A DNA stretch of 64,000 bases from Catellatospora methionotrophica. GTDB taxonomy: Bacteria; Actinomycetota; Actinomycetes; Mycobacteriales; Micromonosporaceae. Under the pieces are notes generated by a model. The model was not told the origin of the DNA. It ran no database searches and saw nothing but the letters and a program-made list of their open reading frames with translations. Shown here piece by piece: positions 1 through 64,000 of this stretch; positions within the stretch are counted from its first letter, which is position 1, and each line of letters begins with the position of its first letter. A program made the translations under genes and the position numbers. The stretch covers positions 992,001 through 1,056,000 of the forward strand of contig NZ_JAAOTJ010000001.1 in NCBI RefSeq assembly GCF_011297335.1, read 5' to 3'.

Positions 1-1110
1 GTACAGCGCCGCCCCGGCCGCCAACGTGATCGTGGGGGCGAAATGCGGGCCGGTCAGCGCGACCGCCACCGCGAGGATCACCAGGTGCAGGGGCAGGGTC
101 CACCGCCACCGGCGGGGTGGGCGACCGGTCACCTGAGGAGCACCGTGGTACATCTGCAGGATCGCGCACCCGGCCAGCGTCAGCAGCACGAGCACCCACC
201 CCGCGAAGCTCGGCCGAACGTAGAACGCGAAGTTGACCAGCACCAGCAGCGCGCAGTTGACGGTCGTCGCCAGGGTGAACAACCAGGCCAGCCGCGGCGA
301 GATCGTGGTCGACGGGAACGCGGAGGCGTCCGGGTCGGTCTGCCCGCCGGCAAGTTCCCGCCGCGTATCGATGATCGACCGTGCCGTGTGCGCCGCTCGC
401 CGAGCGGTCACGGCGATCTCGGCCAGCCGGGCCCGTGCCTGCTCGCCGTCCAGGCCGAGCCGGCTCAGCCGAACCACCGAGGACAGGTCGGCGCCCAGCG
501 TGACTCGCATCCGTTCGGCATTGTGGATGCGCTCCTCGGCCACCGCGAGGGCTGCGTAAGCGGCTCGTTCGGCTGTCAGGCGCCGGGTCACGTCGGTGAG
601 CAGCAGCACGCCTAACAGGTTCGCCCCGACGAGCACGTCGATGACCAGCCTGCCGACCAGGGCGAGCCCGTCCGCGCCCACCCGGCCGAACACCGCGCTC
701 AGGCCGACGTCGAGCGCGATCACCATGACGGCCGAGAGCCAGGAGATCCGGTGCGGCAGGGTGAACAGCACCGAGGCGACTACCGCTCCGGCGACCGGCC
801 CCCACACCTCACCGATCAGGAGGTACGGGCCGAACGCCAGCAGCGCCTGCCCGGCCAGTGCCCACAGGTTCGCCCGCGGCGACAGCCGCCGTGCGCCGAT
901 GACCAGCACCGTCGCCGCGAGACCGCCGACCGCTGCCACGGCGATGAGGCCTGACAGTGCGGTGAGCCCCGATGGCCCGTACTCGCCGGAGAAGACGAAT
1001 CCACTGCGAGCCACGAACCAGGCGGCAAGGGTGATGATCAATAGCGCCTGGGCCGTGGTGGCCCGTCGCCCCACTCCGCCTCCGTGACCTCGATAGAGTG
1101 CATATTGCAT
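1..1110 (-). CDS. Membrane sensor histidine kinase-like protein, N-terminal part (runs off left edge)
   Basis: The reading frame stays open from an ATG at 1110 to the left edge, giving 370 residues. Several hydrophobic membrane segments occupy about residues 15-175. A helical stretch at about 185-250 resembles the dimerisation region of NarL-type sensor kinases; it contains NAERMRVTLGADLSSVV. The usual LHD phosphoacceptor is replaced by LGAD, so this module probably cannot be phosphorylated. A second block of membrane segments follows from about residue 265 to the window edge, which suggests an internally duplicated sensor with a second, possibly active, kinase half outside the window. A dyad (TGCA-TAT-TGCA, 1099-1109) overlaps the start codon. 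The kinase-like assignment is by pattern only. Confidence 0.6.
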   Translation of the reverse strand, partial: MQYALYRGHGGGVGRRATTAQALLIITLAAWFVARSGFVFSGEYGPSGLTALSGLIAVAAVGGLAATVLVIGARRLSPRANLWALAGQALLAFGPYLLIGEVWGPVAGAVVASVLFTLPHRISWLSAVMVIALDVGLSAVFGRVGADGLALVGRLVIDVLVGANLLGVLLLTDVTRRLTAERAAYAALAVAEERIHNAERMRVTLGADLSSVVRLSRLGLDGEQARARLAEIAVTARRAAHTARSIIDTRRELAGGQTDPDASAFPSTTISPRLAWLFTLATTVNCALLVLVNFAFYVRPSFAGWVLVLLTLAGCAILQMYHGAPQVTGRPPRRWRWTLPLHLVILAVAVALTGPHFAPTITLAAGAALY

Positions 1111-1212
1111 ACGTCCGGCCCGCACCTGTCAACATGATGGGCGGCACTGTGCGCCAGGGGCCGGTGCGCTCGTGCACTGCCGCCGGCACCTGACACGGCG
1201 CAGGATCGGATC

Positions 1213-2352
1213 ATGACGAACAACGCGGAGATCCGGCCGTACCGGATCGACATTCCCGAGGCCGATCTCGCCGACCTGCGGGCCCGCCTGGACCGGACGA
1301 GGTGGACCGATCCCGCGCCCGGACCCGGCTACGGGGTGGGTCTGGACGAGGTGCGCCGGCTCGTGGACCATTGGCGCTCCGGCTTCGACTGGCGCGCCCA
1401 GGAGGCGCGGATCAACCAGTATCCCCAGTTCACCACCGCTATCAACGGGCAGAACATCCACTTCCTGCACGTACGCTCGGCTGAGCCGGCGGCGATGCCG
1501 CTGATCCTCACCCACGGCTGGCCTGGATCAGTCGTGGAGTTCCTGGACCTGATCGGCTCGCTCACCGATCCGATCGCGCACGGTGGCGACGCGGCGGATG
1601 CGTTCCACCTGGTGATCCCGTCCCTGCCGGGTTTCGGCTTCTCCGGCCCGGCCACCGACACCGGCTGGGGCACCGAACGCACGGCCGCGGCCTGGTCGGA
1701 GCTGATGTCGCGCCTGGGATACGAGCGCTACGGAGCGCACGGCAACGACGCCGGCTCGATGATCTCGCCGCGGCTGGCCGCCCATGCCGGTGAGCGGGTC
1801 GTCGGCGTACACGTCATGCAGGTGTTCTCCTTCCCCTCCGGGGACGCTGCCGAATTCGCCGACATGTCCGATCAAGACATGGACCAGATGCAGCAGCTGC
1901 AATGGTTCATGGCCGCGAAGTTCTCGTTCAATCAGCTCCACTCGCAGCAGCCGCAGACCCTCGCCCACGCGCTGGCCGACTCACCGGCCGGCCTGCTCGG
2001 CTGGAACCTGCAGCTGATGGACGACGAAGCGATGGGCGGCACGCGCCTGGACGACGACTTCGTGGTGACCAACGCCGCCATCTACTGGCTCACCAACACC
2101 GCCGGTTCGTCGATCCGCTTCTACCACGAGGACGCAGACGCCGACCACGCGCCCGCTGAGCCGAGCACGTACCCCTTGGGCGTGGCCGGTTTCAGAGGCG
2201 ACTTCACGGGCGTCCGGCGTTTCGCCGAGCGCGACCACAAGAACATCACACAGTGGCGCTTGTACGACGCTCCCGGCGGGCACTATGCCGCTCATCTGGA
2301 GCCGGAGCTGGTGGCCTCCGACATCCGGGAATTCTTCCGCGCCCTCCGCTGA
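1213..2352 (+). CDS. Epoxide hydrolase family protein (alpha/beta hydrolase)
   Basis: The 379-residue protein begins with the cap domain typical of microsomal-type epoxide hydrolases (residues 1-110, including an FDWRAQEARINQYPQF-like segment). An alpha/beta-hydrolase core follows, with the oxyanion-hole motif HGWPGS at about 101. The likely nucleophile is Asp179 in HGNDAGS, and a C-terminal GGHYAAHLEPEL segment at about 356 supplies the catalytic His. Length and motif order fit the family, which opens epoxides to diols in the cytoplasm. It is a single-gene unit, divergent from the membrane protein to its left. The physiological substrate cannot be read from the sequence. Confidence 0.9.
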   Translation: MTNNAEIRPYRIDIPEADLADLRARLDRTRWTDPAPGPGYGVGLDEVRRLVDHWRSGFDWRAQEARINQYPQFTTAINGQNIHFLHVRSAEPAAMPLILTHGWPGSVVEFLDLIGSLTDPIAHGGDAADAFHLVIPSLPGFGFSGPATDTGWGTERTAAAWSELMSRLGYERYGAHGNDAGSMISPRLAAHAGERVVGVHVMQVFSFPSGDAAEFADMSDQDMDQMQQLQWFMAAKFSFNQLHSQQPQTLAHALADSPAGLLGWNLQLMDDEAMGGTRLDDDFVVTNAAIYWLTNTAGSSIRFYHEDADADHAPAEPSTYPLGVAGFRGDFTGVRRFAERDHKNITQWRLYDAPGGHYAAHLEPELVASDIREFFRALR

Positions 2353-2523
2353 GCGTCGGATCCACTGGCAGCGGTGGCGGAGCCCGTGTGGTCCGCCTCC
2401 GCAGCACCGCCACACGGGAATGTACAAAAAACGGGTCAGGTGCACATTCGGTGGTGACGGTCGGTAGCGAACATCTATGTTGGATACTCGCTCGGGTGTG
2501 AAGATGATCAAGTTGTCAGGGCG

Positions 2524-2787
2524 GTGTTCGCCGGGTTGGCGCCGCTGGTCCTGGAAGAGGTCGTCGACATAGGCGCGTGGATCAGGATCCGGGCACTCAC
2601 GAGAGCCCATGCGTTGCCTTGCCCGGACTGCGGCGCAGCCAGTGGGCGTGTGCACGACTATCACGAGCGGACCGTGAACGACGTCTGCGTCGATGCGCGC
2701 CGGGTGACGATCGCGGCGACGGTGCGTCGGCTGGTCTGCCCGACGAACGGGTGTCGGCGAACGTTCCGTGAGAAGATCACCGCCTGA
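2524..2787 (+). pseudogene. ISL3-family transposase, N-terminal remnant
   Basis: Only about 87 residues remain. They match the N-terminal zinc-ribbon region of ISL3 transposases: VFAGLAPLVLEEVV, then CPDCG (Cys pair), RVHDYHERTV, and a second Cys pair in LVCPTNGCRRTFRE. The frame ends in TGA right after this region, so the helix-turn-helix and DDE catalytic domains are missing. Chosen start is GTG 2524. No complete terminal repeat was found. It is a dead remnant and one of several IS fragments in the window. Confidence 0.8.
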
Positions 2788-2803
2788 ACGTACGGTGCCC
2801 TGT

Positions 2804-2833
2804 GGGGCGGCACGCCGAAAGGCGCGCCGCCCC
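2804..2833. terminator. GC-rich hairpin
   Basis: Two 13-nt arms (2804-2816 and 2821-2833) pair with one mismatch around a GAAA tetraloop. The hairpin sits just after the truncated transposase and before the MauE-like remnant. No U-tract follows, as is usual for actinomycete terminators. Confidence 0.5.
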
Positions 2834-2841
2834 GCAAACGC

Positions 2842-3330
2842 GTGAAAACCGGCATGCCCTCAGCGATCGTAGGCCGTGGATGGCACGATGGCAGCCTGGT
2901 GCTCGACCGCGGCACGCCTGGCCCTGGCCGGGCGATGTCGGTGGCGGGCCTGGTCAAGGTCGGTGACTCGCAGGCGGCGGCGCGGGCGGTCAACGCCTAC
3001 GAGCTGATGCCGTGGGACGTGGCGCAGGTCGTCGGTGCGGTGACGCCGATGCTCGCGGTCGCCGTCGGGATCCGGCTGCTGGCCGGGTTGGCGAGACGGC
3101 TCGCCGCGGCCGTGACGCCGATCATGATTGTCGTGGTCGTCGCCGGGATCTCCTCGGCGTGGGCGCGGATCGTCCATCGACTGCGGCTGCTTCAGCAGCG
3201 GCGGTGCGCTGCCGATCGGGCAGAGTCCAGTGGACGTATTGCCTCTCACTCTTCTCGGGCACGCCGAAGCCGCCAGCCTGGACTCCAGGTGGACGGCTCC
3301 ACGTCCGGCGGGACCCGGGGTTCGTCGCGA
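2842..3330 (+). pseudogene. MauE/DoxX-like membrane protein, frameshifted
   Basis: The first part of the frame reads AGLVKVGDSQAAARAV, VNAYELMPWDVAQVVGAVTP, then hydrophobic stretches and GISSAWAR, the usual order in MauE-like membrane proteins of actinomycetes. The next expected motif, SIDCGCF plus a glycine-rich tail, is present but in the +1 frame (at about 3172-3200), so a 1-nt indel near 3165 breaks the gene. The C-terminal portion is degenerate in all frames. MauE-like proteins normally supply reducing equivalents to periplasmic thiol chemistry. No partner gene is visible here. It lies between an ISL3 remnant and the SARP gene. Confidence 0.6.
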
Positions 3331-3338
3331 CCGCCCGC

Positions 3339-6188
3339 TCAGCTACCGAGTATGTCCAGGGTCGGCAGCGCCGACGACGGGGCACGGCCGTCGGCGGCGA
3401 GGAGCAGTTCGACCTCTGCGGCGTCGGCCATGCCGAGCCGGCGATAGATCGCCAGGGCCTCCCGCAGTGCCTGCTCGCTGCGCGCGCCCTCGCCGAGGCT
3501 GCGGCATGCGACGCCGAGGTGGTGAAGGTCCAGCGCCTCCATCGAGTAGGCACGCAGCTCTCGGTGGATGACGAGCGCCTCGGTGAGCGACCGGGCGGCC
3601 TCGGCGTGGTCGCCGGCGGCCTGACATACCTGGCCGAGGTAGCTGAGCGCGGTCGCCTCGCCCCAGCGGTCCCCGATCTCGCGGCGGATCGCCAGTGCCG
3701 TGAGGAATAGCTTGCGGGCGGACTCCAGGTCACCGGCTTGCAGGTCCTCCTCGCCCAGGTTGCAGACGGTGATCGCTTCACCCCAGCGGTCGCCGACCTG
3801 GCGACGGATCGCCAGCGACGCCAGCAGGTAGCGCCGCGACTGTGCGATATCGCGCTGGTCGCCGCAGACCGCACCGAGCCCGTTGAGGGCCTGGGCCTCG
3901 CCGTGCCGGTCGCCGGTCTCCCGGCTGAGTTCCAGGGCCTGCTGGTGGCAGCGGGTCGCCTCGGCGAACCGCTGCCGTTCGCGATAGGCAGTGCCGAGGC
4001 TGCTCAGCATCGTGAACTCGGCCCGGCGGTCGCCACAGCCCCGAGCGCAGGCGAGCCCGATCGTGTGGGTGGCGATCCAGTCGTCCCAGTGCTTCTCCAG
4101 GTGGAACAGGCCCCAGAGCAGGTTGGCCAGACGCCATCCGATCTCGTACTCGCGGTGTTCCCAGCCGAGCCGGACCGCAGCGACGAGGTTGCCCCGCTCG
4201 ACCTCGAACCAGGCGAGCGCTTCGTCGTGGTCGACAAACGCCGGCACCTCACCCGCCGTCGCCTCCTCACCCCATCCGGGGGTACGCCGGCGATGCGGCG
4301 CCACCAGCGCGTCGGCTGCCGCAGCCGCGCGCAGGTCGTAGGTGAGCAGCCGGCGGACGGCGAGCCGGCGGTCGCCGGCGGTGTCATGCGCCTCGGCCTG
4401 TTCCATGGCGTAGGCGCTGAGCAGGTCATGGAAGGCGTATCGCCCGGTGGCGTGCTCGCTGACGAGGTGTGCTCGGGACAGGTCGGTGAGCAGTTGCCGG
4501 GCCTGCCCGGCCGGGATCCCGGCGAGGCTTGCCGCGGCGGGCACCGTGATGTCCGGGCCTCGATGGAGTCCGAGCAGGCGAAAGAGGGCAGCGGCCCGTG
4601 TCGGCAGCCGCTGGTAGGACCAGGAGAAGACGGAGCGGACCTGACTGAACTGGTCGCCGCCGTCGACCGCGTCGAGGCGCCGCTGGGCGTCGGCGAGTTC
4701 GGCTGAGAAGGTGGCGAGCGGGAAGGTGGGGTGTGCGGCTGCTCGGGCCGCGATGATCGCCAGGGCCAGTGGCAGCAGGGCGCAGCGGGTGACGAGTTCG
4801 CTCACCGGGCCTGGTTCGGCCGCGATCCTGGCCGGGCCGAGGTGTCCGGCGAGTAGACGGCTCGCTTCGTCGGTGCTGAGCAGGTCGAGCGTGATCGGGT
4901 GTGCGCCTTCGACCGCGACGAGGCCGGTGAGCTGGTTGCGGCTGGTGACGACGACGAGGCAGCCGCTGCTGCCGGGAAGCAGGGGTCGGACCTGGTCGAC
5001 GTGGCGGGCGTTGTCGAGCACGATCAGCATGCGGCGTTCGGCGACCAGGCTGCGGTAGAGGCTGGCCTGGGCGTCGAGACCGATCGGAATCTGGTCGGGC
5101 GGGATCGCGAAGGCGTCGAGGAAGCCGCGGATGGCCTCGGCCGTGGTGACCGGCTCGCGGGTCGGGTCGAACCCGCGCAGGTTGACGAACAGCTGGCCGT
5201 CGGGAAACCCGAGGGCTGCCCGGTGCGCCCACCGCACGGCCAGTGCGGTCTTGCCGATGCCGCCGGTGCCGTGGATCACCGCGATGACCACCGCGTCCTG
5301 GCCGGTGGCGTCGACGAGGCGGTCGAGCGTGGTGAGGGCGGCGTCGCGGCCGACGAAGTGCCGCACCGGGGCGGGCAGCTGCCGCAGGGCGGTCGGCCCG
5401 GCCGGCGCCGCCGCGACGACGGGGCTGGTCGGGGGCGGTGCGGTGGGCACGGTGTTGCGCAGGATGTTCGCGTGCAGGTCCTGCAGTTGCGGGCCGGGGT
5501 CTAGGCCCAGTTCGTCATGAAGGCGCCGTCGCAGCAGGTCGTAGGCGCGCAGGGCGTCGCTCTGCCGACCGGATCCGTGCAGGGCGCGCATCAGCAGGCC
5601 GACCATGATCTCCCGGAGGGGGTTCTCTGCGACGAGCTCGATCAGTTCCGAGACCACCTGATGGTGGCGGCCCTGGCGCAGTTCGAGGTCGAGGCAGTCC
5701 TCCACGATGGTGAGTCGCCGCTCGTTGAGGCGGGCGCTGCCGGCCTCGATGGCGCGGCCGGCGAGTCCGGCCAGCGCCGGGCCCTGCCACAGCGCCAGAG
5801 CGTCGCGGAGCTTCGCCGCCGCGTCGGCGATCCTGCCGACCGCCTGTTGTTGTTGGGCCTCGGCGACGCCCGCCTCGAAGACCTGCGCGTCGAGCTGTCC
5901 GGGATCGAGGTGGATGCGGTAGCCGGCCGGTTCCGCCGCGATGACGTGTTTCCAGTTGCCGGCGCCGGGCAGCCGTTGGCGCAGGGCGGAGATGCAGTTC
6001 TGCAGTTGCCGGGGTGCGGTGGCGGGCGGGGCGGTGTCCCAGACCGCGTCGATGAGGTAGTCGCGGCCCACGAGCTGGTTGGGTGCCAGCAGCAGTACGG
6101 CCAGGATCCGGCTCTGTCGTCGGTCGAGTGTGCACGGCTGCCCGTCCTGGCCCAGGACACGCAGTGCGCCAAGAATCCGGTATCTCAC
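3339..6188 (-). CDS. AfsR/SARP-type regulator with NB-ARC and TPR domains
   Basis: The 949-residue protein has an N-terminal winged-helix DNA-binding domain (about 1-95), a bacterial transcriptional activation domain (about 100-245, ending LGLDPGPQLQDLHANILR), and an NB-ARC/STAND ATPase core with Walker A GTGGIGKTALAV at about 307 and a Walker B-like MLIVLDN at about 395. At least four TPR-like repeats of about 40 residues form the C-terminus (NLG/YLG and ALAIRR patterns). GTG 6188 was chosen because a GGAGG Shine-Dalgarno lies 4-5 nt upstream; an ATG at 6233 would add 15 non-conserved residues. Proteins of this architecture activate secondary-metabolite genes. It is divergent from the FAAL operon, its most obvious target (inference). 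Confidence 0.93.
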   Translation of the reverse strand: MRYRILGALRVLGQDGQPCTLDRRQSRILAVLLLAPNQLVGRDYLIDAVWDTAPPATAPRQLQNCISALRQRLPGAGNWKHVIAAEPAGYRIHLDPGQLDAQVFEAGVAEAQQQQAVGRIADAAAKLRDALALWQGPALAGLAGRAIEAGSARLNERRLTIVEDCLDLELRQGRHHQVVSELIELVAENPLREIMVGLLMRALHGSGRQSDALRAYDLLRRRLHDELGLDPGPQLQDLHANILRNTVPTAPPPTSPVVAAAPAGPTALRQLPAPVRHFVGRDAALTTLDRLVDATGQDAVVIAVIHGTGGIGKTALAVRWAHRAALGFPDGQLFVNLRGFDPTREPVTTAEAIRGFLDAFAIPPDQIPIGLDAQASLYRSLVAERRMLIVLDNARHVDQVRPLLPGSSGCLVVVTSRNQLTGLVAVEGAHPITLDLLSTDEASRLLAGHLGPARIAAEPGPVSELVTRCALLPLALAIIAARAAAHPTFPLATFSAELADAQRRLDAVDGGDQFSQVRSVFSWSYQRLPTRAAALFRLLGLHRGPDITVPAAASLAGIPAGQARQLLTDLSRAHLVSEHATGRYAFHDLLSAYAMEQAEAHDTAGDRRLAVRRLLTYDLRAAAAADALVAPHRRRTPGWGEEATAGEVPAFVDHDEALAWFEVERGNLVAAVRLGWEHREYEIGWRLANLLWGLFHLEKHWDDWIATHTIGLACARGCGDRRAEFTMLSSLGTAYRERQRFAEATRCHQQALELSRETGDRHGEAQALNGLGAVCGDQRDIAQSRRYLLASLAIRRQVGDRWGEAITVCNLGEEDLQAGDLESARKLFLTALAIRREIGDRWGEATALSYLGQVCQAAGDHAEAARSLTEALVIHRELRAYSMEALDLHHLGVACRSLGEGARSEQALREALAIYRRLGMADAAEVELLLAADGRAPSSALPTLDILGS

Positions 6189-6323
6189 TGGTCCTCCACG
6201 GTGGTGCGCCGAGCGCTTCCGCAGGACATTCATGATAATGGATTCATTGAACTAGGTGTAGCCGCTGGTGCGGGTGAATTGCCAGTGAAGAAAACCGTGC
6301 GGTTTCGATGAAACGCCCCGGCC
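6189..6323. promoter_or_regulatory. Divergent promoter region with ATTCAT repeats
   Basis: This 135-bp gap between the SARP gene and the FAAL gene holds the most A/T-rich stretch nearby (6226-6255). Two near-identical heptamers, ATTCATG (6228-6234) and ATTCATT (6242-6248), lie in direct orientation 14 bp apart. SARPs bind short direct repeats, so this is a candidate operator for the neighbouring regulator. No clear -35/-10 pair can be called with confidence. Confidence 0.4.
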
Positions 6324-7997
6324 ATGCTGCCTGCCATGAAGACGGTGATGGACGCGATCGCCACGGCGGCCGGCCGTGGCGGCACCGTGACGGTGGCGGG
6401 GATCGGATCCCGGCCCGACACCAGCCTGCCCTGGGCGCGGCTGCACGACCGGGCCCACCGGCTCGCCACCACGCTGGCCGCCCACCACATCGGTCCCGGC
6501 AGCCGGGTAGGCCTGCTCGGCGACACGAGCATCGGCCTGATCACGGCGATGCAGGCGATCTGGCTGCGCGGGGCCGCCTTCACCGTGCTGCCGGTCCCCG
6601 GCCTTACCGGACGCCGCACGCACCTGGCTCACCTGCGCGCCGTCACCGCGGACGCAGCCTTCGACCTGGTCATCGTGGACGACGACCTGACCTGGCTCGC
6701 CGACGAACTGCGGCCCGCCGTGGCGGTGCGGTCCCTGCAGACGCTGACCGCGACGCCCGCCCTGCCCGGCGAGGTCGTCCACCCCGGGCCGAACGCGCTG
6801 GCGGTGCTGCAGTACACGTCGGGTTCGACGAGCACTCCGCGCGGGGTGCCGGTGACGCATGGGAACCTCGCCGCCAACCTCGACGCGATCGAGGCGGCGC
6901 TGGGCCGCGATTCTCTCGACCCCGCGACCGCTTGCTGGCTGAGCTGGCTGCCGCTCTACCACGACATGGGCCTGATCGGCTTCCTGGCGCTGCCGATGTC
7001 GCGCGGCTGCCCGCTGGTGCTGCAGTCCCCCATCACCTTCGCCATGCGGCCGGCGAGCTGGTTGGAACGGCTCTCCCGGCACCGCGCCACGAGCACCGGG
7101 GCACCCAACTTCGCGTTCGGGCTGATGGCGCAGCTGCTGGAAGGCGAAACCGGCACCGACCTGAGCTCGGTGCGCCTCCTCTTCTCCGGCGGGGAGCCCA
7201 TCGACGCGCCCACGATGTCCCGCTTCGCCGACGCCGCGGCGCGGCACGGGCTGGATCCCGGTGCCGTCGTCGGCGCCTACGGGCTCGCCGAATCGACTCT
7301 GGCGGTGACCTTCGCCCAGATCGGCAGGGGCGTCACCGTGGACGAGGTCGACCGGGAGACGCTGGAACGCGACGGCGTGGCGCTGCCCGCCTGCACCGGT
7401 CGGGCGACCCGGAGGCTGGTCCGGCTCGGCAATGCCGTGCCGGGAACCTCGCTGCGGATCGTCGACCCGGGAACCGGGCAGTCGGTTCCCGCACGCACCG
7501 TCGGCGAGGTCGAGGTGAGCGGACGATCAGTCGTCAGCGGCTACTGGGGCGAGCCGAGAAGGACCGGCGGCTGGCTGCGCACCGGCGATCTCGGTTACTT
7601 CGCCGACGGCGAGCTGGTCATCTGCGGCCGGGTCAAGGACGTGCTCTTCGCAGCCGGGCGCAACGTCTACCCGCAAGACGTCGAGGCGGTGGCGACCGGG
7701 GTGCCCGGCGTACGCCCCGGCGGTGCGGCGGCCTTCGCCATCCCCGCCGACCGAGGTGACCGGCTCGTCGTCGCGGTCGAGTCGCGGAACACCGACATCG
7801 AGTCACTACGCCGCGCGGTCACGGTCGCCGTCGCGGGCGAGACCGGCCTCGCCCCCGCCGAGGTGGTGATGGTCCGCCCCGGCCGTCTGCCCAAGACATC
7901 CTCCGGCAAACTGCGCCGCTCGGAGACCCGGCGCCGCTATCTCGCCGGCGAACTCACCGACGGCACCTCACCCTCACCAGATCGGAGCCTCCGATGA
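6324..7997 (+). CDS. Fatty acyl-AMP ligase (FAAL-like acyl-activating enzyme)
   Basis: The 557-residue ANL-superfamily enzyme has the ATP-binding loop YTSGSTSTPRGV (about 163), the WLPLYHDMGLIGFLALP and GAPNFAFGLM segments typical of FAALs, the acid motif YGLAEST, the adenylate-contacting TGDLGYF, and a C-terminal PKTSSGKLRR carrying the catalytic lysine. FAALs activate a fatty acid as acyl-AMP and load it onto an acyl carrier protein. The stop codon overlaps the next gene's start by 4 nt (ATGA), and that gene encodes an ACP domain, which strongly suggests a loading partner. ATG 6324 is used; ATG 6336 (MKTVMDAI) is equally possible because neither has a strong ribosome site. Confidence 0.9.
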   Translation: MLPAMKTVMDAIATAAGRGGTVTVAGIGSRPDTSLPWARLHDRAHRLATTLAAHHIGPGSRVGLLGDTSIGLITAMQAIWLRGAAFTVLPVPGLTGRRTHLAHLRAVTADAAFDLVIVDDDLTWLADELRPAVAVRSLQTLTATPALPGEVVHPGPNALAVLQYTSGSTSTPRGVPVTHGNLAANLDAIEAALGRDSLDPATACWLSWLPLYHDMGLIGFLALPMSRGCPLVLQSPITFAMRPASWLERLSRHRATSTGAPNFAFGLMAQLLEGETGTDLSSVRLLFSGGEPIDAPTMSRFADAAARHGLDPGAVVGAYGLAESTLAVTFAQIGRGVTVDEVDRETLERDGVALPACTGRATRRLVRLGNAVPGTSLRIVDPGTGQSVPARTVGEVEVSGRSVVSGYWGEPRRTGGWLRTGDLGYFADGELVICGRVKDVLFAAGRNVYPQDVEAVATGVPGVRPGGAAAFAIPADRGDRLVVAVESRNTDIESLRRAVTVAVAGETGLAPAEVVMVRPGRLPKTSSGKLRRSETRRRYLAGELTDGTSPSPDRSLR

Positions 7998-8842
7998 CGA
8001 CGGACATCGCGGCCGCCCCGCCGCGCGAGCGAGCCCGCGCCGACCTCGCGGCCCTGCTCGACGTGGACCTCACCGCCGTGCCGGACCGCGCGTCACTGCG
8101 CGACGGCCTGGCCCTGGACAGCCTGACGATGATGCGCGTGCTCACCTGGCTGGAGACGCGCGGCGTGCCGGTCATCGCCGAGGAACTGCTCCCCGCGACC
8201 GTGGGCGACCTGCTGTCGCGGCTGGACAGCCGCGGCGAGGGGCCGCGGCTGCGGATCGGCGGGCTGCCCGGGATACCCGAGCACCTGCGGGCGGCACCAC
8301 CTCACGACCCGCTCGTGCCGGTGCTGGAGACCCGGGCGCTGCGGCTGACCCCGATCGTCGGCGAAGACCTGGGATTCCTCTACGCCCTCGCCGTCGAACC
8401 GGAGACCGGTTTCCGCTGGCGCTACCGGGGATCGATCCCGCAGTTGGAGCGGTTCCGGGCGGAGCTGTGGAACCAGGTGCTCCTGCAGTACGTGGTGCGC
8501 CGGGTCGCCGACGACACACCGGTCGGGCACGTGGTGGCCTACGGCGACGAGCTGAGCCTGCGGCATACCTACATCGGGGCGGTGTTCCACCCGAGCAGCG
8601 CGGGCACCGGACTGCCGGCCCAGGCCGTCTCGCTGTTCGTCCGGCATCTCTTCCACACGTTCCCCCTGCACAAGATCTACATGGAGGTGCCGGGGATGAA
8701 CTGGCCGCAGGTGCAGAGCGGCCAGGGCAGCCTCTTTCAGGTCGAGGGGGTCCTTCGCGATCACGACTACTACGCCGGGCGCCTCTGGGACAAGTACATC
8801 TGCGCGATCTACCCCGCCGGTCGCGAGCCCGCGGCTTCCTGA
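7994..8842 (+). CDS. Acyl carrier protein-GNAT acyltransferase fusion
   Basis: This 282-residue protein has two parts. Residues 10-80 look like an acyl carrier domain, with the phosphopantetheine attachment serine in the LALDSLTMMRVL motif (Ser43). From about residue 110 the sequence looks like a GNAT-fold acyltransferase (TRALRLTPI, then VGHVVAYGDE, IGAVFHPSSAGTG, HKIYMEV), although the usual GxGxG/A acyl-CoA loop is weak. It is translationally coupled to the FAAL gene. The simplest reading is that the FAAL loads a fatty acid onto the ACP and the fused GNAT domain transfers it to an amine. The acceptor is unknown. The fusion of an ACP to a GNAT domain is unusual. Confidence 0.75.
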   Translation: MTTDIAAAPPRERARADLAALLDVDLTAVPDRASLRDGLALDSLTMMRVLTWLETRGVPVIAEELLPATVGDLLSRLDSRGEGPRLRIGGLPGIPEHLRAAPPHDPLVPVLETRALRLTPIVGEDLGFLYALAVEPETGFRWRYRGSIPQLERFRAELWNQVLLQYVVRRVADDTPVGHVVAYGDELSLRHTYIGAVFHPSSAGTGLPAQAVSLFVRHLFHTFPLHKIYMEVPGMNWPQVQSGQGSLFQVEGVLRDHDYYAGRLWDKYICAIYPAGREPAAS

Positions 8843-8973
8843 CCTCCGGCCGCCGTTGGCGCGGCGACCGGAGTCGGCCCCGCTAGGTGCAGCGGCCAAC
8901 CGCGACCCACCGGGCAGGGCCCTCCCCCATCCACAAGCGTCGCTTCATCGGAGCGGCGCAGGAAGGAGATTCG

Positions 8974-9591
8974 ATGAATCTCAACTGTAACCGCCACCGC
9001 GCGGTGATGGCCATGGCCGCGGCAGGGGTGCTCACCGCCCTGGCGACCAGCGCACCCGCCTTCGCCGCCCCGGACACCGAGACCAGCGAACCGCAGATCG
9101 CCGCTGGCGCCGCGAATGTGGTCGTCCCCCGTACCGGCCTCAACTCCGCCAGGGGCGACAAGGTCGTCGAGATGGCCTACCAGGAACTCAACAGCGATCG
9201 CACGATGGAGACCCCGATGGGCTCCAACTGCAACTACTACTCCTCGCTGTGGAACAAGCCCTGCCAGGCCTGGTGCGCCGACTTCATCAAGGTCGTCTGG
9301 AAGAACGCCGGTGTGTACGACTGGCAGCGGCTCGACTCCGAGGCCGGCACGACGGCCCGCTGGGCGCGTACCTACGGCCGGTGGCACCCGGGCACGGCCG
9401 GGATCATCCCTGGCGCCGCAGTGACCTACAACAGCTCGGGCGACCCCTTCGTCGACTCCGATCACGTCGGCACTTTCGTCGGCTGGGTCAACGGCTCACC
9501 GAAGGTGGTCTCCGGCAACTTCAACAACCAGGTGTACAAGCACAACCTGAGCTACGGCACGCCGATCGCCGGCTGGGCCGACCCCTCGTAG
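8974..9591 (+). CDS. Secreted CHAP-like amidase/peptidase
   Basis: A clear Shine-Dalgarno (AAGGAG, 8962-8967) fixes the ATG at 8974; the frame is open further upstream without support. The 205-residue product has a signal peptide (about 1-31, cleavage after AFA) and a C-terminal region resembling CHAP domains: the cysteine motif CQAWCADF (Cys101 probable nucleophile) followed by a histidine in SDHVGTFVGW at about 157. CHAP enzymes cleave peptidoglycan peptides or related amides outside the cell. It is transcribed in the same direction as the FAAL operon, 131 bp downstream, and could be a separate unit. The CHAP assignment rests on motif spacing. Confidence 0.75.
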   Translation: MNLNCNRHRAVMAMAAAGVLTALATSAPAFAAPDTETSEPQIAAGAANVVVPRTGLNSARGDKVVEMAYQELNSDRTMETPMGSNCNYYSSLWNKPCQAWCADFIKVVWKNAGVYDWQRLDSEAGTTARWARTYGRWHPGTAGIIPGAAVTYNSSGDPFVDSDHVGTFVGWVNGSPKVVSGNFNNQVYKHNLSYGTPIAGWADPS

Positions 9592-9657
9592 TGGACCACC
9601 GGGGCGCGCCCCGCACCGGGTGCGCCCCGTCTCTCGACCGTCTGGAGCTGACGACCG

Positions 9658-10179
9658 ATGACCGCCTCGCCCGCCCGCCTCGCCGCCGTCTTGCTCACGC
9701 TCGCGATCGGCGGCTGCACCCCGGCCGTCCAGCCCGACGCGTCGGTGACGCCCAAGCCCGTGATCCGCGAGTCGGCGGAGGTCGACATCCCCGTGCCTGT
9801 ACTCGGTGTCGGCGAGTCCTTCGGCGCCGACCTCCGAGGCGACGGCCACGCCACCATCACCGTCACCGCCGCCGAGGTCTCGGCGCTCTCACCGGACCGG
9901 GTGCGGCTCGTCGTCACGGTCGCGATCCTGCTCGACAAGGCCGGCGACCCGATCACCGGCGGGCCGGAGAACTTCCGCTTCCTCGATACGGCGCGTGCGT
10001 TCTACAAGGCCAAGACCAACACCGACATGTCTGGCCCGGCCCTGCCGTCGGTTCCACTGACCACGACCGGGCAGCGCAGCGGCGGCCGGTTCTTCTTCGA
10101 CCTCCCGGCGACGTCGGCGCGAGGCGGATACCTCCAACTCATGACCGGCAACCTCGTCCACGCGATCTGGAAGATCTGA
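9658..10179 (+). CDS. Putative lipoprotein
   Basis: The 173-residue product has a short signal sequence with a lipobox LAIGGC (Cys20), followed by a Thr/Pro linker and one beta-rich domain of about 130 residues. In that domain, GESFGADLRGDGHATITV and RLVVTVAILLDKAGDPI resemble the immunoglobulin-like fold of DUF4352-type lipoproteins. The ATG is 66 bp after the CHAP gene, so the two may be co-transcribed. Predicted location is the outer face of the cytoplasmic membrane. Function unknown. Confidence 0.75.
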   Translation: MTASPARLAAVLLTLAIGGCTPAVQPDASVTPKPVIRESAEVDIPVPVLGVGESFGADLRGDGHATITVTAAEVSALSPDRVRLVVTVAILLDKAGDPITGGPENFRFLDTARAFYKAKTNTDMSGPALPSVPLTTTGQRSGGRFFFDLPATSARGGYLQLMTGNLVHAIWKI

Positions 10180-10217
10180 CCGCCGCCGGTCGAGACCATG
10201 GATCGCGGCCCTATGGA

Positions 10218-10497
10218 CCCCGGTCAAGATACGCTTCCAGCCTGCCCGCAGGGCAAGCCATCTCGGTTGTCACCTATTCGTGCAGCAGGCCCGTCGAGCA
10301 GATCGCCGACGACTTCGGCATCCACCCGATGACGCTGTTCAAATGGATGCCCGCCGCCGACGTCGACGCCGGCACCGAACCAGGCGTGACCGGCACCGTG
10401 TCCGCAGAGCTCCGCGAGGCGCGCAAGCGGCTGAAACTACTGGCGCAGGAGAACGAGGTCCTGCGCCGGGCTGCGGCGTCCCTGTCGCAGGCATTTC
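10218..10497 (+). mobile_element. IS3-family remnant: inverted left end joined to an orfA fragment
   Basis: From 10236 to 10286 the sequence is the reverse complement of the left end of the IS3-type element at 25637. It is followed directly by an orfA segment in the forward direction (VEQIADDFGIHPMTLFKWM, then EARKRLKLLAQENEVLRRAA), which ends at about 10495. The orfA part aligns with the copy at 25770-25858. The junction cannot arise by simple transposition and points to rearrangement between copies. A 25-nt segment at 10218-10242 recurs at 19899-19923 with one mismatch. Confidence 0.75.
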
Positions 10498-10503
10498 ATC
10501 CGG

Positions 10504-10550
10504 CCCGAGGGGTGGCCCCACCGCTGACAGCGGTGGGGCCACCCCTCGGG
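10504..10550. terminator. Perfect 22-bp hairpin
   Basis: Arms 10504-10525 and 10529-10550 are perfectly complementary over 22 bp with a 3-nt loop (GAC). It lies between the IS3 remnant and a decayed segment. It could be a strong factor-independent terminator or a palindromic repeat captured from a mobile element. Confidence 0.65.
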
Positions 10551-10559
10551 CTGCTTGGC

Positions 10560-10805
10560 CACCGACTTGGGTTGGCGCGGGAGCCGACTGCGGTCAGTGC
10601 TGAACCACACTGGGGTTTCGTGCCGTCCCTCGAACAGCGATTGCAGCGCCGGGAGCGACTCGGCACCCCGGACCGTGGGCGCGTGCAGGACCCGGACCGG
10701 GGTGCTGGGGATCACGAAGCGTCGCCGAGAGCCTCGTAGCAGTCGATGTAGACGGCGGATGCCCGGTGGAGTCGGCTGAGATCGTCGATCACCGGTGTAT
10801 TTGCC
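10560..10805 (-). pseudogene. Decayed coding fragment, unidentified
   Basis: On the minus strand, codon use looks coding in two consecutive frames: DDLSRLHRASAVYIDCYEAL ends in a stop at about 10726, and VIPSTPVRVLHAPTVRGAES continues in another frame toward the hairpin at 10550. This looks like one small gene split by an indel. I do not recognise the family. Confidence 0.3.
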
Positions 10806-10873
10806 TTTGACCGACGACCCCGGACCGCAAAGGAGCGTCTCCGTGGTCCGTGACCAGCAGAAACTATTTCGCT

Positions 10874-10905
10874 GTCGGGCTGGCCGGATTCGAACCGACG
10901 ACCCC
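10874..10905. repeat. Partial tRNA-Pro 3' end (att-like copy 1)
   Basis: These 32 bp are identical to 28288-28319, the T-arm and acceptor end of the intact tRNA-Pro gene. The remaining tRNA parts are absent, so this is not a functional tRNA. Just upstream (10853-10865) the 13-mer GACCAGCAGAAAC also matches sequence flanking the tRNA at 28248-28260. It is interpreted as the far attachment-site scar of a tRNA-Pro-integrated element. Confidence 0.8.
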
Positions 10906-11067
10906 GTCAAGCGCGTAGGTGCCCGCTTCTACGTTTCGCCGGGTCCCCACGAGGCATCGACGTTGCGGTATTCTTCCGCAGTCCTGAGTACCACGCGACA
11001 ACGCGGCGCCAACCTCACAGGACCGCCGTGGGACTCGTCCTGTCAGCCACCACTTCGGGAGCGTGAC

Positions 11068-11721
11068 TTGTCACCGCACGGAGCCGGCAACGATCTGGCC
11101 CTGGCCAGCCTGGACTTCCTGGGCGGCGAGCACGAGCTGCGCGAGCGCGCTTGCTCCGAGGTGCGGGCTGCTGGTGCGGCGCTCGGCACGGTGGGTCGGT
11201 CGGTCGGCGAGGCTGCGGGGGGCTCGATCCAGGTCACCACCAACGCACGGGGCCAGGTCGACGACGTCCAGGTCAGCCGCGATTGGAGCACCAAGATCGA
11301 GGCTGATGCCTTCGCGGGCCAGCTGTTCCAGGCATACAGGGCCGCCCTCATGCAGGCGATCAACACGGTGGCGCTGCGCAAGTTCGCCGAGTCCGAGCAG
11401 AACGACGACAGCGGTCGTCCGGCTGCAGGCGGCGGGGCGATTGCCGAGCCCTCGGTCGATTCCCGCGAATGGCTCGCATCGGTCTGGGCCGACCTGCGCG
11501 AAGTCGACGACACCTTGCACCGGCTTGAGCGTCAAACGTCTGCAGTCGAGGTTGAGCGCAAGGTTGCCAGTCCGCACGGCTATCTGACGGCGACGTGCCG
11601 CGCGGGCCACGTCACGGCCATCAGCGGCGATACGCGCCGTATCCGTGGAGCCGACTCGCAACAGCTGCGCGCCGCGGCTCTTGCCATATTCCGCGCGGCG
11701 CAGTCCGGCGACCAGCCATGA
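11068..11721 (+). CDS. YbaB/EbfC-like protein, two domains
   Basis: The coding region appears to start at TTG 11068, preceded by CGGGAG about 7 nt upstream; the frame upstream is not protein-like. The product is about 217 residues. The first half (SIQVTTNARGQVDDVQVS, AFAGQLFQAYRAALMQAINT) and second half (SPHGYLTATCRAGHVTAISG, LRAAALAIFRAAQ) both resemble YbaB/EbfC-type nucleoid-associated domains. In actinomycetes such proteins are often encoded with WXG100-type secretion substrates, and here the next gene is WXG100-like, 31 bp downstream. Probably one operon of three genes (11068-12852). Confidence 0.65.
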   Translation: MSPHGAGNDLALASLDFLGGEHELRERACSEVRAAGAALGTVGRSVGEAAGGSIQVTTNARGQVDDVQVSRDWSTKIEADAFAGQLFQAYRAALMQAINTVALRKFAESEQNDDSGRPAAGGGAIAEPSVDSREWLASVWADLREVDDTLHRLERQTSAVEVERKVASPHGYLTATCRAGHVTAISGDTRRIRGADSQQLRAAALAIFRAAQSGDQP

Positions 11722-11752
11722 CCGCCGCCACGGGTGAGAAGGGAGTCGAGTC

Positions 11753-12073
11753 GTGGGTGCAGAGGTAACTGTCGTCACCGACGCCCTGTTGGACGAGGCC
11801 GCGAAATGGCGGGACCTGTCCGATCAGGTGGCACCGGTCAGGAACGCCGCCGACGGGTTGGGCCTGGGTGTGACGGCGTTCTTCATAGGCGACATGAACG
11901 CCCTCGTGCACTCCCAGGCCTATAACGACTTCCAGGAGTTCATGGTCACGGTGCTCAGTGGTGCGGCGGTCGAGTTCGACCAGGTCGCCGGCGCGTTGGT
12001 GAAGATCGCCAAGGAGTACGACAAGGCTGACGCGTTCGCCTCCCTTGACCTCAACCAGATCTACAGCGCCTGA
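11753..12073 (+). CDS. WXG100-like type VII secretion target
   Basis: The 106-residue all-helical protein is the size of WXG100 (EsxA-like) proteins. A central turn is expected near DGLGLGVTAFFIG, flanked by two amphipathic helices (LLDEAAKWRDLSDQVAPVRN and VEFDQVAGALVKIAKEYDKA). A canonical WxG is not obvious. Start is GTG 11753, with AAGGGAG upstream. It sits between a YbaB-like gene and a larger helical protein, the usual setting for actinobacterial secretion targets; no EccC-type ATPase lies in the window. Confidence 0.65.
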   Translation: MGAEVTVVTDALLDEAAKWRDLSDQVAPVRNAADGLGLGVTAFFIGDMNALVHSQAYNDFQEFMVTVLSGAAVEFDQVAGALVKIAKEYDKADAFASLDLNQIYSA

Positions 12074-12102
12074 GGCTGACGCGGCCCGGGAAGGACTTCG
12101 GC

Positions 12103-12852
12103 ATGGCACCACCCAGCTCCGACATCGAGTACAGAGAGCCGTACCTCAAGGCTTTCGCGGAGATCCGCACCGGCGTCAAGAAGGCGATCGACGAGTTCTA
12201 CAAGATCGTCGAGCAGGTCAAGGACTGGGCCTGGCTGCTCGGCGGGGCCGCCCTGTGGTGGATCAAGAATAACCTCGATGCGGTCAGGGACGGACTTGAG
12301 AAGATCCTCGACCGGGTCCGGTACGCGTTCGACCACGAACTGCCGGTCCTTTCACTGATCACGACCAGCTTCAAGTGGGTGCACCACGTCAAGGGCCCCG
12401 TCTCGGAGCTGTCGTTCGCGACGACCGAACCCCGCAACGAGAACCTCGCCAAATGGAGCGGCGACGCAGCCAGCTCCTACCGGGACAAGGCCGCCAAGCA
12501 GAAGGCCGCCGTCGACGAGACGGTCGCCAAGGCCGAGTTCATCAGCCAATGGCTGTTCAAGATCGCCCAGGCGAACGTCGACTACGCCGTCGAACTCGCG
12601 AAGATCGTCACCGGTCTGGCCGGCAAGCTCACCCAGGCAGCAGTCGACGCGACGACCGTCATCGACATCCCCTGGGCCGTCGACACGCTCGCCGAATCGG
12701 CAGGCGACCTCGTCGAGGACGGCCTGAACAACCTGCTCAGCATCGGCGAGCGGTTCATCGACGCGCTCGGCAACGTCCGAGACCTGGCCACACAGGTCGG
12801 CGACCATTCGAAGCTGCCGGGCGGCAGGTGGCCCGAAGCCGTCCGGGGATGA
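12103..12852 (+). CDS. Helical protein of a WXG/type VII-associated operon
   Basis: The 249-residue product is almost entirely helical, with a middle segment (LAKWSGDAASSYRDKAAKQ) that carries a WSG turn followed by a helix, the hallmark of long WXG-type secreted proteins. A hydrophobic stretch near 40-58 (WAWLLGGAALWWIKN) could contact a membrane. It follows the WXG100-like gene by 29 bp in the same direction, so it is likely exported or a pore-like partner of the pair. No enzymatic motif is visible. The protein ends at 12852, just before a convergent lipoprotein gene. Confidence 0.6.
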   Translation: MAPPSSDIEYREPYLKAFAEIRTGVKKAIDEFYKIVEQVKDWAWLLGGAALWWIKNNLDAVRDGLEKILDRVRYAFDHELPVLSLITTSFKWVHHVKGPVSELSFATTEPRNENLAKWSGDAASSYRDKAAKQKAAVDETVAKAEFISQWLFKIAQANVDYAVELAKIVTGLAGKLTQAAVDATTVIDIPWAVDTLAESAGDLVEDGLNNLLSIGERFIDALGNVRDLATQVGDHSKLPGGRWPEAVRG

Positions 12853-12878
12853 CACCCCGCACGCCTACCCGGCCGCGC

Positions 12879-13556
12879 TCAGGATCGTGCCACCCAGGCC
12901 CGGGACACAGTGGCGAAGGCGGAGTCGACCACGGCTCTCGTCGCGGCGGCCAGGGTGGCCTTCGGCGTGAAGACGTTGCCGCCCACGGCCAGCCACACCT
13001 CCAGAACGAGGTTCGCATCCCTGACGTGGATCTTGTACTCGGCATACTTGAAACCCGGCTCCGACTGGATCGCGAACGCCTCCGCCTGCTCCCCCACCCC
13101 CGCCACTGACCCGTCCGAGATCATCCGGGTGACCGCCCGCTCCGCCCGGTAGAGCCGTTCAGCATCACCAGCCGAAGCCAGCGCCACCGCCTCGACCCGC
13201 AGACTGGCAATATGCCCGTCGGGCGTGGTCATCTCGAACAGGCACGCCTCGCCCGGACCTGATGTCGGCGGCGTCGGATCCTTGCGCACGACCTTCAGGG
13301 ACAGGTCGACCAGCGGCGCGAGGTCGGTCTTGGCGCACAGGCCGACCGTGCCGGCCTCATACTTCGGCGTTGCGTGACTCGAGATTGCCGGTACCGATGG
13401 CGAGGGGACTACGGACGGGGGCGTGACCGTCGACTCGGGCCGGCTCGTGCACGCTGCGGTCGCCAGCGCGAGGACCAGGGACCCGGACACGGCTGCTCGA
13501 GACGCACGATGCGCGGGGTAGGAGACCACGCCCGGCAACCTAGCTGGTTCAGTCAA
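12879..13556 (-). CDS. Putative lipoprotein
   Basis: The 225-residue frame carries a lipoprotein signal with lipobox LATAAC (Cys36), a Thr/Pro/Ser linker and a mature domain with a Cys pair (GLCAKTDL and GEACLFEM). This resembles DUF3558-type actinobacterial lipoproteins, where two cysteines frame a compact alpha/beta domain. TTG 13556 is the open-frame start; GTG 13529 gives a more normal signal-peptide length and may be the true start. It is convergent with the type VII-like operon. Confidence 0.75.
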   Translation of the reverse strand: MTEPARLPGVVSYPAHRASRAAVSGSLVLALATAACTSRPESTVTPPSVVPSPSVPAISSHATPKYEAGTVGLCAKTDLAPLVDLSLKVVRKDPTPPTSGPGEACLFEMTTPDGHIASLRVEAVALASAGDAERLYRAERAVTRMISDGSVAGVGEQAEAFAIQSEPGFKYAEYKIHVRDANLVLEVWLAVGGNVFTPKATLAAATRAVVDSAFATVSRAWVARS

Positions 13557-13617
13557 TGCGACGCTCCCCTACCGTCGAGTAGGGACACGTGACTGAAGCC
13601 GTGTGTAGGGTCCCCCT

Positions 13618-13875
13618 ATGTCGAACGAGACCCCCGAACTGATCGCCCACCGGCGCATGATCAGCGCGCGGACCATCCTCGAGAACAAAGCCGACCTACG
13701 CCCCTACCCGCACCGGCACCTCGCGATCGTGTCCCAGCTCATGGCCGCAGGCGAAGGCATCACCCAACTGCTCGCCGCCGTCGAGATCCTCGACCGGTTC
13801 GGCTGGGACCTGATCAACGTCTCCGAGATGACCGGCAGGCAGGTGTACGCGTTCATGCGACAGCGAACGCCGTAA
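13618..13875 (+). CDS. Small conserved-looking hypothetical protein
   Basis: The 85-residue product (MSNETPELIAHRRM start; EILDRFGWDLINVSEMTGRQ near the end) has good codon bias and an ATG just downstream of a short promoter region divergent from the lipoprotein gene. There is no signal peptide or membrane helix. The start lies close to a GTAGGG box repeated in the spacer (13565-13612, partly inverted). The family is not recognised. It is probably cytoplasmic. Confidence 0.6.
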   Translation: MSNETPELIAHRRMISARTILENKADLRPYPHRHLAIVSQLMAAGEGITQLLAAVEILDRFGWDLINVSEMTGRQVYAFMRQRTP

Positions 13876-13940
13876 CCCACCTCGGCGATGACAGCGCCGT
13901 GTAGGGACAGCGCAACGACACGGTGCGCCCCGGCCTCGGT

Positions 13941-14860
13941 TCAGCGACATGCAACAGCACCCATGTGCAGGCCCGACAGCGCTGCGCCGGGCACCACCGC
14001 GGAAATCCGGTCGATGAGCCGCCGCACGATCCGGTCGTCGTCGCTCCGCCGGGCGAGCCGCTGCTCCGCCGCGCTCAGATATTGATCGATGCGGACGCGC
14101 CGGTCCTCCGGGATGCGTTCGAGCACAGCGATACCAGTCCAGAACACCTCGGCGGCCGGCACGCTGTCCGGATCGGCCGGTCGCCAGTGCAGCCGGTCGA
14201 GTTCCTCGCCTCGCATGTGGCAAGAACGACGACATCGGAACGGCCTGGCGGGCACAGCCGCTCCAGCACGCTGCGGTCGAGCCCCTGCGGCGTCAGGTAA
14301 CGCTCAAGGTCGTCGAGCCAGACGACGACGTTCCGCAGTTCCTCCCTGGAATCGGCCAGTTCTCGGAGCGCCCGGCCTGACTCCGGAACCAGCAGCCCGT
14401 GCTCTGGCCGCAGGCGGTTAATCGCCTCATAGGCAGTACGGGTCTTGCCCGCCGCGGCACGGCCGTGCACCAGCACCACGCCGCCGCCGGCCACCAACCA
14501 GTCCAGCTCCTTGTCCACCTCGCGTTCGAGGTAGGGAAGGGCGTTCCGGGCGGTCGGCCCGGTGGAACCGATGGCCGCCTTTACCCCGAGCTGGGCCGGG
14601 CGCACGTCGCGGACCCGGGGCAGGTCCCCCTTGGATAGGTGGAGGGCGCACCGCCGCAGGACCTCGCGCCGGGCCTGTAATCGGGGCCGGCCGTGCGCAT
14701 GCAGCACCAGCTGTCCGATCAGCACCGCCGTGCCGGCGACTCCGGCCAGGCCACCGAGGATGCTCATCCACTCATCCGCCTGACTGCGACCCTGCCGGGT
14801 TAGGAAGAAGACGAGCAGAAGAAATCCGAACGTCCCGATTCCTGCGAGCCACCAACGCAC
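13941..14860 (-). pseudogene. Membrane-anchored STAND-type P-loop ATPase, frameshifted
   Basis: From GTG 14860 the protein starts with two membrane segments (about 5-22 and 32-52). A P-loop domain follows, with Walker A HGRAAAGKTRTAYEA and Walker B VVVWLDDLERYL, and then a VVLAT segment that in STAND-like ATPases precedes MR.EE. Here the MRGEELDRLHWRPAD continuation is in another frame: one base is missing near 14220. The downstream frame then runs to a stop at 13941 (ending SGLHMGAVACR). Apart from the one-base loss the gene looks intact, so a recent mutation or a sequencing error is possible. A 9-bp hairpin overlaps the start codon. Confidence 0.7.
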
Positions 14861-14880
14861 CCACCCATCCTGGTGGGTGC
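14857..14880 (-). promoter_or_regulatory. Hairpin overlapping the ATPase start codon
   Basis: Arms 14857-14865 and 14872-14880 (GCACCCACC/GGTGGGTGC) pair perfectly with a 6-nt loop, and the GTG start codon at 14860-14858 lies inside one arm. It could limit translation or act as an operator. Confidence 0.35.
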
Positions 14881-15374
14881 GGCGGGCCCAGGCAAACGGC
14901 CAGCGGCTCCGACCGGTTCTAACAGGCTTTCGGGATAAGCTCGGCCGAACTTCTGATCCCGTCCAGGCGACCCACCCGGCCGAGTATGCATCGGTGCCGA
15001 GTTCTACCCACTACTCATGGCGTTGGGTCTGCTGCACCAACAGGTGACAGGTGTAGTCACGCGGCCTGGGGCGGCGCGAGCGTGGTCAGCGTCCGCGCCA
15101 TTTCCTCAAGAGGCATCACTGGCCGGGGTGGAGGTTCAACTCGGCCACCGACACATACATACCGCGAAGCAGTGACCTGCATGTTGGTAAATGGTTTGTC
15201 TCGGGATCGACACGAACCAATACCCAACTGGGTCCGACACTGTCCACGTCAATCCAGTTGGTTTAACGATGCGACGCCGGTCGCAGCGCCGGTCGCGGTC
15301 AGACCTTCCGTCGGCGGCCACCAAAGCTTACTCACCGGCGGCCGTAGCGAGCAGCTGGTGCCCGCACGGCTGGT
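14881..15374. other. Gene-free stretch
   Basis: I see no supported gene in these roughly 490 bases. Short open frames exist on both strands but none has convincing composition or a ribosome site. Some A/T-rich patches (15150-15270) could be promoters. Confidence 0.4.
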
Positions 15375-15404
15375 GGCTCCCACCTTCCGGAGAAGGTGGG
15401 AGCC
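15375..15404 (-). terminator. Terminator of the secreted trefoil gene
   Basis: Perfect 12-bp stem, arms 15375-15386 and 15393-15404, with a 6-nt loop. It lies 9 bp past the stop codon of the minus-strand gene ending at 15413. Confidence 0.75.
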
Positions 15405-15412
15405 GGGACCGG

Positions 15413-15898
15413 TCAGAGGTTCGGCAGGTTCGAGACGTCCCAGATCTGTCCAGTGCCATTGGTGGTGAGGTAGATCTGGTTGGAGAAGTCCGTGGCCAGC
15501 CAGCGGGCGGTGTGGACGTTGTACAGCTGGCCGTTAATTCGCTGCCAGGTGGTCCCGGCGCTGCCGCAGGGGCCGGTGTAAACCTGCGTCCAGTTCAGGT
15601 TAGCCAGGCAGGTGCCGAGCACCGACTGCAACCTGAAGGTGGCTGTGCCGGTCCACACCCGCTGCCAGTATTGGCCGCCGGCGTCGGCGGTCGGGCAGCT
15701 GACCATCGAGACGTTGCCGTTGTAGTCGGTGGCCACGCAGTTGTTGGTGACCGTCGACTTGAGCAGCGGGCTGGCTGCCGCGACGGCGGACGACTCGCTG
15801 ACGGATCCCGGGGCGGCCGCCGCCGGAGAGGTCGCCAGCAGGCTGCCGCCCACCGCCGTGATCAGCGCGAAAACCAACACAATCGATCGCTTGAACAA
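15413..15898 (-). CDS. Secreted beta-trefoil-like protein paralogous to the adjacent regulator's ectodomain
   Basis: The 161-residue product has a signal peptide (MFKRSIVLVFALITAVGG start, cleavage after AAAA near 29) and a mature domain of about 115 residues with four cysteines (54, 68, 97, 111). The domain aligns end to end with residues 245-352 of the neighbouring membrane regulator (16123-17181), including NCVATDY/ECLAADY, CLANL/CLANL and LYNVHTARWLATD/LWNVHTGHSLVAD, and all four Cys. It resembles a ricin-type trefoil unit. TTG 15898 is the start, with AAAGGAA about 9 nt upstream; the palindrome CTTGAA...TTCAAG (15892-15908) covers it. It follows the regulator gene in the same direction after a 224-bp spacer. 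Confidence 0.8.
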   Translation of the reverse strand: MFKRSIVLVFALITAVGGSLLATSPAAAAPGSVSESSAVAAASPLLKSTVTNNCVATDYNGNVSMVSCPTADAGGQYWQRVWTGTATFRLQSVLGTCLANLNWTQVYTGPCGSAGTTWQRINGQLYNVHTARWLATDFSNQIYLTTNGTGQIWDVSNLPNL

Positions 15899-16010
15899 GA
15901 TTCAAGTTCCTTTCATCGCTTGACGAGCATCGACCGAGGGTGGCGCCGGCCGGCTTCGGGCCACCTCGATGTCTCGATGTTTGGCCACGTCAGCGGTGCA
16001 GGACAAGGCT

Positions 16011-16106
16011 GCGGGACGGTTGTGGGGCATTCCCGGGGCGCGCTGGCGGCACGCGCTGGCGGTGATCTCCGGCGCGGCGGGACGGTTGCGGGGCGCTCCC
16101 GGGGCA
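16011..16106. repeat. Pair of 30-bp direct repeats in the spacer before the secreted gene
   Basis: 16011-16040 and 16077-16106 are 26/30 identical and lie 66 bp apart in the same orientation. Between them an 11-mer (CGCGCTGGCGG) is itself repeated at 16039 and 16052. The spacing of about six helical turns fits a regulator binding site, possibly for the HTH protein encoded just upstream. Confidence 0.55.
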
Positions 16107-16122
16107 GCGTGGCCGTTCGAGA

Positions 16123-17181
16123 TTAGCGCAACGTCCAGAACTGGCCGGGGGCCTCATCGGGATGTAGGTAGACGTTGTGCGCGAGGTCCGCCACCAAGCT
16201 GTGGCCGGTGTGGACGTTCCAGAGCCGGGAGTTCGAGTCCCAGATCCAGATCATGCCCGGGTCGCCGCCGCTGCAGTCGACGGTGCGGACCGTGTGCGAG
16301 TCCAGGTTCGCGAGGCATCGCCCGATGGCTGCCTGGATCTTGTACTGGGCGTTGCCGAGCGGCATGAGCAGCCAGGTCTGGGCCTTTGCCGGCGCGTCCG
16401 CGCACGAGATCATGTACACGGCGAGATAGTCCGCGGCCAGGCACTCGCCGGTGCCGCCGGCCAGCAGGCGCCGTTGCGTCGAGGGGGCCACTTCTGTCGT
16501 GCCCACAGCGCCGGGCCGGGCGCTGGCGGACGGTGCCGGCGACGCGCCGTTCTGGGACGCCGACCTGGACGGTTGCGCGGAGGGAATGGTCGGCGGGACG
16601 CCCCGCGCCGGCGTGGGCCGTGCGGTGGCGGACTGAAGAACGGGGCCGTCCATGACCTCGTCCGGCGGGTCGGCGCCCCAGGTCAGCCGTCCGATCAGCA
16701 GGCCGACCCCGACCGACGCCATCGCCACCCATGCCGCTACGGACCTGCGCATCATCATCGGCTGCCGCCAGCCATCCGCGTCGCAGTCCGTGCCCGCAAC
16801 GGTGGCGGGCGCGACAGGCGTCGGAGACGCCGTCGTGGCGTCCGGCCCGAGGTCCGGGCCAGCTCCCGGATGCTCAGCGACTGTCGGCGGGGAAGGAGCG
16901 GGCCGCAGCCGGTCGTCGAGCCGGGCGCTGCGCGCCTGCTCCCACAGCACCCGCAGCGAGTCCAGGTCGCCCTTGCCGGTCACGGACAGCGCCTCGGTGA
17001 CCGGCCACGGCGGCACCACCTGGCCGGCGAGGTATCGCGACAATGCCGAGTCGCTGCTGAGCGTCTGCCGGGCAAGCTCACGCAGGCTCATCCCCGACTG
17101 CACCTGCAGTCGGCGCAGTTCCCTGGCCAGCAGTTGCCGGGCGTCGTCGGTCTCGTAGTGCCCATTGCCGTTGCTGGACAA
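16123..17181 (-). CDS. XRE-family HTH regulator with one membrane segment and extracellular beta-trefoil domain
   Basis: The 352-residue protein has an N-terminal XRE-type helix-turn-helix (about 14-75: SGMSLRELARQT, SALSRYLAGQVVPPWP). A linker leads to a single transmembrane segment at about 147-168 (AAWVAMASVGVGLLIGRL), a Pro/Ser-rich extracellular stalk (180-235), and a C-terminal trefoil-like domain (about 243-352) with Cys247, 260, 289 and 303. With DNA binding inside and a lectin-like domain outside, it looks like a one-component transmembrane regulator. The ectodomain is paralogous to the secreted protein encoded next to it, which suggests signal competition or a ligand-mimic relationship (inference). 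Confidence 0.85.
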   Translation of the reverse strand: MSSNGNGHYETDDARQLLARELRRLQVQSGMSLRELARQTLSSDSALSRYLAGQVVPPWPVTEALSVTGKGDLDSLRVLWEQARSARLDDRLRPAPSPPTVAEHPGAGPDLGPDATTASPTPVAPATVAGTDCDADGWRQPMMMRRSVAAWVAMASVGVGLLIGRLTWGADPPDEVMDGPVLQSATARPTPARGVPPTIPSAQPSRSASQNGASPAPSASARPGAVGTTEVAPSTQRRLLAGGTGECLAADYLAVYMISCADAPAKAQTWLLMPLGNAQYKIQAAIGRCLANLDSHTVRTVDCSGGDPGMIWIWDSNSRLWNVHTGHSLVADLAHNVYLHPDEAPGQFWTLR

Positions 17182-17440
17182 CTTTCAGTACCCCCGGCCC
17201 CCGTCGGACATGCCAAGATCCCCGTGTGCCACAAGCCACCGGGGACCGTTCAATAATCTTACACCAGTCGATATCTAGATCAAATCCCGCAAACTCGCGA
17301 GGCATCCCGACGGGACAGGCAGCCTCTACCAGCTCAGCGCGGCTCCCACATCGCCGCGGACGTCGGCGGCTCGAACTCCTCGAACACTCACAAAGACGTG
17401 CCCGGACAAATCGCAATGGGTTGGCCCGGCCGGACAGGTC

Positions 17441-18426
17441 ACCGCCACCGCCACCGTCACCGACATCGACGCCGCCCAAAGCCGCATTCAACGGCCTTCA
17501 CCACTGGAACAATCTCCACTGGCCGACGTCATCACCGACCCTGCACAGCTGAATGCCCTGTACAGGGCGTTGGAACACCTCGCCACGGTCTGGCCGGAAC
17601 CTGTTCAGGCCCCGCACGGCGGCGCCGAGAGCCGCCACCAGACCAGAAAATCCGTCACCGACGCTGTCGGTCCGGTTCTCGCCGGGCTGACCCTCGGCCT
17701 CAGCCTCGGGCAACGCGCAGGTGGCCCGGGCCCTGGTGCATCGTCGGACCACGACCCGGACGGTGCGACGACACCGACAGCGAAGAACCGGCGGAGGAAA
17801 CCCGCCGTAGCGACCTTCGGCTCGACGCCGCCCGGCGACGCCAACTGCACCGCATCACCCAACGTCTGCTGGACTCGGCGGCAGACTGGCCGCTTCCGGC
17901 GGTTCTCGCCGCAACCCGCATCACCCTCATCATGGCCGCGGCCGGAGTATGGCCCACGGCCGACGAATGGATGCCCCTGGTCCACGAGGCGCTCGTCAAG
18001 CTCTGGACCACCGAGACGGACCCGTCCATCACCGAGGAACACGCAGCGCTCGCCACCGTCGGCCTGCTCGCCCTGCACCGCGGCATCGCCCTGCATGACG
18101 TTTCCGACCCTGCTCTCCGCGAAGGCTTCGAAGAGCTGCGCCAGGAGTACACCGAATGGCGTGAATGGCTCGCCAACGCCCCAGCCCACGCGCTGAGCGG
18201 CTACTCCGCGCAACTCGCTGGGGCGGCCTTCGGCACGACGTTCGAACGAACCGACTTCCGCACAGAACTCAGCTGGCTGCTGACACGTAGCGCACTGCAC
18301 GATGCCGTCGATGAGCTGCCCGGGGCGCAGCTCGATGGGCACGGCGCCGTCCGCATCGAAGGCCACGGGAAGCGCAAGGCTGTACTGGCGACGCTGGACG
18401 CGCTGCGCGCCTTCGTCGACATCTAG
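17441..18426 (+). CDS. Hypothetical protein, probably frameshifted
   Basis: The last 215 residues (RRQLHRITQRLLDSAADWPL onward to RKAVLATLDALRAFVDI) are clearly coding, helical, and end at 18426. The 5' part of that same frame is rich in Arg/His/Pro and not protein-like. Instead the +1 frame from about 17441 (TVTDIDAAQSRIQRPSPLEQ, LNALYRALEHLATVWPEPVQ, VGPVLAGLTLGLSLGQRAGG) has the right composition up to about 17790. A 1-nt indel near 17780-17810 is therefore likely. No family is recognised. Alternatively the 3' part could be a separate shorter gene starting near 17820. Confidence 0.5.
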
Positions 18427-18461
18427 GTCATCACCACGGTCGGCGTGCCGATGCACGGCTG

Positions 18462-18632
18462 GTGGAATGGCCGCTCATCGTCACGAGATCCGGCCGGGAA
18501 TGGAGGGCTGAGCTCTGGGCTAACTTGCCCACCGGCATCGCCGCGTACGCCCGCGGTGACACAGCCATACGACGACCGGACCGGACGTGGCCCGTGACAA
18601 CCCCTCAAGACGCGCTAACCGGCTCCTCGTAG
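18462..18632 (+). CDS. Short ORF, possible gene fragment
   Basis: A 56-residue frame from GTG 18462 to TAG 18630 (VEWPLIVTRSGREWRAELWA start, QDALTGSS end) has good third-position GC and sensible composition, in an otherwise empty 346-bp gap. It lacks a clear ribosome site and may be the 3' end of a lost gene. Function unknown. Confidence 0.3.
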   Translation: MEWPLIVTRSGREWRAELWANLPTGIAAYARGDTAIRRPDRTWPVTTPQDALTGSS

Positions 18633-18772
18633 ACCATGGACGGGGCAGCCAGCTGTCAATCTTGTCGCGCAATGACGATCCGCATATTGCATCACTCTGT
18701 ATGAGCATGCGAGAGCCATACGCGCATGACCTTGATGGGAACGGGGGCGTTCCGCCCCACAGCGGCTTCGCG

Positions 18773-19564
18773 TCAGACCGCGCTGGCGTCGGTGGTCGAG
18801 TCGCAGGTCGAGAAGGCGGGCATCGGCACGCGCCACCACCCCCGGTCGGGAAACCAGGCCAGGCATCCTTGCGAACTCATCGTCCCGGCGACCCAGATAT
18901 GGGTTACCCCTGGGGGTAGGACAGGGGCTGACGTCGGTAGAGGTTGGCCGCGATCTTCGAGATCGAGCTGTGTTCCGTAGTCCGATCCGATGGTGGCCCA
19001 GAGGAACGCATGCTTTTGCGTGGACGGGTGCGCGGCCAGTTTGACCGGGACGTCCGCCTGGCGCGCCAGCACCTGCCCGATCCACAGCGAGATCGCATCG
19101 GCGCCGGCCGTCCCCGACCAGCCCGGGTGGCGCAACCTGACCTGCCCGACAGGCTCGCCCGCACAGGGGTAGGCCCCGTTCAGGTCCAGATCGTCCAGCA
19201 TCTCCGGCAGCCGCGGGCGGCGCCATCCCGCATCAGCCCCCGGCTCATCCTGCGCGGCGAGCAAGCGAGCAGGCAAGGCGCGGACCAGCCCCTTGATATG
19301 GGCGTTCGCTGTTACGGTCACCACCCACCGGGACCGAAGCCCCTCCACATGCAGATCCTTGCCATACTTCTCGATCGCGCGCCAGACGCGGTTGAAGGCG
19401 TCGTCGTGATCGCCGATGACTTCCAGCGGCGCCGGACCCTCTGCGTACATGATGAGCGCATCCACCTGCGAGGGCGCGGATCCGTCATCGTGGCGCACGA
19501 CCCGCACGCCCAGCGCTGCTGCGACGATCTCCCGCGCGCGGCGCTCGTCTTCCCTTTCAACCAC
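18773..19564 (-). CDS. Hypothetical protein, nuclease-like N-terminus possible
   Basis: The 263-residue protein begins MVEREDERRAREIVAAALGV and contains VDALIMYAEGPAPLEVIGDH followed by a KYGKDLHVEGL segment. An Asp, then a Glu in PLEV, then a Lys, on two predicted beta strands, is the pattern of PD-(D/E)XK-type folds. The C-terminal half (GVTHIWVAGTMSSQGCLAWF) looks like a small beta domain. No signal peptide. Neighbours give no clue. The nuclease idea is weak inference; the reading frame itself is convincing. Confidence 0.6.
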   Translation of the reverse strand: MVEREDERRAREIVAAALGVRVVRHDDGSAPSQVDALIMYAEGPAPLEVIGDHDDAFNRVWRAIEKYGKDLHVEGLRSRWVVTVTANAHIKGLVRALPARLLAAQDEPGADAGWRRPRLPEMLDDLDLNGAYPCAGEPVGQVRLRHPGWSGTAGADAISLWIGQVLARQADVPVKLAAHPSTQKHAFLWATIGSDYGTQLDLEDRGQPLPTSAPVLPPGVTHIWVAGTMSSQGCLAWFPDRGWWRVPMPAFSTCDSTTDASAV

Positions 19565-19971
19565 GCCGGCACCCTACCGCGCCGACGCGACCTCGTGCGA
19601 CGTCGTTACCGCGCCCGACCAGCGCGCGTCTCACGCGTCAGACGGGTTCGGGGTCTCGCCGACTGGCGATCTCACCACACCATGGATCTGCCGCAGCGCG
19701 CTGCGGGTCTATCCACGCCAGATCACGTTCATCGCCGCCTGCGAAAAGGTTCGCAGGACCGCTTATGATCTTGCGCTCCCACAGCGCTCCCGTCGTAACG
19801 ATCACAACGTGACATATACCTTACGGCGCCGCGTGCGCATCTTTCCGACCTGCGACTTTCCGAATCGGATTTGGCTTCCGTTGACGGTGGCGTCCAGCCC
19901 CCGGTCAAGATGCGCTTCCAGCCAAGCGCACCTGACCAACTGGTCCCCCGACCGCCGCTCGCGGGTGTCGA
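19565..19971. other. Gene-free stretch with a short repeat
   Basis: No gene is supported in these 407 bases. Positions 19899-19923 repeat 10218-10242 with one mismatch. The rest is A/T-richer than its surroundings near 19800-19850. Confidence 0.5.
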
Positions 19972-20772
19972 TCATGCCAAGGGAACGGAATGCCCCATAG
20001 ATGAGTAAGATTTAGTCAAGGACTGCTGCGGCTGGACAGCGGCAGCCCGGTCATGGCGCAGTGACCCGGCGACCTGGTCGAGACCCGGAGCTGTGCCCGG
20101 TACGACCAGGCCGCTCTGGTAGGCCAGCGCCACCGCCTGGGAACGGTCCCGCAGCCCGAGCTTCATCAGCACCCGGCCGAGGTGCGTCTTGACGGTCGCC
20201 TCCCCGATCAGCAGCCGGGTCGCGATCTCCGCGTTGGACAGCCCGTACGCGACCAGCACCAGCACGTCGCGTTCCCGGCCGGTCAGCCCCGCCTGTCCGC
20301 CGGTGACCGCCACCAGACCCGCAGGTCGCGGGCGGGCCGTGAAATCGTCGATCATCGTGCGGGCCACCGCAGGGTCCAGCCACGCCTCCCCCGCCGCGAC
20401 CGCGCGGACCGCGAGCACGAGTTCGGCGGGGGCGGAGTCCTTGAGCAGGAACCCCGAGGCGCCCGCCCGCAGCGCGGCGTGGACGGCCTCGTCGACGTGG
20501 TAGGTGGTCAGCATGACGACCCGGACCGGACGGTCCGGATCGCCGGAGAAGCCGTCGGAGGTGATCTCGCGGGTGGCCGTCACGCCATCGGTGCCGGGCA
20601 TCCGCACGTCCATGAGCACCACATCGGGTGCGGTCGCGCGGGCGTCGGCGACGGCCGCAGCACCGTCGGCGCACTCGGCGACGATCTCGATGTCGGGGTC
20701 GGCCGACAGGAGCATCGCGATGCCCGACCGGACCAGCTGCTGGTCGTCCGCGAGCAGGACCCGGATGGTCAT
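19972..20772 (-). CDS. LuxR/NarL-family response regulator
   Basis: The 266-residue protein has a receiver domain (about 1-125) with acidic pocket Asp9/Asp10, phosphoacceptor Asp55 in VVLMDVRMPGTDG, and the conserved Lys in FLLKDS. A LuxR-type HTH follows (about 165-222: LTGRERDVLVLVAYGLSNAE, VKTHLGRVLMKLGLRDR). About 35 residues beyond the usual end (from VVPGTAPG on) form an atypical tail. Its start overlaps the stop of the sensor kinase gene by 4 nt, so the two are translationally coupled and form one pathway. Confidence 0.93.
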   Translation of the reverse strand: MTIRVLLADDQQLVRSGIAMLLSADPDIEIVAECADGAAAVADARATAPDVVLMDVRMPGTDGVTATREITSDGFSGDPDRPVRVVMLTTYHVDEAVHAALRAGASGFLLKDSAPAELVLAVRAVAAGEAWLDPAVARTMIDDFTARPRPAGLVAVTGGQAGLTGRERDVLVLVAYGLSNAEIATRLLIGEATVKTHLGRVLMKLGLRDRSQAVALAYQSGLVVPGTAPGLDQVAGSLRHDRAAAVQPQQSLTKSYSSMGHSVPLA

Positions 20773-22097
20773 GCCATCACCTGCTCGGCGACGGCCGGGC
20801 GCACCGGAAGCCGGACCGCGACGGTGAAGCCGTCGCCGTCACCGCCGGCGGTGAGTTCACCGTCGAGCAGGCGCAGGCGCTCGCGCAGACCGGCCAGACC
20901 GTTCCCGGTGGACAGGCCGGCGAGGTCGACGGCGGGCACCTGGTCGGGCGCGGTGGCCGGGCCGTGGTCGCGCACGCTGACGGCCAGATCCGTGTCACCC
21001 CAGCACACCCTGACGTCGGCGCGCGCGGCGGCACCGGCATGGCGCAGCACGTTGGTCAGCGCCTCCTGAACGGCCCGGTACACGGCCAGCTCGATGCTCG
21101 GATCAACAGCACGGAGCGGGCCCGCCTGGACGTAATCCACGCTCAGCCCCGTGGCCCGGAACCGGTCCAGCAGCGCAGGCAGCGCGGCGAGGCCGGTCGC
21201 CGTGGACGCGCCGACGGCCGCAATCTCCCCGACCGCCCGGACCGGATCCGCCGTCGGCCGTTCTGCACCGGCCCCGGCGACCGGACCGGGGGCGGCGACC
21301 GGCGGATCCGGCTCGTCCTGCAGCAGGGCGAGCAGGCGGCGCAACTCGGCAATGGCCTGCCCGCCCTGCGCCGTCACCTGGTCCAGGGCGGCGCGGGCCC
21401 GGTCGGGGTCACGAGCCATGACGGCACGGGCACCACCGGCCTGCAGCATCATGACCGTCACCGCGTTGGCGACGATGTCGTGCAGCTCGCCGGACACCCG
21501 CAGCCGCTCGGCGCGTACCGCGCGGGCCGCGGCTTCGGCGCGCTGCCGCTGCGCGGCGGCCAGGCGGCGTCGGTTGAGCCCGGCCCAGCAGCCGGCACCC
21601 CACACCCCCGCCAGCAGCAGCAGGTAGATGACCAGCAGCGCCCCGAGCACCGGCCAGAACCGGTCGGCCGGGGTGGCGCCGTCGGGCAGCGGGCCGGCGG
21701 CGCGTTCAGCACGCCAGGCTTCGTTGACGGCGATGACCGCGAAGGGCAGCACCGCCGGAGCGATCAGCCAGCCGGACCGGACCGGCCGGTAGGCGCCGAC
21801 GGTGTAGACCGCGACCAGCAGCACGACGACCGGCTGGTAGCCGGCGACCAGCACGGTGCCGACCAGGGCGTGCAGGATCGCCGCGGCCAGCACGGCAACC
21901 GGCTGGCGGCGGCGCCAGACCAGGGCCGACGCACCGAGCAGGCCGTAGCCGAGCAGCGCGGCGGGCGGCCAGGACCGCGGGTCGGCACCGTCAAGGTTCG
22001 CGCCGGCGGTGGAGAACGCGGCGACGTCCAGCACCCCGGCGCCCAGCGCCAGCGCGAGGTCGGTGAGGCGGCGCCGGGCGGCGCGACGCGGGGTCAC
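20769..22097 (-). CDS. Sensor histidine kinase (HisKA_3 type)
   Basis: The 442-residue protein has four to six membrane segments in the first 170 residues, a dimerisation/phosphoacceptor helix with His206 in GELHDIVANAVTVMMLQAGG, and a C-terminal HATPase domain (NVLRHAGAAA N-box; DHGPATAP; GNGLAGLRERL G-box). This is the NarL-partner type of kinase. It lies second in an operon: a small Cys-tailed protein gene (22104-22679) ends 6 bp upstream and the response regulator gene overlaps downstream. The signal sensed is unknown. Confidence 0.93.
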   Translation of the reverse strand: MTPRRAARRRLTDLALALGAGVLDVAAFSTAGANLDGADPRSWPPAALLGYGLLGASALVWRRRQPVAVLAAAILHALVGTVLVAGYQPVVVLLVAVYTVGAYRPVRSGWLIAPAVLPFAVIAVNEAWRAERAAGPLPDGATPADRFWPVLGALLVIYLLLLAGVWGAGCWAGLNRRRLAAAQRQRAEAAARAVRAERLRVSGELHDIVANAVTVMMLQAGGARAVMARDPDRARAALDQVTAQGGQAIAELRRLLALLQDEPDPPVAAPGPVAGAGAERPTADPVRAVGEIAAVGASTATGLAALPALLDRFRATGLSVDYVQAGPLRAVDPSIELAVYRAVQEALTNVLRHAGAAARADVRVCWGDTDLAVSVRDHGPATAPDQVPAVDLAGLSTGNGLAGLRERLRLLDGELTAGGDGDGFTVAVRLPVRPAVAEQVMA

Positions 22098-22103
22098 GGC
22101 CGA

Positions 22104-22679
22104 CTACCGGGGATCGTGCGGGTGGCAGAAGCAGAAGAAGATGCAGAAGCCGCCGACCATGGCCTCGTACGACTCGAACCCGTGCTCGGATCGCCGAGGC
22201 TGACGCTGCTCACGCTCGACCCGGCCGACGGCGGCGAGCAGGTCGGGGTTGATGGCGCCGATGCCTTCGGGAATCGCCTCCAGCTTGTCCAGCGCGGCCC
22301 ACAGGTCGCCGTCGAGGGCGGCGGTCGCCTTGGCCAGCGCGGCGCTGTCGACGTGACTGATCTGGGCGCTGTAGCTGCTGTGCCGGCGCAGCCGGGCGAC
22401 GGCGGCGAGGGGGCGGTCCTGCTGGCCGGTGAGGTGGAACGGGCTCCACTTCCAGATCGGGATGACCTCGACGGGCAGGTGCGCGCCCGGGTCGGCCGGG
22501 AAGACGAGGATCTCCAGCTCGGCCTTGGGATCGAGGACTTCGGGACCGGGGTTGGGGACCAGCACGGCGTCGCCGTCGACGAGCACGGCAGCGGTGAGGT
22601 GCCCTGCGGCACGGTCGGGGGCGTTGCGGTCCTGTACGGACACCCGGATGTCGGCGTGCACCGACGTGCCGATACACAT
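22104..22679 (-). CDS. Hypothetical protein with Cys/Phe-rich C-terminal tail, first gene of the two-component operon
   Basis: The 191-residue product starts MCIGTSVHADIRVSVQD and has a beta-rich N-terminal part (residues 25-100: HLTAAVLVDGDAVLVPNP and ELEILVFPADPG), a helical middle, and the tail GGFCIFFCFCHPHDPR, where three Cys alternate with Phe and a His pair follows. There is no signal peptide. A degenerate S1-protease-like N-terminus is possible but the catalytic residues are not visible. It ends 6 bp before the sensor kinase gene, so it may be a regulator or cofactor of that pathway. The tail could bind metal or be a membrane anchor. Confidence 0.65.
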   Translation of the reverse strand: MCIGTSVHADIRVSVQDRNAPDRAAGHLTAAVLVDGDAVLVPNPGPEVLDPKAELEILVFPADPGAHLPVEVIPIWKWSPFHLTGQQDRPLAAVARLRRHSSYSAQISHVDSAALAKATAALDGDLWAALDKLEAIPEGIGAINPDLLAAVGRVEREQRQPRRSEHGFESYEAMVGGFCIFFCFCHPHDPR

Positions 22680-22948
22680 GTGTTACTCCCATGATCGATC
22701 AGATGGCCTCCGCAGCGTAGTGGCCGGGTGCGGGTGTGGCGATGCCGTGCCCAGTCGGCTTTGCGTCCCTCCGGTGGTGCACATCGGACGGCACGCCCTC
22801 CGACCACGGGGGGACCCGAGGACGGCCGTCGCTGCCGCCAGTGGCAGGGGCGGGTCCGGTCGCAGGCGGACGCGGTGCCGGCGGCGAAGCCCGCATCATC
22901 GGTGGCGTCCGGCGCGTCATGGCCGGTATCCCGTACAGGAGGCATCAC

Positions 22949-24280
22949 ATGCTCGTCTTCCCCACGCCCCGGCGGCGGGTCACCCCGCTGGCGCTGATCG
23001 GCGTCACGACGCTGGCGGCGGTGCTGGCGGCCGGCGCGGCGCCCGGCGCGGCGGCGGCGCCACGCCCGGCCGACGTCTCGTCACACATCGCCCCGGCCGG
23101 CAAGGGCAAGGACGGCGACGACCCCGCCGAGGACAAGCCGGCCGAGACCAGCGACGACCCGAAAGCCGGCTCCAATGCGGCGGCCGAGGTTATGCGCCGG
23201 CAGGAGCCGCTGCTCGACGCCGGCCTGGCCATCAGCGAACTCGACGACGGCGGCCTGGGCGGGCTGCGGCTCGACGTGCCCAAGAACACCCTGCACGTAT
23301 GGTGGCGCGGCGACGTTCCCGCGAAGGTCAAGGACGCCATCGAACGGTTCCGCGCGGCCGACGGCATCCGGATCGAGGTCGGCGAGTCCCGCTACAGCCA
23401 GCGCGAACTGCTGAAGGCCACCGAAGGCCTGTCGCGCCGGTCCGGCGACCTGCCCGAGTTGGTGGGGGTGGCCCCGGCGGTCGAGGGCAGCGGACTGGCG
23501 GTCTACGTCAACCCGCAGATCCTGGTCACCATCACCCTGGAGATGCTGCCGCCCGGCAGCACCATCACGGAGATGCCGGTGGTGCAGCAGGTCAGCCGCG
23601 GGTTCGACATCGCTCCGTGGTGGGCCGGGTCGGTGGCACAGCCGGTCAACGGCGGGCCGGTGTGCAGCACCGGGTTCGCCGTCGAGAAGCGGTTCCTGGG
23701 CATCCCGACGGAGAGCGGTGTGATCGTCGCCGAGCACTGCGCCCCGGGTGGCGGGGTCGCCTTCGACAGCGGCAGCGGCATCCGGATCGGCACCGCGGGC
23801 GCGCCGTCGACACTACCGAAGACCGATTCGCTGTACGTGCGGGCTCCCGGCGGCAGCGCGGCACGCATCTACGACGGCGGCGTCGGGGTCGGCGAGTTCT
23901 CCAAGCCCGTCGTCGGCGTGACCGGCAACCTGCCCGGCCAGTACGTCTGCACGTCCGGGGCGGCGACGGGGGCGCACTGCGACGTGGTCATCAACCTCAC
24001 CAACTTCGAGCACGTGCTCGCGCCGAGCGGGATCGTGGTGCGCTCGTCACTGGCCACTCAGCAGCAGGGCCGGCCGGCGGTGGGCTTGGGTGACAGCGGC
24101 GGCCCGGTCTTCGTCGTCACCGCCGCAGACCCGGGCAAGGTCAAGGCCGCCGGCATGATCAACGGCGGGGTGCTGCAGACCAACTGTGAAGGCTTTGGCA
24201 GCACCTGCTTCGTGCAGGTCACCTTTACCAACATCTACTACGTCCAGGCCGCGCACGACGTCTACGTCAAGACGTCCTAG
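22949..24280 (+). CDS. Secreted streptogrisin-like S1 serine protease
   Basis: AGGAGG at 22937-22942 sets the start at ATG 22949; the frame is open upstream. The 443-residue product has a signal peptide (about 1-33, AAAAP), a pro-region of about 170 residues, and a chymotrypsin-like catalytic domain with His263 in VIVAEHCAPG, Ser383 in GLGDSGGPVF, and Cys pairs. It resembles the alpha-lytic/streptogrisin group, in which the propeptide assists folding. Likely an extracellular protease. It is divergent from the two-component operon, with 270 bp between. Confidence 0.85.
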   Translation: MLVFPTPRRRVTPLALIGVTTLAAVLAAGAAPGAAAAPRPADVSSHIAPAGKGKDGDDPAEDKPAETSDDPKAGSNAAAEVMRRQEPLLDAGLAISELDDGGLGGLRLDVPKNTLHVWWRGDVPAKVKDAIERFRAADGIRIEVGESRYSQRELLKATEGLSRRSGDLPELVGVAPAVEGSGLAVYVNPQILVTITLEMLPPGSTITEMPVVQQVSRGFDIAPWWAGSVAQPVNGGPVCSTGFAVEKRFLGIPTESGVIVAEHCAPGGGVAFDSGSGIRIGTAGAPSTLPKTDSLYVRAPGGSAARIYDGGVGVGEFSKPVVGVTGNLPGQYVCTSGAATGAHCDVVINLTNFEHVLAPSGIVVRSSLATQQQGRPAVGLGDSGGPVFVVTAADPGKVKAAGMINGGVLQTNCEGFGSTCFVQVTFTNIYYVQAAHDVYVKTS

Positions 24281-24785
24281 CCGCTCCGGCCCGGCTCGGG
24301 TAGGCGCGCCCATCGAGATACGTCCCGGTGGGCGCGCCGGGTCCGCGCAGAACCCGGTGCTCACCTCCGACGACGTCGACCGCCCTCCTGACGGCCGGGA
24401 CCGAGGATGACACCAGACACCCAGGAGGTTGATGGTGCCCGTCCCGATGACGAACGCCTCTCCGAGGTACGACTTATGCGGTGTGCCTGCGGGCCGGCGC
24501 CTGGGCGGTCAGCGTGCTGTCAGGGCCGTCGGGATGCGGCAAGACCGTGGCCGCCAGACGTGGCTGGTGGCCCCGGGCTCACACCAGGCATTACGGCTCC
24601 ACCTGATCGCCCGTCACCCGGAGAAGCCCTGTCCAGAACGACCACTCCGGGCGTTTCGCACCGTCGGGTCGACCGGTCTGGCCTTTTCCGACCGTGATCG
24701 AGTACGATCTGCTGTGATCGACGACGGCCGATCGCGGCGTCCGCTCCGCCGTAACCACTGTTACGAACGAACGGAGCCCCTCGAC
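24281..24785. other. Mostly gene-free stretch with a possible ABC-ATPase relic
   Basis: No intact gene is present in these 505 bases. One frame at about 24487-24580 reads LRAGAWAVSVLSGPSGCGKT, which matches the segment before and including the Walker A loop of an ABC transporter ATPase, but it stops after about 25 more residues. It is best seen as a degraded fragment. A/T-rich sequence at 24690-24780 probably holds the promoter of the next gene. Confidence 0.35.
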
Positions 24786-25136
24786 GTGAAGATCCTGCGT
24801 GCCCTGGCCGCCACCGCCCTCACCGCAGGCGCGCTGACCGTGGCCGCGGCGGCCCCGGCCCAGGCCACCTGCTACGGCTACAACTACTCGTACTCCATCG
24901 ACAGCACCCACATCCAGGCCACCGCAGCCAACCGCTGCACCCCGGGCGGTGGGGGCGGCTACATGGTCCTCTACCGCTGGGTGGCCGGGACGGGCTGGAC
25001 CTTCGTCACCACCGGCACCGGCTACCTGTCCTACGACTGCGTGGGTACCGCGCCCAACATGTACCAGATCGGGCCGATCGTCGACGGGACCATTCCCGGC
25101 TCCACCTGGTACCAGTTCAACGACAACTGCTCCTGA
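24786..25136 (+). CDS. Small secreted protein
   Basis: GTG 24786 is preceded by ACGGAG. The 116-residue product has a signal peptide (MKILRALAATALTAGALTVA..., cleavage after AQA near 29) and a mature domain of about 87 residues with four Cys (TCYGYNYSYS, NRCTPGGGG, YDCVGT, NDNCS) and many aromatic residues. Small disulfide-bonded secreted proteins of this kind are common in actinomycetes; function unknown. The frame is open further upstream but without signal-peptide logic. Confidence 0.75.
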   Translation: MKILRALAATALTAGALTVAAAAPAQATCYGYNYSYSIDSTHIQATAANRCTPGGGGGYMVLYRWVAGTGWTFVTTGTGYLSYDCVGTAPNMYQIGPIVDGTIPGSTWYQFNDNCS

Positions 25137-25144
25137 GCGACCGC

Positions 25145-25174
25145 CGCCGGGCCCGCCCGCGTCCGGGCCCGGCG
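25145..25174 (+). terminator. Terminator of the small secreted protein gene
   Basis: Perfect 11-bp stem, arms 25145-25155 and 25164-25174, 8-nt loop, 9 bp after the stop codon. Confidence 0.75.
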
Positions 25175-25339
25175 CACACCGCAGCGGTGTCGACGGGCTA
25201 TCTGGCACGGATCAGGAATCCCACCAGGCAGGAATTGGTGCACAAAGTGCGCTCATCGCAGCCCTGACCATCGTGCACGACACAAACAGGACTGCGGTCC
25301 TACTACCGCTGCCGGGACAGGCGACGGTGCCCGGCAGCT

Positions 25340-25590
25340 GATCGGCCACGACGCCATCAGCTTGCGTACTGTGATGACACCCGGCTCCAACATCCGCCGC
25401 ACCCTGCACGGTGCGGTCAACGTCGTCACCGGCGCGTGGCACTAACACGTGTCGGTCGAGAACGTCTCTGTCGTGTTCTGCTACTTCCTCGACATGCTCT
25501 TGACCGCCTACCCCGACGCGAAGCTCATCGCAGACTTCATGAGGGTCGACATCACCTGCAGCAATCCGTTCCATGATCCACAGAACCGCA
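25340..25590 (+). pseudogene. IS630-family transposase, internal fragment with stop codon
   Basis: The frame reads TPGSNIRRTLHGAVNVVTGA, then WH, a TAA at about 25443, then HVSVENVSVVFCYFLDMLLT and AYPDAKLI. This is the stretch in IS630 transposases leading to the second catalytic Asp (GAL...TG.W, FLEQLLAAYP). The stop codon lies inside a conserved segment, and both ends of the gene are missing. It is a dead element next to the IS3-type remnant. Confidence 0.7.
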
Positions 25591-25636
25591 GGAACGTCGA
25601 TCGACCAGGACTCGCCTTCCTTGGAGGTAAGGGTCT

Positions 25637-25931
25637 GCTGTGCCGATAGGTGACATCTGAGATGGCTTGCCCTGTGGGCAGGCTGGAAGGATGTCGCTGT
25701 GCCCAAGCCCTACCCCCGAGAGTTCCGTGACGACGTCGTGCGGGTCGCACAGACCCGCGGTGCCGGCGTTAGGGTCGAGCAGATCGCCAACGACTTCGGC
25801 GTGCACCCGATGACGTTGTTCAAGTGGATGCGTGCCGCCGACGTCGACGCCGGGACCGGACAGGCGTGAGCAGCACTGACCCCGAAGGCCAGTCAGGCCG
25901 CGTGACTACAACTGTCACCTATCGGTGCAGC
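25637..25931 (+). mobile_element. Internally deleted IS3-family element (MITE-like), 295 bp
   Basis: Imperfect terminal inverted repeats of 19 bp (25637-25655 and 25913-25931; 17 of 19 matching) bound a 295-bp element. Inside it, GTG 25699 starts a 56-residue orfA fragment (VPKPYPREFRDDVVRVAQTR, then HPMTLFKWMRAADVD) that stops at 25869. The rest of orfA and all of orfB are deleted. Its size and intact ends make it a non-autonomous derivative that a full element elsewhere could mobilise. The same orfA segment occurs at 10290-10390. Confidence 0.8.
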
Positions 25932-26093
25932 GGACCCCGATGTCCGTGACATACAGCGGCGCAACGATCGTCGTAGCACCCGGGCCTGCTCCACAGGGAA
26001 CTGCAGTGTCCGGATCGCTCTGCGAAAACGATCAAGGGCCCAGACTGATGCGTGCCCTTACCCGTAAGGCGTTCTGACCTGCATGTTTACCCT

Positions 26094-26133
26094 GTCGGGC
26101 TGGCCGGATTCGAACCGACGACCCCTTGACCCC
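26094..26133. repeat. Partial tRNA-Pro 3' end (att-like copy 2)
   Basis: These 40 bp are identical to 28288-28327 in the intact tRNA-Pro gene and then diverge inside the anticodon arm. With the intact tRNA copy they flank 2.2 kb that includes the truncated integrase gene. This is the expected layout of attL/attR of a tRNA-targeting integrative element. Confidence 0.85.
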
Positions 26134-26270
26134 AGGACGGGTGACCAACCGTATACGCACGTCACACACGGCCTGCATCGTGAGCGAACGCCGTTTTCCA
26201 GCAGGGTACGGGAGCGCGTGGCGTGTCGTCCCCAGCTGGTACCCGCAACTCCCTAATACGGCAGCGGCAT

Positions 26271-26400
26271 TTAGCGCTTATGCGCAGGTAGCTGGCTCGG
26301 AGCGCTGCTGGTGGTGACTTCGTTTGGGTGCTGGCTTGGTGTCGACGGCGACATCGTGACAAGGCGAGTAGGGCGGCCAGGGTGGTTCTGGTCAGGGCCA
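26271..26400 (-). pseudogene. IS701-type transposase, C-terminal scrap
   Basis: The minus strand reads SRCRRRHQASTQTKSPPAAL..., similar to the basic C-terminus of IS701-type transposases (RRR.QA...HY.RR). The end carries the same AGCGCTTATGCG tail (26273-26284) found at the end of the larger copy at 26899. Only about 40 codons remain. Confidence 0.5.
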
Positions 26401-26853
26401 CTGCCACACTGCCGCCAACGCTGCCGGATCGTCGTCTGGACGGACCAAAAGCACACTGTCTTCAAGGTCATCATCACAGGCGATGACGACGACAGCGCCG
26501 AGAAGATGACGGACGGCCAACGTGGCCGCCAAGGTCGACTCGCCCGGCTTGTACAGCGTGATCTCACGGACCGGAGCATCAGGGCGGCGCGCAGGCGTGT
26601 TGCTGCTCATGTACACGGTCCCGAGATACCGGGCGTGGTCGTAGTCGTCCCCATCCTGCTGTGGCAGCTCCAGGCCGGCAATCTCGAATCCGAGCTGCCC
26701 GTGTAGGCCAGCTTCGGCGAAGGCTGCGACGAGTTGGGCCGCAGTCGGCCGTGTTCCAGGCTCGGGCACCGGCATTGCCCGCCCATCGTCCAGCAACGGC
26801 CGCACGCGATCATGCTGCGGGCGATACGCATGGATCATGAACTCCCAGCTCAC
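26392..26853 (-). CDS. Hypothetical protein
   Basis: The 153-residue protein (MSWEFMIHAYRPQHDRVRPL start; DDDPAALAAVWQWP end) has a good composition with predicted alternating strands and helices (GLHGQLGFEIAGLELP, STLAATLAVRHLLGAVVVIA). There is no signal peptide. It sits between two IS701-type scraps inside the presumed att-flanked segment and may be cargo. I do not recognise the family. Confidence 0.6.
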   Translation of the reverse strand: MSWEFMIHAYRPQHDRVRPLLDDGRAMPVPEPGTRPTAAQLVAAFAEAGLHGQLGFEIAGLELPQQDGDDYDHARYLGTVYMSSNTPARRPDAPVREITLYKPGESTLAATLAVRHLLGAVVVIACDDDLEDSVLLVRPDDDPAALAAVWQWP

Positions 26854-26898
26854 GTCGGCAGCGTACAGGCACAGCCAGCCTGGTGCGGCGGCAGCTTG

Positions 26899-27405
26899 TA
26901 GCGCTTATGCGCTGGTAGTGGAGTCGTGGCGGCGCTTGTAGTGGCTGCGCTTGGCGATGGCCTGCTGCCGGCGTCGCACCGTGACCATGCCATCGCCAGG
27001 TCGGCGGGCACGGTCTTGCGGATGGTGGTGTTGATCAGTCGTCTGGTCTCGGCGAGGGTCAGGTCGATCATGTCGGCGCTGCTGGCCGTGGCGCGTTCTG
27101 CGACGGCAACGACGGTCAGCACCGCCAGGGCGATCATCGCCAGGAGCGTGAACCGGTGCCAGGCGGTCCATCCTCTGCACTGGTACTGGTCGAGCCCGAC
27201 CTGCCCCTTCGCGGTCTGGAACGCCTCCTCTACCGACCATCTGCTGCCGGCGACGGTGACCAGCCGTGCCAGCGGCACCGGCACCGGGGTCCAGCACAGG
27301 TAGTAGGCCACCTGTCCGTCGCTGCCGCGGCGCACGAGCAGGCTGTGGCAGCCCTCGCCCTCGTCGAGGATGGTGACCCAGGCCCACGCTCGCCGACGAA
27401 TGCAG
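26899..27405 (-). pseudogene. IS701-family transposase, C-terminal half, frameshifted
   Basis: The fragment starts abruptly at a junction inside the integrase gene and reads CIRRRAWAWVTILDEGEGCH, LVTVAGSRWSVEEAFQTAKG (catalytic Glu region), GLDQYQCRGWTAWHRFTLLA, DMIDLTLAETRRLI. Near 26985 the frame shifts; the normal basic C-terminus (RRRQQAIAKRSHYKRRHDST) continues in the next frame and stops at about 26905. The N-terminal half with the first catalytic Asp residues is absent. Its insertion or recombination removed the start of the integrase. Confidence 0.75.
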
Positions 27406-28201
27406 CCGATCAACCGTCAAGAACAGCCTCGCGATCCTGGTCAGAGTCATGGAGCAGGCCGTACGTGACGGCATCATCGAACACAACCCGGCACGTGTCG
27501 TCGGCTGGCAGCGCGAGTATCGGCCAGCAGAGGACGAGCTGGACGACCCGCGTTCGCTCGCGCTGCCGAACTGGCAGGCAGTCACGACTCTCGCCGACGC
27601 ACTCGTGAAACGATCTCTCGGACGCTTCGCGGGCTGGGGCGAAGTCGTCAAGTTCGCCGCTGGCACCGCGGCTCGGATCGGCGAAATGTCAGGCGTACGC
27701 AAGGCGGACATCGACCGGGAAACGTGGCTGTGGACCGTGCGCCGGCAGACGACGGCCGCGCCGGGCGGCCTGGTCGACAAGGGGACGAAAGGCAAGCGGG
27801 CACGCCGAGTCCCGATCATCGAGGAGATCCGGCCACTCGTCGCGGCTTGCATGGACTCGGCCGAGGAGGACGAAGCAGGTCTGTTCACCGGCCCGCGCGG
27901 TGGCCGGATCACCACGGCGGTGCTCCACGACACAACGCACTGGGACGACGTCGTCAAGGAGCTGGGGTTCGAGCACCTACGCCGACACGACCTACGGCAC
28001 ACCGGCCTCACGTGGATGGCGGACGCAGGTGTGCCCGTTCATGTCCTCCGCAAGATTGCCGGGCACGGCTCGCTCACCACGACACAGCGCTACCTACACC
28101 CCGACCGGCGGGCAATCGACGCCGCCGAAGCGTCACTCAGCGCGCATCTGGAGAGTGTCGCGATGGTGTCCTGGTCCCCAACTGGTCCCCAGCGATCATG
28201 A
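27395..28201 (+). pseudogene. int: Tyrosine integrase, N-terminally truncated
   Basis: From the junction with the IS701 remnant the frame reads STVKNSLAILVRVMEQAVRD (core-binding helix end) and then a complete catalytic domain: Arg in GTAARIGEMSG, Lys-containing KGTKGKRARRVPI beta-hairpin, HDLRHTGLTW (His-x-x-Arg), GHGSLTTTQ (His) and the nucleophile Tyr in QRYLHP. About 250 catalytic-side residues remain (first ATG 27449); the arm-binding and most of the core-binding domain are lost. It ends 88 bp from the tRNA-Pro gene, the usual position of int in actinomycete integrative elements such as pSAM2, which targets a tRNA-Pro gene. It is probably inactive. Confidence 0.85.
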
Positions 28202-28238
28202 CCGGCTCTCACTGACAGCACCAACCACCTGATAGACC

Positions 28239-28276
28239 AAGGGCCTTGACCAGCAGAAACCCCGGTCAAGGCCCTT
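28239..28276. terminator. Bidirectional terminator between int and tRNA-Pro
   Basis: A perfect 13-bp stem, arms 28239-28251 and 28264-28276, with a 12-nt loop, sits 14 bp from the 3' end of the tRNA and 38 bp from the stop of int. The left arm is followed by AAG...CCTT ends, giving U-rich tails both ways. Part of this hairpin (GACCAGCAGAAAC) is duplicated beside att copy 1 at 10853. Confidence 0.8.
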
Positions 28277-28287
28277 ATCTTCGCACC

Positions 28288-28362
<75 letters not shown>

Positions 28363-28639
28363 TTGCCGTGTTGATCTCTCACCGCGGCAGCCCGTACAGC
28401 GTAGCGCACTCTGACCGGGGCTGCGCACACGGCCCCCGTGTCCGTTTCATGCTGGTTCTACTGGGTGATCCAACCCGCTATGTCTAGACCATCCTAGGAA
28501 CCTGCCTAACCGGTGCCACCCGAAGGGCGCCGACTCCGGCGGCAGTGCCGGAAGCGCCCTTTACCCGGGTACAAGGTCCAACAAGCCCCACAAACCATGA
28601 TCAGCGCCGTTTGGCGCTACTCAGCGCCGTTCGGCATCT

Positions 28640-28945
28640 GTTCAGGGAGCGGCTCTGCTGGCGCTGTTGCGTCCGGGGATCGCCCGCATCGGCGAGCAGC
28701 GGGGTGAACCGCTGCACCCACCGGAACACGGTGACGTGGTCGACCTCGACGCCACGTTCGACCAGTAGTTCCTCGACATCGCGATACGACAGGTTGAACC
28801 GCAGCTACCAGCGCACGGCGACCACGATCACCTCAGCCGGAAACCGAAACCCCACGAACGCGGTCTTCGCGGGCGACACCGAACGTGAGCGGGGCGACTA
28901 CATCACCGCTCGAGTGTGCCTCGAACGGTGCCAAGGCTCAACGCA
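28640..28945 (-). mobile_element. IS6-family remnant (N-terminal part of transposase, with stop codon)
   Basis: On the minus strand, AEVIVVAVRW, a TAG, then LRFNLSYRDVEELLVERGVE and VDHVTVFRWVQRFTPLLADA match the N-terminus of IS6-type transposases and the copy at 30497. TAG replaces the TAC codon of the other copy. The terminal sequence near 28930-28945 matches the left end of the 30.4-kb copy. The catalytic half is absent. Confidence 0.8.
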
Positions 28946-29126
28946 ACGGACCCGGCGCCGATCCTGCTGACCAGGGTCGGGCAGGAGAGCCCGGAGATCG
29001 CGGCGACCATCGCGGATGATGGCGCTGGCGTGCCGGTGGAGATCATCGATGTCCCGAACAGGCACCACAGCTTTGACGTCGTCGACGAGTCCTGCGAGGC
29101 CGTGCGGCGGGCATCCCACCGTTACA
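28946..29126 (+). pseudogene. Alpha/beta hydrolase (dienelactone hydrolase-like), C-terminal scrap
   Basis: Immediately beside the IS6 end, the frame reads DPAPILLTRVGQESPEIAAT, then VEIIDVPNRHHSFDVVDESC and EAVRRASHRY. This is the C-terminal part of a dienelactone-hydrolase-like protein, with the catalytic His in HHSFDV. The rest of the gene is missing, evidently removed by IS6-related rearrangement. It ends against the convergent APP1-like gene. Confidence 0.6.
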
Positions 29127-30174
29127 GCAATCCCGCCTCGCGCATCAGCCCGGCGAGCCCCGCGCCGTCGGGCGCGGAGAGCAGGCGCCGATCCGCCGGA
29201 CCGGACGCCTGCGGCAGCTCGGACAGCGACGGCAGCACGCCGGCCAGCACGGACTGGGTGGGCGACAGGCGCCGGATGGCGATCGCCGCGACGTTCGCGG
29301 GATGGCTGGTGGCGAACTCCGCGTAGATCGCCGGGTCGTGCTGGCCGTCGTCGCCGATGAGCAGCCACCGAATGTCCGGGAACTCAGTCGCCAGCCGGTT
29401 GAGGGTCGCGAGCTTGTGTGCGCGCCCGCTGCGGAACCAGCTGTCCTTGGTCGGTCCCCAGTCGGTGAGCAGCAACGGCCCGGCCGGGTAGAGGTGGCGC
29501 GACATGAACCGGGTCAGGGTCGGCGCGACGTTCCACGAGCCGGTGGAGAGGTAGATCACCGGGGCGCCGGGGTGGGCGTTGGTGAGCCGCTCGTAGAGCA
29601 CCGACATGCCCGGGACCGATGCGCGGGCGAACTCGTCGAGGATGAAGGTGTTCCAGCCGGCGCGCAGCGGGCGCGGCAGCGAGGTGACCATCACAGTATC
29701 GTCGATGTCGGACAGGATGCCGAAGGTCACCGCCGGGTCGACGATGTGGACGGGAGCGTCGACCGGTTCGGCGCCCTCGCAGCCGATGCGCACGGCGCAC
29801 AGGCCCGCTGGCAGGTCGGATGGGCAGGTGACGTCGATGAAGCCGCTCCGGTCGGCGGAGGCTTCGTGGCGGACGCCGTTGACCTCGACGACCACGGGTG
29901 CGTCCATCACCGACAGGGTGGCGAAGCTGCGCCAGCCGCGGACCTTCTTGGCCCGCTTGCGCGGCTTGCCGTTGTCGGGCCGGGCGAGCAGGACCCGGCC
30001 CAGGACGCGGACCCAGCCGGGGCCGTCCTTTCCGGCGAGGCCGTAGCCGGGGAAGGCGACGATGGTGGGCTCCCAGCCGCGCTTCTTGAGGCGGCGTTCG
30101 AATGCGATGTGCGCGGCGTCCTCGATGCGGGCGGCACGGTGCAGGCGGACTTCGGTCGTCGGCTCCAGCGTCAC
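29122..30174 (-). CDS. APP1-like phosphatidate phosphatase (DUF2183, HAD-type)
   Basis: The 350-residue protein has an N-terminal beta-rich region and a C-terminal HAD-like catalytic domain with the DxDxT motif SDIDDTVMVT (Asp156, Asp158, Thr160), followed by IYLSTGSWNVAPTLTRF, LLLTDWGPTKDSW and WLLIGDDGQHDPAIYAEF. This is the pattern of bacterial homologues of yeast App1, a phosphatidate phosphatase. No signal peptide or membrane helix is seen. The gene is intact and lies between two IS6 remnants in opposite orientation, so it may have been carried as a passenger. Confidence 0.88.
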   Translation of the reverse strand: MTLEPTTEVRLHRAARIEDAAHIAFERRLKKRGWEPTIVAFPGYGLAGKDGPGWVRVLGRVLLARPDNGKPRKRAKKVRGWRSFATLSVMDAPVVVEVNGVRHEASADRSGFIDVTCPSDLPAGLCAVRIGCEGAEPVDAPVHIVDPAVTFGILSDIDDTVMVTSLPRPLRAGWNTFILDEFARASVPGMSVLYERLTNAHPGAPVIYLSTGSWNVAPTLTRFMSRHLYPAGPLLLTDWGPTKDSWFRSGRAHKLATLNRLATEFPDIRWLLIGDDGQHDPAIYAEFATSHPANVAAIAIRRLSPTQSVLAGVLPSLSELPQASGPADRRLLSAPDGAGLAGLMREAGLL

Positions 30175-30397
30175 CCGCTCAGCCTGTCACACCAGCCGGA
30201 CCCGCTCGGATGACGGGCCGCCCGCCCGGTTCGCCGATCCGACAGGCGGTGCAGCCGTCCGTAGGCTTTCCGGCTGCTGCCGGTAGCGTTACGGTTTCGA
30301 CGCTGGGTTATCGCCGAGCAGGGCCTACCTGCAGAATCGGACTACAGTGTGCTGAATCTTCTTCTTGAGGTCACCTGGCCGAAGGGCAGGGTGGTCG

Positions 30398-31185
30398 GGT
30401 CCGTTGCATTGAGCCTCGGTGTGGCCGAGGCACACTCGAGCGGTGAAGTCGTCGCCCCGCTTACGAACGGCGTTTAACGCGAAGACGACGTTCGCCGGGT
30501 TCCGGTTCCCCCTGAGGTGATCGTGGTCGCCGTGCGTTGGTACCTGCGGTTCAACCTCTCCTACCGCGATGTCGAGGAACTGCTGGTCGAGCGTGGCGTC
30601 GAGGTCGATCACGTCACGATCTATCGGTGGGTACAGCGTTCACGCCATTGCTCGCCGACGCGGCGCGGTTCTGCCGGCACTCACCGGGCGACAGATGGTT
30701 CGTCGACGAGACCTACGTCAAGGTCGGCGGAGTGTGGCGGTACGTATAGCGGGCAATCGACCAGCACGGGCAGGTCATCGACGTGCTCGTGTCCGCCCGC
30801 CGCGACGCCGACGCGGCCCGCAGGTTCTTCCGCAGGGCGCTGGCGACCTTGAAGGTGACCCCCACCGAGGTGGTCACCGATGCCGCACCGGTGTACCCGG
30901 CGGCGCTCGACGAGATGGCCCCACAGGCGTGGCACCGCGTCGAACGCTACGCCAACAACCCGATCGAGGCCGACCACAGCCAGCTCAAACACCGACTGAG
31001 ACCGATGCGCGGGATGCAGACCGACAAGACCGCGCAAGTGATCATCGCCGGACACGCGTTCATGTAGAACCTGCGCCGCGGACACTACGAACTCGCGATC
31101 GACATCCCGACTGCCCGGAGGGTCGCCGCGGCGTACGCCGAACTCGTCACGGCGATCTGACCACAGCCGCAGCTTCGGTTCAACG
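30398..31185 (+). mobile_element. IS6-family element, inactivated by a frameshift and two stops
   Basis: A near full-length IS6-type element. The transposase begins PPEVIVVAVRWYLRFNLSYR, keeps VELLVERGVEVDHVT and the DDE domain (RWFVDETYVKVGGVWRYV; DQHGQVIDVLVSARRDADAA; VVTDAAPVYPAAL; NNPIEADHSQLKHRLRPMRG with the Glu), and ends NLRRGHYELAIDIPTARRVA. It is broken by a frameshift near 30640 and by TAG codons at 30747 and 31065. The ends (30398 and about 31185) are imperfect inverted repeats of about 20 bp. Confidence 0.85.
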
Positions 31186-31289
31186 CGTCCGCCGATCCAG
31201 CAACGCACCTGAGCCTCCTGCCAGCACCATGCCCGCCAGCAGCGCCGCCAGCGCAGCATCGACAGCTGGACGTCTTCGCATCGCCGTTC

Positions 31290-31470
31290 CTACCCCGTGT
31301 CACGGTCGGATGGGGTCGTCGGCCCAACTGGATCGACTGTCGGTGGTGGTCGATGTCGTCGATGGTCAACTGCCGTAGTTCCTGGCATGAGGTGCCGCGC
31401 AGTAGCGCCAGCAGGCCGACTCGGACGCATCGCCCTGCTTGGCGAGCCGCCTGCAGATCGAACTGTCCGC
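31290..31470 (-). pseudogene. Tyrosine recombinase scrap
   Basis: The minus strand reads RVGLLALLRGTSCQELRQLT and IDDIDHHRQSIQLGRRPHP. The LALL.G....ELR.LT..DID.....I.LGRRPHP pattern is the start of the catalytic domain of a phage-type recombinase. Upstream and downstream sequence is not coding in the same frame, so only about 55 codons remain. Confidence 0.5.
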
Positions 31471-31512
31471 CCTGGTGCCCGAAGCTTCGTAGCGGAGCCC
31501 TAACCTGCACCG

Positions 31513-32643
31513 ATGGTGTACGAACGAATCTATCGGGTCGCTGACGGCGAGCACATCCCTGGCAAATCCCGGCTTGTCTTCGTCAAGAACGGCGGAACCC
31601 ATTTCCTGACGAACCTGACTGTCTACGCCGACGGCGTCATCGACTGCTGGGGTTTGATGAGTTTTGACGAACTGAGGACTAAGCTCGCCACCGGGTGGAT
31701 CACCACACAACCGCTGGACAATGGACAGGCTTCGGCTCACGACCTCGCGCGGTGGCGCTTCGCCGAGCCTCGCAGCCATGTCTCCGCCGACATGCTCATC
31801 GGAGAGCTGCTCGATGTGGTCGACAAGTTGAACCGGCGGCCGGACTCGTCTGAGCGATGCCGTCAGCTCATCGATCGGTACCTAGCCGATCGGAGCGAGG
31901 AGAACCGTCTGGCGATTCGTGCCGCCTACTTCACGATTCCCGAACACCAGCGCCGCAGCATGCTTGGTGACATGGACAGCAAGGACTTCCCGGTCAGGGT
32001 GCTCATCAGCGACATCGGCCAGCCGGCCGTGGGCGGAGCGGGCAGTTTCGCCGTGACCGAGAACGACCACCTGAAGGCGATCGAGTACTTCGTTCGACGC
32101 GCCGAGCATGCCGCCAGCACACTGCAGCATCGGTCAGCCTCCCTACATGACGACCGCCTGTCGCCGACCGTGAACCTGACCCAGGTGCCTTACGCGCGAG
32201 GTTGGCCGGAGCAACCCGGCATTGACGCGCTCACACCCGACTATCCCGCCGAGATCACTGCCTTCGGGTACACCTACCCCTCGATCACCCACGCGATCCT
32301 CGCATTGTCGACCTCGGACCCCGAGTGGCACGACCGGATCGCCCAGGCGGAGGGCCCGAAGGCTGCCCGGACCGCGGCGAAAGGCGCATCCCGCCGAACC
32401 GACTGGGCCGACCGCCGGCTCGCTGTCATGGCAGTGCTGCTGCGCCAGAAGTTCTCACAGCATCCCGAACTGGCAGAAGTCCTGCTCTCGACGGGCGACG
32501 GCCGCATCACCTACTCCGCACTCGATGACAGCTACTTCAGCAGTGGCGGGTACGGCGCGAACTGGTTCGGACGCCTGCTGGAGGTCATCCGCTCAGAACT
32601 CGCACTCGGGACGGATCTTCAGCGCGCAGGCATGTCCTCATAA
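31513..32643 (+). CDS. NADAR-like protein with N-terminal extra domain
   Basis: The 376-residue protein has two parts. Residues 1-110 form a beta-rich domain (RLVFVKNGGTHFLTNLTVYA, DGVIDCWGLMSFDELRTKLA) seen in DUF7638/7639-like proteins. The C-terminal 130 residues match NADAR (DUF1768/YbiA): ITAFGYTYPSITHAILALST, AARTAAKGASRRTDWADRRL, VLLRQKFSQHPELAEVLLST and GANWFGRLLEVIRSEL. NADAR enzymes remove ADP-ribose or related modifications and occur in phage-defence contexts. ATG 31513 is the start. It lies between IS6 remnants of opposite orientation. The domain is inferred from motif order, with the N-glycosidase residues not verified. Confidence 0.75.
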   Translation: MVYERIYRVADGEHIPGKSRLVFVKNGGTHFLTNLTVYADGVIDCWGLMSFDELRTKLATGWITTQPLDNGQASAHDLARWRFAEPRSHVSADMLIGELLDVVDKLNRRPDSSERCRQLIDRYLADRSEENRLAIRAAYFTIPEHQRRSMLGDMDSKDFPVRVLISDIGQPAVGGAGSFAVTENDHLKAIEYFVRRAEHAASTLQHRSASLHDDRLSPTVNLTQVPYARGWPEQPGIDALTPDYPAEITAFGYTYPSITHAILALSTSDPEWHDRIAQAEGPKAARTAAKGASRRTDWADRRLAVMAVLLRQKFSQHPELAEVLLSTGDGRITYSALDDSYFSSGGYGANWFGRLLEVIRSELALGTDLQRAGMSS

Positions 32644-32764
32644 CACTCCATCGCATGTGTCTGAGCATGCAGAGTCGACGGTGCTTCGAAGCCCCGGTCA
32701 AGCGATTCTTGACGGCGCTCTCACCGGCTCTGTGCGTTCGCGGATCGTCGTGCATGGCGAAGCT

Positions 32765-32895
32765 CCGGTTCGGCGCCAGTTCAGATCGCCTTGGCGAGTT
32801 CGGCGAACGCCGCGGCGACCCGCCGGGCCGGCGGGGTGTCGATTGCGATCTCGTAGTGTCTGCGGCGCAGGTTCTGCAGGAACGCCGGGCTCAGG
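32765..32895 (-). mobile_element. IS6-family transposase, C-terminal scrap
   Basis: Minus-strand FLQNLRRRHYEIAIDTPPAR, RVAAAFAELAKAI, stop: the same C-terminus as the 30.4-kb element. It lies tail-on to a Nudix-like fragment at 32915. The rest of the transposase is missing. Confidence 0.75.
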
Positions 32896-32914
32896 CCCAC
32901 CGCGGTCTGGAAGT

Positions 32915-33089
32915 GCGAGCGCTGACACGGACGCAGCGTAATCCGAGACTCATCAACACTGCGGAGTTCACCGCGATCGGATGGCACAGCCCACAGGAAG
33001 TCCTGCAGATGCCACTCGACGATCTTGACCCGCACATGCACCGCTTCCTAGCCAAGATCGCCGAGCTGTATCGAGAACATGCCCGTTAA
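32915..33089 (+). pseudogene. Nudix-type hydrolase, C-terminal scrap
   Basis: LTRTQRNPRLINTAEFTAIG, then WHSPQEVLQMPLDDLDPHMH, RFLAKIAELYREHAR and a stop. The E....GW......LP.DDL.P...RF pattern is the usual C-terminus of Nudix proteins. The Nudix box is missing and the fragment starts at the IS6 scrap. Confidence 0.5.
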
Positions 33090-33255
33090 CCGCGCCGAAC
33101 AGCGTCCGAGCCCGGCGGGCACAGTTGCCCAGAAAGGCGCCTGAACACTCGACAGCGCAATGCCTGCAGTGCCTGCGCCGACAAGTGCCATCCGATCAGG
33201 CGACACGCCTTCCACAGAAATAGCCAACGCCCGGCCGCGATCTCGGGTGGGGCAA

Positions 33256-33465
33256 GTGACCACGCTCCGACTCGGCGCCCGCAGCACCATCCTCGCTCTG
33301 GCCCAGGCCACCCTCGTCGCCGACGACCTGCGCACCGCACATCCGAGACTGCGCGTCCAGCTCGTCACGATCCCCACCCACGGCGACCGATGGGCCGACA
33401 ACTTCGGCGCTGGCACTGGGATCCAAAGGCGCCTACATCCGCGAGATCGGGGAAGGGTTTGATCA
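33256..33465 (+). pseudogene. HemC (hydroxymethylbilane synthase)-like N-terminal scrap, frameshifted
   Basis: From GTG 33256: TTLRLGARSTILALAQATLV, ADDLRTAHPRLRVQLVTIPT, HGDRWADN, then in another frame ALGSKGAYIREIGEGFD. This is the start of porphobilinogen deaminase-like proteins (LRLGTR.S.LALAQ; VEIVT..T.GD; KG.F..EIE). About 65 codons remain, with an indel near 33400. It is clearly non-functional. Confidence 0.65.
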
Positions 33466-33473
33466 ACAGCGTT

Positions 33474-33507
33474 GGCCCGCCTCGCGGCCGAGGCCGGGAG
33501 GCGGGCC
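33474..33507 (-). terminator. Terminator of the secreted lectin gene
   Basis: Perfect 9-bp arms (33474-33482 and 33499-33507) enclose a 16-nt GC-rich loop, 11 bp past the stop codon of the lectin gene. Confidence 0.55.
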
Positions 33508-33517
33508 TGGTTTCGGG

Positions 33518-34501
33518 TCAGAGAGTGTCTTCAACCTTGAGGTAACCGCGTTGGACCACGAACCGCTGGTTGGTGTGGTTGAGGCACTGCCAGATCCTGG
33601 CGTTGTCGCCGTTGTTGCGGGTGCCGCCGATGTCCAGGCACATCTGTGCGGTGGTGCCGATGGTGTCCTTCAGGACGAGGTTGCCGTTGCGGACGACCCA
33701 CTGCTGGTTGGTGTTACCGGCCGCGCACTTCCAGAGGAACACGTTGGCGCCGTTGTTGCGGGCGCCCGCGTCGAGGCACATCTCGTTGGCGGTGCCGACG
33801 GTGTCGGCGATCTTGACCCGCCCGCCTTCGATTTCGAACCGCTGGTTGGTGTGGTTGAGGCACTGCCAGATCCTGACGTTGTCACCGTTGCTACGCCCGC
33901 CGACGTCCAGGCACATGCCGGCGCGGCCGGTCACGGGCGCGGGCGTGGCGACGGTCAGCGTACCGTCGGTGATCGTCAGGGTTTTGCCGGCGTTGACGTC
34001 GTTGTAGGTGATGGCGGCGGTGCCCGACGGGCTCAGCGTGGTGCCGGCGGGGGCGTTGGGGTTGACGGTGACCTGCGGGGTGAAGCGGAAGAAGCCGCCG
34101 GACGGCCAGCTGCTGTAGCCGCCGCTGATGCCGAATGCCTCGCAGGTAAGGGTCGTGGCGTTGTTGCTGAGGGCGCAGCCGCGCAGGCTGAGGTTGTTGG
34201 AGATCCAGTCGGTGCCGTCCGGGCTGTACTGGCCGGGCATCGTGGCTTGTGGCGCGAAGGTGGTGTTGCCCGGCGCGGTGAACACGACGGAACTGCCGGA
34301 CGCGGGGAACAGGCCGGGACCGCCGGTGTTGTGGTACGTGAACCGGACGGGCCCGGTGTCGCCTGGGGCGATGACCGCGGTGCTGGGCACGTCTTGGCCG
34401 ACGAAGGGGTCTGCGACCGCAGGGGTGGCCCACATCGCCGTGAGAGCGAGTGTGGCGCCGACACCTACGGCGGCCCGGCTCAGGTGGGACTTCAGAGGCA
34501 T
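33518..34501 (-). CDS. Secreted protein with C-terminal ricin-type beta-trefoil lectin domain
   Basis: Start ATG 34501 (MPLKSHLSRAAVGVGATLAL) gives a normal signal peptide cleaved after AVA; an upstream ATG at 34561 adds residues without support. The 327-residue protein has an N-terminal beta-sandwich-like region (about 32-190) and a trefoil lectin domain built of three copies of CLD.GG..NGDN..IWQCLNH, each ending NQ(R/Q)(F/W). Ricin-type domains bind sugars such as galactose and xylan. No catalytic domain is recognised, so it may be a carbohydrate-binding or surface protein. Confidence 0.88.
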   Translation of the reverse strand: MPLKSHLSRAAVGVGATLALTAMWATPAVADPFVGQDVPSTAVIAPGDTGPVRFTYHNTGGPGLFPASGSSVVFTAPGNTTFAPQATMPGQYSPDGTDWISNNLSLRGCALSNNATTLTCEAFGISGGYSSWPSGGFFRFTPQVTVNPNAPAGTTLSPSGTAAITYNDVNAGKTLTITDGTLTVATPAPVTGRAGMCLDVGGRSNGDNVRIWQCLNHTNQRFEIEGGRVKIADTVGTANEMCLDAGARNNGANVFLWKCAAGNTNQQWVVRNGNLVLKDTIGTTAQMCLDIGGTRNNGDNARIWQCLNHTNQRFVVQRGYLKVEDTL

Positions 34502-34581
34502 AACGATCTTTCTGGTCGACGGTTTCGGGCACGGGCGCGCGCACACCAGCCCCGAGATCATCTACTAACATCCAGGGGGCG

Positions 34582-34871
34582 TGAGCTGCGTAAATGGCGA
34601 GAATCGTCGTGTCTGGACGTTTCACCCGTTCGAGTGACCGCGAGGCCCCTCGGGCCGCATCTGCGACCCGGGCGGCGTTGCGGTGCATCGGGGAAAGCGA
34701 CGTCGTGCCGCCCACCCGCCGGTGCCGGCCGCAGGCGCGGGACTGCGGCGCAGCAGCGCGAAGACGCCAGATACGCTCGGCGGCCCCACGAGAGGGGTGC
34801 CCTCGCCGTAGAGTCGGCACCAGCCCACGGTCTGAACAGCCGGCGTACGCCGACGGCGTCACGACCAGCCG
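34582..34871. other. Gene-free stretch
   Basis: No convincing coding sequence was found between the secreted lectin and the MarR gene (290 bp). The lectin promoter must lie in its left part. Confidence 0.4.
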
Positions 34872-35339
34872 TCAGGCCGCTTTCCCCGGCGAGGGCCGCT
34901 CTGGCGGTCGGCGGGAGGCTGCATCAGCGAAGCGGGACAGTAGCCCGGCGAACTGCCGGGTCTGTTCGGGGGTGAAGTCGGTCAGCAGCCGGGCGAGCCT
35001 GGCAAGGCGGTGACCGACGGCACGCTCGTGCAGGGCGGCACCGTCGCTGGTGAGGCCGAGATCGGCTTGACGTCTGTCGTCGCCATCGGGCAGACGCTGA
35101 ACTGCCCCCGCCGACACTGCGCGGCTGACCAGCCTGCTGGCGGTTGAGTGCGTCACGTCGAGCGCATCCGCGACCGCAGAGATCGTCACCGGTTGCGGGG
35201 CTGCGGCGATCGCGTCCACCACCAGCAGTGTCGACAGATCAACATTTTGGCCGCCGTCAGGCATGGTGCCCGGCGGCTCCAGGAAGCGCCGCAGCCTGAT
35301 CAGCGCTCGGTCGAGGGCCATCAGATCATCTTCCGACAT
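34872..35339 (-). CDS. MarR-family transcriptional regulator
   Basis: The 155-residue protein has the MarR winged-helix core: VTISAVADALDVTHSTASRL (recognition helix) followed by the wing RLPDGDDRRQADLGLTSDGA with the characteristic DxRR. Helices at each end form the dimer interface. ATG 35339 (MSEDDLMALD) is preferred over the upstream ATG at 35354, which would lie inside the divergent promoter. It is divergent from two NAD(P)-binding genes and very likely represses them together with itself, as is typical for MarR regulators next to reductase genes (inference). Confidence 0.9.
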   Translation of the reverse strand: MSEDDLMALDRALIRLRRFLEPPGTMPDGGQNVDLSTLLVVDAIAAAPQPVTISAVADALDVTHSTASRLVSRAVSAGAVQRLPDGDDRRQADLGLTSDGAALHERAVGHRLARLARLLTDFTPEQTRQFAGLLSRFADAASRRPPERPSPGKAA

Positions 35340-35372
35340 ACATGTATGGTACATGCATCACGTTGACAGGCG
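35336..35372. promoter_or_regulatory. MarR operator/divergent promoter
   Basis: The palindrome ATACATGTAT (35338-35347) overlaps the marR start codon, and a second half site TACATGCAT follows at 35350-35358. In a genome of this GC content such an A/T-rich dyad stands out, and its place between divergent genes suggests the MarR operator. Confidence 0.6.
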
Positions 35373-35378
35373 GTGATC

Positions 35379-36239
35379 ATGGCTGGGCGGGTTCTGGTGT
35401 CCGGTGCGAGCGGCACCATCGGCAAGGTGGTCGCCGCGACGCTCGCGGCTGCCGACGTCGAAGCGCTGGCGGCAAGCCGCACGGGAGGGCCGGTCGCCGG
35501 ATGCGAGGGCGTCGTGCTCGACTTCACTCGGCCGTCGACATGGCCGGCCGCGTTCAAGGGCGTGGAGTCGCTGTTCTTGATGCGGCCACCGGCGGTCGGC
35601 AACGTCCGGCGGGACCTGCTGCCGGCCGTCGCGGCCGCAGGTGAGGCCGGCGTGCGTCACGTGGTGTTCCTGTCGTTGCAGGGCGCCGAACGCAACAAGA
35701 TCGTCCCGCACTCGGCCGTGGAGCGGTGGCTCCGCGCCAGCCGCATGACGTGGACGTTCGTACGGCCGTCATTCTTCTGCCAGAACCTGACCGGCGTACA
35801 TCTGTCCGACATCCGCGATCGCGACCAGATCGCCGTACCGGCCGGCGACGGCGCCACCGCGTTCGTCGACGCCCTTGACGTCGGCGAGGTCGCCGCCGCT
35901 GCGCTACTCGACACGGCGCACCACGCCGGGCGCACCTGGACCGTCACCGGGCCTCGGGCACTGACCTACCAGCAGATCGCCTGGCTGCTGTCAGCCGAAT
36001 GCGGCCGCACCATCCGCTACACCCGCCCCGGACTGCTGGCCTACACCCGTCACGCCCGCACCCGGCTTGGCATGCCCTGGCCGATGGTCGCTGTCACCAG
36101 CGCGATCTACACCACGGCCCGGCTGGGCATGGCCGCCGGCCTCAGCGACGACGTACGCACCGTACTCGGCCGCGACCCGATTGACTTCACGCAGTTCGCA
36201 CACCGCGAACGCGACCTCTTCAACCCCCGGAGCACCTGA
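35379..36239 (+). CDS. NmrA-like NAD(P)-binding protein
   Basis: The 286-residue protein starts with the dinucleotide-binding motif VLVSGASGTIGKVVAATL and has VRHVVFLSLQGAE and WTFVRPSFFCQNL, the usual order for atypical SDR/NmrA proteins (quinone- or azo-reductase-like). ATG 35379 has AGGCGG upstream; GTG 35373 would add two residues. It overlaps the next gene (TGATG). A MarR gene is divergent. Substrate unknown; such operons often respond to electrophiles. Confidence 0.88.
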   Translation: MAGRVLVSGASGTIGKVVAATLAAADVEALAASRTGGPVAGCEGVVLDFTRPSTWPAAFKGVESLFLMRPPAVGNVRRDLLPAVAAAGEAGVRHVVFLSLQGAERNKIVPHSAVERWLRASRMTWTFVRPSFFCQNLTGVHLSDIRDRDQIAVPAGDGATAFVDALDVGEVAAAALLDTAHHAGRTWTVTGPRALTYQQIAWLLSAECGRTIRYTRPGLLAYTRHARTRLGMPWPMVAVTSAIYTTARLGMAAGLSDDVRTVLGRDPIDFTQFAHRERDLFNPRST

Positions 36240-36871
36240 TGAAGATCGCCCTGATCGGCGCCACCGGCCGCACTGGCAGACATCTGCTGACCACACTGGT
36301 CGAGCGCGGCCACACCGTGACCGCCCTGGCCCGCGACAGCAACCGCGTCCCCGCAGGCGTCCCCGCCCTTACCGTCGTCACCGGCGAGGCCACCGACGCC
36401 GACGCCCTACGGCAACTGACCGCCGGCGCCGACGCCGTGGTGTCCGCGCTCGGCCCCACCGGCAAGCAGCCAGACCTTCACACCTGCACCGCCCGGGCGC
36501 TCGTGCAGATCATGGCGGAGCAGGGCCCGCAGCGATTCGTCGGCATCAGCGGCGCCGGCGTCAACGCACCCGGCGACCGTAAGTCCGGCCGCGACAAGAT
36601 GATCAGCTTCCTCATCAACACTCTGGGCGGCGCGGTAGTCGAGGACAAGCCCGCCGAACTCGCCGTGTGGGCTGCGAGCGACCTGGACTGGACGCTGGTC
36701 CGCCCACCCCGGCTCACCGACTCCCCCGCCACCGGCAAAGTGGAGCACCATGCGCACGAGTCCACCCGCCAGACGAAGATCGCCCGGGCCGATCTGGCAG
36801 CTTTTGTCGCCGACGTCGTGGAACAACGCCTGTACCTCAGGCGCGCGCCGTTCGTGGCCAACGGTTCCTGA
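36239..36871 (+). CDS. NAD(P)-binding atypical SDR protein
   Basis: The 210-residue protein has the motif IALIGATGRTGRHLLTTLVE, DAVVSALGPTGKQPD, FVGISGAGVNAP and LDWTLVRPPRLTDS. This is the NAD(P)H-binding (biliverdin-reductase-B/YwnB-like) family. It is translationally coupled to the preceding NmrA-like gene and should share its MarR-controlled promoter. Intact, normal length for the family. Confidence 0.9.
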   Translation: MKIALIGATGRTGRHLLTTLVERGHTVTALARDSNRVPAGVPALTVVTGEATDADALRQLTAGADAVVSALGPTGKQPDLHTCTARALVQIMAEQGPQRFVGISGAGVNAPGDRKSGRDKMISFLINTLGGAVVEDKPAELAVWAASDLDWTLVRPPRLTDSPATGKVEHHAHESTRQTKIARADLAAFVADVVEQRLYLRRAPFVANGS

Positions 36872-37120
36872 CACCACGCCTGCACTGCGTCCGGACAACC
36901 CGCAAGGCTGTGGACCCTGGCCCGGTACACCGATGGGGTGGGCGGTCCGACGCGTCACCACCACCTGGCTCTAGCCGGTCCCGCAAGAGCTGTCAGAAGG
37001 CGAGCCGGCACTTCGCCTTCCGGCCTCGCCCGCCGCGTCTCACCGGTGCGGCCGGGACAGCAGGTCTGGCAGGGAAGACGTGATCCGGGTCGGCCACTTG
37101 CGCCCGCGTCACGGGCGTGT

Positions 37121-37516
37121 TCAGAAGCGGCTGCCCAGCCACAGTCCAAGCCCGGCGAGCAGAAGGCTGGCGACCAGGCTGCCGAGCACGTTCCATGCCT
37201 CCACGGCGGCTTTGCCTCTGAGCAGGCCCAGGGTGTGCCATTCTTCGGTGGAGAAGGTGGTGTACGCGCCGAGAAAGCCGACGCCGAGCACGGTCGCGAA
37301 GTCCCGCGCGGAGCCGCTGGTGTTCGCGGCGGCAAAGCCGGTCACCACGCCCAGCACGAAGGCGCCCGAGACGTTGATGAGGCAGGTGCCGGCGGGGAAG
37401 GCCCGGAACGGCCCGCTCACCCGCCGTCGCCACCTGGCCGTCACGTACGCGTCGAGGGTTGCGCGGCACAGCGCGCCAAGGCCGCCGGCCAGGAAGATGC
37501 ACACGCCCAGCCACAT
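37121..37516 (-). CDS. crcB: CrcB/Fluc fluoride channel subunit
   Basis: The 131-residue protein has four hydrophobic segments and the Fluc signatures GGLGALCRATLDAYV at the N-terminus, GTCLINVSGAFVLGVVTG, and GFLGAYTTFSTEEWHT. Fluc proteins form dual-topology dimers that export fluoride. The ATG (37516) overlaps the stop of the upstream crcB copy (ATGA), so the two are co-translated and probably form a heterodimer. No fluoride riboswitch is recognisable upstream of the pair. Confidence 0.93.
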   Translation of the reverse strand: MWLGVCIFLAGGLGALCRATLDAYVTARWRRRVSGPFRAFPAGTCLINVSGAFVLGVVTGFAAANTSGSARDFATVLGVGFLGAYTTFSTEEWHTLGLLRGKAAVEAWNVLGSLVASLLLAGLGLWLGSRF

Positions 37517-37911
37517 CAGGCGCCTGCCGAGTGAAGGCGGGTCAGTCGTTCCACCAGAGCCGCTCCGGCGGCCGCGGCGGCCACGCCGACGACGATCGAA
37601 ACGACGAGGTAGGTGACGGCGAGGCCAACCTGGCGGGCGCCGATGAGCTGGTCGGCTTCGACGATGAAGTGGGACCAGGTCGTGAAGCCGCCGATCAGGC
37701 CGGTGGACAGGAAAGGTTTGGCCCACGGTGCCCGCAGCCGCTTGAGCGTCAGCATCGTCATGACCGCGCCGAGCGCGAAGGCCCCCACCACGTTGATCGC
37801 GAAGGTGACCCAAGGGAAGTCCGGAGGGGTCGGCGGCGCGAGGGCGAGACCCAGCAGATACCGCAGGGTGGCGCCGAGCCCGCCGCCCAGCAGTACGGCA
37901 ACAACTGTCAT
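37516..37911 (-). CDS. crcB: CrcB/Fluc fluoride channel subunit
   Basis: The 131-residue partner reads VVAVLLGGGLGATLRYLLGL, VTFAINVVGAFALGAVMTML, and GLIGGFTTWSHFIVEADQL, again the Fluc pattern with four membrane segments. It is the first gene of the tandem pair. Paired crcB genes encoding oppositely oriented subunits are common in Gram-positive bacteria. Start is the ATG at 37911. Confidence 0.93.
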   Translation of the reverse strand: MTVVAVLLGGGLGATLRYLLGLALAPPTPPDFPWVTFAINVVGAFALGAVMTMLTLKRLRAPWAKPFLSTGLIGGFTTWSHFIVEADQLIGARQVGLAVTYLVVSIVVGVAAAAAGAALVERLTRLHSAGA

Positions 37912-38104
37912 ATCCCGACCATTTCACCTGATCAGAAGGCTGTCCGCCGGTACCCCGATTAGGTCGAGGAACCGCCTGCCGGCGTCACGCTCCAGCGTCG
38001 CGTCCAGCATGGTCGCTTCGCGTGCGCGACATTGGCGGTTTCACCGCACATGGCGCAACGAGTGGCTCTGAAACGACAGGCAACGCCGAATGCATGCGTG
38101 ATGC

Positions 38105-38581
38105 TCATTTGAGGACGTGAAAGTCAGGATGGGCGATCCAGGTGGTCATCGCCGCCGCGTCGAGGTAGACGGCATCGCCGACGCGGATGCAGCGACCCGC
38201 GCTCGCCAGATCCTCGAGCAGGTCTGCCGAGGGCGGGGTGTGGAACTCGACGAACACCCAGCCGCTGGTCCGGCGTGCCACTCGCTGGGCAATGCGGGCC
38301 AGGGCCGGCCGGCCGGCGAGATCGCTGACGAGGATGTGCAGCACGATGTCACAGCGCATGACCGCACCGGCGGCCCGCGCGATCAGCTCAAGCTCCCCGA
38401 CGTCGACCTCCAGATCCGGCGCCTGACAGTCGTATCCGTAGGGCAGGCCCTCGGCGGACAGCCAGTAGTCAGGGTCGGGCTCGTACCGGACGAGGCCCTC
38501 GGCCGCCATCTCCTCCAGCACGACTGGTTCGACGTGCTCAGCCGTGCACGCACTCAGGACGCTCAACGCCGTTCCACCCAC
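38105..38581 (-). CDS. DUF6368-like hypothetical protein
   Basis: The 158-residue protein (MGGTALSVLSACTAEHVEPV start) contains YWLSAEGLPYGYDC, VDVGELELIARAAGAV, then LARIAQRVARRTSGWVFVEF and ends TTWIAHPDFHVLK. The overall pattern and the HPDF ending resemble DUF6368 proteins of actinomycetes, whose function is unknown and which occur in polymorphic-toxin/immunity-type settings. No signal peptide. The match is from memory and moderate. Confidence 0.6.
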   Translation of the reverse strand: MGGTALSVLSACTAEHVEPVVLEEMAAEGLVRYEPDPDYWLSAEGLPYGYDCQAPDLEVDVGELELIARAAGAVMRCDIVLHILVSDLAGRPALARIAQRVARRTSGWVFVEFHTPPSADLLEDLASAGRCIRVGDAVYLDAAAMTTWIAHPDFHVLK

Positions 38582-38730
38582 GGCACGCAGTAGACAGCAT
38601 CTGGTCGGGCTGGCGCCATGCAGCGCTCAGGCAGCTGCCGTAACGGCGGTCGACGAGCTGGTAGCCGATGCTCTGGCGGACGAAGGTCCAGCCGTCTTGC
38701 CAGCTGCATCAGAAGGGCTGGAGTGGCAGG

Positions 38731-39378
38731 TTACCTGGTCACTGCGGACGGGAAGTTCCAGGTCTGGTTAGGGGCGGCACCCCTGGTCGCGAGAACCGCT
38801 TCGGGTCGGCCGTCCGCAGCACGGAGGGCCAGGGTGACGACCCGGTCGGGCGAGTCCTGCGGGAAGATCATCCCGTCGGCGGAGCGCCACTTGCAGACGC
38901 CGTCGCGACCGGACCCGAACATCATCAGCTCGTTGACCGGTTCGGTGATGTCCCGGTACGGGTGGTTGGCCGGCCGGTCACTGACGCCGGACTGCGACAG
39001 CAGCGGGTGTACCAGACCGGCACCCATACCCATGCCCATACCCGAAAGTTGGTCGCCTTTAGCCGCGACCCGTCGCCCCGGCTGCAAGACCCAGTTGGAA
39101 CGGATGTCGCTGACCTTGTTGTACAGGTAGTTGAGGGGCACGCCCCAGGGATCGGCCCGGCCACTGAGGTACCAGATCTCATGCTCCTCGGCGGCGGGCT
39201 TCTGCACACCCAGGACCCGGTCGTTGGTGTGGGCGTACGCGATCTGCCCCTTCTCCCCCGTCAACCGGTCAGCGGCGTCCTGCGACCCGTGGGTCACCCC
39301 GCCGTGGAGGCTGACCAGACAATGTCCGGTGTCGGCATTGATGATCCGGAAATTTTGATCGGGGAACCCGTTCGCCAC
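38731..39378 (-). CDS. Beta-rich hypothetical protein, trefoil-like
   Basis: The 215-residue product lacks a signal peptide. It has repeated QxW/IWYL-type strands: FRIINADTGHCLVSLHGG at the N-terminus, EHEIWYLSGR in the middle and PNQTWNFPSA at the end, a layout that recalls beta-trefoil proteins with three units. GTG 39378 is preferred, 5 nt after GAGGAG; GTG 39384 overlaps that site. A Met/Gly stretch (SGMGMGMGAG) is odd. Probably cytoplasmic or exported by a non-Sec route. Confidence 0.6.
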   Translation of the reverse strand: MANGFPDQNFRIINADTGHCLVSLHGGVTHGSQDAADRLTGEKGQIAYAHTNDRVLGVQKPAAEEHEIWYLSGRADPWGVPLNYLYNKVSDIRSNWVLQPGRRVAAKGDQLSGMGMGMGAGLVHPLLSQSGVSDRPANHPYRDITEPVNELMMFGSGRDGVCKWRSADGMIFPQDSPDRVVTLALRAADGRPEAVLATRGAAPNQTWNFPSAVTR

Positions 39379-39384
39379 GTGCAC

Positions 39385-39930
39385 TCCTCAAACCCGACGC
39401 TGCCAGTCGTTTTGTCTATTTAGAGGCAATCATCATGTATGGGCCGTTGCGGGGCAAGCCGCCATGCCTACCCGAGTGCGCCGCCTCCGCCATGCCTCGA
39501 TCGCGATGTCGGGAGCCTGCCGAGTCTCGTCGCCCATCCATGGGAGCCGTGCCGACCGGCGGCCGGCGCTGCCGAGGCGGATCTTCGGCCGTCCGGTCCG
39601 CGCCCCACCAACCTGAGCGCATGCCGCGGTAGCGAGCAGACGGTTCGGGTCGAGCAGCCGGCACTGCCCGACGTTTGGCCGCGGACTCCCCCGCCCGCGT
39701 GGGGCCGACGGGTGCGGTCCTCGTCGTCGGCCAGCTCCTGCTCGCGCCGTGACCACGGCCGACGAGGTGGAGGTGACTCAAGAAACGGACACCGGACACC
39801 GGGCACCGAAAAACGCGGGTTGCGGGCGGTGGTGCGAGCTTGCTGAGCATGACACCAAACCCCCGACTCTTACTGAGGGTGATGATCGTTTCACAGAGCG
39901 AAACGGACCGTCCATGTCAGGAGATGTCGG
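39385..39930. other. Gene-free stretch
   Basis: No supported gene in about 545 bases; open frames on both strands have Arg/Pro/Ser-rich shadow-like composition. The promoter of the gene at 39931 should lie at the right end. Confidence 0.4.
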
Positions 39931-40605
39931 ATGCTGGAACTGTCAGGTGGGTCGTCCTCGTGTGTGGTGGCGGTCCAGCAAAGGGGTGACGACCCGGTCG
40001 AGTGCCGGCAGCGGGTCGAAGCGGGAGTCCGGACCTACCTGGCGGTATCACCGAGCATGCCCGGCGCACGATTGATCGTGGTCGGTGGCGCGTCCGGAGA
40101 CATCAGCCCCGAAACCATCACGTCCTGGTGCGAGCACGGCGGCGTCGTCCCCACCGTTCTCAACACCTCCCAGAACACCAGACACAAGGCGGAGTCCATC
40201 GCCGGCTACGTCCGCGACACGGGGGCCGGCTCGGTCATCCAGGTGACCTCGCTCTACCACTCCCTGCGCGCCTACCTGACCACCCGGACAACACTGGATG
40301 CCATCGAGCCGGACATCACGCTGATGAACGTCGCCAGCGACACCACAGACCTCGACGTGATCGCCCACTGCGTCACCGACGAGATCATGCTCGCCACCGC
40401 CGCCGAGCCACGATTGCGCTTCACCATCGACACCGGCGCCCTCGCCGCGGCCACCGACGACCCGGCATACCGCACCTACCTGACCCGCCGCGACGGCGAA
40501 GCCCGCCGCATCGGCGCATACGCCGAGACCGGCAAGGGACACCTGCGTACCGACCTCAGCGTCAAGGACATCCTCGCCACCTACCTACCGCCCACCTACC
40601 CCTGA
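39931..40605 (+). CDS. YdcF/SanA-like (DUF218) protein
   Basis: ATG 39931 is preceded by AGGAGA 8 nt upstream. The 224-residue protein has GVRTYLAVSPSMPGARLIVV GG-type strand-loop sequence, then a segment NTSQNTRHKAESIAGYVRDT followed by SVIQVTSLYHSLRAYLTTRT. The T..N...KAE.I......(I/V).QVTS.YH..RA order is that of DUF218 proteins (YdcF, SanA, ElyC), which are linked to cell-envelope metabolism. Length fits. No signal peptide is present. The call is by motif order only. Confidence 0.6.
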   Translation: MLELSGGSSSCVVAVQQRGDDPVECRQRVEAGVRTYLAVSPSMPGARLIVVGGASGDISPETITSWCEHGGVVPTVLNTSQNTRHKAESIAGYVRDTGAGSVIQVTSLYHSLRAYLTTRTTLDAIEPDITLMNVASDTTDLDVIAHCVTDEIMLATAAEPRLRFTIDTGALAAATDDPAYRTYLTRRDGEARRIGAYAETGKGHLRTDLSVKDILATYLPPTYP

Positions 40606-40611
40606 CGCAGC

Positions 40612-40640
40612 CCGCAGAACCTGCGGCGCGGAGACTACGA
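40612..40640 (+). mobile_element. IS6 C-terminal scrap
   Basis: The sequence CAGAACCTGCGGCGCGGAGA encodes QNLRRG-DYD, the start of the conserved C-terminal segment of the IS6 copies at 31067 and 32880. Only about 10 codons remain. Confidence 0.35.
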
Positions 40641-40934
40641 CGGCACGCATGTCGTAAAGGACGGCAACAACAACACCGTTGTCGAACCCGACGGCGTGCG
40701 CTGCCGACCTCGGTCGACGCCTCCCTCACCGATGATCATCGACTCTGCCGCCGGCCGGCGCAGCGGGCCGCACGACTGCTGCGCCGCCCGTTGCCGGCGG
40801 GGCTGCGCTGATGAATCCAGGTGCCGGACGAGGCACGACGTCGGAAAACCGACGGGAGGTATCCGAGGGCACCGCCGTGCCATCTGTCCTCACGTACGCC
40901 GTCACCGGGCGGCGTCACCGACGAGGAGGACACC

Positions 40935-41327
40935 GTGACCAGCTCCCAAGCCCAGCCCCCGAACACGTTCCAGGAGGTCTTCGCCGCCTGGGACGCCGCC
41001 CAGCCCGCGCACAGCCTGCTGCACTACTACGACTCGCTGGACCAGAAGTACAGCTTCGACGGCTCGTTCTGCTACACCTACGAGGTGGTGCTCGACGGAT
41101 GGCGCTACATCGTGCAGGCGCACGTGCACGTCGAGAGCGGCAAGCCCCATTCCAGCGGCAAGGTCTTCATCCCGGGCTTCAAGGGCATGCAGGCCCCGAC
41201 CCCGGCGTGGGTGGTCGCCCTCGCGCCGGTGTACAGCAAGCAGGCATACCCCACCGACTGGGACAGCAATGCGGCCTACCGCCAGCAACTCTACGACCAG
41301 GGCTACCGCTACCCGACCAAGCTCTGA
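40935..41327 (+). CDS. Hypothetical protein
   Basis: GTG 40935 follows a very strong GAGGAGGA site at 40923-40930. The 130-residue protein is rich in aromatic residues (LLHYYDSLDQKYSFDGSFCY, TYEVVLDGWRYIVQAHVHVE) and ends AAYRQQLYDQGYRYPTKL. No signal peptide. It ends before a strong terminator. Family not recognised. Confidence 0.7.
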   Translation: MTSSQAQPPNTFQEVFAAWDAAQPAHSLLHYYDSLDQKYSFDGSFCYTYEVVLDGWRYIVQAHVHVESGKPHSSGKVFIPGFKGMQAPTPAWVVALAPVYSKQAYPTDWDSNAAYRQQLYDQGYRYPTKL

Positions 41328-41344
41328 CCCATGTCCGCGCGCAG

Positions 41345-41376
41345 CGGCGCCGGTGGCCACCGTGCCACCGGCGCCG
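41345..41376 (+). terminator. Perfect 13-bp terminator hairpin
   Basis: Arms 41345-41357 and 41364-41376, 6-nt loop, 18 bp after the stop codon of the preceding gene. Confidence 0.75.
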
Positions 41377-41529
41377 GGCCGCCGACCGGTAGGCCCTGAC
41401 GCTCCTGTCCCTGTCACGCCGTTCGGAAACGTGCTGCGGCTGGGGTAGATCCCGGCACCGCGAGCGGATCGACCCCTGGTCAGGGGTGGGGGCCGGTCGA
41501 GGAGCTGCGCGGACCGCCGGCCGCATCCG

Positions 41530-44500
41530 TCAGGCGGTCCGCCCGACGTGCAGGGCCAGCGGGCCGATCTCCGTGCCGACGGCGAGGTGACCGGACGGCC
41601 CGGCGGCTGTGCTGAGCACCGGCGTGCCGAGCCAGACCGCGTCCGGGTAGGTCGCACCGTCGCGTACCGGCCAGAAACGCAGTTGCCCGTCGTGACCGCC
41701 CGACACCGTGACCGTCTCGTCGCCCAGGCGCAGACCGCACAGGGCGGTCACCCGCCCGGTGTGGGCCTGGCGCAGGTCCGCGCTGACCGCCCCGACCTTG
41801 GCGTCGAGCCGGTGCAGGGCGACGACGCCGTCGGACCCGCCCCAGGCCAGCAGCCCGTCGTGCAGCGACAACGCGGTGACCGGCGCGGTGTGCGTACGTT
41901 CGACGGCGGCCAGTTCCCGGCCGTTGCCCGCGTTCCAGAGCCGGATCCGCTCCCGGTGTGCCGGGTCCCAGGTGGCAAGGACGTCCCGGTCACCGATGCG
42001 GCCGAGGGCGATGACGACGGGGTGATGGTCGCGCTGGAACCACTTCATGCGGCGGGAACGCCCTGTGACCAGGTCGAAGAACCACACGCCGCCGTCACGG
42101 GAGCCGACCGCGACCACGGCCCGACTGTCGAGCGTGCCCGCGGCGACGGCCGCCGCCACCGCGAACTCGCGCTTGCCGAGCACGCCGTGTTCGGCGACCG
42201 CCTCGGTGCCGGTGATCCAGGTGCGGCAGGTGGTGTCCCGCGATACCGCGCCCAGCCGCAGGCCCGACGGCTCGCGGCCGACCACCAGCTGCAGCACCGC
42301 CGGGGCGGCCAGGACCTTGGCGGGTCCGGTCTCGGCGCCGTCGTGCAGGCGGCGGATCTCCACCCGGGGGTATCGGTCGGCTTGGCTGGACGTGGTGACG
42401 GTGCTGGTCACGGACCCGCCGACTTCGTGCTGGAACGAGTAGCCGCCGCTGCCGCCGTGGGCGATGACGGCGACCGGCCCGCCGACCTGCTCGACGGTGG
42501 CGACGGCGGTAGCGGACTGCGGGACGGTGGCGTACTCGCGCCCAGGGGCCGGGTATCCGTCCTGGTAGGACCAGACCCGGACGGTGCCGCTGGTGCCGCC
42601 GAGCACCAGCAGATCGGGGCCGGTGGCCGAGTACAGGCAGGCGAGCGTCGAAACGCCTTCGACGCCCTCGACGGTCAGCACGTCGTCGGACTCGGCCAGC
42701 GGGGTGACGGTGACCTCGGGTCCGGCGGCCCGGATCAGCTGGAGGCCGTGCTGGTGCGCGGCGAGCCGTACGGCCGAGAACGCGGGCCGGGCGTGGAAGG
42801 TGGTCACCTGGTGGCTGATCGAGGTGACGGTGTCGCCGTCGCCGTCGACGCCCTGGGAGATGTCCCAGATCTGCGCGACGCCGTCGGCCGCGACCGCTGT
42901 CACCTGGATCGCGGCGTCGGAGGACCAGACGTCGACGGCGCTGACGGCGTGGTCCCGGTCGGTCCGGTGCGTGATCGTGACGTCGCGCTCGGCGGGGTCC
43001 CAGAGCAGCAGCGCGCCGTCGCGGCCGACGGACAGCACGAGCAGGTCGTCGCCGAACCAGACGGTACGCAGCGCGGCGACGCCGCCGACGTGGGCGCGGC
43101 GGCTGGTGATGCCGACGTTGCCGTCGTCGTCGAAGGAGTGCCAGAACCGCACCGCGCCGTCGGCGCCGCCGGAGACGATCACCAGGCCGTCGGCGTCCCG
43201 GTACGAGCACAGGGCGGTTATCGGCCCGTGGTGGGCGTCGAGGGAGAACTCGGGTTCGAGCGTGGCGGCGTCCCATACCTGGATTACGCCGTCCGCGCCG
43301 CCGGAGGCGAGCCGGGGCTCGTCGGCGAGGGGTGTCAGCGCGGTCGCGCCGCCGACGTGCGCGTCGACGGAGGCGACGAAAGTCAGCGTGGCGGTGCCGC
43401 GCAGCACTCCGCCGATGGGGGCCGGGTCGATGGCGTGCACGATCACGCTGCCGTCGTCGGCGCAGGAGGCGAGCAGGCGCCGCCCCTCGACCTCGTACTC
43501 GGCCAGTGCCCGCACCGCACCCCGGTGAATGACCGCCGCGGTGTCGCCGCCGGTGAACCACAGCGGCCGCCAGCGGCTGCCCCGGGCCTGGGCCAGCAGG
43601 CCGTCGGCCAGGTCCCGCCGTCCCCGGTACATCAGGTGCAGGGCGAGGGCAGCGGCGCGTTCGGCCGGGTCCTCGGTGGTCGTCTCACCGGCGAACGAGG
43701 CCAGCACGTGGCTGAGTTCCCTGCCGAGGACGTGGCCGGATCGGGTGTGGGCGCGCAGCACGTCGGCGGTGTCCGCGACGGGCAGGAAGCCGGGGTGCTG
43801 CGCCAGCTCCGCCATCCGCCCGGCGCGCTCGGCGTGGTACGCCAGGTGCCGGTACAGGTAGCGGGACGCGGCGGGCCAGTCGCGGGTGCCGTCGGGGCGC
43901 AACGGCACGGTGGACAGCAGCGCGTCGAAGAACGCGCTCGCCCCTGACTCGGGGTCGGGAAACAGCCCGGCGGCGAACGCGGCGTGGAACAGCCGGTGGT
44001 GCTCGCCCTCGGCGCCGACGGCCGAGCGGGCCAGCAGCGCCGCAGCACGGTCGCGCAGCCAGCGCACGTCGTCGGTGCCGTAGTCGCGCCCGGCCAGGTG
44101 CGAGGCGAGCGCCGCCCACAGCTCGCCGGTGGGCAGGCCCGTGTCCTGCGCGTACGCCAGCGGGCGCAGCAGGTCCCGGGCGCGCCGGGCGTCCTGCGGG
44201 GCGAACGAGCGCAGCAGGTACGTGTTGATCGCCTGCGGCACGGTCGACGGGAAGTCACCGGTCCAGCCCGCGGGGCCGTCCCCGGCGCACAGCGCGTCGA
44301 CGGTCAGCTGCGCGACGAGGAACAGCGGGTGGGCGGCGTCGGCGATGGTCGCCGACAGGGCCGCGATGTCCGCCCCCGTGGCCGCCGGGTGCGCGTTGAG
44401 CCTGGTCGAGGTGTACGCGAGCAGGTCGTCCCGGTCGAGGTAGGCGTCGTCGTCGAGCTGCACGACCTCGTACCCGCCGCCGAGTTCGGGCACCAGGTGC

Positions 44501-45720
44501 GGGCGCGCGCCGACGAGCACCCGCAGCACCCCGGGGCGGCCGTACGCCGCCAGCGGCAGCAGCAGGCCCTGCACGATCGACGCGCCGCCGTCGACGGCCT
44601 CGTCGAGGGCGTCGATGAGCAGCGTGAACGGCTCCGGCCGCGCGCACAGCGCCGCCACCAGCCGCTCGGGACGCTCGTCGGGGCAGCCGGCGGCCTCGGC
44701 GATCGTGGCGCACACCTGTGCCAGGTCCAGGTCACGGGCGTGGATCGCCACGTCCACCGCGCCGGGCTCGGGCACGGTGTCGGCGGGCGCGCCCTGCCAC
44801 GCCTGCGGATGCTGGTCCCGGTACGCCGCCGACGACAGCGTCGCCACCCGGGCGAGCACGGCCGACTTGCCGCTGCCGGGCGGTCCGGTGACGACGCAGC
44901 CGATGGGCTGCTCCGGGCCCTGCGTGCCGAACCAGTTCCGCAGGTCGGCGAGCACGGCCCGGCGTCCGGTGAAGTACCAGGTGTCGTCGCCGGGGCGCAG
45001 CCGGGTGCCGCGTACGGCCGGCTCCCAGTGGGCCTGCCAGGCCGTCGGGTCGAACCGGGCCGACTCGGCCAGCAGTTCGCCCATGACGGGCAGCGACGCG
45101 ATCCGGCTCAGCGGCAGCATGCAGCCGACCCGGCGGCCCTGCCTGCCGTCGACGGTGACCACGATCCCGATGACCGCCCCGGCAGTGTCGCTCCACACCG
45201 GACCGCCGCTGAACCCCGGGGCGATCTGGTATCCGTTGACGCCGTGGGTCACCAGCTGGTGCCAGCCGAACTCGGGGCCCATCGCGCCCTGGACCGCGCC
45301 GAGCGCCAGCACCGGCTCGTCACGGCCGTCGGGGAATCCGTAGCAGCGAAAGTCGCTGTCGACCCGGACCCGGGTACGCAGCGGCGGCGTGTCCAACGGT
45401 CCGAGCACCGGCGTGGCCAGCCGCAGCACGGTCACGTCCTCGGGCCGGGACTCGTCGGCCGCGATCCAGGTCTGGCCGATCACCGTCGCGGCGAGCACGC
45501 CCAGTTCCGGCAGCGCGGGCAGCTCGACGAGGACGGTCTCGTCGGGTGCGGGCTGCGACATCTGCGCCCGGCCCAGGCTGGAGTTCACGACGTGGGCGCA
45601 GGTGAGCACGTACCGGCCCTGGAGCAGCACGCCCGCGCCGACGACGCGGCCGTTGCGCCCACGCAGTCGCACCAGGTGCCGGTAGGCGCGCGGGTCGTCG
45701 ACCCCGCCGGCGGCGGTCAC
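41530..45720 (-). CDS. Trypsin-STAND NTPase-WD40 protein (conflict-type)
   Basis: The 1396-residue protein has three regions. Residues 10-210 are a trypsin-like protease with His43 (LTCAHVV), Asp95 (PEDVTVLRL) and Ser171 (APGFSGGPVW), so the triad is intact. Residues 245-690 are a STAND/NACHT-type ATPase with Walker A GPPGSGKSAVLA (279) and Walker B LLIDALDEA (367). From about 700 to the end there are WD40-like repeats (ALTPLADEPRLASGGADGVI, QVWD; VSGGADGAVRFW; VTVSGGHDGQLRFW). Proteolytic effector, NTPase switch and beta-propeller sensor make a standard defence/cell-death architecture. GTG 45720 overlaps the Trypco1-like gene stop by 4 nt. Confidence 0.88.
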   Translation of the reverse strand: MTAAGGVDDPRAYRHLVRLRGRNGRVVGAGVLLQGRYVLTCAHVVNSSLGRAQMSQPAPDETVLVELPALPELGVLAATVIGQTWIAADESRPEDVTVLRLATPVLGPLDTPPLRTRVRVDSDFRCYGFPDGRDEPVLALGAVQGAMGPEFGWHQLVTHGVNGYQIAPGFSGGPVWSDTAGAVIGIVVTVDGRQGRRVGCMLPLSRIASLPVMGELLAESARFDPTAWQAHWEPAVRGTRLRPGDDTWYFTGRRAVLADLRNWFGTQGPEQPIGCVVTGPPGSGKSAVLARVATLSSAAYRDQHPQAWQGAPADTVPEPGAVDVAIHARDLDLAQVCATIAEAAGCPDERPERLVAALCARPEPFTLLIDALDEAVDGGASIVQGLLLPLAAYGRPGVLRVLVGARPHLVPELGGGYEVVQLDDDAYLDRDDLLAYTSTRLNAHPAATGADIAALSATIADAAHPLFLVAQLTVDALCAGDGPAGWTGDFPSTVPQAINTYLLRSFAPQDARRARDLLRPLAYAQDTGLPTGELWAALASHLAGRDYGTDDVRWLRDRAAALLARSAVGAEGEHHRLFHAAFAAGLFPDPESGASAFFDALLSTVPLRPDGTRDWPAASRYLYRHLAYHAERAGRMAELAQHPGFLPVADTADVLRAHTRSGHVLGRELSHVLASFAGETTTEDPAERAAALALHLMYRGRRDLADGLLAQARGSRWRPLWFTGGDTAAVIHRGAVRALAEYEVEGRRLLASCADDGSVIVHAIDPAPIGGVLRGTATLTFVASVDAHVGGATALTPLADEPRLASGGADGVIQVWDAATLEPEFSLDAHHGPITALCSYRDADGLVIVSGGADGAVRFWHSFDDDGNVGITSRRAHVGGVAALRTVWFGDDLLVLSVGRDGALLLWDPAERDVTITHRTDRDHAVSAVDVWSSDAAIQVTAVAADGVAQIWDISQGVDGDGDTVTSISHQVTTFHARPAFSAVRLAAHQHGLQLIRAAGPEVTVTPLAESDDVLTVEGVEGVSTLACLYSATGPDLLVLGGTSGTVRVWSYQDGYPAPGREYATVPQSATAVATVEQVGGPVAVIAHGGSGGYSFQHEVGGSVTSTVTTSSQADRYPRVEIRRLHDGAETGPAKVLAAPAVLQLVVGREPSGLRLGAVSRDTTCRTWITGTEAVAEHGVLGKREFAVAAAVAAGTLDSRAVVAVGSRDGGVWFFDLVTGRSRRMKWFQRDHHPVVIALGRIGDRDVLATWDPAHRERIRLWNAGNGRELAAVERTHTAPVTALSLHDGLLAWGGSDGVVALHRLDAKVGAVSADLRQAHTGRVTALCGLRLGDETVTVSGGHDGQLRFWPVRDGATYPDAVWLGTPVLSTAAGPSGHLAVGTEIGPLALHVGRTA

Positions 45721-46061
45721 TGCGCGCCGCCCGCCGGCGCGGCAGGGTTGCGCGACCAGTGCAGTTTCACCGACAGGTGCCCCTCGACGCTGGTCTTGGC
45801 GATGACCGCGCCAGCCTCGGCGTTGAGCCGGATGCCGAACTCGATCTCGATCTCGTCGGGGTGCAGGGCGCCCTCCCGGAACACCCGCAGCGCCGAGCTC
45901 GCCGCGTGTGACACGCTGCGCAGCGCGCCCTCGAAGGTCTCGGTGGCGGTGGCGACGCCGTCGGTGACCCGGGACGCGCGCTGGAAACCGGGTTCCTCGT
46001 CGTCGATCTGGACGACGATCTCGCCGCCGTCCTCGGTGGCGAACCGCAACAGCTCGTTCAT
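45717..46061 (-). CDS. Trypsin-co-occurring domain 1 (Trypco1)-like protein
   Basis: The 114-residue protein (MNELLRFATEDGGEIVVQID) has the order expected for Trypco1: an N-terminal strand pair, a central helix (ATETFEGALRSVSHAASSAL), then PDEIEIEFGIRLNAEAGAVI and AKTSVEGHLSVKLHW strands. In known families such proteins are encoded next to trypsin-STAND or other protease-containing conflict proteins, as here. It is translationally coupled to the big gene. ATG 46061 is used; GTG 46073 would add four residues. Probably a substrate or regulator of the trypsin domain (inference). Confidence 0.78.
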   Translation of the reverse strand: MNELLRFATEDGGEIVVQIDDEEPGFQRASRVTDGVATATETFEGALRSVSHAASSALRVFREGALHPDEIEIEFGIRLNAEAGAVIAKTSVEGHLSVKLHWSRNPAAPAGGAQ

Positions 46062-46073
46062 GGCCCCATCCAC

Positions 46074-46525
46074 GGTCGTCGCATCATCGACGCGCCGACG
46101 TTACCGCAGCGGCCCGTATCCGTTCGGCCACAACCGATCCGGCTAAAGGGTCTTCGGCGGCGATCGTCGCTGGTCGCCGTGCTCCGATCGGAACGTCGAC
46201 CGGCTGTGCGCCATGAAGGTGCCCGGCCGTGCCGGCTGGCACGGCTCAATCACCGCAGCGAGTGGGGCAGGTCGCGGCAGTTGGCTTGCGGGGGTCTCGA
46301 CTCGGATCAGCCGAAGGATGTCGTCGATCACAGCCGATTCCTACCAAATGGCTCCGACGACGCTTGCAGGACCGGATCGTATTCCTGAAACGGGTCAACG
46401 TATCCCAACCGCAGCCCGTGCTCGCGGACCGCGGCGTCGCCGCTCCAGCCACGCGACAGCAGTCCACCGAGCAGGCATGTCTCTGAGCAGTAAGCCGCGT
46501 CGCTGAACAGCGCTACAGCAAGATG
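46074..46525. other. Gene-free stretch
   Basis: About 450 bases without a supportable gene. The left part must contain the promoter of the Trypco1-like/trypsin-STAND operon; no clear elements stand out. Confidence 0.4.
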
Positions 46526-46819
46526 CTAGTGGTTCAGATACCAGCGGATCCATTGCACTGCAATCAGAATTATCACGAATGCGCCAAGAGAGAAGAACAT
46601 CGTAGCCACGACCGCAGCGAGCTTCGGCCGTTCGGCGATAAATCGCCAGCTCGAATATTTTGGCCCGACGAGCCGGTCTCGCGCTTTGGTGGCACCACGG
46701 GCGATGCGACGTGAAGCCAGATACAGGCCGACTGCGGACGCCATCCAGAACAGGCCGGCAGCCAGTTCGAATACACCCCAGGACGGCTTTGATATGTGCG
46801 AATCAACGAGGACGTACAT
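46526..46819 (-). CDS. Small membrane protein
   Basis: The 97-residue product from ATG 46819 (MYVLVDSHISKPSWGVFELA) has two or three hydrophobic segments: GLFWMASAVGLYLA near 23-36, and VATMFFSLGAFVIILIAVQW near 71-90. A positively charged linker (RRIARGATKARDR) lies between them. Upstream sequence in the same frame is not membrane-like and was excluded. Function unknown. Confidence 0.6.
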   Translation of the reverse strand: MYVLVDSHISKPSWGVFELAAGLFWMASAVGLYLASRRIARGATKARDRLVGPKYSSWRFIAERPKLAAVVATMFFSLGAFVIILIAVQWIRWYLNH

Positions 46820-47003
46820 CTCAGCCCTACCTTCCACCACGCCACTACACCCGGCAACCACTATCCCGCTGCGCGCTTCTGGACAACACCACATCACGTC
46901 CTGGACTTGCCGGTGCGAAGCATGCAAGCATGATCGACAGCCATACGATAGAGCCGGGGAGGTTCCTCTACCCACCCGCGGAGATGGAGACGAAAGGGTC
47001 GGG

Positions 47004-47720
47004 GTGGCGGCAAGTGCACTGGGTGAGGCCAGCGATGCACCGCGTGATGTCATTCGAGCGGCGGGCGACTGGCTCGCCACGCAGTTGGCAGCGGAGGGAT
47101 TCGCTTGGCTGCCCAGCAAGCGGCTTCTCCGTCGCGAGGTCGACGGGCTGATCCAGGAGATCACGCTGCAGCCCGATCGGTACAACCGCCGTGGAAGCTG
47201 GATCTCGGCGCAAGGCGCGATCGGCGTCCGTGAGCCAGCGCTCGGTCGCTGGCGTACGGCCAACGCCAGCCGGGTCAGTTCAGGCGGCGACTACATCTGT
47301 GGGACAGCTCTCGGCTACGCCAGTGGCAGAGCCAACGGATTCCGATACGGCGACTACACCGACGGGGAGCTGAACCTCACCGACCCGTCGCAACGGCTGC
47401 CCAAGCTCCATACATGGCTCGCCAAGGTTCGCACCGGAGTGATCCCGTACCTCGATGAAGCATCCCACCCCGAGGCCATCGTCTTCTCCCGAGCGGTCGA
47501 GATCTGTGGCAACCCAGCCGGCATCGTCGAGTGGCTGATCTTCAGACAACGGCCCCAGCTCATACCACCGCTGGTCGAATACTTCATGGACAATAATCCG
47601 GGCTGGGCCGACGGGGTGGAACACGGACGCGCGCTCGGCGCAAGCGGCGGGTCCATACCTCTGGGCTGCTCGGACATGGCACTTCGACTCGGCTGGGTGT
47701 GTCAGCTCCATCAGCCATGA
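47004..47720 (+). CDS. Hypothetical protein
   Basis: GTG 47004 is preceded by AAAGGG. The 238-residue protein (VAASALGEASDAPRDVIRAA start; GDWLATQLAAEGFAWLPSKR) resembles the start of DUF4304-type proteins, which have an N-terminal helix and then a beta sheet (QPDRYNRRGSWISAQGAIGV). A helical C-terminal part follows (IFRQRPQLIPPLVEYFMDNN). No signal peptide. It is convergent with the ATP-grasp remnant. Confidence 0.6.
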   Translation: MAASALGEASDAPRDVIRAAGDWLATQLAAEGFAWLPSKRLLRREVDGLIQEITLQPDRYNRRGSWISAQGAIGVREPALGRWRTANASRVSSGGDYICGTALGYASGRANGFRYGDYTDGELNLTDPSQRLPKLHTWLAKVRTGVIPYLDEASHPEAIVFSRAVEICGNPAGIVEWLIFRQRPQLIPPLVEYFMDNNPGWADGVEHGRALGASGGSIPLGCSDMALRLGWVCQLHQP

Positions 47721-47831
47721 AAGTCTCCGGTCAGGTCCTCAGGCATCAGGCGAACCCTTTCCGTATGCGATGGTGGAAAACGCGAACTGTCCCAGGCCCG
47801 CAGCAAATAGTCGACGGGCCGATAAGACAGC

Positions 47832-48664
47832 TCAGATCGTCCTCACCGAGCCGGTCCGCAGCCCGATGTCGGCCATGAACGTGGACAGGCGGCTGTGCAG
47901 CTGCTGGTCCAGGGTGGTGCGCCGGTAGCTGACATTGCGGTCGGCCGCCAGTCGACGAGCTGGTCGGTATCGCTTTCGATCGTCGCGGCGAACATCTCCT
48001 GGTCGACGATCGTGATCCGCAGATCCGTGCCGCGTTCGATGCACTCCTGCATGATCACCGGGGCCTGCCGCAGCGCGTCCCGCTTGCCGTCGACTCCGTC
48101 GATGACCCGGGTCTCCCCGAGCTGGTACGCCGGCGGGGTCAGCGGCTTGTAGATCGTACGCAGCCCCGCCCTGGCGTTGGCGTCGATGAACTCGCCGGCC
48201 CGGTCGGGATCGTTGGTGACCAGCGTGCGCGGGACGGTGAGCCCAGCCTTGCGAGCGGTGGCGAGCTGCACGACCTTGAACGCGGCCCGGTCCTCGGCGG
48301 CCGGGTCGTTGACGATCTGCAGAGCCACCGCGCGCAGGTAGCCGTAGAACGCGGCATCCCACTCCGCCCCGATGAAGCGCCGGAACTCCCGGTGGCGGAC
48401 GTGGTCGCCGGCGACCGCCTTGCGGGGACGCCGCCACCACACGGAGGTCGTCGTCTCGGCCACCGGCCCGGCGTTCGGGACGGACAGCCCGTCTGCGGTG
48501 TCCAGGCTGTAGGCCGTCAGCGTGTTGCTGTCGCGCGGGTCCGCGATGACACACGGGTATCCGAGCAGATCCACTTCGCGATGTACGGCGAGGGCGTGCA
48601 GGTCGTCGGCATCGGCGACGATCGTGACCGACTTCGGCTCGAACGGGCGGCCGATCGAAGCCAT
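47832..48664 (-). pseudogene. MvdD-like ATP-grasp peptide maturase, frameshifted and C-terminally truncated
   Basis: From ATG 48664, VTIVADADDLHALAVHREVD and SVWWRRPRKAVAGDHVRHRE form the pre-ATP-grasp domain of graspetide (microviridin-type) ligases. Then come FKVVQLATARKAGLTVPRTL, VTNDPDRA, and YKPLTPPAYQLGETRV with the ATP-binding Lys. At about 47945 one base is missing; the conserved DRNVSYRRTTLDQQLHSRLS continues in the next frame and stops at 47832, before the metal-binding ELNPQGQ-type end. The gene is therefore dead as written. It overlaps its upstream partner gene (TAATG). Confidence 0.78.
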
Positions 48665-49206
48665 TAGTCGTCCGTCATGCGGATCGGGTCGGAGTCGGAG
48701 TTGCCGTTGCCGTCACCGGTGGCGCTCGAGGCGAAGGAGACGGTCTCCGAGTTGCTGCCGGCGCCGACCGGGACGGACAGCGCCATCTGGCGCAGTTTCT
48801 CGATGACGTCCTTGTACCGCTCGAGGGTCTTGTCGGTGTAGATCCCGTAGTCGATGTGCTCCCCCGAAGTCTCCAGGACCGGCAAAGGGGTGTTGTCGCG
48901 GATCTCGGGCAGCAGTAGAAGACGGTGACGCGCTTCGGCGACGGCAGTGGTGCTCACGACCATGCGGGCCGACCCGGTCGGGCCGAACTTCGAGTCGTCG
49001 ATGGCGAGTACGGCCTCTGTGGGCAGCCGCAGTACGACGCCACCGCTGAGGACGTGGATCTCCTGCGCGTTGCCGGCCTGCAGCGTGCCGACCAGCTCGA
49101 TGGTTTCCAGGCGGAGACCGCCGTCCGGCACTTCCGGCCCCACGAATTTCTCCGGCACCTTCTTGTGGGCCAGGTATTCCAGGACCTGGGCCGTGTTGTC
49201 AGCCAT
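48664..49206 (-). CDS. Partner of ATP-grasp ligase, possible graspetide-type precursor
   Basis: ATG 49206 has AAGGAG 5 nt upstream. The 180-residue protein has a folded-looking N-terminal part (MADNTAQVLEYLAHKKVPEK, then VVLRLPTEAVLAIDDSKF) and a Ser/Thr/Asp-rich C-terminal tail (SETVSFASSATGDGNGNSDS, DPIRMTDD). It overlaps the ATP-grasp gene, as precursor genes often do. Graspetide cores supply Ser/Thr hydroxyls and Asp/Glu carboxyls for ester rings, which the tail could provide. Most known precursors are shorter, so an accessory role is equally possible. Confidence 0.6.
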   Translation of the reverse strand: MADNTAQVLEYLAHKKVPEKFVGPEVPDGGLRLETIELVGTLQAGNAQEIHVLSGGVVLRLPTEAVLAIDDSKFGPTGSARMVVSTTAVAEARHRLLLLPEIRDNTPLPVLETSGEHIDYGIYTDKTLERYKDVIEKLRQMALSVPVGAGSNSETVSFASSATGDGNGNSDSDPIRMTDD

Positions 49207-49849
49207 GGTGACTCCTTGGTCGAACTCGGCGTGCCAGCGGGCAGAACGAGGGCCGCGTGCCGGGCTCGGCGCGGTCCCCGGTCGTGGCTGACGGACCAGC
49301 AACACCCTCCGTTCGGGGCTGTCCCGCGGTCAATGGGTCTGCTGTCCCGGGACTGCCGACGACGCAGCCTTCGAACCGAGGTGGTTCCGGACGCGCGCAG
49401 GGTCCAGGATCGCCGCGGTGTCGGAAGTGCGAGACGGTGAGCGCGAAGCTCGTCGTGAAGCCGACGGTGGCCGTTGCCGGTGCTTCCCCGGTAGTCAGCC
49501 GGGTTTCGGATGGCTACACGACGCGCGAGGCTGCGACAGCCGCCACAGCCCGACGAGGAAGATCGGGTGATCACTGCTGGCTGCGAGGGTGAGTTTTGGC
49601 CCCACCTGGGAGCGGATTCTGGCTCCACATGTCGATCTCCGGCCGCTCCGATCGGGAACGAGTAGCGGCCCCGGCTTTGCCGGTCGAGCGGCAGGCAGCG
49701 GTTACAGTCGGCGACTGCTCGCCGGGAGGTTACCGATGAGGGCAGTGCGTCCGGATCTGTCGAGATGATGCGTTGCCCGGCCTGACGACCGTCGTTGGAC
49801 GGCCACTGATCCCCGGCGTCCGCAGCATTCCACCTTTAAGATCCGCTGC
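49207..49849. other. Gene-free stretch with IS21-like end
   Basis: No coding sequence could be supported in 640 bases. At 49594-49632 a TGGCCCCAC...TGGCTCCACA motif resembles IS21-family terminal multiple repeats in the outward orientation. Confidence 0.4.
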
Positions 49850-50650
49850 ATGTCGACCACCATCACCCGGTTCATCTGGCCGATCGGGGACGGTACCGTC
49901 CTGATTCCGCGCACGCCAGCGATCGCCACCGCCTATCACGCCCTGCTCGCCGCCAACCATGTCCGCCTGGCTGTCTGGTCACCCGGCTCCCAGGAGCCCA
50001 CTCCGGAGACCACCCGCACCGCCTTGGAACGCTCCGGGCATGCCTGGCTCGACGGCACCCGCCTTCCGCTGGCGATTGGCGTTCCCGCCGACAACGGCCA
50101 CCGCCTGGTCGGCGCGATGAATCTGGCCATCGACAGTTCCGCGAGAAGTGCCGAGGTGGGTTTCTGGATCGACGCCGCCGCAGAAGGCCAGGGACTGGTC
50201 ACCCGGGCACTGAACGCCGTGCTCGGCCACGCCTTCGATGACCTCGGCCTGCACCGTGTCGAGATGCGGACCTTGACCACCAACGACCGCAGCCGGCGCT
50301 TGGCGGAACGTCTCGGCTTCACCCTTGAGGGCGTCCTGCGCGGGGCGGTTCAGTTCCCGGATGGTCACCGGGATGTGGCGGTGTACGCCGTACTCACCGA
50401 CGAATTCGCCAAGCTGGCGTAACCGTAGCAATGCTCAACCGCCGCAACGCATGGTTCTGCCGCGATCCGGGCGCCAGTCCGTACGACCGGATCGCCGACC
50501 AGGAATCTCGGCCGTAACCGTGCGTAGCGTCGACATGCCGGTGATGGCTGCTGGCCCGGGTGGGGCCAGTTCTCGCTCGCAAGAATCCCCGAGGCGACAG
50601 CGTGGGGCCAGAGATGGGGGGTAGATGGGGCCATCGTTCACTAACAGAGC
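49594..50650. mobile_element. Possible IS21-type ends flanking a GNAT gene
   Basis: The left side has TTTTGGCCCCAC and TTCTGGCTCCACA (49594-49632). The right side (50557-50642) has TGGGGCCAGTTCTC, TGGGGCCAGAGATG and TGGGGCCATCGTTCAC in inverse orientation. IS21-family elements carry such repeated TGGGGCCA-like units at both ends. IstA/IstB genes are absent, and the interval holds a GNAT gene, so this would be a remnant or a passenger-carrying derivative. Confidence 0.4.
49850..50422 (+). CDS. GNAT-family N-acetyltransferase (RimJ/RimL-type)
   Basis: The 190-residue protein shows the RimJ/RimL order: LVGAMNLAIDSSARSAEVGF, W-IDAAAEGQGLVTRALNAV (acetyl-CoA binding loop), LGHAFDDLGLHRVEMRTLTT, then NDRSRRLAERLGFTLEGVLR and FPDGHRDVAVYAVL. 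These enzymes N-acetylate ribosomal proteins, antibiotics or other amines. ATG 49850. It is flanked by IS21-like end motifs. Confidence 0.9.
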   Translation: MSTTITRFIWPIGDGTVLIPRTPAIATAYHALLAANHVRLAVWSPGSQEPTPETTRTALERSGHAWLDGTRLPLAIGVPADNGHRLVGAMNLAIDSSARSAEVGFWIDAAAEGQGLVTRALNAVLGHAFDDLGLHRVEMRTLTTNDRSRRLAERLGFTLEGVLRGAVQFPDGHRDVAVYAVLTDEFAKLA

Positions 50651-51021
50651 CACACTGCCCACGGGGAGTCTCGGCCTGATCTGGCGCAGGCCCGGCGTCT
50701 TCCAATCGGCGCGGCAGGGCCCGCGCCACCATGCGGGCGGCCCGTCTCGGTGTCAATGGGACGCCCGTCCCGGGAACTGTCGCATTGGCGGCCTGACAAT
50801 CGACGCGGGCAACGTCGTGAACGTCGCGCATCACCGATGCCGCGTCGCCAGCGCTAGACACTGTCTCGAAGGCGCGGTGTGCCGGTGATCGAGAGCAAGG
50901 TCGCCGATAAACGCTGGCAGCTGCGGGCCGGGGCGGGCGCCGATGCGACGCCTGGTGGGGTGATCGGGCGAGGGCTTGTTGCGCTTGGCCTCGACCCGCT
51001 GGCACCTGCGGTTCAGCCCTG
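50423..51021. other. Gene-free stretch
   Basis: About 600 bases with no supported gene; the left part holds the IS21-like right end (50557-50642). Confidence 0.4.
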
Positions 51022-51387
51022 TTACCGCGAGCCGTCGCTGTGCGCGTCGGGAGGTTCGGGGTGGAAGAGGTCTTCGATCAGCTGGCGTGGCGTGACCGTC
51101 ATGGGTGCACCGCCCGAGTCGAGACCGGGCGCGGGCAGGTCCCGCCATCCTGCGATCTGATCGCAGCTGCCGTCGGGTGTGGTGGCCCAGACCTCGGTGT
51201 CCGCCGGACGCCAGACGATCAGTCCGTCGGATCGGTGGGATATCTCGGCCTTCATCGCGTCAGGGCCGCGGAATGAAAGGATGACCGTGCTCCTCGCCGG
51301 GAACTGGTACATCATGCCCTCCGGTTCTATCCAGAGGTCGAATGGGTGGCTGTCCGGCGAGGCGGACACAGAGAGCTGAAACTCCAC
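51022..51387 (-). CDS. Hypothetical protein
   Basis: The 121-residue protein (MEFQLSVSASPDSHPFDLWI start) is beta-rich in its first 85 residues (FPARSTVILSFRGPDAMKAE, DGLIVWRPADTEVWATTPDG) and then has a short helix (VTPRQLIEDLFHP). No signal peptide. The family is not recognised. It is followed at 49 bp by nothing conserved on its downstream side. Confidence 0.55.
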   Translation of the reverse strand: MEFQLSVSASPDSHPFDLWIEPEGMMYQFPARSTVILSFRGPDAMKAEISHRSDGLIVWRPADTEVWATTPDGSCDQIAGWRDLPAPGLDSGGAPMTVTPRQLIEDLFHPEPPDAHSDGSR

Positions 51388-51459
51388 GCGGAGATCCTGC
51401 CATGCCTCACGACCTCCGCTCCGGCGAGGCGACGAATGTGCCGGTCCGTTGACGCCGGG

Positions 51460-52074
51460 TTACGGCAGAGCCCCGTCGAGCAGCCAGCGCGCGTAGAAGT
51501 GCTCAGCATCCGTGATGCGATCGAGCTGGTCGATGCCCTTGAGCGTGTCGGGGCGGCGCGGACGTTGCTCGCAGAGTCGCACCACCTCATCGGCGTTTCG
51601 CTCCAGCAGCGCCTGTTCGATCCGGCGGCAGTACGCGAGCCAGCTGGCAGATGCCGTCAATGCGACATGTTCGAGCGCCTGGCGTAGAGCCGCTCCGCAC
51701 AGGTCCGCCGTCTCGACCGTGCGGATCGACCATCGGTCCGTCCACGGCATGCCGTCGGAGTGCTCAGGTGGCGGCCGAAGGCGTCCATGCCATCGAGCGT
51801 CGGACGCAGTCGGATGGCTGCGGAACCGCGCGTCGCCGAACTGGGCTTCGCGGAACCTCAACCATCGACTGGTCGATACTCCGACGTTCACGTAGAACAT
51901 CGACTCGTTGATCCCACTGCCCATGGAACCCTGAATGTCCAGCAAGGTAGCGTCGCCGTACTCGTCGATCCTCCGGAATGTGCCGTGCGAGCGCACGAAG
52001 CCACGTTCACGTAGCGGTGGAGCGAGAATAGTCTTGATCATGTCGAGGTATGCACGTCGGACCAGGCGTTCCAC
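51460..52074 (-). CDS. DUF4304 family protein
   Basis: GTG 52074 (VERLVRRAYLDMIKTILAPP) was chosen; the open frame upstream is not conserved-looking. The 204-residue protein starts with the DUF4304 signature, LAPPLRERGFVRSHGTFRRI, then LLDIQGSMGSGINESMFYVN, VGVS. DUF4304 proteins are small cytoplasmic proteins of unknown function, frequent in toxin/immunity neighbourhoods. A C-terminal helical part (LLERNADEVVRLCEQRPRRP) is additional. Confidence 0.75.
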   Translation of the reverse strand: MERLVRRAYLDMIKTILAPPLRERGFVRSHGTFRRIDEYGDATLLDIQGSMGSGINESMFYVNVGVSTSRWLRFREAQFGDARFRSHPTASDARWHGRLRPPPEHSDGMPWTDRWSIRTVETADLCGAALRQALEHVALTASASWLAYCRRIEQALLERNADEVVRLCEQRPRRPDTLKGIDQLDRITDAEHFYARWLLDGALP

Positions 52075-52245
52075 CCGGCCGAGACTATCGGAGCTGCCAT
52101 TACTCCACCGGTCCCGGACTCGAACACCTGATACGTTCGGCGCGGAGCAGAACTTGAGAACGGCACAGGTCGACTGCGGCGAACCGCAGCCCCCGCCCAT
52201 CAGCACACCTCGCCTAGCATCTCGTCCAGGAACTGACCACGTGCC

Positions 52246-52658
52246 ATGATCGCCTGCGTGACAGAGCGCGAGTGGGACACCCTGACAGCCATCGAGCGGG
52301 CATTCCTCGTCAACGCGATGGAGATGGACATTCTCCCAGGCGTATTCGGCGATCTCACAGAGGCCGAGCAGACTCTTCCACTGCATGACCTAGCCGATGT
52401 TCTGTTGTCGATCAAGGTCTGATCGAGGTCCGCCGGTATGCCAGCTGGGTAACCGACGACGGACGTGAAGGCCTGACTCCCGGTGACGTCGTCCCCCCGG
52501 CGGAGCTGATCCACGTCCTCGCGAACCCAACGAGCTGGGACTATCCAGAAGATTCCGCATGGGTCGGCGCACTGACCCTGGTCCGCACAGACGACGGCCT
52601 ACACCTCTCTCGCCTGTCACCTGGAGAGCGCTTCAGGTGCGCAGGCCCTCCGCTGTGA
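52246..52658 (+). pseudogene. Small hypothetical protein, frameshifted
   Basis: From ATG 52246 (or GTG 52258) the frame reads TEREWDTLTAIERAFLVNAM, EMDILPGVFGDLTEAEQTLP, LHDLADVLLSIKV and a stop at about 52422. The next frame continues GLIEVRRYASWVTDDGREGL, TPGDVVPPAELIHVLANPTS and ends at 52658. The two parts fit one protein of about 135 residues with a 1-nt indel near 52415. Family not recognised; HTH-like helices at the start. It overlaps the convergent lipoprotein gene by 26 bp. Confidence 0.55.
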
Positions 52659-53328
52659 CGATGATGGCCTTGTCGAACCACGTTGCGGTGTGTTCGACGG
52701 AACGGGTCCAGACGGCGACACATTGCACCACTCGGGTGTGCCGTAGGCAGCCATAGCGGTACGGGAATCGATAACCTTCGGGGATCGTCATGGTGGCGGC
52801 CACGGCGCGGCCGGGCAGGCCGACCTCATTCGGCAGCTCGACGGCCGCATGACCGTCGGTCACCTGGTCCGCCTCCACATCCCGCTCGCATTCGTCCAGT
52901 AGGTCGAAGAGTTGCCGCAGTGCCTCGGTCGCGTCGGCTTCGCTGGTATAGACGACGGTCTCCTGGTTGACGTTGGCGAAGTCCTGCGGTTCGGCGTCGT
53001 CAGGAGTGCCGAAGGCGTGCACCACGGCAGCCAGGCGCCGGTCCAGCAGCGGCACCGGTCGGCCGCATACGACCCCGTCGTAGTCGAGTTTCTCGTCCGA
53101 GTGTTCAGGCATCTCCGCCAGCCCAGCCAGGCGCTGGGTGGCTGCGTACCGGTCCCGGAGTCCGTGTGCGGCACCGCCGTCGGTGGCTGAGGGGGCGAGC
53201 AGAGCCGGAGCCGATGTTGCCGGCGTCGACTCGCTGGTGGCCGTGGCGGGGCCGCAGGCGGCGATCAGGGCCAACGGGGTGAGGAACGCCAACGGAACGG
53301 CCAGACGTCGCAGCATGGCAGCGAGCAT
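52633..53328 (-). CDS. Putative lipoprotein
   Basis: ATG 53328 gives a 231-residue product with a lipobox LIAAC (Cys25) after a hydrophobic segment; ATG 53316 is also possible. The mature part has Cys pairs (GVVCGRPV/DECERD and YGCLRH/VVQCVAV) and alternating helices and strands. It resembles other small actinobacterial lipoproteins with two disulfides. Function unknown. Confidence 0.7.
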   Translation of the reverse strand: MLAAMLRRLAVPLAFLTPLALIAACGPATATSESTPATSAPALLAPSATDGGAAHGLRDRYAATQRLAGLAEMPEHSDEKLDYDGVVCGRPVPLLDRRLAAVVHAFGTPDDAEPQDFANVNQETVVYTSEADATEALRQLFDLLDECERDVEADQVTDGHAAVELPNEVGLPGRAVAATMTIPEGYRFPYRYGCLRHTRVVQCVAVWTRSVEHTATWFDKAIIVTAEGLRT

Positions 53329-53514
53329 AGGCGACCGCCGACTACCTCGATCTTGGCGGCGGGTGCGGCTGTGGGCCGTCGGATGAACCCGGCAACGATC
53401 CTCCGAGTGGGGTCGGCGATGGAGTATGCCAGCCACCCTGACACCCATGGCGAACATCGACTCATGCATGTCAATATTGCTATGACTTGACTCCTACCTG
53501 CTGAGGGGCACGCG

Positions 53515-55602
53515 ATGATCGCTTGGAGAAGAGGTGCGGCATGGGCCGCAGTGCTGACGCTGGCCTGGGGCGGGTTGGCCGTGGCGCCGGTCGCGGCCGG
53601 CCCGGTGTCGGACGCGCCGTCGAATCCGTGGCAGCGGCGGCACTGGCCGCAGACCCAGCCGTGGCAGCGGGCGCAGGTCCAGCCCCGGATGTTCGCGGCG
53701 GACGCGCCGCGACCGATCGACCCGCAGAACTTCGAGCAACCCGACACCATGACCTGGGACGACTACCGGTCCATCCCTGGTACGAACTGGGCGAACCCGG
53801 CGGTGCGCGGCTCGGTGCGTACCTTCAAGGGCGCGCTGGTGCTGGTGGACTACCCGAACCAGCCCTTCGTCGTCACCCGGCCGGCGGGCTCCACCATCTA
53901 CGGCAATCCGACGGCCGTGCAGAACCTGCCGCGTGCGCAGGTCCCTCAGTTCTATAAGGACTTCCTCAACACGCCGAACCAGCTCAACCGCGGGCACACC
54001 ATCCACGAGTACTGGATGGAGGACTCCGGCGGCCGGTACGGGATCGAACTCGGGGCGTTCGGCGTGTACCAGATGCCCGCCAAGAGCCACCAGTACGGCA
54101 TCGAGAGCTTCCAGCGAGGCGCGGGCTGCCCGAGCGGTGATTCCTGCCAGCGTGACCTACGCACCGATGCCCGCGCCGCCTGGGTCGCCGCCGTCGGCAG
54201 TGCCGTGGTCGCCCAGTACGACTTCGTCTTCTATCTCAGCGCCGGGCAGGACGAGTCGTCGACCTGGCAGGAGTTCGGCGAGATGAAGTTCGCCACGAAG
54301 GCCGGCGTCACCGAGCCGTGGGGCCCGCCGGACGCCGGGCTGCCCAACTGGAACTACACCCGGTATGTCGAGTGGACCTCGTGGCAGGCGTCGGCCAACA
54401 TCTGGCCCAACGCCGGCGGTGGCAGTTCGACCCAGGCCGAGAGCTCCGGCATGTCGGTGTACGCCCACGAGTTCAGCCACATCCTCGGGATCGCCGACAA
54501 CTACAACAACCCGTACTCGACGCCGGCCCGGCGCGCCTACAGCGGGCCGTGGGAGATGCTCGATCGCGGAACGTTCAACGGACCGGGCGGGCCGCACAGC
54601 CGGTGGCTGATCCCGGCCACGGGAGGTGCCAGCATGGGCGCGCAGCACATGCTCCGCAACAAGATCAAGCTCGGGATCGTCGACGAGCGCAACGTGCTGC
54701 GGCTGTCCCGCAACGCACTGTCCCGCTCCGGGCTCGTGGTCGCGCGGGTCACCGCCCGCGCCGTGCAGCCCGGCACCACCGGGCTGACCGGCCTGAACGT
54801 GGCACTGGACGGTGGGGACCGCAGCCCCAGCTGCAGCGTCAGCACCGACCCGCGGTGTGACGGCGGCGGGTACAACAACTACACCATCGAGGTCGTGGAC
54901 CGGATGGGCTTCGACTCGTTCACCCCCGACTCCGGCGTGCTGCTGGCCAAGACGAAGAACAGCGACACCGCTCCGTTCATCTGGACCGTCGACGCCAACC
55001 CGCAGGACATCGACCAGACCGACTTCGTACGGCCCGACGGCACCCCGCAGAAGATGACCATCGGCGACTACCGGCAGCTGTCCGACGCGCTGTTCCACGC
55101 CGGCACCGACTCGGGCAGCGAGTACGAGTACGTCGACCAGGCCAACCGGCTGCAGGTGTACGTGCTCGACATCCAGCGCGACGGCGCCGGGGTCCTGTCC
55201 TACACCGTCGCCGTACGCTCGCTCGACGGTGCGGGCCAGCACCAGCGCGGGGTGGCCGTGTCCCCGGCCACCGCGCCGTCGGCACCGGCCGACGGCTGGA
55301 CCAGCTGCACGTTGTCAGTGCAGAACACCGGCCGGGCCGGGACCGTGCCCTCCGGCCACCCGGAGGACGTGACCTCCTACGTCGCCGCCGACGTGTACCG
55401 GATCTCGGCGACGACGACCAGCTCGGGATGGACGACCGCCCTGCCGTCGACCGTGGTCACGGCCAAGTTCGGCCAGACCGTGCCGGTGCAGGTCCACGCC
55501 AAGCGTGCGGCGGGTGCCGGATCGGCCGCCCAGATCCGGCTGACCGCGACCTCGGAGAGTGACCGGACGAAGTCGGCCACCGCGACCTGCACCATCGCCT
55601 AG
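53515..55602 (+). CDS. Secreted M6-family (immune-inhibitor-A-like) metalloprotease
   Basis: The 695-residue protein has a signal peptide (about 1-29, MIAWRRGAAWAAVLTLAWGG start), an N-terminal pro-region, and a metzincin-like catalytic domain with HEFSHILGIADNYNN (His318, Glu319, His322, Asp327 zone). TIHEYWMEDSGGRYGIELGA and YSGPWEMLDRGTFNGPGGPH mark the M6 family. A C-terminal beta-rich domain (from about 400) includes a Cys pair. M6 proteases degrade extracellular proteins. It is a separate unit with a terminator. Confidence 0.9.
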   Translation: MIAWRRGAAWAAVLTLAWGGLAVAPVAAGPVSDAPSNPWQRRHWPQTQPWQRAQVQPRMFAADAPRPIDPQNFEQPDTMTWDDYRSIPGTNWANPAVRGSVRTFKGALVLVDYPNQPFVVTRPAGSTIYGNPTAVQNLPRAQVPQFYKDFLNTPNQLNRGHTIHEYWMEDSGGRYGIELGAFGVYQMPAKSHQYGIESFQRGAGCPSGDSCQRDLRTDARAAWVAAVGSAVVAQYDFVFYLSAGQDESSTWQEFGEMKFATKAGVTEPWGPPDAGLPNWNYTRYVEWTSWQASANIWPNAGGGSSTQAESSGMSVYAHEFSHILGIADNYNNPYSTPARRAYSGPWEMLDRGTFNGPGGPHSRWLIPATGGASMGAQHMLRNKIKLGIVDERNVLRLSRNALSRSGLVVARVTARAVQPGTTGLTGLNVALDGGDRSPSCSVSTDPRCDGGGYNNYTIEVVDRMGFDSFTPDSGVLLAKTKNSDTAPFIWTVDANPQDIDQTDFVRPDGTPQKMTIGDYRQLSDALFHAGTDSGSEYEYVDQANRLQVYVLDIQRDGAGVLSYTVAVRSLDGAGQHQRGVAVSPATAPSAPADGWTSCTLSVQNTGRAGTVPSGHPEDVTSYVAADVYRISATTTSSGWTTALPSTVVTAKFGQTVPVQVHAKRAAGAGSAAQIRLTATSESDRTKSATATCTIA

Positions 55603-55622
55603 GGCTCTCACGGTGAGCAGTG

Positions 55623-55656
55623 ACGGCGGGAGCCGGCCGAGGCCGTCTCCCGCCGT
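55623..55656 (+). terminator. Terminator after the M6 protease gene
   Basis: Perfect 10-bp arms (55623-55632 and 55647-55656) followed by TTT, 20 bp past the stop codon. Confidence 0.7.
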
Positions 55657-55942
55657 TTCCGGCTCGGGCACCCACACTCGCCGGCCCGGCACGAACGCGT
55701 CGTGCGCGCGAGCCGCTTGAATGCGCCTTTTGTCCGGTTCGCCGAGTCTCGTCGGTACGGAGCGTCGGCTGTGGGTCATCCACTGAATCTCGGGTCCGTA
55801 TGCTCCTGCTCTGCCCCGTTTCGCGACCCTGGCTATACGATTAGGGATCGAACCTCCCTGTATCAGACATCGACGTCGGCATCGCAGAGCCGGCCAGCGG
55901 CGGCCCCGGTTCGACACACTCACCGAGGCATCGGAGCAGACC

Positions 55943-56815
55943 ATGGTTCCTGTACGGCACCTGACCGCGACCATCGACGGACAGCAGCTGTTCTACCGCG
56001 AAGCCGGACCGGCCGACGCACCGACGCTCGTGCTCCTGCACGGATTCCCGACCAGCTCGCACATGTTCCGCAACCTGATCCCGGCGCTGGCCGACCGCTA
56101 CCACGTCATCGCACCCGACCACCTCGGCTACGGTGAGTCCGCCCAGCCCTCGGTCACCGAGTTCGACTACACCTTCGACGCCCTGGGCAACCTCACCGCA
56201 GGACTGCTCGACCACATCGGCGTCGGCAGATTCGCCATGTACGTACACGACTACGGCGCACCCATCGGCTGGCGCCTGGCCATGCGCGCACCGGACAGGG
56301 TCACCGCGATCGTCACCCAGAGCGGCAACGCCTACATGGAAGGCTTCGTCGAGCCATTCTGGAAGGACCTGTTCGCCTACGCCGCGAACCCCAACCCCGA
56401 AACCGAGCCCGGCGCGCGCAAGGTGCTCACCCTGGACGCCACCCGCTGGCAGTACCTCAACGGCGCGGCCGACCCCAGCCTGGTCAGCCCCGACAACTGG
56501 CTGCACGACCAGACACTGCTCGACCGCCCCGGCAACGACAAGATCCAGCTGAAGCTCTTCCACGACTACCCGACCAACATCGACGGCTACCCCGCCCTGC
56601 AGGAGTACTTCCGCAGCAGCCAGGTCCCGCTGCTGGCGGTCTGGGGCGGCAACGACGAGATCTTCGGCCCCGACGGCGCACGCGCGTTCCAGCGCGACCT
56701 ACCCGACGCCGACATCCACCTGCTGGACGCGGGGCACTTCGCACTGGAGACCCACCTCGACGCCATCACCGGCTACATCCGCGGCTTCCTGGGCACACTG
56801 CCGGCCAAGGGCTGA
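55943..56815 (+). CDS. Alpha/beta hydrolase (haloalkane dehalogenase/epoxide hydrolase type)
   Basis: The 290-residue protein has HGFPTSSHMFRNL (oxyanion loop), GYGESAQP, nucleophile Asp103 in VHDYGAPIGWRLA, and a catalytic His in DAGHFALETH (about 267). An Asp nucleophile marks the haloalkane dehalogenase and epoxide hydrolase branch. It is cytoplasmic and a single gene. It is convergent with the flavoprotein gene (11 bp apart). Confidence 0.9.
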   Translation: MVPVRHLTATIDGQQLFYREAGPADAPTLVLLHGFPTSSHMFRNLIPALADRYHVIAPDHLGYGESAQPSVTEFDYTFDALGNLTAGLLDHIGVGRFAMYVHDYGAPIGWRLAMRAPDRVTAIVTQSGNAYMEGFVEPFWKDLFAYAANPNPETEPGARKVLTLDATRWQYLNGAADPSLVSPDNWLHDQTLLDRPGNDKIQLKLFHDYPTNIDGYPALQEYFRSSQVPLLAVWGGNDEIFGPDGARAFQRDLPDADIHLLDAGHFALETHLDAITGYIRGFLGTLPAKG

Positions 56816-56826
56816 ACACACCGCTG

Positions 56827-57453
56827 TCAGGCCTCGGCCGCGCCGCCGCGGACCTGGGCCCGCAGGCGCTCCAGCTCCTCCTGCATCGGCCCGATGACCG
56901 CCCGCAGCTCCTCGGCCGAGTAACGGGGCGTGATGTGCTGCTGGCAGTTCCAGTCGAACGCCACGACGGTGACGGTCACCGCCCGCTCGACCTTCGCCCG
57001 GTAGCCCTCGACCGTCAGGGCCTGCGCCAGCGACGGGTCGTCGCGCACGTCGACGACGCTGGCGTGGCCGAACACCTTCAACCGCAGCTGTCGCGGATAG
57101 TCCATGAAGAAGACGCTCACCCGGTCGTCACCGGCGATGTTGCCGACGCTGATGTACTGCCGGTTGCCACGGAAGTCGGCCCAGCCGAGGGTGTGCTCGT
57201 CGAGGACCTTGACGAACCCGGGCGGCCCGCCCCGGAACTGCACGTACGGCCACCCGGTGTCGGAGGTGCTGGCCAGGTAGAAGCCGTCGCGCAGCTCGAT
57301 GAAGTCAGCCTCGAACGCGGTGAGCGGATCCCGGGGCTCCCCGCCGCCAGGCACGCTGTCGCCGAGCCGCTGGGCTGCGGCCCGGCTGCCGTAGCGCTCC
57401 TGTGCCTGGCGGACGTGCCGGGTGAACGCGATCGAGGCGTAGCTCTCGCTCAT
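56827..57453 (-). CDS. Pyridoxamine 5'-phosphate oxidase family protein
   Basis: The 208-residue protein has the split-barrel FMN-binding pattern of the PPOX family: FYLASTSDTGWPYVQFRGGP, LGWADFRGNRQYISVGNIAG, DDRVSVFFMDYPRQLRLKVF. The C-terminal half adds a helical segment. Such enzymes reduce or oxidise flavin/F420 substrates; the family contains F420-dependent reductases as well. Cofactor unknown. Confidence 0.85.
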   Translation of the reverse strand: MSESYASIAFTRHVRQAQERYGSRAAAQRLGDSVPGGGEPRDPLTAFEADFIELRDGFYLASTSDTGWPYVQFRGGPPGFVKVLDEHTLGWADFRGNRQYISVGNIAGDDRVSVFFMDYPRQLRLKVFGHASVVDVRDDPSLAQALTVEGYRAKVERAVTVTVVAFDWNCQQHITPRYSAEELRAVIGPMQEELERLRAQVRGGAAEA

Positions 57454-57510
57454 TCCTCACTGTGGCATGCGGCGCCGGCCCCCAGGCCGAAGTCGGCGTT
57501 CAGCGCCCCG

Positions 57511-57800
57511 TCAGTCGAACAGCGCGCTTCTGACCAGGCGGGTCAGGTGCTCCTGCAGCTGCTGGGGGCTCATCTGAGCCACCGGCCCGACCCCGACGAC
57601 GTACCGGCAGAACCTGACGCCGATGAGCACCGCGCTGCGCAGGACCGCCACCAGTGGATCGTCTCTGAAGCCGTGCTCCATGCGGTCGACGTAGGCGGCC
57701 GCGACCCGTTCGGGCAGTGTCCGCGGGCCGCCCTCGACGACGAGGTCGACGTCGCGGGTGCCGGGCATGGCCGCCAGGAACAGCTGCTCCTGCGATCTCC
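57511..57800 (-). pseudogene. TetR-family regulator remnant
   Basis: The minus-strand frame begins abruptly with SQEQLFLAAMPGTRDVDLVV, the join between the DNA-binding domain and the C-terminal domain of a TetR protein (SKE.LF.A). It continues PLVAVLRSAVLIGVRFCRYV and VGVGPVAQMSPQQLQEHL. The HTH domain is missing and part of the ligand domain between LRSA and VLIG appears deleted. It stands just upstream of, and divergent from, the SDR gene that the intact regulator probably controlled. Confidence 0.7.
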
Positions 57801-57964
57801 AGCCACAAAATGTTCACCTTGAGGGTTAAATGACCTTTATCTGACCTTCATTGTGATCATCAGAGGTATGGAGATGCAACCTGATCGAGGAAGTAGCCAG
57901 GCACAGCTCGGCGACAACGTCGGCCGAACAATGAAGCGGCAGACGCCGCGGACGGGGATTCGAG
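57801..57964. promoter_or_regulatory. Promoter region of the SDR gene
   Basis: The A/T-rich segment 57820-57865 contains the direct repeat TGACCTTTATCTGACCTT and a TGATCATCA dyad. It is the likely promoter and former TetR operator of the SDR gene. Confidence 0.45.
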
Positions 57965-58717
57965 ATGAGCAAGCAGCTTGAGGGCAAGACAGCCGTGGTG
58001 ACCGGCGGAACGACCGGGATCGGGCTGGGCGCCGCGAAACGGCTCGCCGAGGAGGGAGCCCACGTGTTCCTGATCGGCCGCCGCAAGGAGCAGGTGGACG
58101 CGGCCGTGGCCGACATCGGCGCGGGCGCGACGGGCGTGGTCGGCGACGTCACCTCGCCCGGCGACCTTGACCGGCTGTACGCGGCCGTCAAGGCGCGCGG
58201 CCAAGGCCTGGACATCGTCTTCGCGAACGCCGGCGGCGGCGAGTTCGCCACGCTGGAGCAGGTCACCGAGAAGCACTTCGACGACACGTTCGGGCTGAAC
58301 GTCAAGGCCCTGCTGTTCACGGTCCAGAAGGCGCTTCCCCTGCTCAACGAGGACGCCTCGGTGATCCTGAACGCGTCGACGGCGGCCACCCGGGGCGCCA
58401 AGGCCTTCGGTGTCTACGGCGCTTCCAAGGCCGCCGTGCGAGCCCTGGCACGTACCTGGGCAACCGAGCTCGCGGAACGGAAGGTGCGGGTCAACGCGAT
58501 CAGCCCCGGGCCCATCGAGACGCCCGGCATCACCGGCCTGGCCCCGAACGAGGCCGCCGCGAAGGAGCTCAAGGACGAGTTCGCCAAGTCGCTGCCGCTG
58601 GGCCGCATGGGCCGCCCCGAAGAGGTGGGAAACGTCGTGGTGTTCCTGGCCTCCGGAGCGAGCAGCTTCATGACGGGCGGCGACGTGTTCGTCGACGGCG
58701 GGCTCAACCAGGTCTGA
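57965..58717 (+). CDS. SDR-family oxidoreductase
   Basis: The 250-residue protein is a classical SDR: cofactor motif VVTGGTTGIGLGAAKRL (TGxxxGIG), NAG motif DIVFANAGGGEF, catalytic Ser in NASTAATRG, YGASKAAVRAL (Tyr about 151, Lys), VNAISPGPIETPGI, and the C-terminal FMTGGDVFVDGGL. It is NAD(P)(H)-dependent, cytoplasmic. The neighbouring TetR gene is a remnant, so regulation has likely changed. Confidence 0.93.
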   Translation: MSKQLEGKTAVVTGGTTGIGLGAAKRLAEEGAHVFLIGRRKEQVDAAVADIGAGATGVVGDVTSPGDLDRLYAAVKARGQGLDIVFANAGGGEFATLEQVTEKHFDDTFGLNVKALLFTVQKALPLLNEDASVILNASTAATRGAKAFGVYGASKAAVRALARTWATELAERKVRVNAISPGPIETPGITGLAPNEAAAKELKDEFAKSLPLGRMGRPEEVGNVVVFLASGASSFMTGGDVFVDGGLNQV

Positions 58718-58728
58718 AAGCGCCGGGT

Positions 58729-58787
58729 GACTACGCCGTTCAGGCGGAGCTGGGCCGCGAGTCCGACTCCGCCTGAACGGCGTAGTC
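58729..58787. terminator. Perfect 21-bp inverted repeat
   Basis: Arms 58729-58749 and 58767-58787 are perfectly complementary; the loop is 17 nt. It begins 12 bp after the SDR stop codon and should act as a strong terminator. Confidence 0.7.
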
Positions 58788-58974
58788 GGACTCGAAATTT
58801 TCATCAGAGACCCATCCGTTCCGGCACGGCCTCCGAATCCCCGGTGAAGTCGGACTCACCGGAGTCCGCACGCAACGGCCGTCCTGGTTTCCGGCCGGAG
58901 ACGCCACCGGACCTCACCGTCGACGGCGCCCGCCGGTCCTACCCGGCGGGCCCTCTCCCGCAAAGGCCTCCACC

Positions 58975-60519
58975 ATGCCGATCAGCACACCCGCAGTCGT
59001 CAGGTACGCCCTCGCCGGCGTGCTGTCCGCAGCGGCCGGACTGGCCGCGGCCGAACTCTGCGCGGCGATCGTGCGCCCGGAGGCCTCACCGCTGATCGGT
59101 ATCGGTTCAGCGGTGATCGACGCGACCCCGACACCGGTCAAGGAGTACGCGGTCCGCACCTTCGGCACCTACGACAAGCCGCTGCTGCTGTCGTCCATCG
59201 CCGTGATCGTGATCATCGCCGCGGCCGCGGTAGGCGTGCTGGCCAGGCGCAGACCCAGGCTCGCACAGGCCGCGGCCGCGGGACTCGGCCTGCTCGGCGC
59301 GGCCGCGGTCCTCACCCGGCCGGCGGCCGAGCCGTCAGACGCCCTGCCGTCGCTCGTCGCGGCCGTCGTGGCCGCCTTCGCTCTCGGCGCCCTCATCACC
59401 CGGATGCCGGCCTCCCCCGGTCCGGCCGCGCCGGTCGGTGCGAGCACTGGCACCGTGGAGCCGACCGCGCCGTCCGGACGCCGCCGCCTGCTCATCACCG
59501 CCCTGGCCATCGCCGGCGGGTCGATGGCAACCGGCGCCCTGAGCGCCGTCATCCGCGGCCTCGTGTCAGGCTCCTCCGAACAATCCCGCGCGGCGATCAA
59601 CCTGCCCGCCCCGGCGCAACCGGCCGGCCCCCGCAACACCAGCCCAGGCTTCTACACCCCCGTCGCCGACTTCTACCGCGTCGACACCGCCCTGACCGTC
59701 CCCCGCATCGACGCCGCGCAGTGGCGGCTGCGCATCCACGGCATGGTCGACAGGCCCGTCACCATCGACTTCGACCAGCTGCTCGATCTCGGGCTCATCG
59801 AACGCGACATCACCCTCAACTGCGTCTCCAACGAAGTCGGCGGCCCGTACATCGGCACCACCCGCTGGCTCGGCGTGCCCCTGGCGCCGCTGCTCCGCCA
59901 GGCAGGCATCCACCCCGGGGCCGACCAGCTCGTGGCCCGCTCCGTCGACGGCATGACCCTCGGCATCCCCACCCAGACCGTGCTCGACGGACGCGACGCG
60001 ATGCTCGCCGTCGGCATGGACGGACAACCACTGCCGCCCGCCAACGGCTTCCCGGTACGGATGCTGACCCCCGGCGTCTACGGCTACGCCGGCTCCTGCA
60101 AATGGATCACCGAGATCGAACTGGCCCGCTTCGCCGACTTCGACGCCTACTGGGTCCGCCGCGGCTGGGCCCGCCAAGCCCCCGTCAAGACCGCCTCGCG
60201 CATCGACCGGCCCGGTGCCTTCGCGAAGGTCGCCGCCGGCACGGTCACCGTCGCGGGCGTGGCCTGGGCGCAGGGCCGCGGCATCCGCACCGTCGAACTT
60301 CAGGTCGACGACGGCCCGTGGGAACCCGTCGAGCTGCTGCCCACCGAGGGTAAGGACACCTGGGTCCAGTGGCGGCACCCCTGGCGGGCCACCCCCGGCG
60401 GCCACAGCCTGCGGGTACGCGCCACCGACGGCACCGGCCAGACACAGCCTGAACAACGTGCGGCCCCGTTCCCCGACGGTGCCACCGGCTGGCACACCCT
60501 GGCAGTCACCGTCGCCTAG
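58975..60519 (+). CDS. Membrane molybdopterin oxidoreductase (sulfite oxidase/YedY type)
   Basis: The 514-residue protein has a membrane region with about four segments (1-175), a second signal-anchor-like segment (about 168-195), and a C-terminal molybdopterin-binding domain: WRLRIHGMVDRPVTIDFDQL, LNCVSNEVGGPYIGTTRWLG (Cys283 is the Mo ligand), and GSCKWITEIELARF. A C-terminal beta-sandwich (EWxxxLPTEGKDTWVQWRHP-like, AWAQGRGIRTVELQVDDGP) completes the sulfite-oxidase fold. The catalytic part lies outside the membrane. Its partner may be a membrane quinone or haem protein, not visible here. Confidence 0.88.
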   Translation: MPISTPAVVRYALAGVLSAAAGLAAAELCAAIVRPEASPLIGIGSAVIDATPTPVKEYAVRTFGTYDKPLLLSSIAVIVIIAAAAVGVLARRRPRLAQAAAAGLGLLGAAAVLTRPAAEPSDALPSLVAAVVAAFALGALITRMPASPGPAAPVGASTGTVEPTAPSGRRRLLITALAIAGGSMATGALSAVIRGLVSGSSEQSRAAINLPAPAQPAGPRNTSPGFYTPVADFYRVDTALTVPRIDAAQWRLRIHGMVDRPVTIDFDQLLDLGLIERDITLNCVSNEVGGPYIGTTRWLGVPLAPLLRQAGIHPGADQLVARSVDGMTLGIPTQTVLDGRDAMLAVGMDGQPLPPANGFPVRMLTPGVYGYAGSCKWITEIELARFADFDAYWVRRGWARQAPVKTASRIDRPGAFAKVAAGTVTVAGVAWAQGRGIRTVELQVDDGPWEPVELLPTEGKDTWVQWRHPWRATPGGHSLRVRATDGTGQTQPEQRAAPFPDGATGWHTLAVTVA

Positions 60520-60575
60520 CCGCTCCCGTCTCGGTCGGCGTCGCCCCACCCGGCAGTGCCCGCGCGGGGGCAGGG

Positions 60576-60616
60576 CGCCGGCAGCGACGATCACCGGGGC
60601 GTCGTCGCTGCCGGCG
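60576..60616. terminator. Shared terminator between convergent genes
   Basis: Perfect 15-bp arms (60576-60590 and 60602-60616), 11-nt loop, between the molybdopterin oxidoreductase gene and the convergent large secreted-protein gene. Confidence 0.8.
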
Positions 60617-60623
60617 CGGTCGG

Positions 60624-63600
60624 TCAGGCGCGACCGGCCGTGTAGAGCGCGCCGACCTGTGTCGCAGTCAGGGGGCGGTCGTACGCCCGGATGTCGTCGA
60701 TGGCGCCGTTGACGAAGTCGACCCGTCCGAGCGACGTCGCCGCACCGAGGATCATCGTCCCGCTGACGCTGACACCCGTGGGTGCCGCCGCCGTACCGAC
60801 CGCGGCGCCGTTGATGTAAAGGGTGATGGTGGCGTTGGCGGCGTTGTAGACCCCGGTGAGGTGGGTCCAGACCCCCATCTGCGCGGGTGTCGGCGCGATG
60901 ACTTCGGCGAACTGCCAGCTGGTGCTGTTGGCGTTGTTGATGATCGAGAAGTGCCAGCTTCCTGACGGCATCATCTGCAGGTAGAAGGCACTGTACTGGC
61001 TGCCTTCCTGCGCGACGAGAGTCTGGTACCAGCTGTTCAGCGCGGTGGGCTTCATCCAGCCGGCCACGGTGAAACTCTTGCTGGTGTCCAGCACCGGGCC
61101 GCCCGTCGTGGCATGGCCGGTGGTGCCGTTCAGGGTGAGCACGCCACTGCCCTGGGTGCCGCCCCCGGATACCGTCGCGGTGGCGCCGCGTCCGGTGCCG
61201 TCGGCCAGCGTGCCGCCGGTGCCGTTCATGTTCCAGGAGGCGACGGGGCTGGTGCCGGTCGGCGCCGGCGGCAACGGGCGCAGGTAGAAGTACTGGTCGG
61301 CTGAGCCGTTGCAGCCCCACTGGATCGCCGCCGCCCCGGCCGCCATGCTGACAGCCGAGATGCCGATGCACTTACCCGACATGTTCGACAGGAGCTGGAC
61401 GACGATGTCGCCCGCCTGCGGGACGCCCGGCACGCTGGTGAAACCGGAGTGGTACCTCATCTCCCACGATTCGTTGACCTGACCGGCGGTGCAGGAACTG
61501 CTGATGATCGGGCGTCCATCGTCTCCGAGGCCCCCGGAGACGTTGAGGCACTTGCCCGGATCGTGCACAGGCCGCAGCCGGACGTAGGCCGCCCCCCGCT
61601 CCTCCAGGGTGAACTGCTCGTTGAGTTCCGCGGCCGAGCAGGGCTGCTGTGAGGTGGCCGAGTGTTCGACCGTACTGCCGCCGGTGACCGACAGGCACAT
61701 TCCCGAGTGCTTGGCGACGAGTTGGTAGCGGGTGGTGGCGTCGCGTTTGACCGAGCCGGTGCCGGCCGGGCCGAGTGCTCCCTGCCACTTGAGGGTGCGG
61801 GTCTGGAACGTGGTGCCGGCGGCGGAGTTGCCGGTGGCGGTGAACATCCACACCCGCTGCTGGTGCGGGCCGCAGCAGCCGTACTCGTAGATCAGGTCCT
61901 CCTTGCCGTCGCCGGTGAGGTCGACCATCGACAGCAGCGCCGCGGAGGAGGGCGCGCACCAGTACTGCGTGCCCGACGTGACGAACTGCTGGCGGTGCGG
62001 CTCGAACACGAACACGTCGGTCTGCTGCTGCGGGTTGTAGACGTACTTGGGCGTGAAGGTGTAGATGCCCATCTGGCAGCCGGCGAGGTCGTACGTCGCC
62101 ACGACGCCGTCCAGGCCGTAGCCCAGGGCGTAGGAGCCGACGGTGTACTTGGCGTTGGCCGAGCACCATCCGCCGGTGTTGTTGGAGTCCCAGATCGACA
62201 CGCCGGGGCCGAAGGTGGTCAGGTTCTGGTTGGCGTGCAGGTACATGGCGGTGCGGCAGCCGCCGTGGTCGTAGGCCTCCATGATGTCGGCGCCGGGGTT
62301 CTTGTCGAAGTCGCCGATCAGCAGGGTGATGTTGGACAGCACCGACTGGGCGTCGGCGGCGAGCCAGTTCGTGGCGTTGGCGAAGAGGACCTCGTCGTTG
62401 TTGGGGTTGGTGTCGCCGTGGGCGTCGACCGAGGCGAGCATGGTTTTGAGCATCCAGCGGGTGCTGTCGATGGCCTGGCCGAAGACGAGGTCGTCCTTGC
62501 CGTCGGCGTTGACGTCGCCGGCGACGGGTTTGATCGACGCCAGGGCGTAGGGCAGGGTTTTGACCTGGATGTCGGCGAGCATGTCGCCGGTCGGGATGTT
62601 GCCGGTCGAGCGCAGCAGCGACACCGTGGTGCTGCTCGGGCCCACGTTCTTGAACGCGGCGAAGTCCTGCTTGCCGTCGCCGTTGAAGTCGCCGCGCACG
62701 ACCTTGGTGTCGGCGTCGGTGTAGGAGTTGGTGGTCATCAGCGACACCGGCTCCAGCAGGCTGCCATCGGCCCTGCCCGAGTACTGGTAGAACATGGCTT
62801 TGCCGTTGCCCAGGTCACGGAACCCGGACAGGTCCGCGGTCCCGTCGCCGTTGACGTCGTCCTTCCTGCGCGGCTGCGCCAGGAGTTGCCCGTTGCCGTC
62901 GACCATGCCGGTGGCGTCGAAGAACACCTGCATACTGGCCAGCTTGGAACTGGCGATACTGCCGTTGGCCGCGAACGCCCGCACGTACAGCATCGAGTCA
63001 CCCGCCGGGACGTTGCCGCCGTCGACCTCCCACGGGGTCACCATCACCGTGGCCGACCCGTCAGGCCCGGCAGGCACACTCACACTGCTGTCACCGACCC
63101 GGTCGGGGTGGAAGCCGTAGCTGTAACGCAGCACCTCCCCGCCGTCACCGGCACCCGGCCGCAACGTCACCGGGGTGCTACGCCCGAAGTTCAGCACCGG
63201 CCACAACTCGCCGTCACCGTTCGCGTCGACCATCGGCACACCCTCGATCACCGGGGCGTTGTCCAGCGACGTCGCGTCATACTGGATCTCACACGGCGGG
63301 CTCCAGCCCGACACGTCGACGACCGACGCGTCCGGTGCCAGATCCACCGCACGGGCCCGATAGGTGTAAACGGTATTCACCGCCAGGGCCTGGCCGCCCG
63401 GCACGGTGACGTTCAGGTAGCTGTTACGCGCCCCGACCGTGGACTCCACCAGCGGCCGCGCACTGCCGCCCAGCGGCGTGATCTCGACCTGAAGCCTGAC
63501 GTTCTGGGCGTCCTCATCACCGACATAGGCCGAGAACGTCGGGGTCAGCGTGTTGAGGTAGAGCCGCATACCGGCACCGGTGCGGCAGGTCGGGTCGCCC

Positions 63601-64000
63601 TGGGCCTTGACGTCGGAGACCGTCGGCACCCGGTTGTAGCTCAGCTTGATGTGCGGGGTCATGCCGCCCTCGGCGGAGGAGAACTTCTTCCACGACCCGA
63701 TGTTCCAGTTGTCCGACATGATCACGATACTGGCCGAGTCGCCACGGGCGTTGAACGTGTCGTCGATCGCGGCCGCGACGTCGACGTCGATCCAGCCCGC
63801 CGCGCAGCTGCTGTTCCAGCCCTTGGAGTCGGTCGACGAGCCAGCCGCCTCCATGTGCGTGGGCTCGTTGTTCCACTGCACCCACCCGGCGACGTGAGTG
63901 GTACGCGCCGCCTTCCAGGTCGTCGCGGTGCAGTTGTGCGACCACGTCTGCCACAGGTTCAGCTGCGCCGAGTGGATTTTCGCCCCGCCGAACGCGGTCA
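60624..64000 (-). CDS. Very large secreted protein: FG-GAP repeats, ricin-type and LamG domains (start off the right edge)
   Basis: The frame is open from the right edge to 60624, giving 1125 residues of C-terminal sequence. At the window edge it reads FGGAKIHSAQLNLWQTWSHN (DNRLRE-like carbohydrate-binding fold). Middle repeats carry DVNGDGTADLSGFRDLGNGK, GDFNGDGKQDFAAFKN, GDVNADGKDDLVFG and DLTGDGKEDLIYEYG, which are Ca-binding FG-GAP/VCBS blades. Ricin-type segments follow (SGMCLSVTGGS, GKCLNVSGG, GKCIGISAVS). The end is a LamG-like domain (FTVAGWMKPTALNSWYQTLV; GAIDDIRAYDRPLTATQVGA). It is probably a surface or secreted polysaccharide-binding protein, perhaps an RHS-type protein whose N-terminus lies outside. 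Confidence 0.85.
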   Translation of the reverse strand, partial: TAFGGAKIHSAQLNLWQTWSHNCTATTWKAARTTHVAGWVQWNNEPTHMEAAGSSTDSKGWNSSCAAGWIDVDVAAAIDDTFNARGDSASIVIMSDNWNIGSWKKFSSAEGGMTPHIKLSYNRVPTVSDVKAQGDPTCRTGAGMRLYLNTLTPTFSAYVGDEDAQNVRLQVEITPLGGSARPLVESTVGARNSYLNVTVPGGQALAVNTVYTYRARAVDLAPDASVVDVSGWSPPCEIQYDATSLDNAPVIEGVPMVDANGDGELWPVLNFGRSTPVTLRPGAGDGGEVLRYSYGFHPDRVGDSSVSVPAGPDGSATVMVTPWEVDGGNVPAGDSMLYVRAFAANGSIASSKLASMQVFFDATGMVDGNGQLLAQPRRKDDVNGDGTADLSGFRDLGNGKAMFYQYSGRADGSLLEPVSLMTTNSYTDADTKVVRGDFNGDGKQDFAAFKNVGPSSTTVSLLRSTGNIPTGDMLADIQVKTLPYALASIKPVAGDVNADGKDDLVFGQAIDSTRWMLKTMLASVDAHGDTNPNNDEVLFANATNWLAADAQSVLSNITLLIGDFDKNPGADIMEAYDHGGCRTAMYLHANQNLTTFGPGVSIWDSNNTGGWCSANAKYTVGSYALGYGLDGVVATYDLAGCQMGIYTFTPKYVYNPQQQTDVFVFEPHRQQFVTSGTQYWCAPSSAALLSMVDLTGDGKEDLIYEYGCCGPHQQRVWMFTATGNSAAGTTFQTRTLKWQGALGPAGTGSVKRDATTRYQLVAKHSGMCLSVTGGSTVEHSATSQQPCSAAELNEQFTLEERGAAYVRLRPVHDPGKCLNVSGGLGDDGRPIISSSCTAGQVNESWEMRYHSGFTSVPGVPQAGDIVVQLLSNMSGKCIGISAVSMAAGAAAIQWGCNGSADQYFYLRPLPPAPTGTSPVASWNMNGTGGTLADGTGRGATATVSGGGTQGSGVLTLNGTTGHATTGGPVLDTSKSFTVAGWMKPTALNSWYQTLVAQEGSQYSAFYLQMMPSGSWHFSIINNANSTSWQFAEVIAPTPAQMGVWTHLTGVYNAANATITLYINGAAVGTAAAPTGVSVSGTMILGAATSLGRVDFVNGAIDDIRAYDRPLTATQVGALYTAGRA

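Follow-up and report, generated by a model that had tools for sequence, protein, structure and literature searches.

A predicted membrane-spanning regulator with an actinohivin-like ectodomain is encoded beside a secreted paralogue of that ectodomain

Two neighbouring genes in the window (the 64,000-nucleotide stretch of Catellatospora methionotrophica DNA analysed here) encode a helix-turn-helix (HTH) protein with one predicted membrane helix and a C-terminal actinohivin-like beta-trefoil, and a protein in which a second copy of that trefoil follows a signal-like start (Table 1). The genes stand in tandem on the minus strand, the regulator gene first and the secreted-protein gene second, with a gap of 224 bp, which agrees with their initial annotation as same-strand neighbours. 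Their pairing is more than chance: they lie side by side, and no third trefoil of the same type was found in the 8.39-Mb genome in searches with each protein and with profiles. Third-position G+C is 0.89 for the regulator and 0.90 for the secreted protein, and ranges from 0.79 to 0.93 in the eight other window genes measured. The stem directly past the secreted gene is absent from the output of the terminator scan, which demands a T run. We place about even confidence in the reading that the pair comprises a transmembrane one-component regulator that would sense an extracellular glycan and would control the adjacent secreted lectin, itself of related specificity.

Table 1. Features of the gene pair, given as window positions with the evidence for each.
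Feature	Positions	Strand	Basis or remark
Regulator gene	16123..17181	minus	TTG start, 352 aa; HTH - TM - linker - beta-trefoil
HTH_31 domain, residues 18-65	16987..17130	minus	Pfam PF13560, E = 3.3e-10, above cut-off
Predicted single membrane helix, residues 148-166	16684..16740	minus	mean hydropathy 1.81
Pro/Ala/Ser-rich linker, residues 169-234 (66 residues)	16480..16677	minus	composition
Actinohivin-like beta-trefoil of regulator, residues 236-352	16126..16476	minus	AF2 model, Foldseek
32-nt direct repeat, second copy	16074..16105	minus	88% identical; start-to-start 66 nt
32-nt direct repeat, copy nearer secreted gene	16008..16039	minus	candidate regulator site
Secreted actinohivin-like protein gene	15413..15898	minus	TTG start, 161 aa
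Predicted signal peptide (visual estimate of its end: about residue 29)	15812..15898	minus	hydropathy 2.17 at residues 6-24
Trefoil of secreted protein, residues 42-156	15431..15775	minus	purpose-built HMM; phmmer to 3a07, E = 1e-5
Perfect 13-bp stem with 4-nt loop	15375..15404	minus	directly past secreted gene; possible terminator without T run

The regulator joins a DNA-binding domain and a transmembrane region in one chain, the membrane part being assigned by hydropathy only, as is characteristic of transmembrane transcription regulators (TTRs). Its predicted helix is immediately preceded by RR and soon followed by acidic residues, charges from which an N-in/C-out topology is predicted. The C-terminal domain was modelled as a beta-trefoil by AF2 with a pLDDT of 92.1 and a pTM of 0.83 from a 33-row alignment, in which MAFFT had displaced the rows from the window by the length of one trefoil module relative to the other rows; the three modules are pseudo-equivalents of one another, and despite the shift the model matches actinohivin across its full length. 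Superposed on actinohivin (4end), it gives a Z of 19.4 and 1.4 Å over 110 residues at 28% identity, and actinohivin is also its best natural Foldseek match (E = 1.7e-7), with designed trefoils scoring equally high. At the level of Pfam the same region, residues 244-347, is a sub-threshold Ricin_B_lectin match (19.9 bits against a cut-off of 29). The three-part architecture that had been read from the sequence alone, with an HTH, one membrane helix and a trefoil-like domain, is thus borne out by the HTH_31 match, the hydropathy and the model.

Kinship between the regulator ectodomain and the secreted protein is evident from direct comparison, with 47 of 132 aligned residues identical (36%; BLASTP, E = 1e-18). 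Cysteines 247, 260, 289 and 303 of the regulator align with 54, 68, 97 and 111 of the secreted protein, and the motifs CLANL and NVHT are common to both, which confirms the shared cysteines and motifs noted in the initial annotation. Its further description of the secreted protein as a paralogue of the ectodomain with a signal peptide holds as well, given this identity and the signal-like start, and the similarity between the two domains that it proposed for checking proved significant, by BLASTP and with a beta-trefoil model on the regulator side. A two-row fold model of the secreted domain reached a pLDDT of only 40, so the fold of this protein is assigned by sequence similarity: among PDB sequences at E ≤ 1, actinohivin alone matches it (3a07, E = 1e-5; 4den, E = 2.9e-5). 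It has no Pfam Ricin_B_lectin match, and neither window protein reaches the gathering score of that family. Both fall within the actinohivin branch of the R-type lectins, the regulator by its modelled beta-trefoil and the secreted protein by sequence only.

Actinohivin, likewise a secreted three-module R-type beta-trefoil (PDB 3a07, 4den, 4end), is described in the sections of PMC3498932 used here as holding mannose in three pockets, each with an Asp at its base. Unlike actinohivin, both window proteins have lost these residues: at the corresponding positions 15, 53 and 91 the regulator has A, A and V, and the secreted protein A, A and A. Mannose binding is therefore unlikely for either, and mannose sensing as in actinohivin was dropped as the default; any glycan binding by the window trefoils is putative. 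Six related secreted proteins from the same bacterial family all have Ala at 15 (6/6) and Asp at 17 (6/6), and the latter is also present in both window proteins, so this branch probably has a different ligand or a different mode of binding. The actinohivin gene itself is present in a genome of the window organism's family (G073, presumably Longispora albida). Its locus was considered as a model for the window pair and rejected, as neither the 16 kb around it (L050) nor the 13.5 kb around a second actinohivin homologue (L049) contains an HTH-trefoil ORF. We know of no established natural role for actinohivin-type lectins in actinobacteria.

Searching plasmids with the regulator led to Streptomyces proteins, annotated “RICIN domain-containing protein”, whose HTHs it matched. 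With the ectodomain of these plasmid HTH-trefoil proteins as query, a scan of 84,980 species genomes gave 31 loci, 28 in Streptomyces and 3 in Lentzea. At 28 of the 31, and at all three plasmid loci (L087, L088 and L090), a single ORF encodes both HTH and trefoil; the other three chromosomal loci (L109, L114 and L117) have a trefoil with no HTH match. The HTH-TM-trefoil architecture is therefore not unique to the window organism. These relatives, annotated as “RICIN domain-containing protein” or “helix-turn-helix domain-containing protein”, share the domain order of the window regulator, and some have a secreted trefoil nearby (3/31 chromosomal loci, L106 of Streptomyces avidinii, L107 and L113; 2/3 plasmids, L087 and L088). 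Outside their own group, the secreted Streptomyces trefoils are closest to regulator ectodomains (42-46% identity). No secreted trefoil was seen in the DNA examined at the remaining 29 of 34 loci; five of the 31 chromosomal loci were shorter than the requested flanks. Whereas the window genes are adjacent and in tandem, the Streptomyces secreted genes are divergent from the regulator with an NlpC/P60-like gene in between. A GH43 gene occurs at 25 of the 34 loci and an NlpC/P60-like gene at 13 (the NlpC/P60 match of the member scanned falls just below the Pfam cut-off), making the neighbours glycan- and wall-related.

Within the window organism's own lineage the pair stands by itself. No ectodomain match was found in 10 genomes of the same genus, and 60 of 354 same-family genomes contain a trefoil match at E ≤ 0.01 (three-row profile; 12 candidates scored per genome), none of the 354 yielding a second copy of the pair. 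Scanning 95 loci, many of them overlapping, some the window's own and together covering part of the profile matches, with purpose-built HTH and trefoil models recovered HTH and trefoil in one ORF only in the window itself. An orthologous pair elsewhere among these scanned loci was accordingly rejected, and the pair appears to be rare, and recent or patchy, in the family. A contig scan of genomes with the window pair as query returned 53 stretches and no confirmed relatives. Conservation of the two genes as neighbours, which had been suggested as a check on their association, thus finds a partial answer: a comparable regulator and secreted trefoil co-occur at the five Streptomyces loci above, but divergently and with a third gene between them, and no second copy of the window pair was found in the 354 family genomes.

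Several other proteins are of note. Seven, at L092, L093, L098, L100, L102, L103 and L105, have a likely membrane helix, a long Pro/Ala linker and an actinohivin-like trefoil with no HTH match; they belong to another family of the class, and L092 and L103 are neighbouring copies within one genome. The window also encodes a more distant and unrelated secreted Ricin_B_lectin protein 17 kb from the pair (33518-34561, minus; E = 2e-20, residues 212-334), a 261-aa ORF that is hydrophobic near its N-terminus, matches AAA_16 weakly and is possibly a truncated STAND-type gene (14075-14860, minus), and a DUF7638-DUF7639-NADAR protein, a combination that may mark a conflict or defence gene (31513-32643, plus).

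Phylogenetic placement separates the window ectodomain from those of the Streptomyces/Lentzea regulators. The two window domains come out as sisters (97/91) in a tree built from 61 trefoil domains and group with the six secreted proteins of their own bacterial family (100/98). The 31 Streptomyces/Lentzea regulator trefoils make up a group of their own (99/97), to which five Streptomyces secreted partners and one row on a long branch attach (100/96). A tree that forces the window regulator trefoil in among the Streptomyces/Lentzea regulators is worse by 39 log units (AU p = 0.004); without the secreted protein the same test gives p = 0.036. The tool warned that long branches meet in this tree; the alignment was checked and is in register, and when either window protein is omitted the remaining one stays with the six secreted proteins (100/99 and 100/96). 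Recruitment of the window regulator's trefoil therefore took place within its own lineage, either at the first assembly of the regulator or in replacement of an older ectodomain. In both cases the pairing of regulator and secreted copy in the window is separate from that in Streptomyces, and the arrangement has probably formed twice.

Candidate control sequences were sought around both sets of genes. In the window, two copies of a 32-nt direct repeat lie 110-207 nt before the lectin start; its 16-nt core has exact matches nowhere else in the 8.39 Mb, and matches at 1-2 mismatches are no commoner than for a control (19 vs 27). A pattern search upstream of the regulator did not find the repeat. 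A shared operator was rejected, the two upstream regions having no common word of at least 10 nt and no more 8-9-mers than shuffles, as was a TCCCG-N-CGGGA palindrome upstream of the regulator, which is not above shuffles (1 vs 1.2). At 29 of the 31 Streptomyces/Lentzea loci, CTGACCTGCTGGGAC occurs near the regulator start at ≤ 3 mismatches, 19 of them exact, mostly 37 nt past TCCCGNTTGCTTC within a strongly conserved 60-nt stretch, TCCCGNTTGCTTC...CTGACCTGCTGGGAC, upstream of the HTH-trefoil gene (L106-L136). Conservation of CTGACCTGCTGGGAC would fit autoregulation or any conserved promoter. GH43 was considered as part of a shared regulon and rejected: in the 420 nt before the matched GH43 start the motif is absent at all but one of 25 loci, the best scores of the other 24 lying below zero and that of L125 at 4.1. 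Nor was any motif found that the promoters of secreted lectins and of regulators have in common in Streptomyces. At L118, L119, L123, L125 and L136, motif copies occur some 500 nt further out from GH43, and copies of the conserved stretch lie on the other strand, 2.7-2.9 kb downstream.

In the mechanism we favour, the regulator would be anchored in the membrane with its HTH in the cytoplasm, where it would bind DNA, and its trefoil outside, kept off the membrane by the flexible linker. The trefoil would bind an extracellular glycan, be it of the organism's own wall, of another microbe or of plant or fungal matter, and a polymer showing the right glycan could engage several pockets and several receptors. 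Such a multivalent ligand might cluster or reorient the regulators, bringing their HTHs together, or might expose the chain to a protease. We infer that both genes, that of the regulator and that of the secreted lectin beside it, would then be transcribed at a different level, in whichever direction, the lectin gene being the obvious target. Once outside, the lectin may bind the same or a related ligand, serving adhesion, aggregation or the keeping of enzymes near, and by competing for that ligand it could exert feedback on its own receptor. The HTH_31 match, the R-type ectodomain model, the adjacent paralogue, the repeat between the window genes, the family in Streptomyces and Lentzea with its glycan- and wall-related neighbours and its conserved CTGACCTGCTGGGAC, and the precedent of ECF52 SCO4117 (see below) argue for this mechanism. 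Counting against it are the missing pocket aspartates, the window repeat not being seen upstream of the regulator, the Streptomyces motif not being seen before GH43 or shared with the secreted-lectin promoters, the 29 of 34 loci at which no secreted trefoil was seen, and the failure to find an orthologue of the window pair. On balance we give it an even chance.

Other accounts of the same genes assign the secreted protein a different part, or none. One that we regard as fairly unlikely is a tandem domain duplication with no functional link, in which the trefoil was copied from the lectin into an HTH-TM gene next to it, or in the opposite direction, after which the genes came to act independently. 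Occurrence of the pair in a single genome of the 354 searched in the family, the moderate divergence of the domains (36% identity) and a gap that leaves space for separate promoters are what such a history would produce, but it sits poorly with the similar coupling in Streptomyces, fixed in place across L087, L088, L106, L107 and L113, and with the repeat situated between the window genes. An unlikely alternative keeps the functional link and makes the secreted protein the regulator's signal or competitor, through trefoil-trefoil contact or the same glycan, so that the cell would gauge released lectin, that of its kin included. The adjacency of paralogous domains at 36% identity and their sister placement in the trefoil tree are consistent with such a circuit; however, actinohivin-type trefoils are not known to self-associate, and since no secreted partner was seen in the DNA examined at most Streptomyces/Lentzea loci, a partner is not needed for the regulators of that family. 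It is also rather doubtful that the secreted protein acts as a soluble receptor counterpart, competing with its membrane paralogue for glycan or ferrying glycan to it, with the regulator reading the balance of free glycan and lectin and with such pairs having formed more than once in actinobacteria.

Two further readings concern the regulator itself. Bitopic HTH-TM proteins of structural role exist, RodZ being the precedent, and the window protein could by analogy use its HTH for protein contacts and dock its trefoil on cell-wall or surface glycan; we consider this very improbable, for its domain is HTH_31 and not a RodZ-type HTH, the DSxLSRY helix is kept in the Streptomyces relatives, and a conserved sequence lies near the start of those relatives' genes. 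Hardly to be expected, finally, is an ectodomain replacement, as opposed to an independent origin, whereby the HTH-TM part of the window regulator would be of common descent with that of the Streptomyces family, and a copy of its neighbour's trefoil would stand in place of the old one. By identity, the HTH nearest to that of the window regulator belongs to a Streptomyces protein (L124, 45%), and forcing the window HTH into the Streptomyces group is not rejected (AU p = 0.32); the best HTH tree nevertheless sets it outside the Streptomyces/Lentzea group (31 regulators, 95/88), and under either history the window pairing is separate from the Streptomyces one.

The favoured mechanism has relatives among described systems. 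TTRs are a recognised, widespread kind of protein (Demey et al. 2023, PMC10269533), and as characterised in the parts of that paper drawn on here they are, like the window regulator, single-pass proteins with a cytoplasmic DNA-binding domain and an outside domain in one chain; unlike the window pair, their definition there does not include a secreted copy of the ectodomain, and the words “ricin” and “lectin” are absent from the paper's main text. ECF52 SCO4117, in the portions of PMC5826349 cited here, resembles the window regulator in several ways: it is an actinobacterial transcription protein, it is tethered to the membrane, and it combines a proline-rich linker with a carbohydrate-binding domain. 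It differs in having a sigma factor and zinc finger in place of the HTH, and another carbohydrate-binding module, and those portions describe no secreted paralogue; the Pfam scan of the window regulator returned HTH and weak lectin matches only, with none of the sigma-70-like domains or zinc finger of ECF52. For ECF52 the same source presents autoregulation as a candidate and proposes protease exposure, and in S. clavuligerus a separate ORF encodes the carbohydrate module, a split that in the authors' view may be a sequencing error. Clostridium thermocellum RsgI, from the excerpts used here, likewise places extracytoplasmic sensory modules on a membrane protein and steers genes for secreted polysaccharide-active proteins (PMC6056542; PMC12203970), but as an anti-sigma factor in a two-protein system with proteolysis and other modules (PMC6056542). 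A literature search that covered few subscription papers found nothing on an HTH-TM-trefoil regulator or on its pairing with a secreted copy. The claim of the initial annotation that no characterised one-component system is so arranged therefore stands for the arrangement, whereas the kind of protein is known from TTRs and ECF52: this is a known kind in a new arrangement.

A regulator with a lectin domain encoded beside a lectin gene would provide a direct genetic handle, as what switches the regulator would reveal the purpose of the lectin. The finding also points to an undescribed set of HTH-TM-lectin regulators, which in Streptomyces and Lentzea are linked to GH43 genes and to genes resembling those of wall hydrolases. 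Together with the similar pairing in Streptomyces, the window pair suggests a simple circuit whose input may be a sugar polymer outside the cell or else the secreted lectin.
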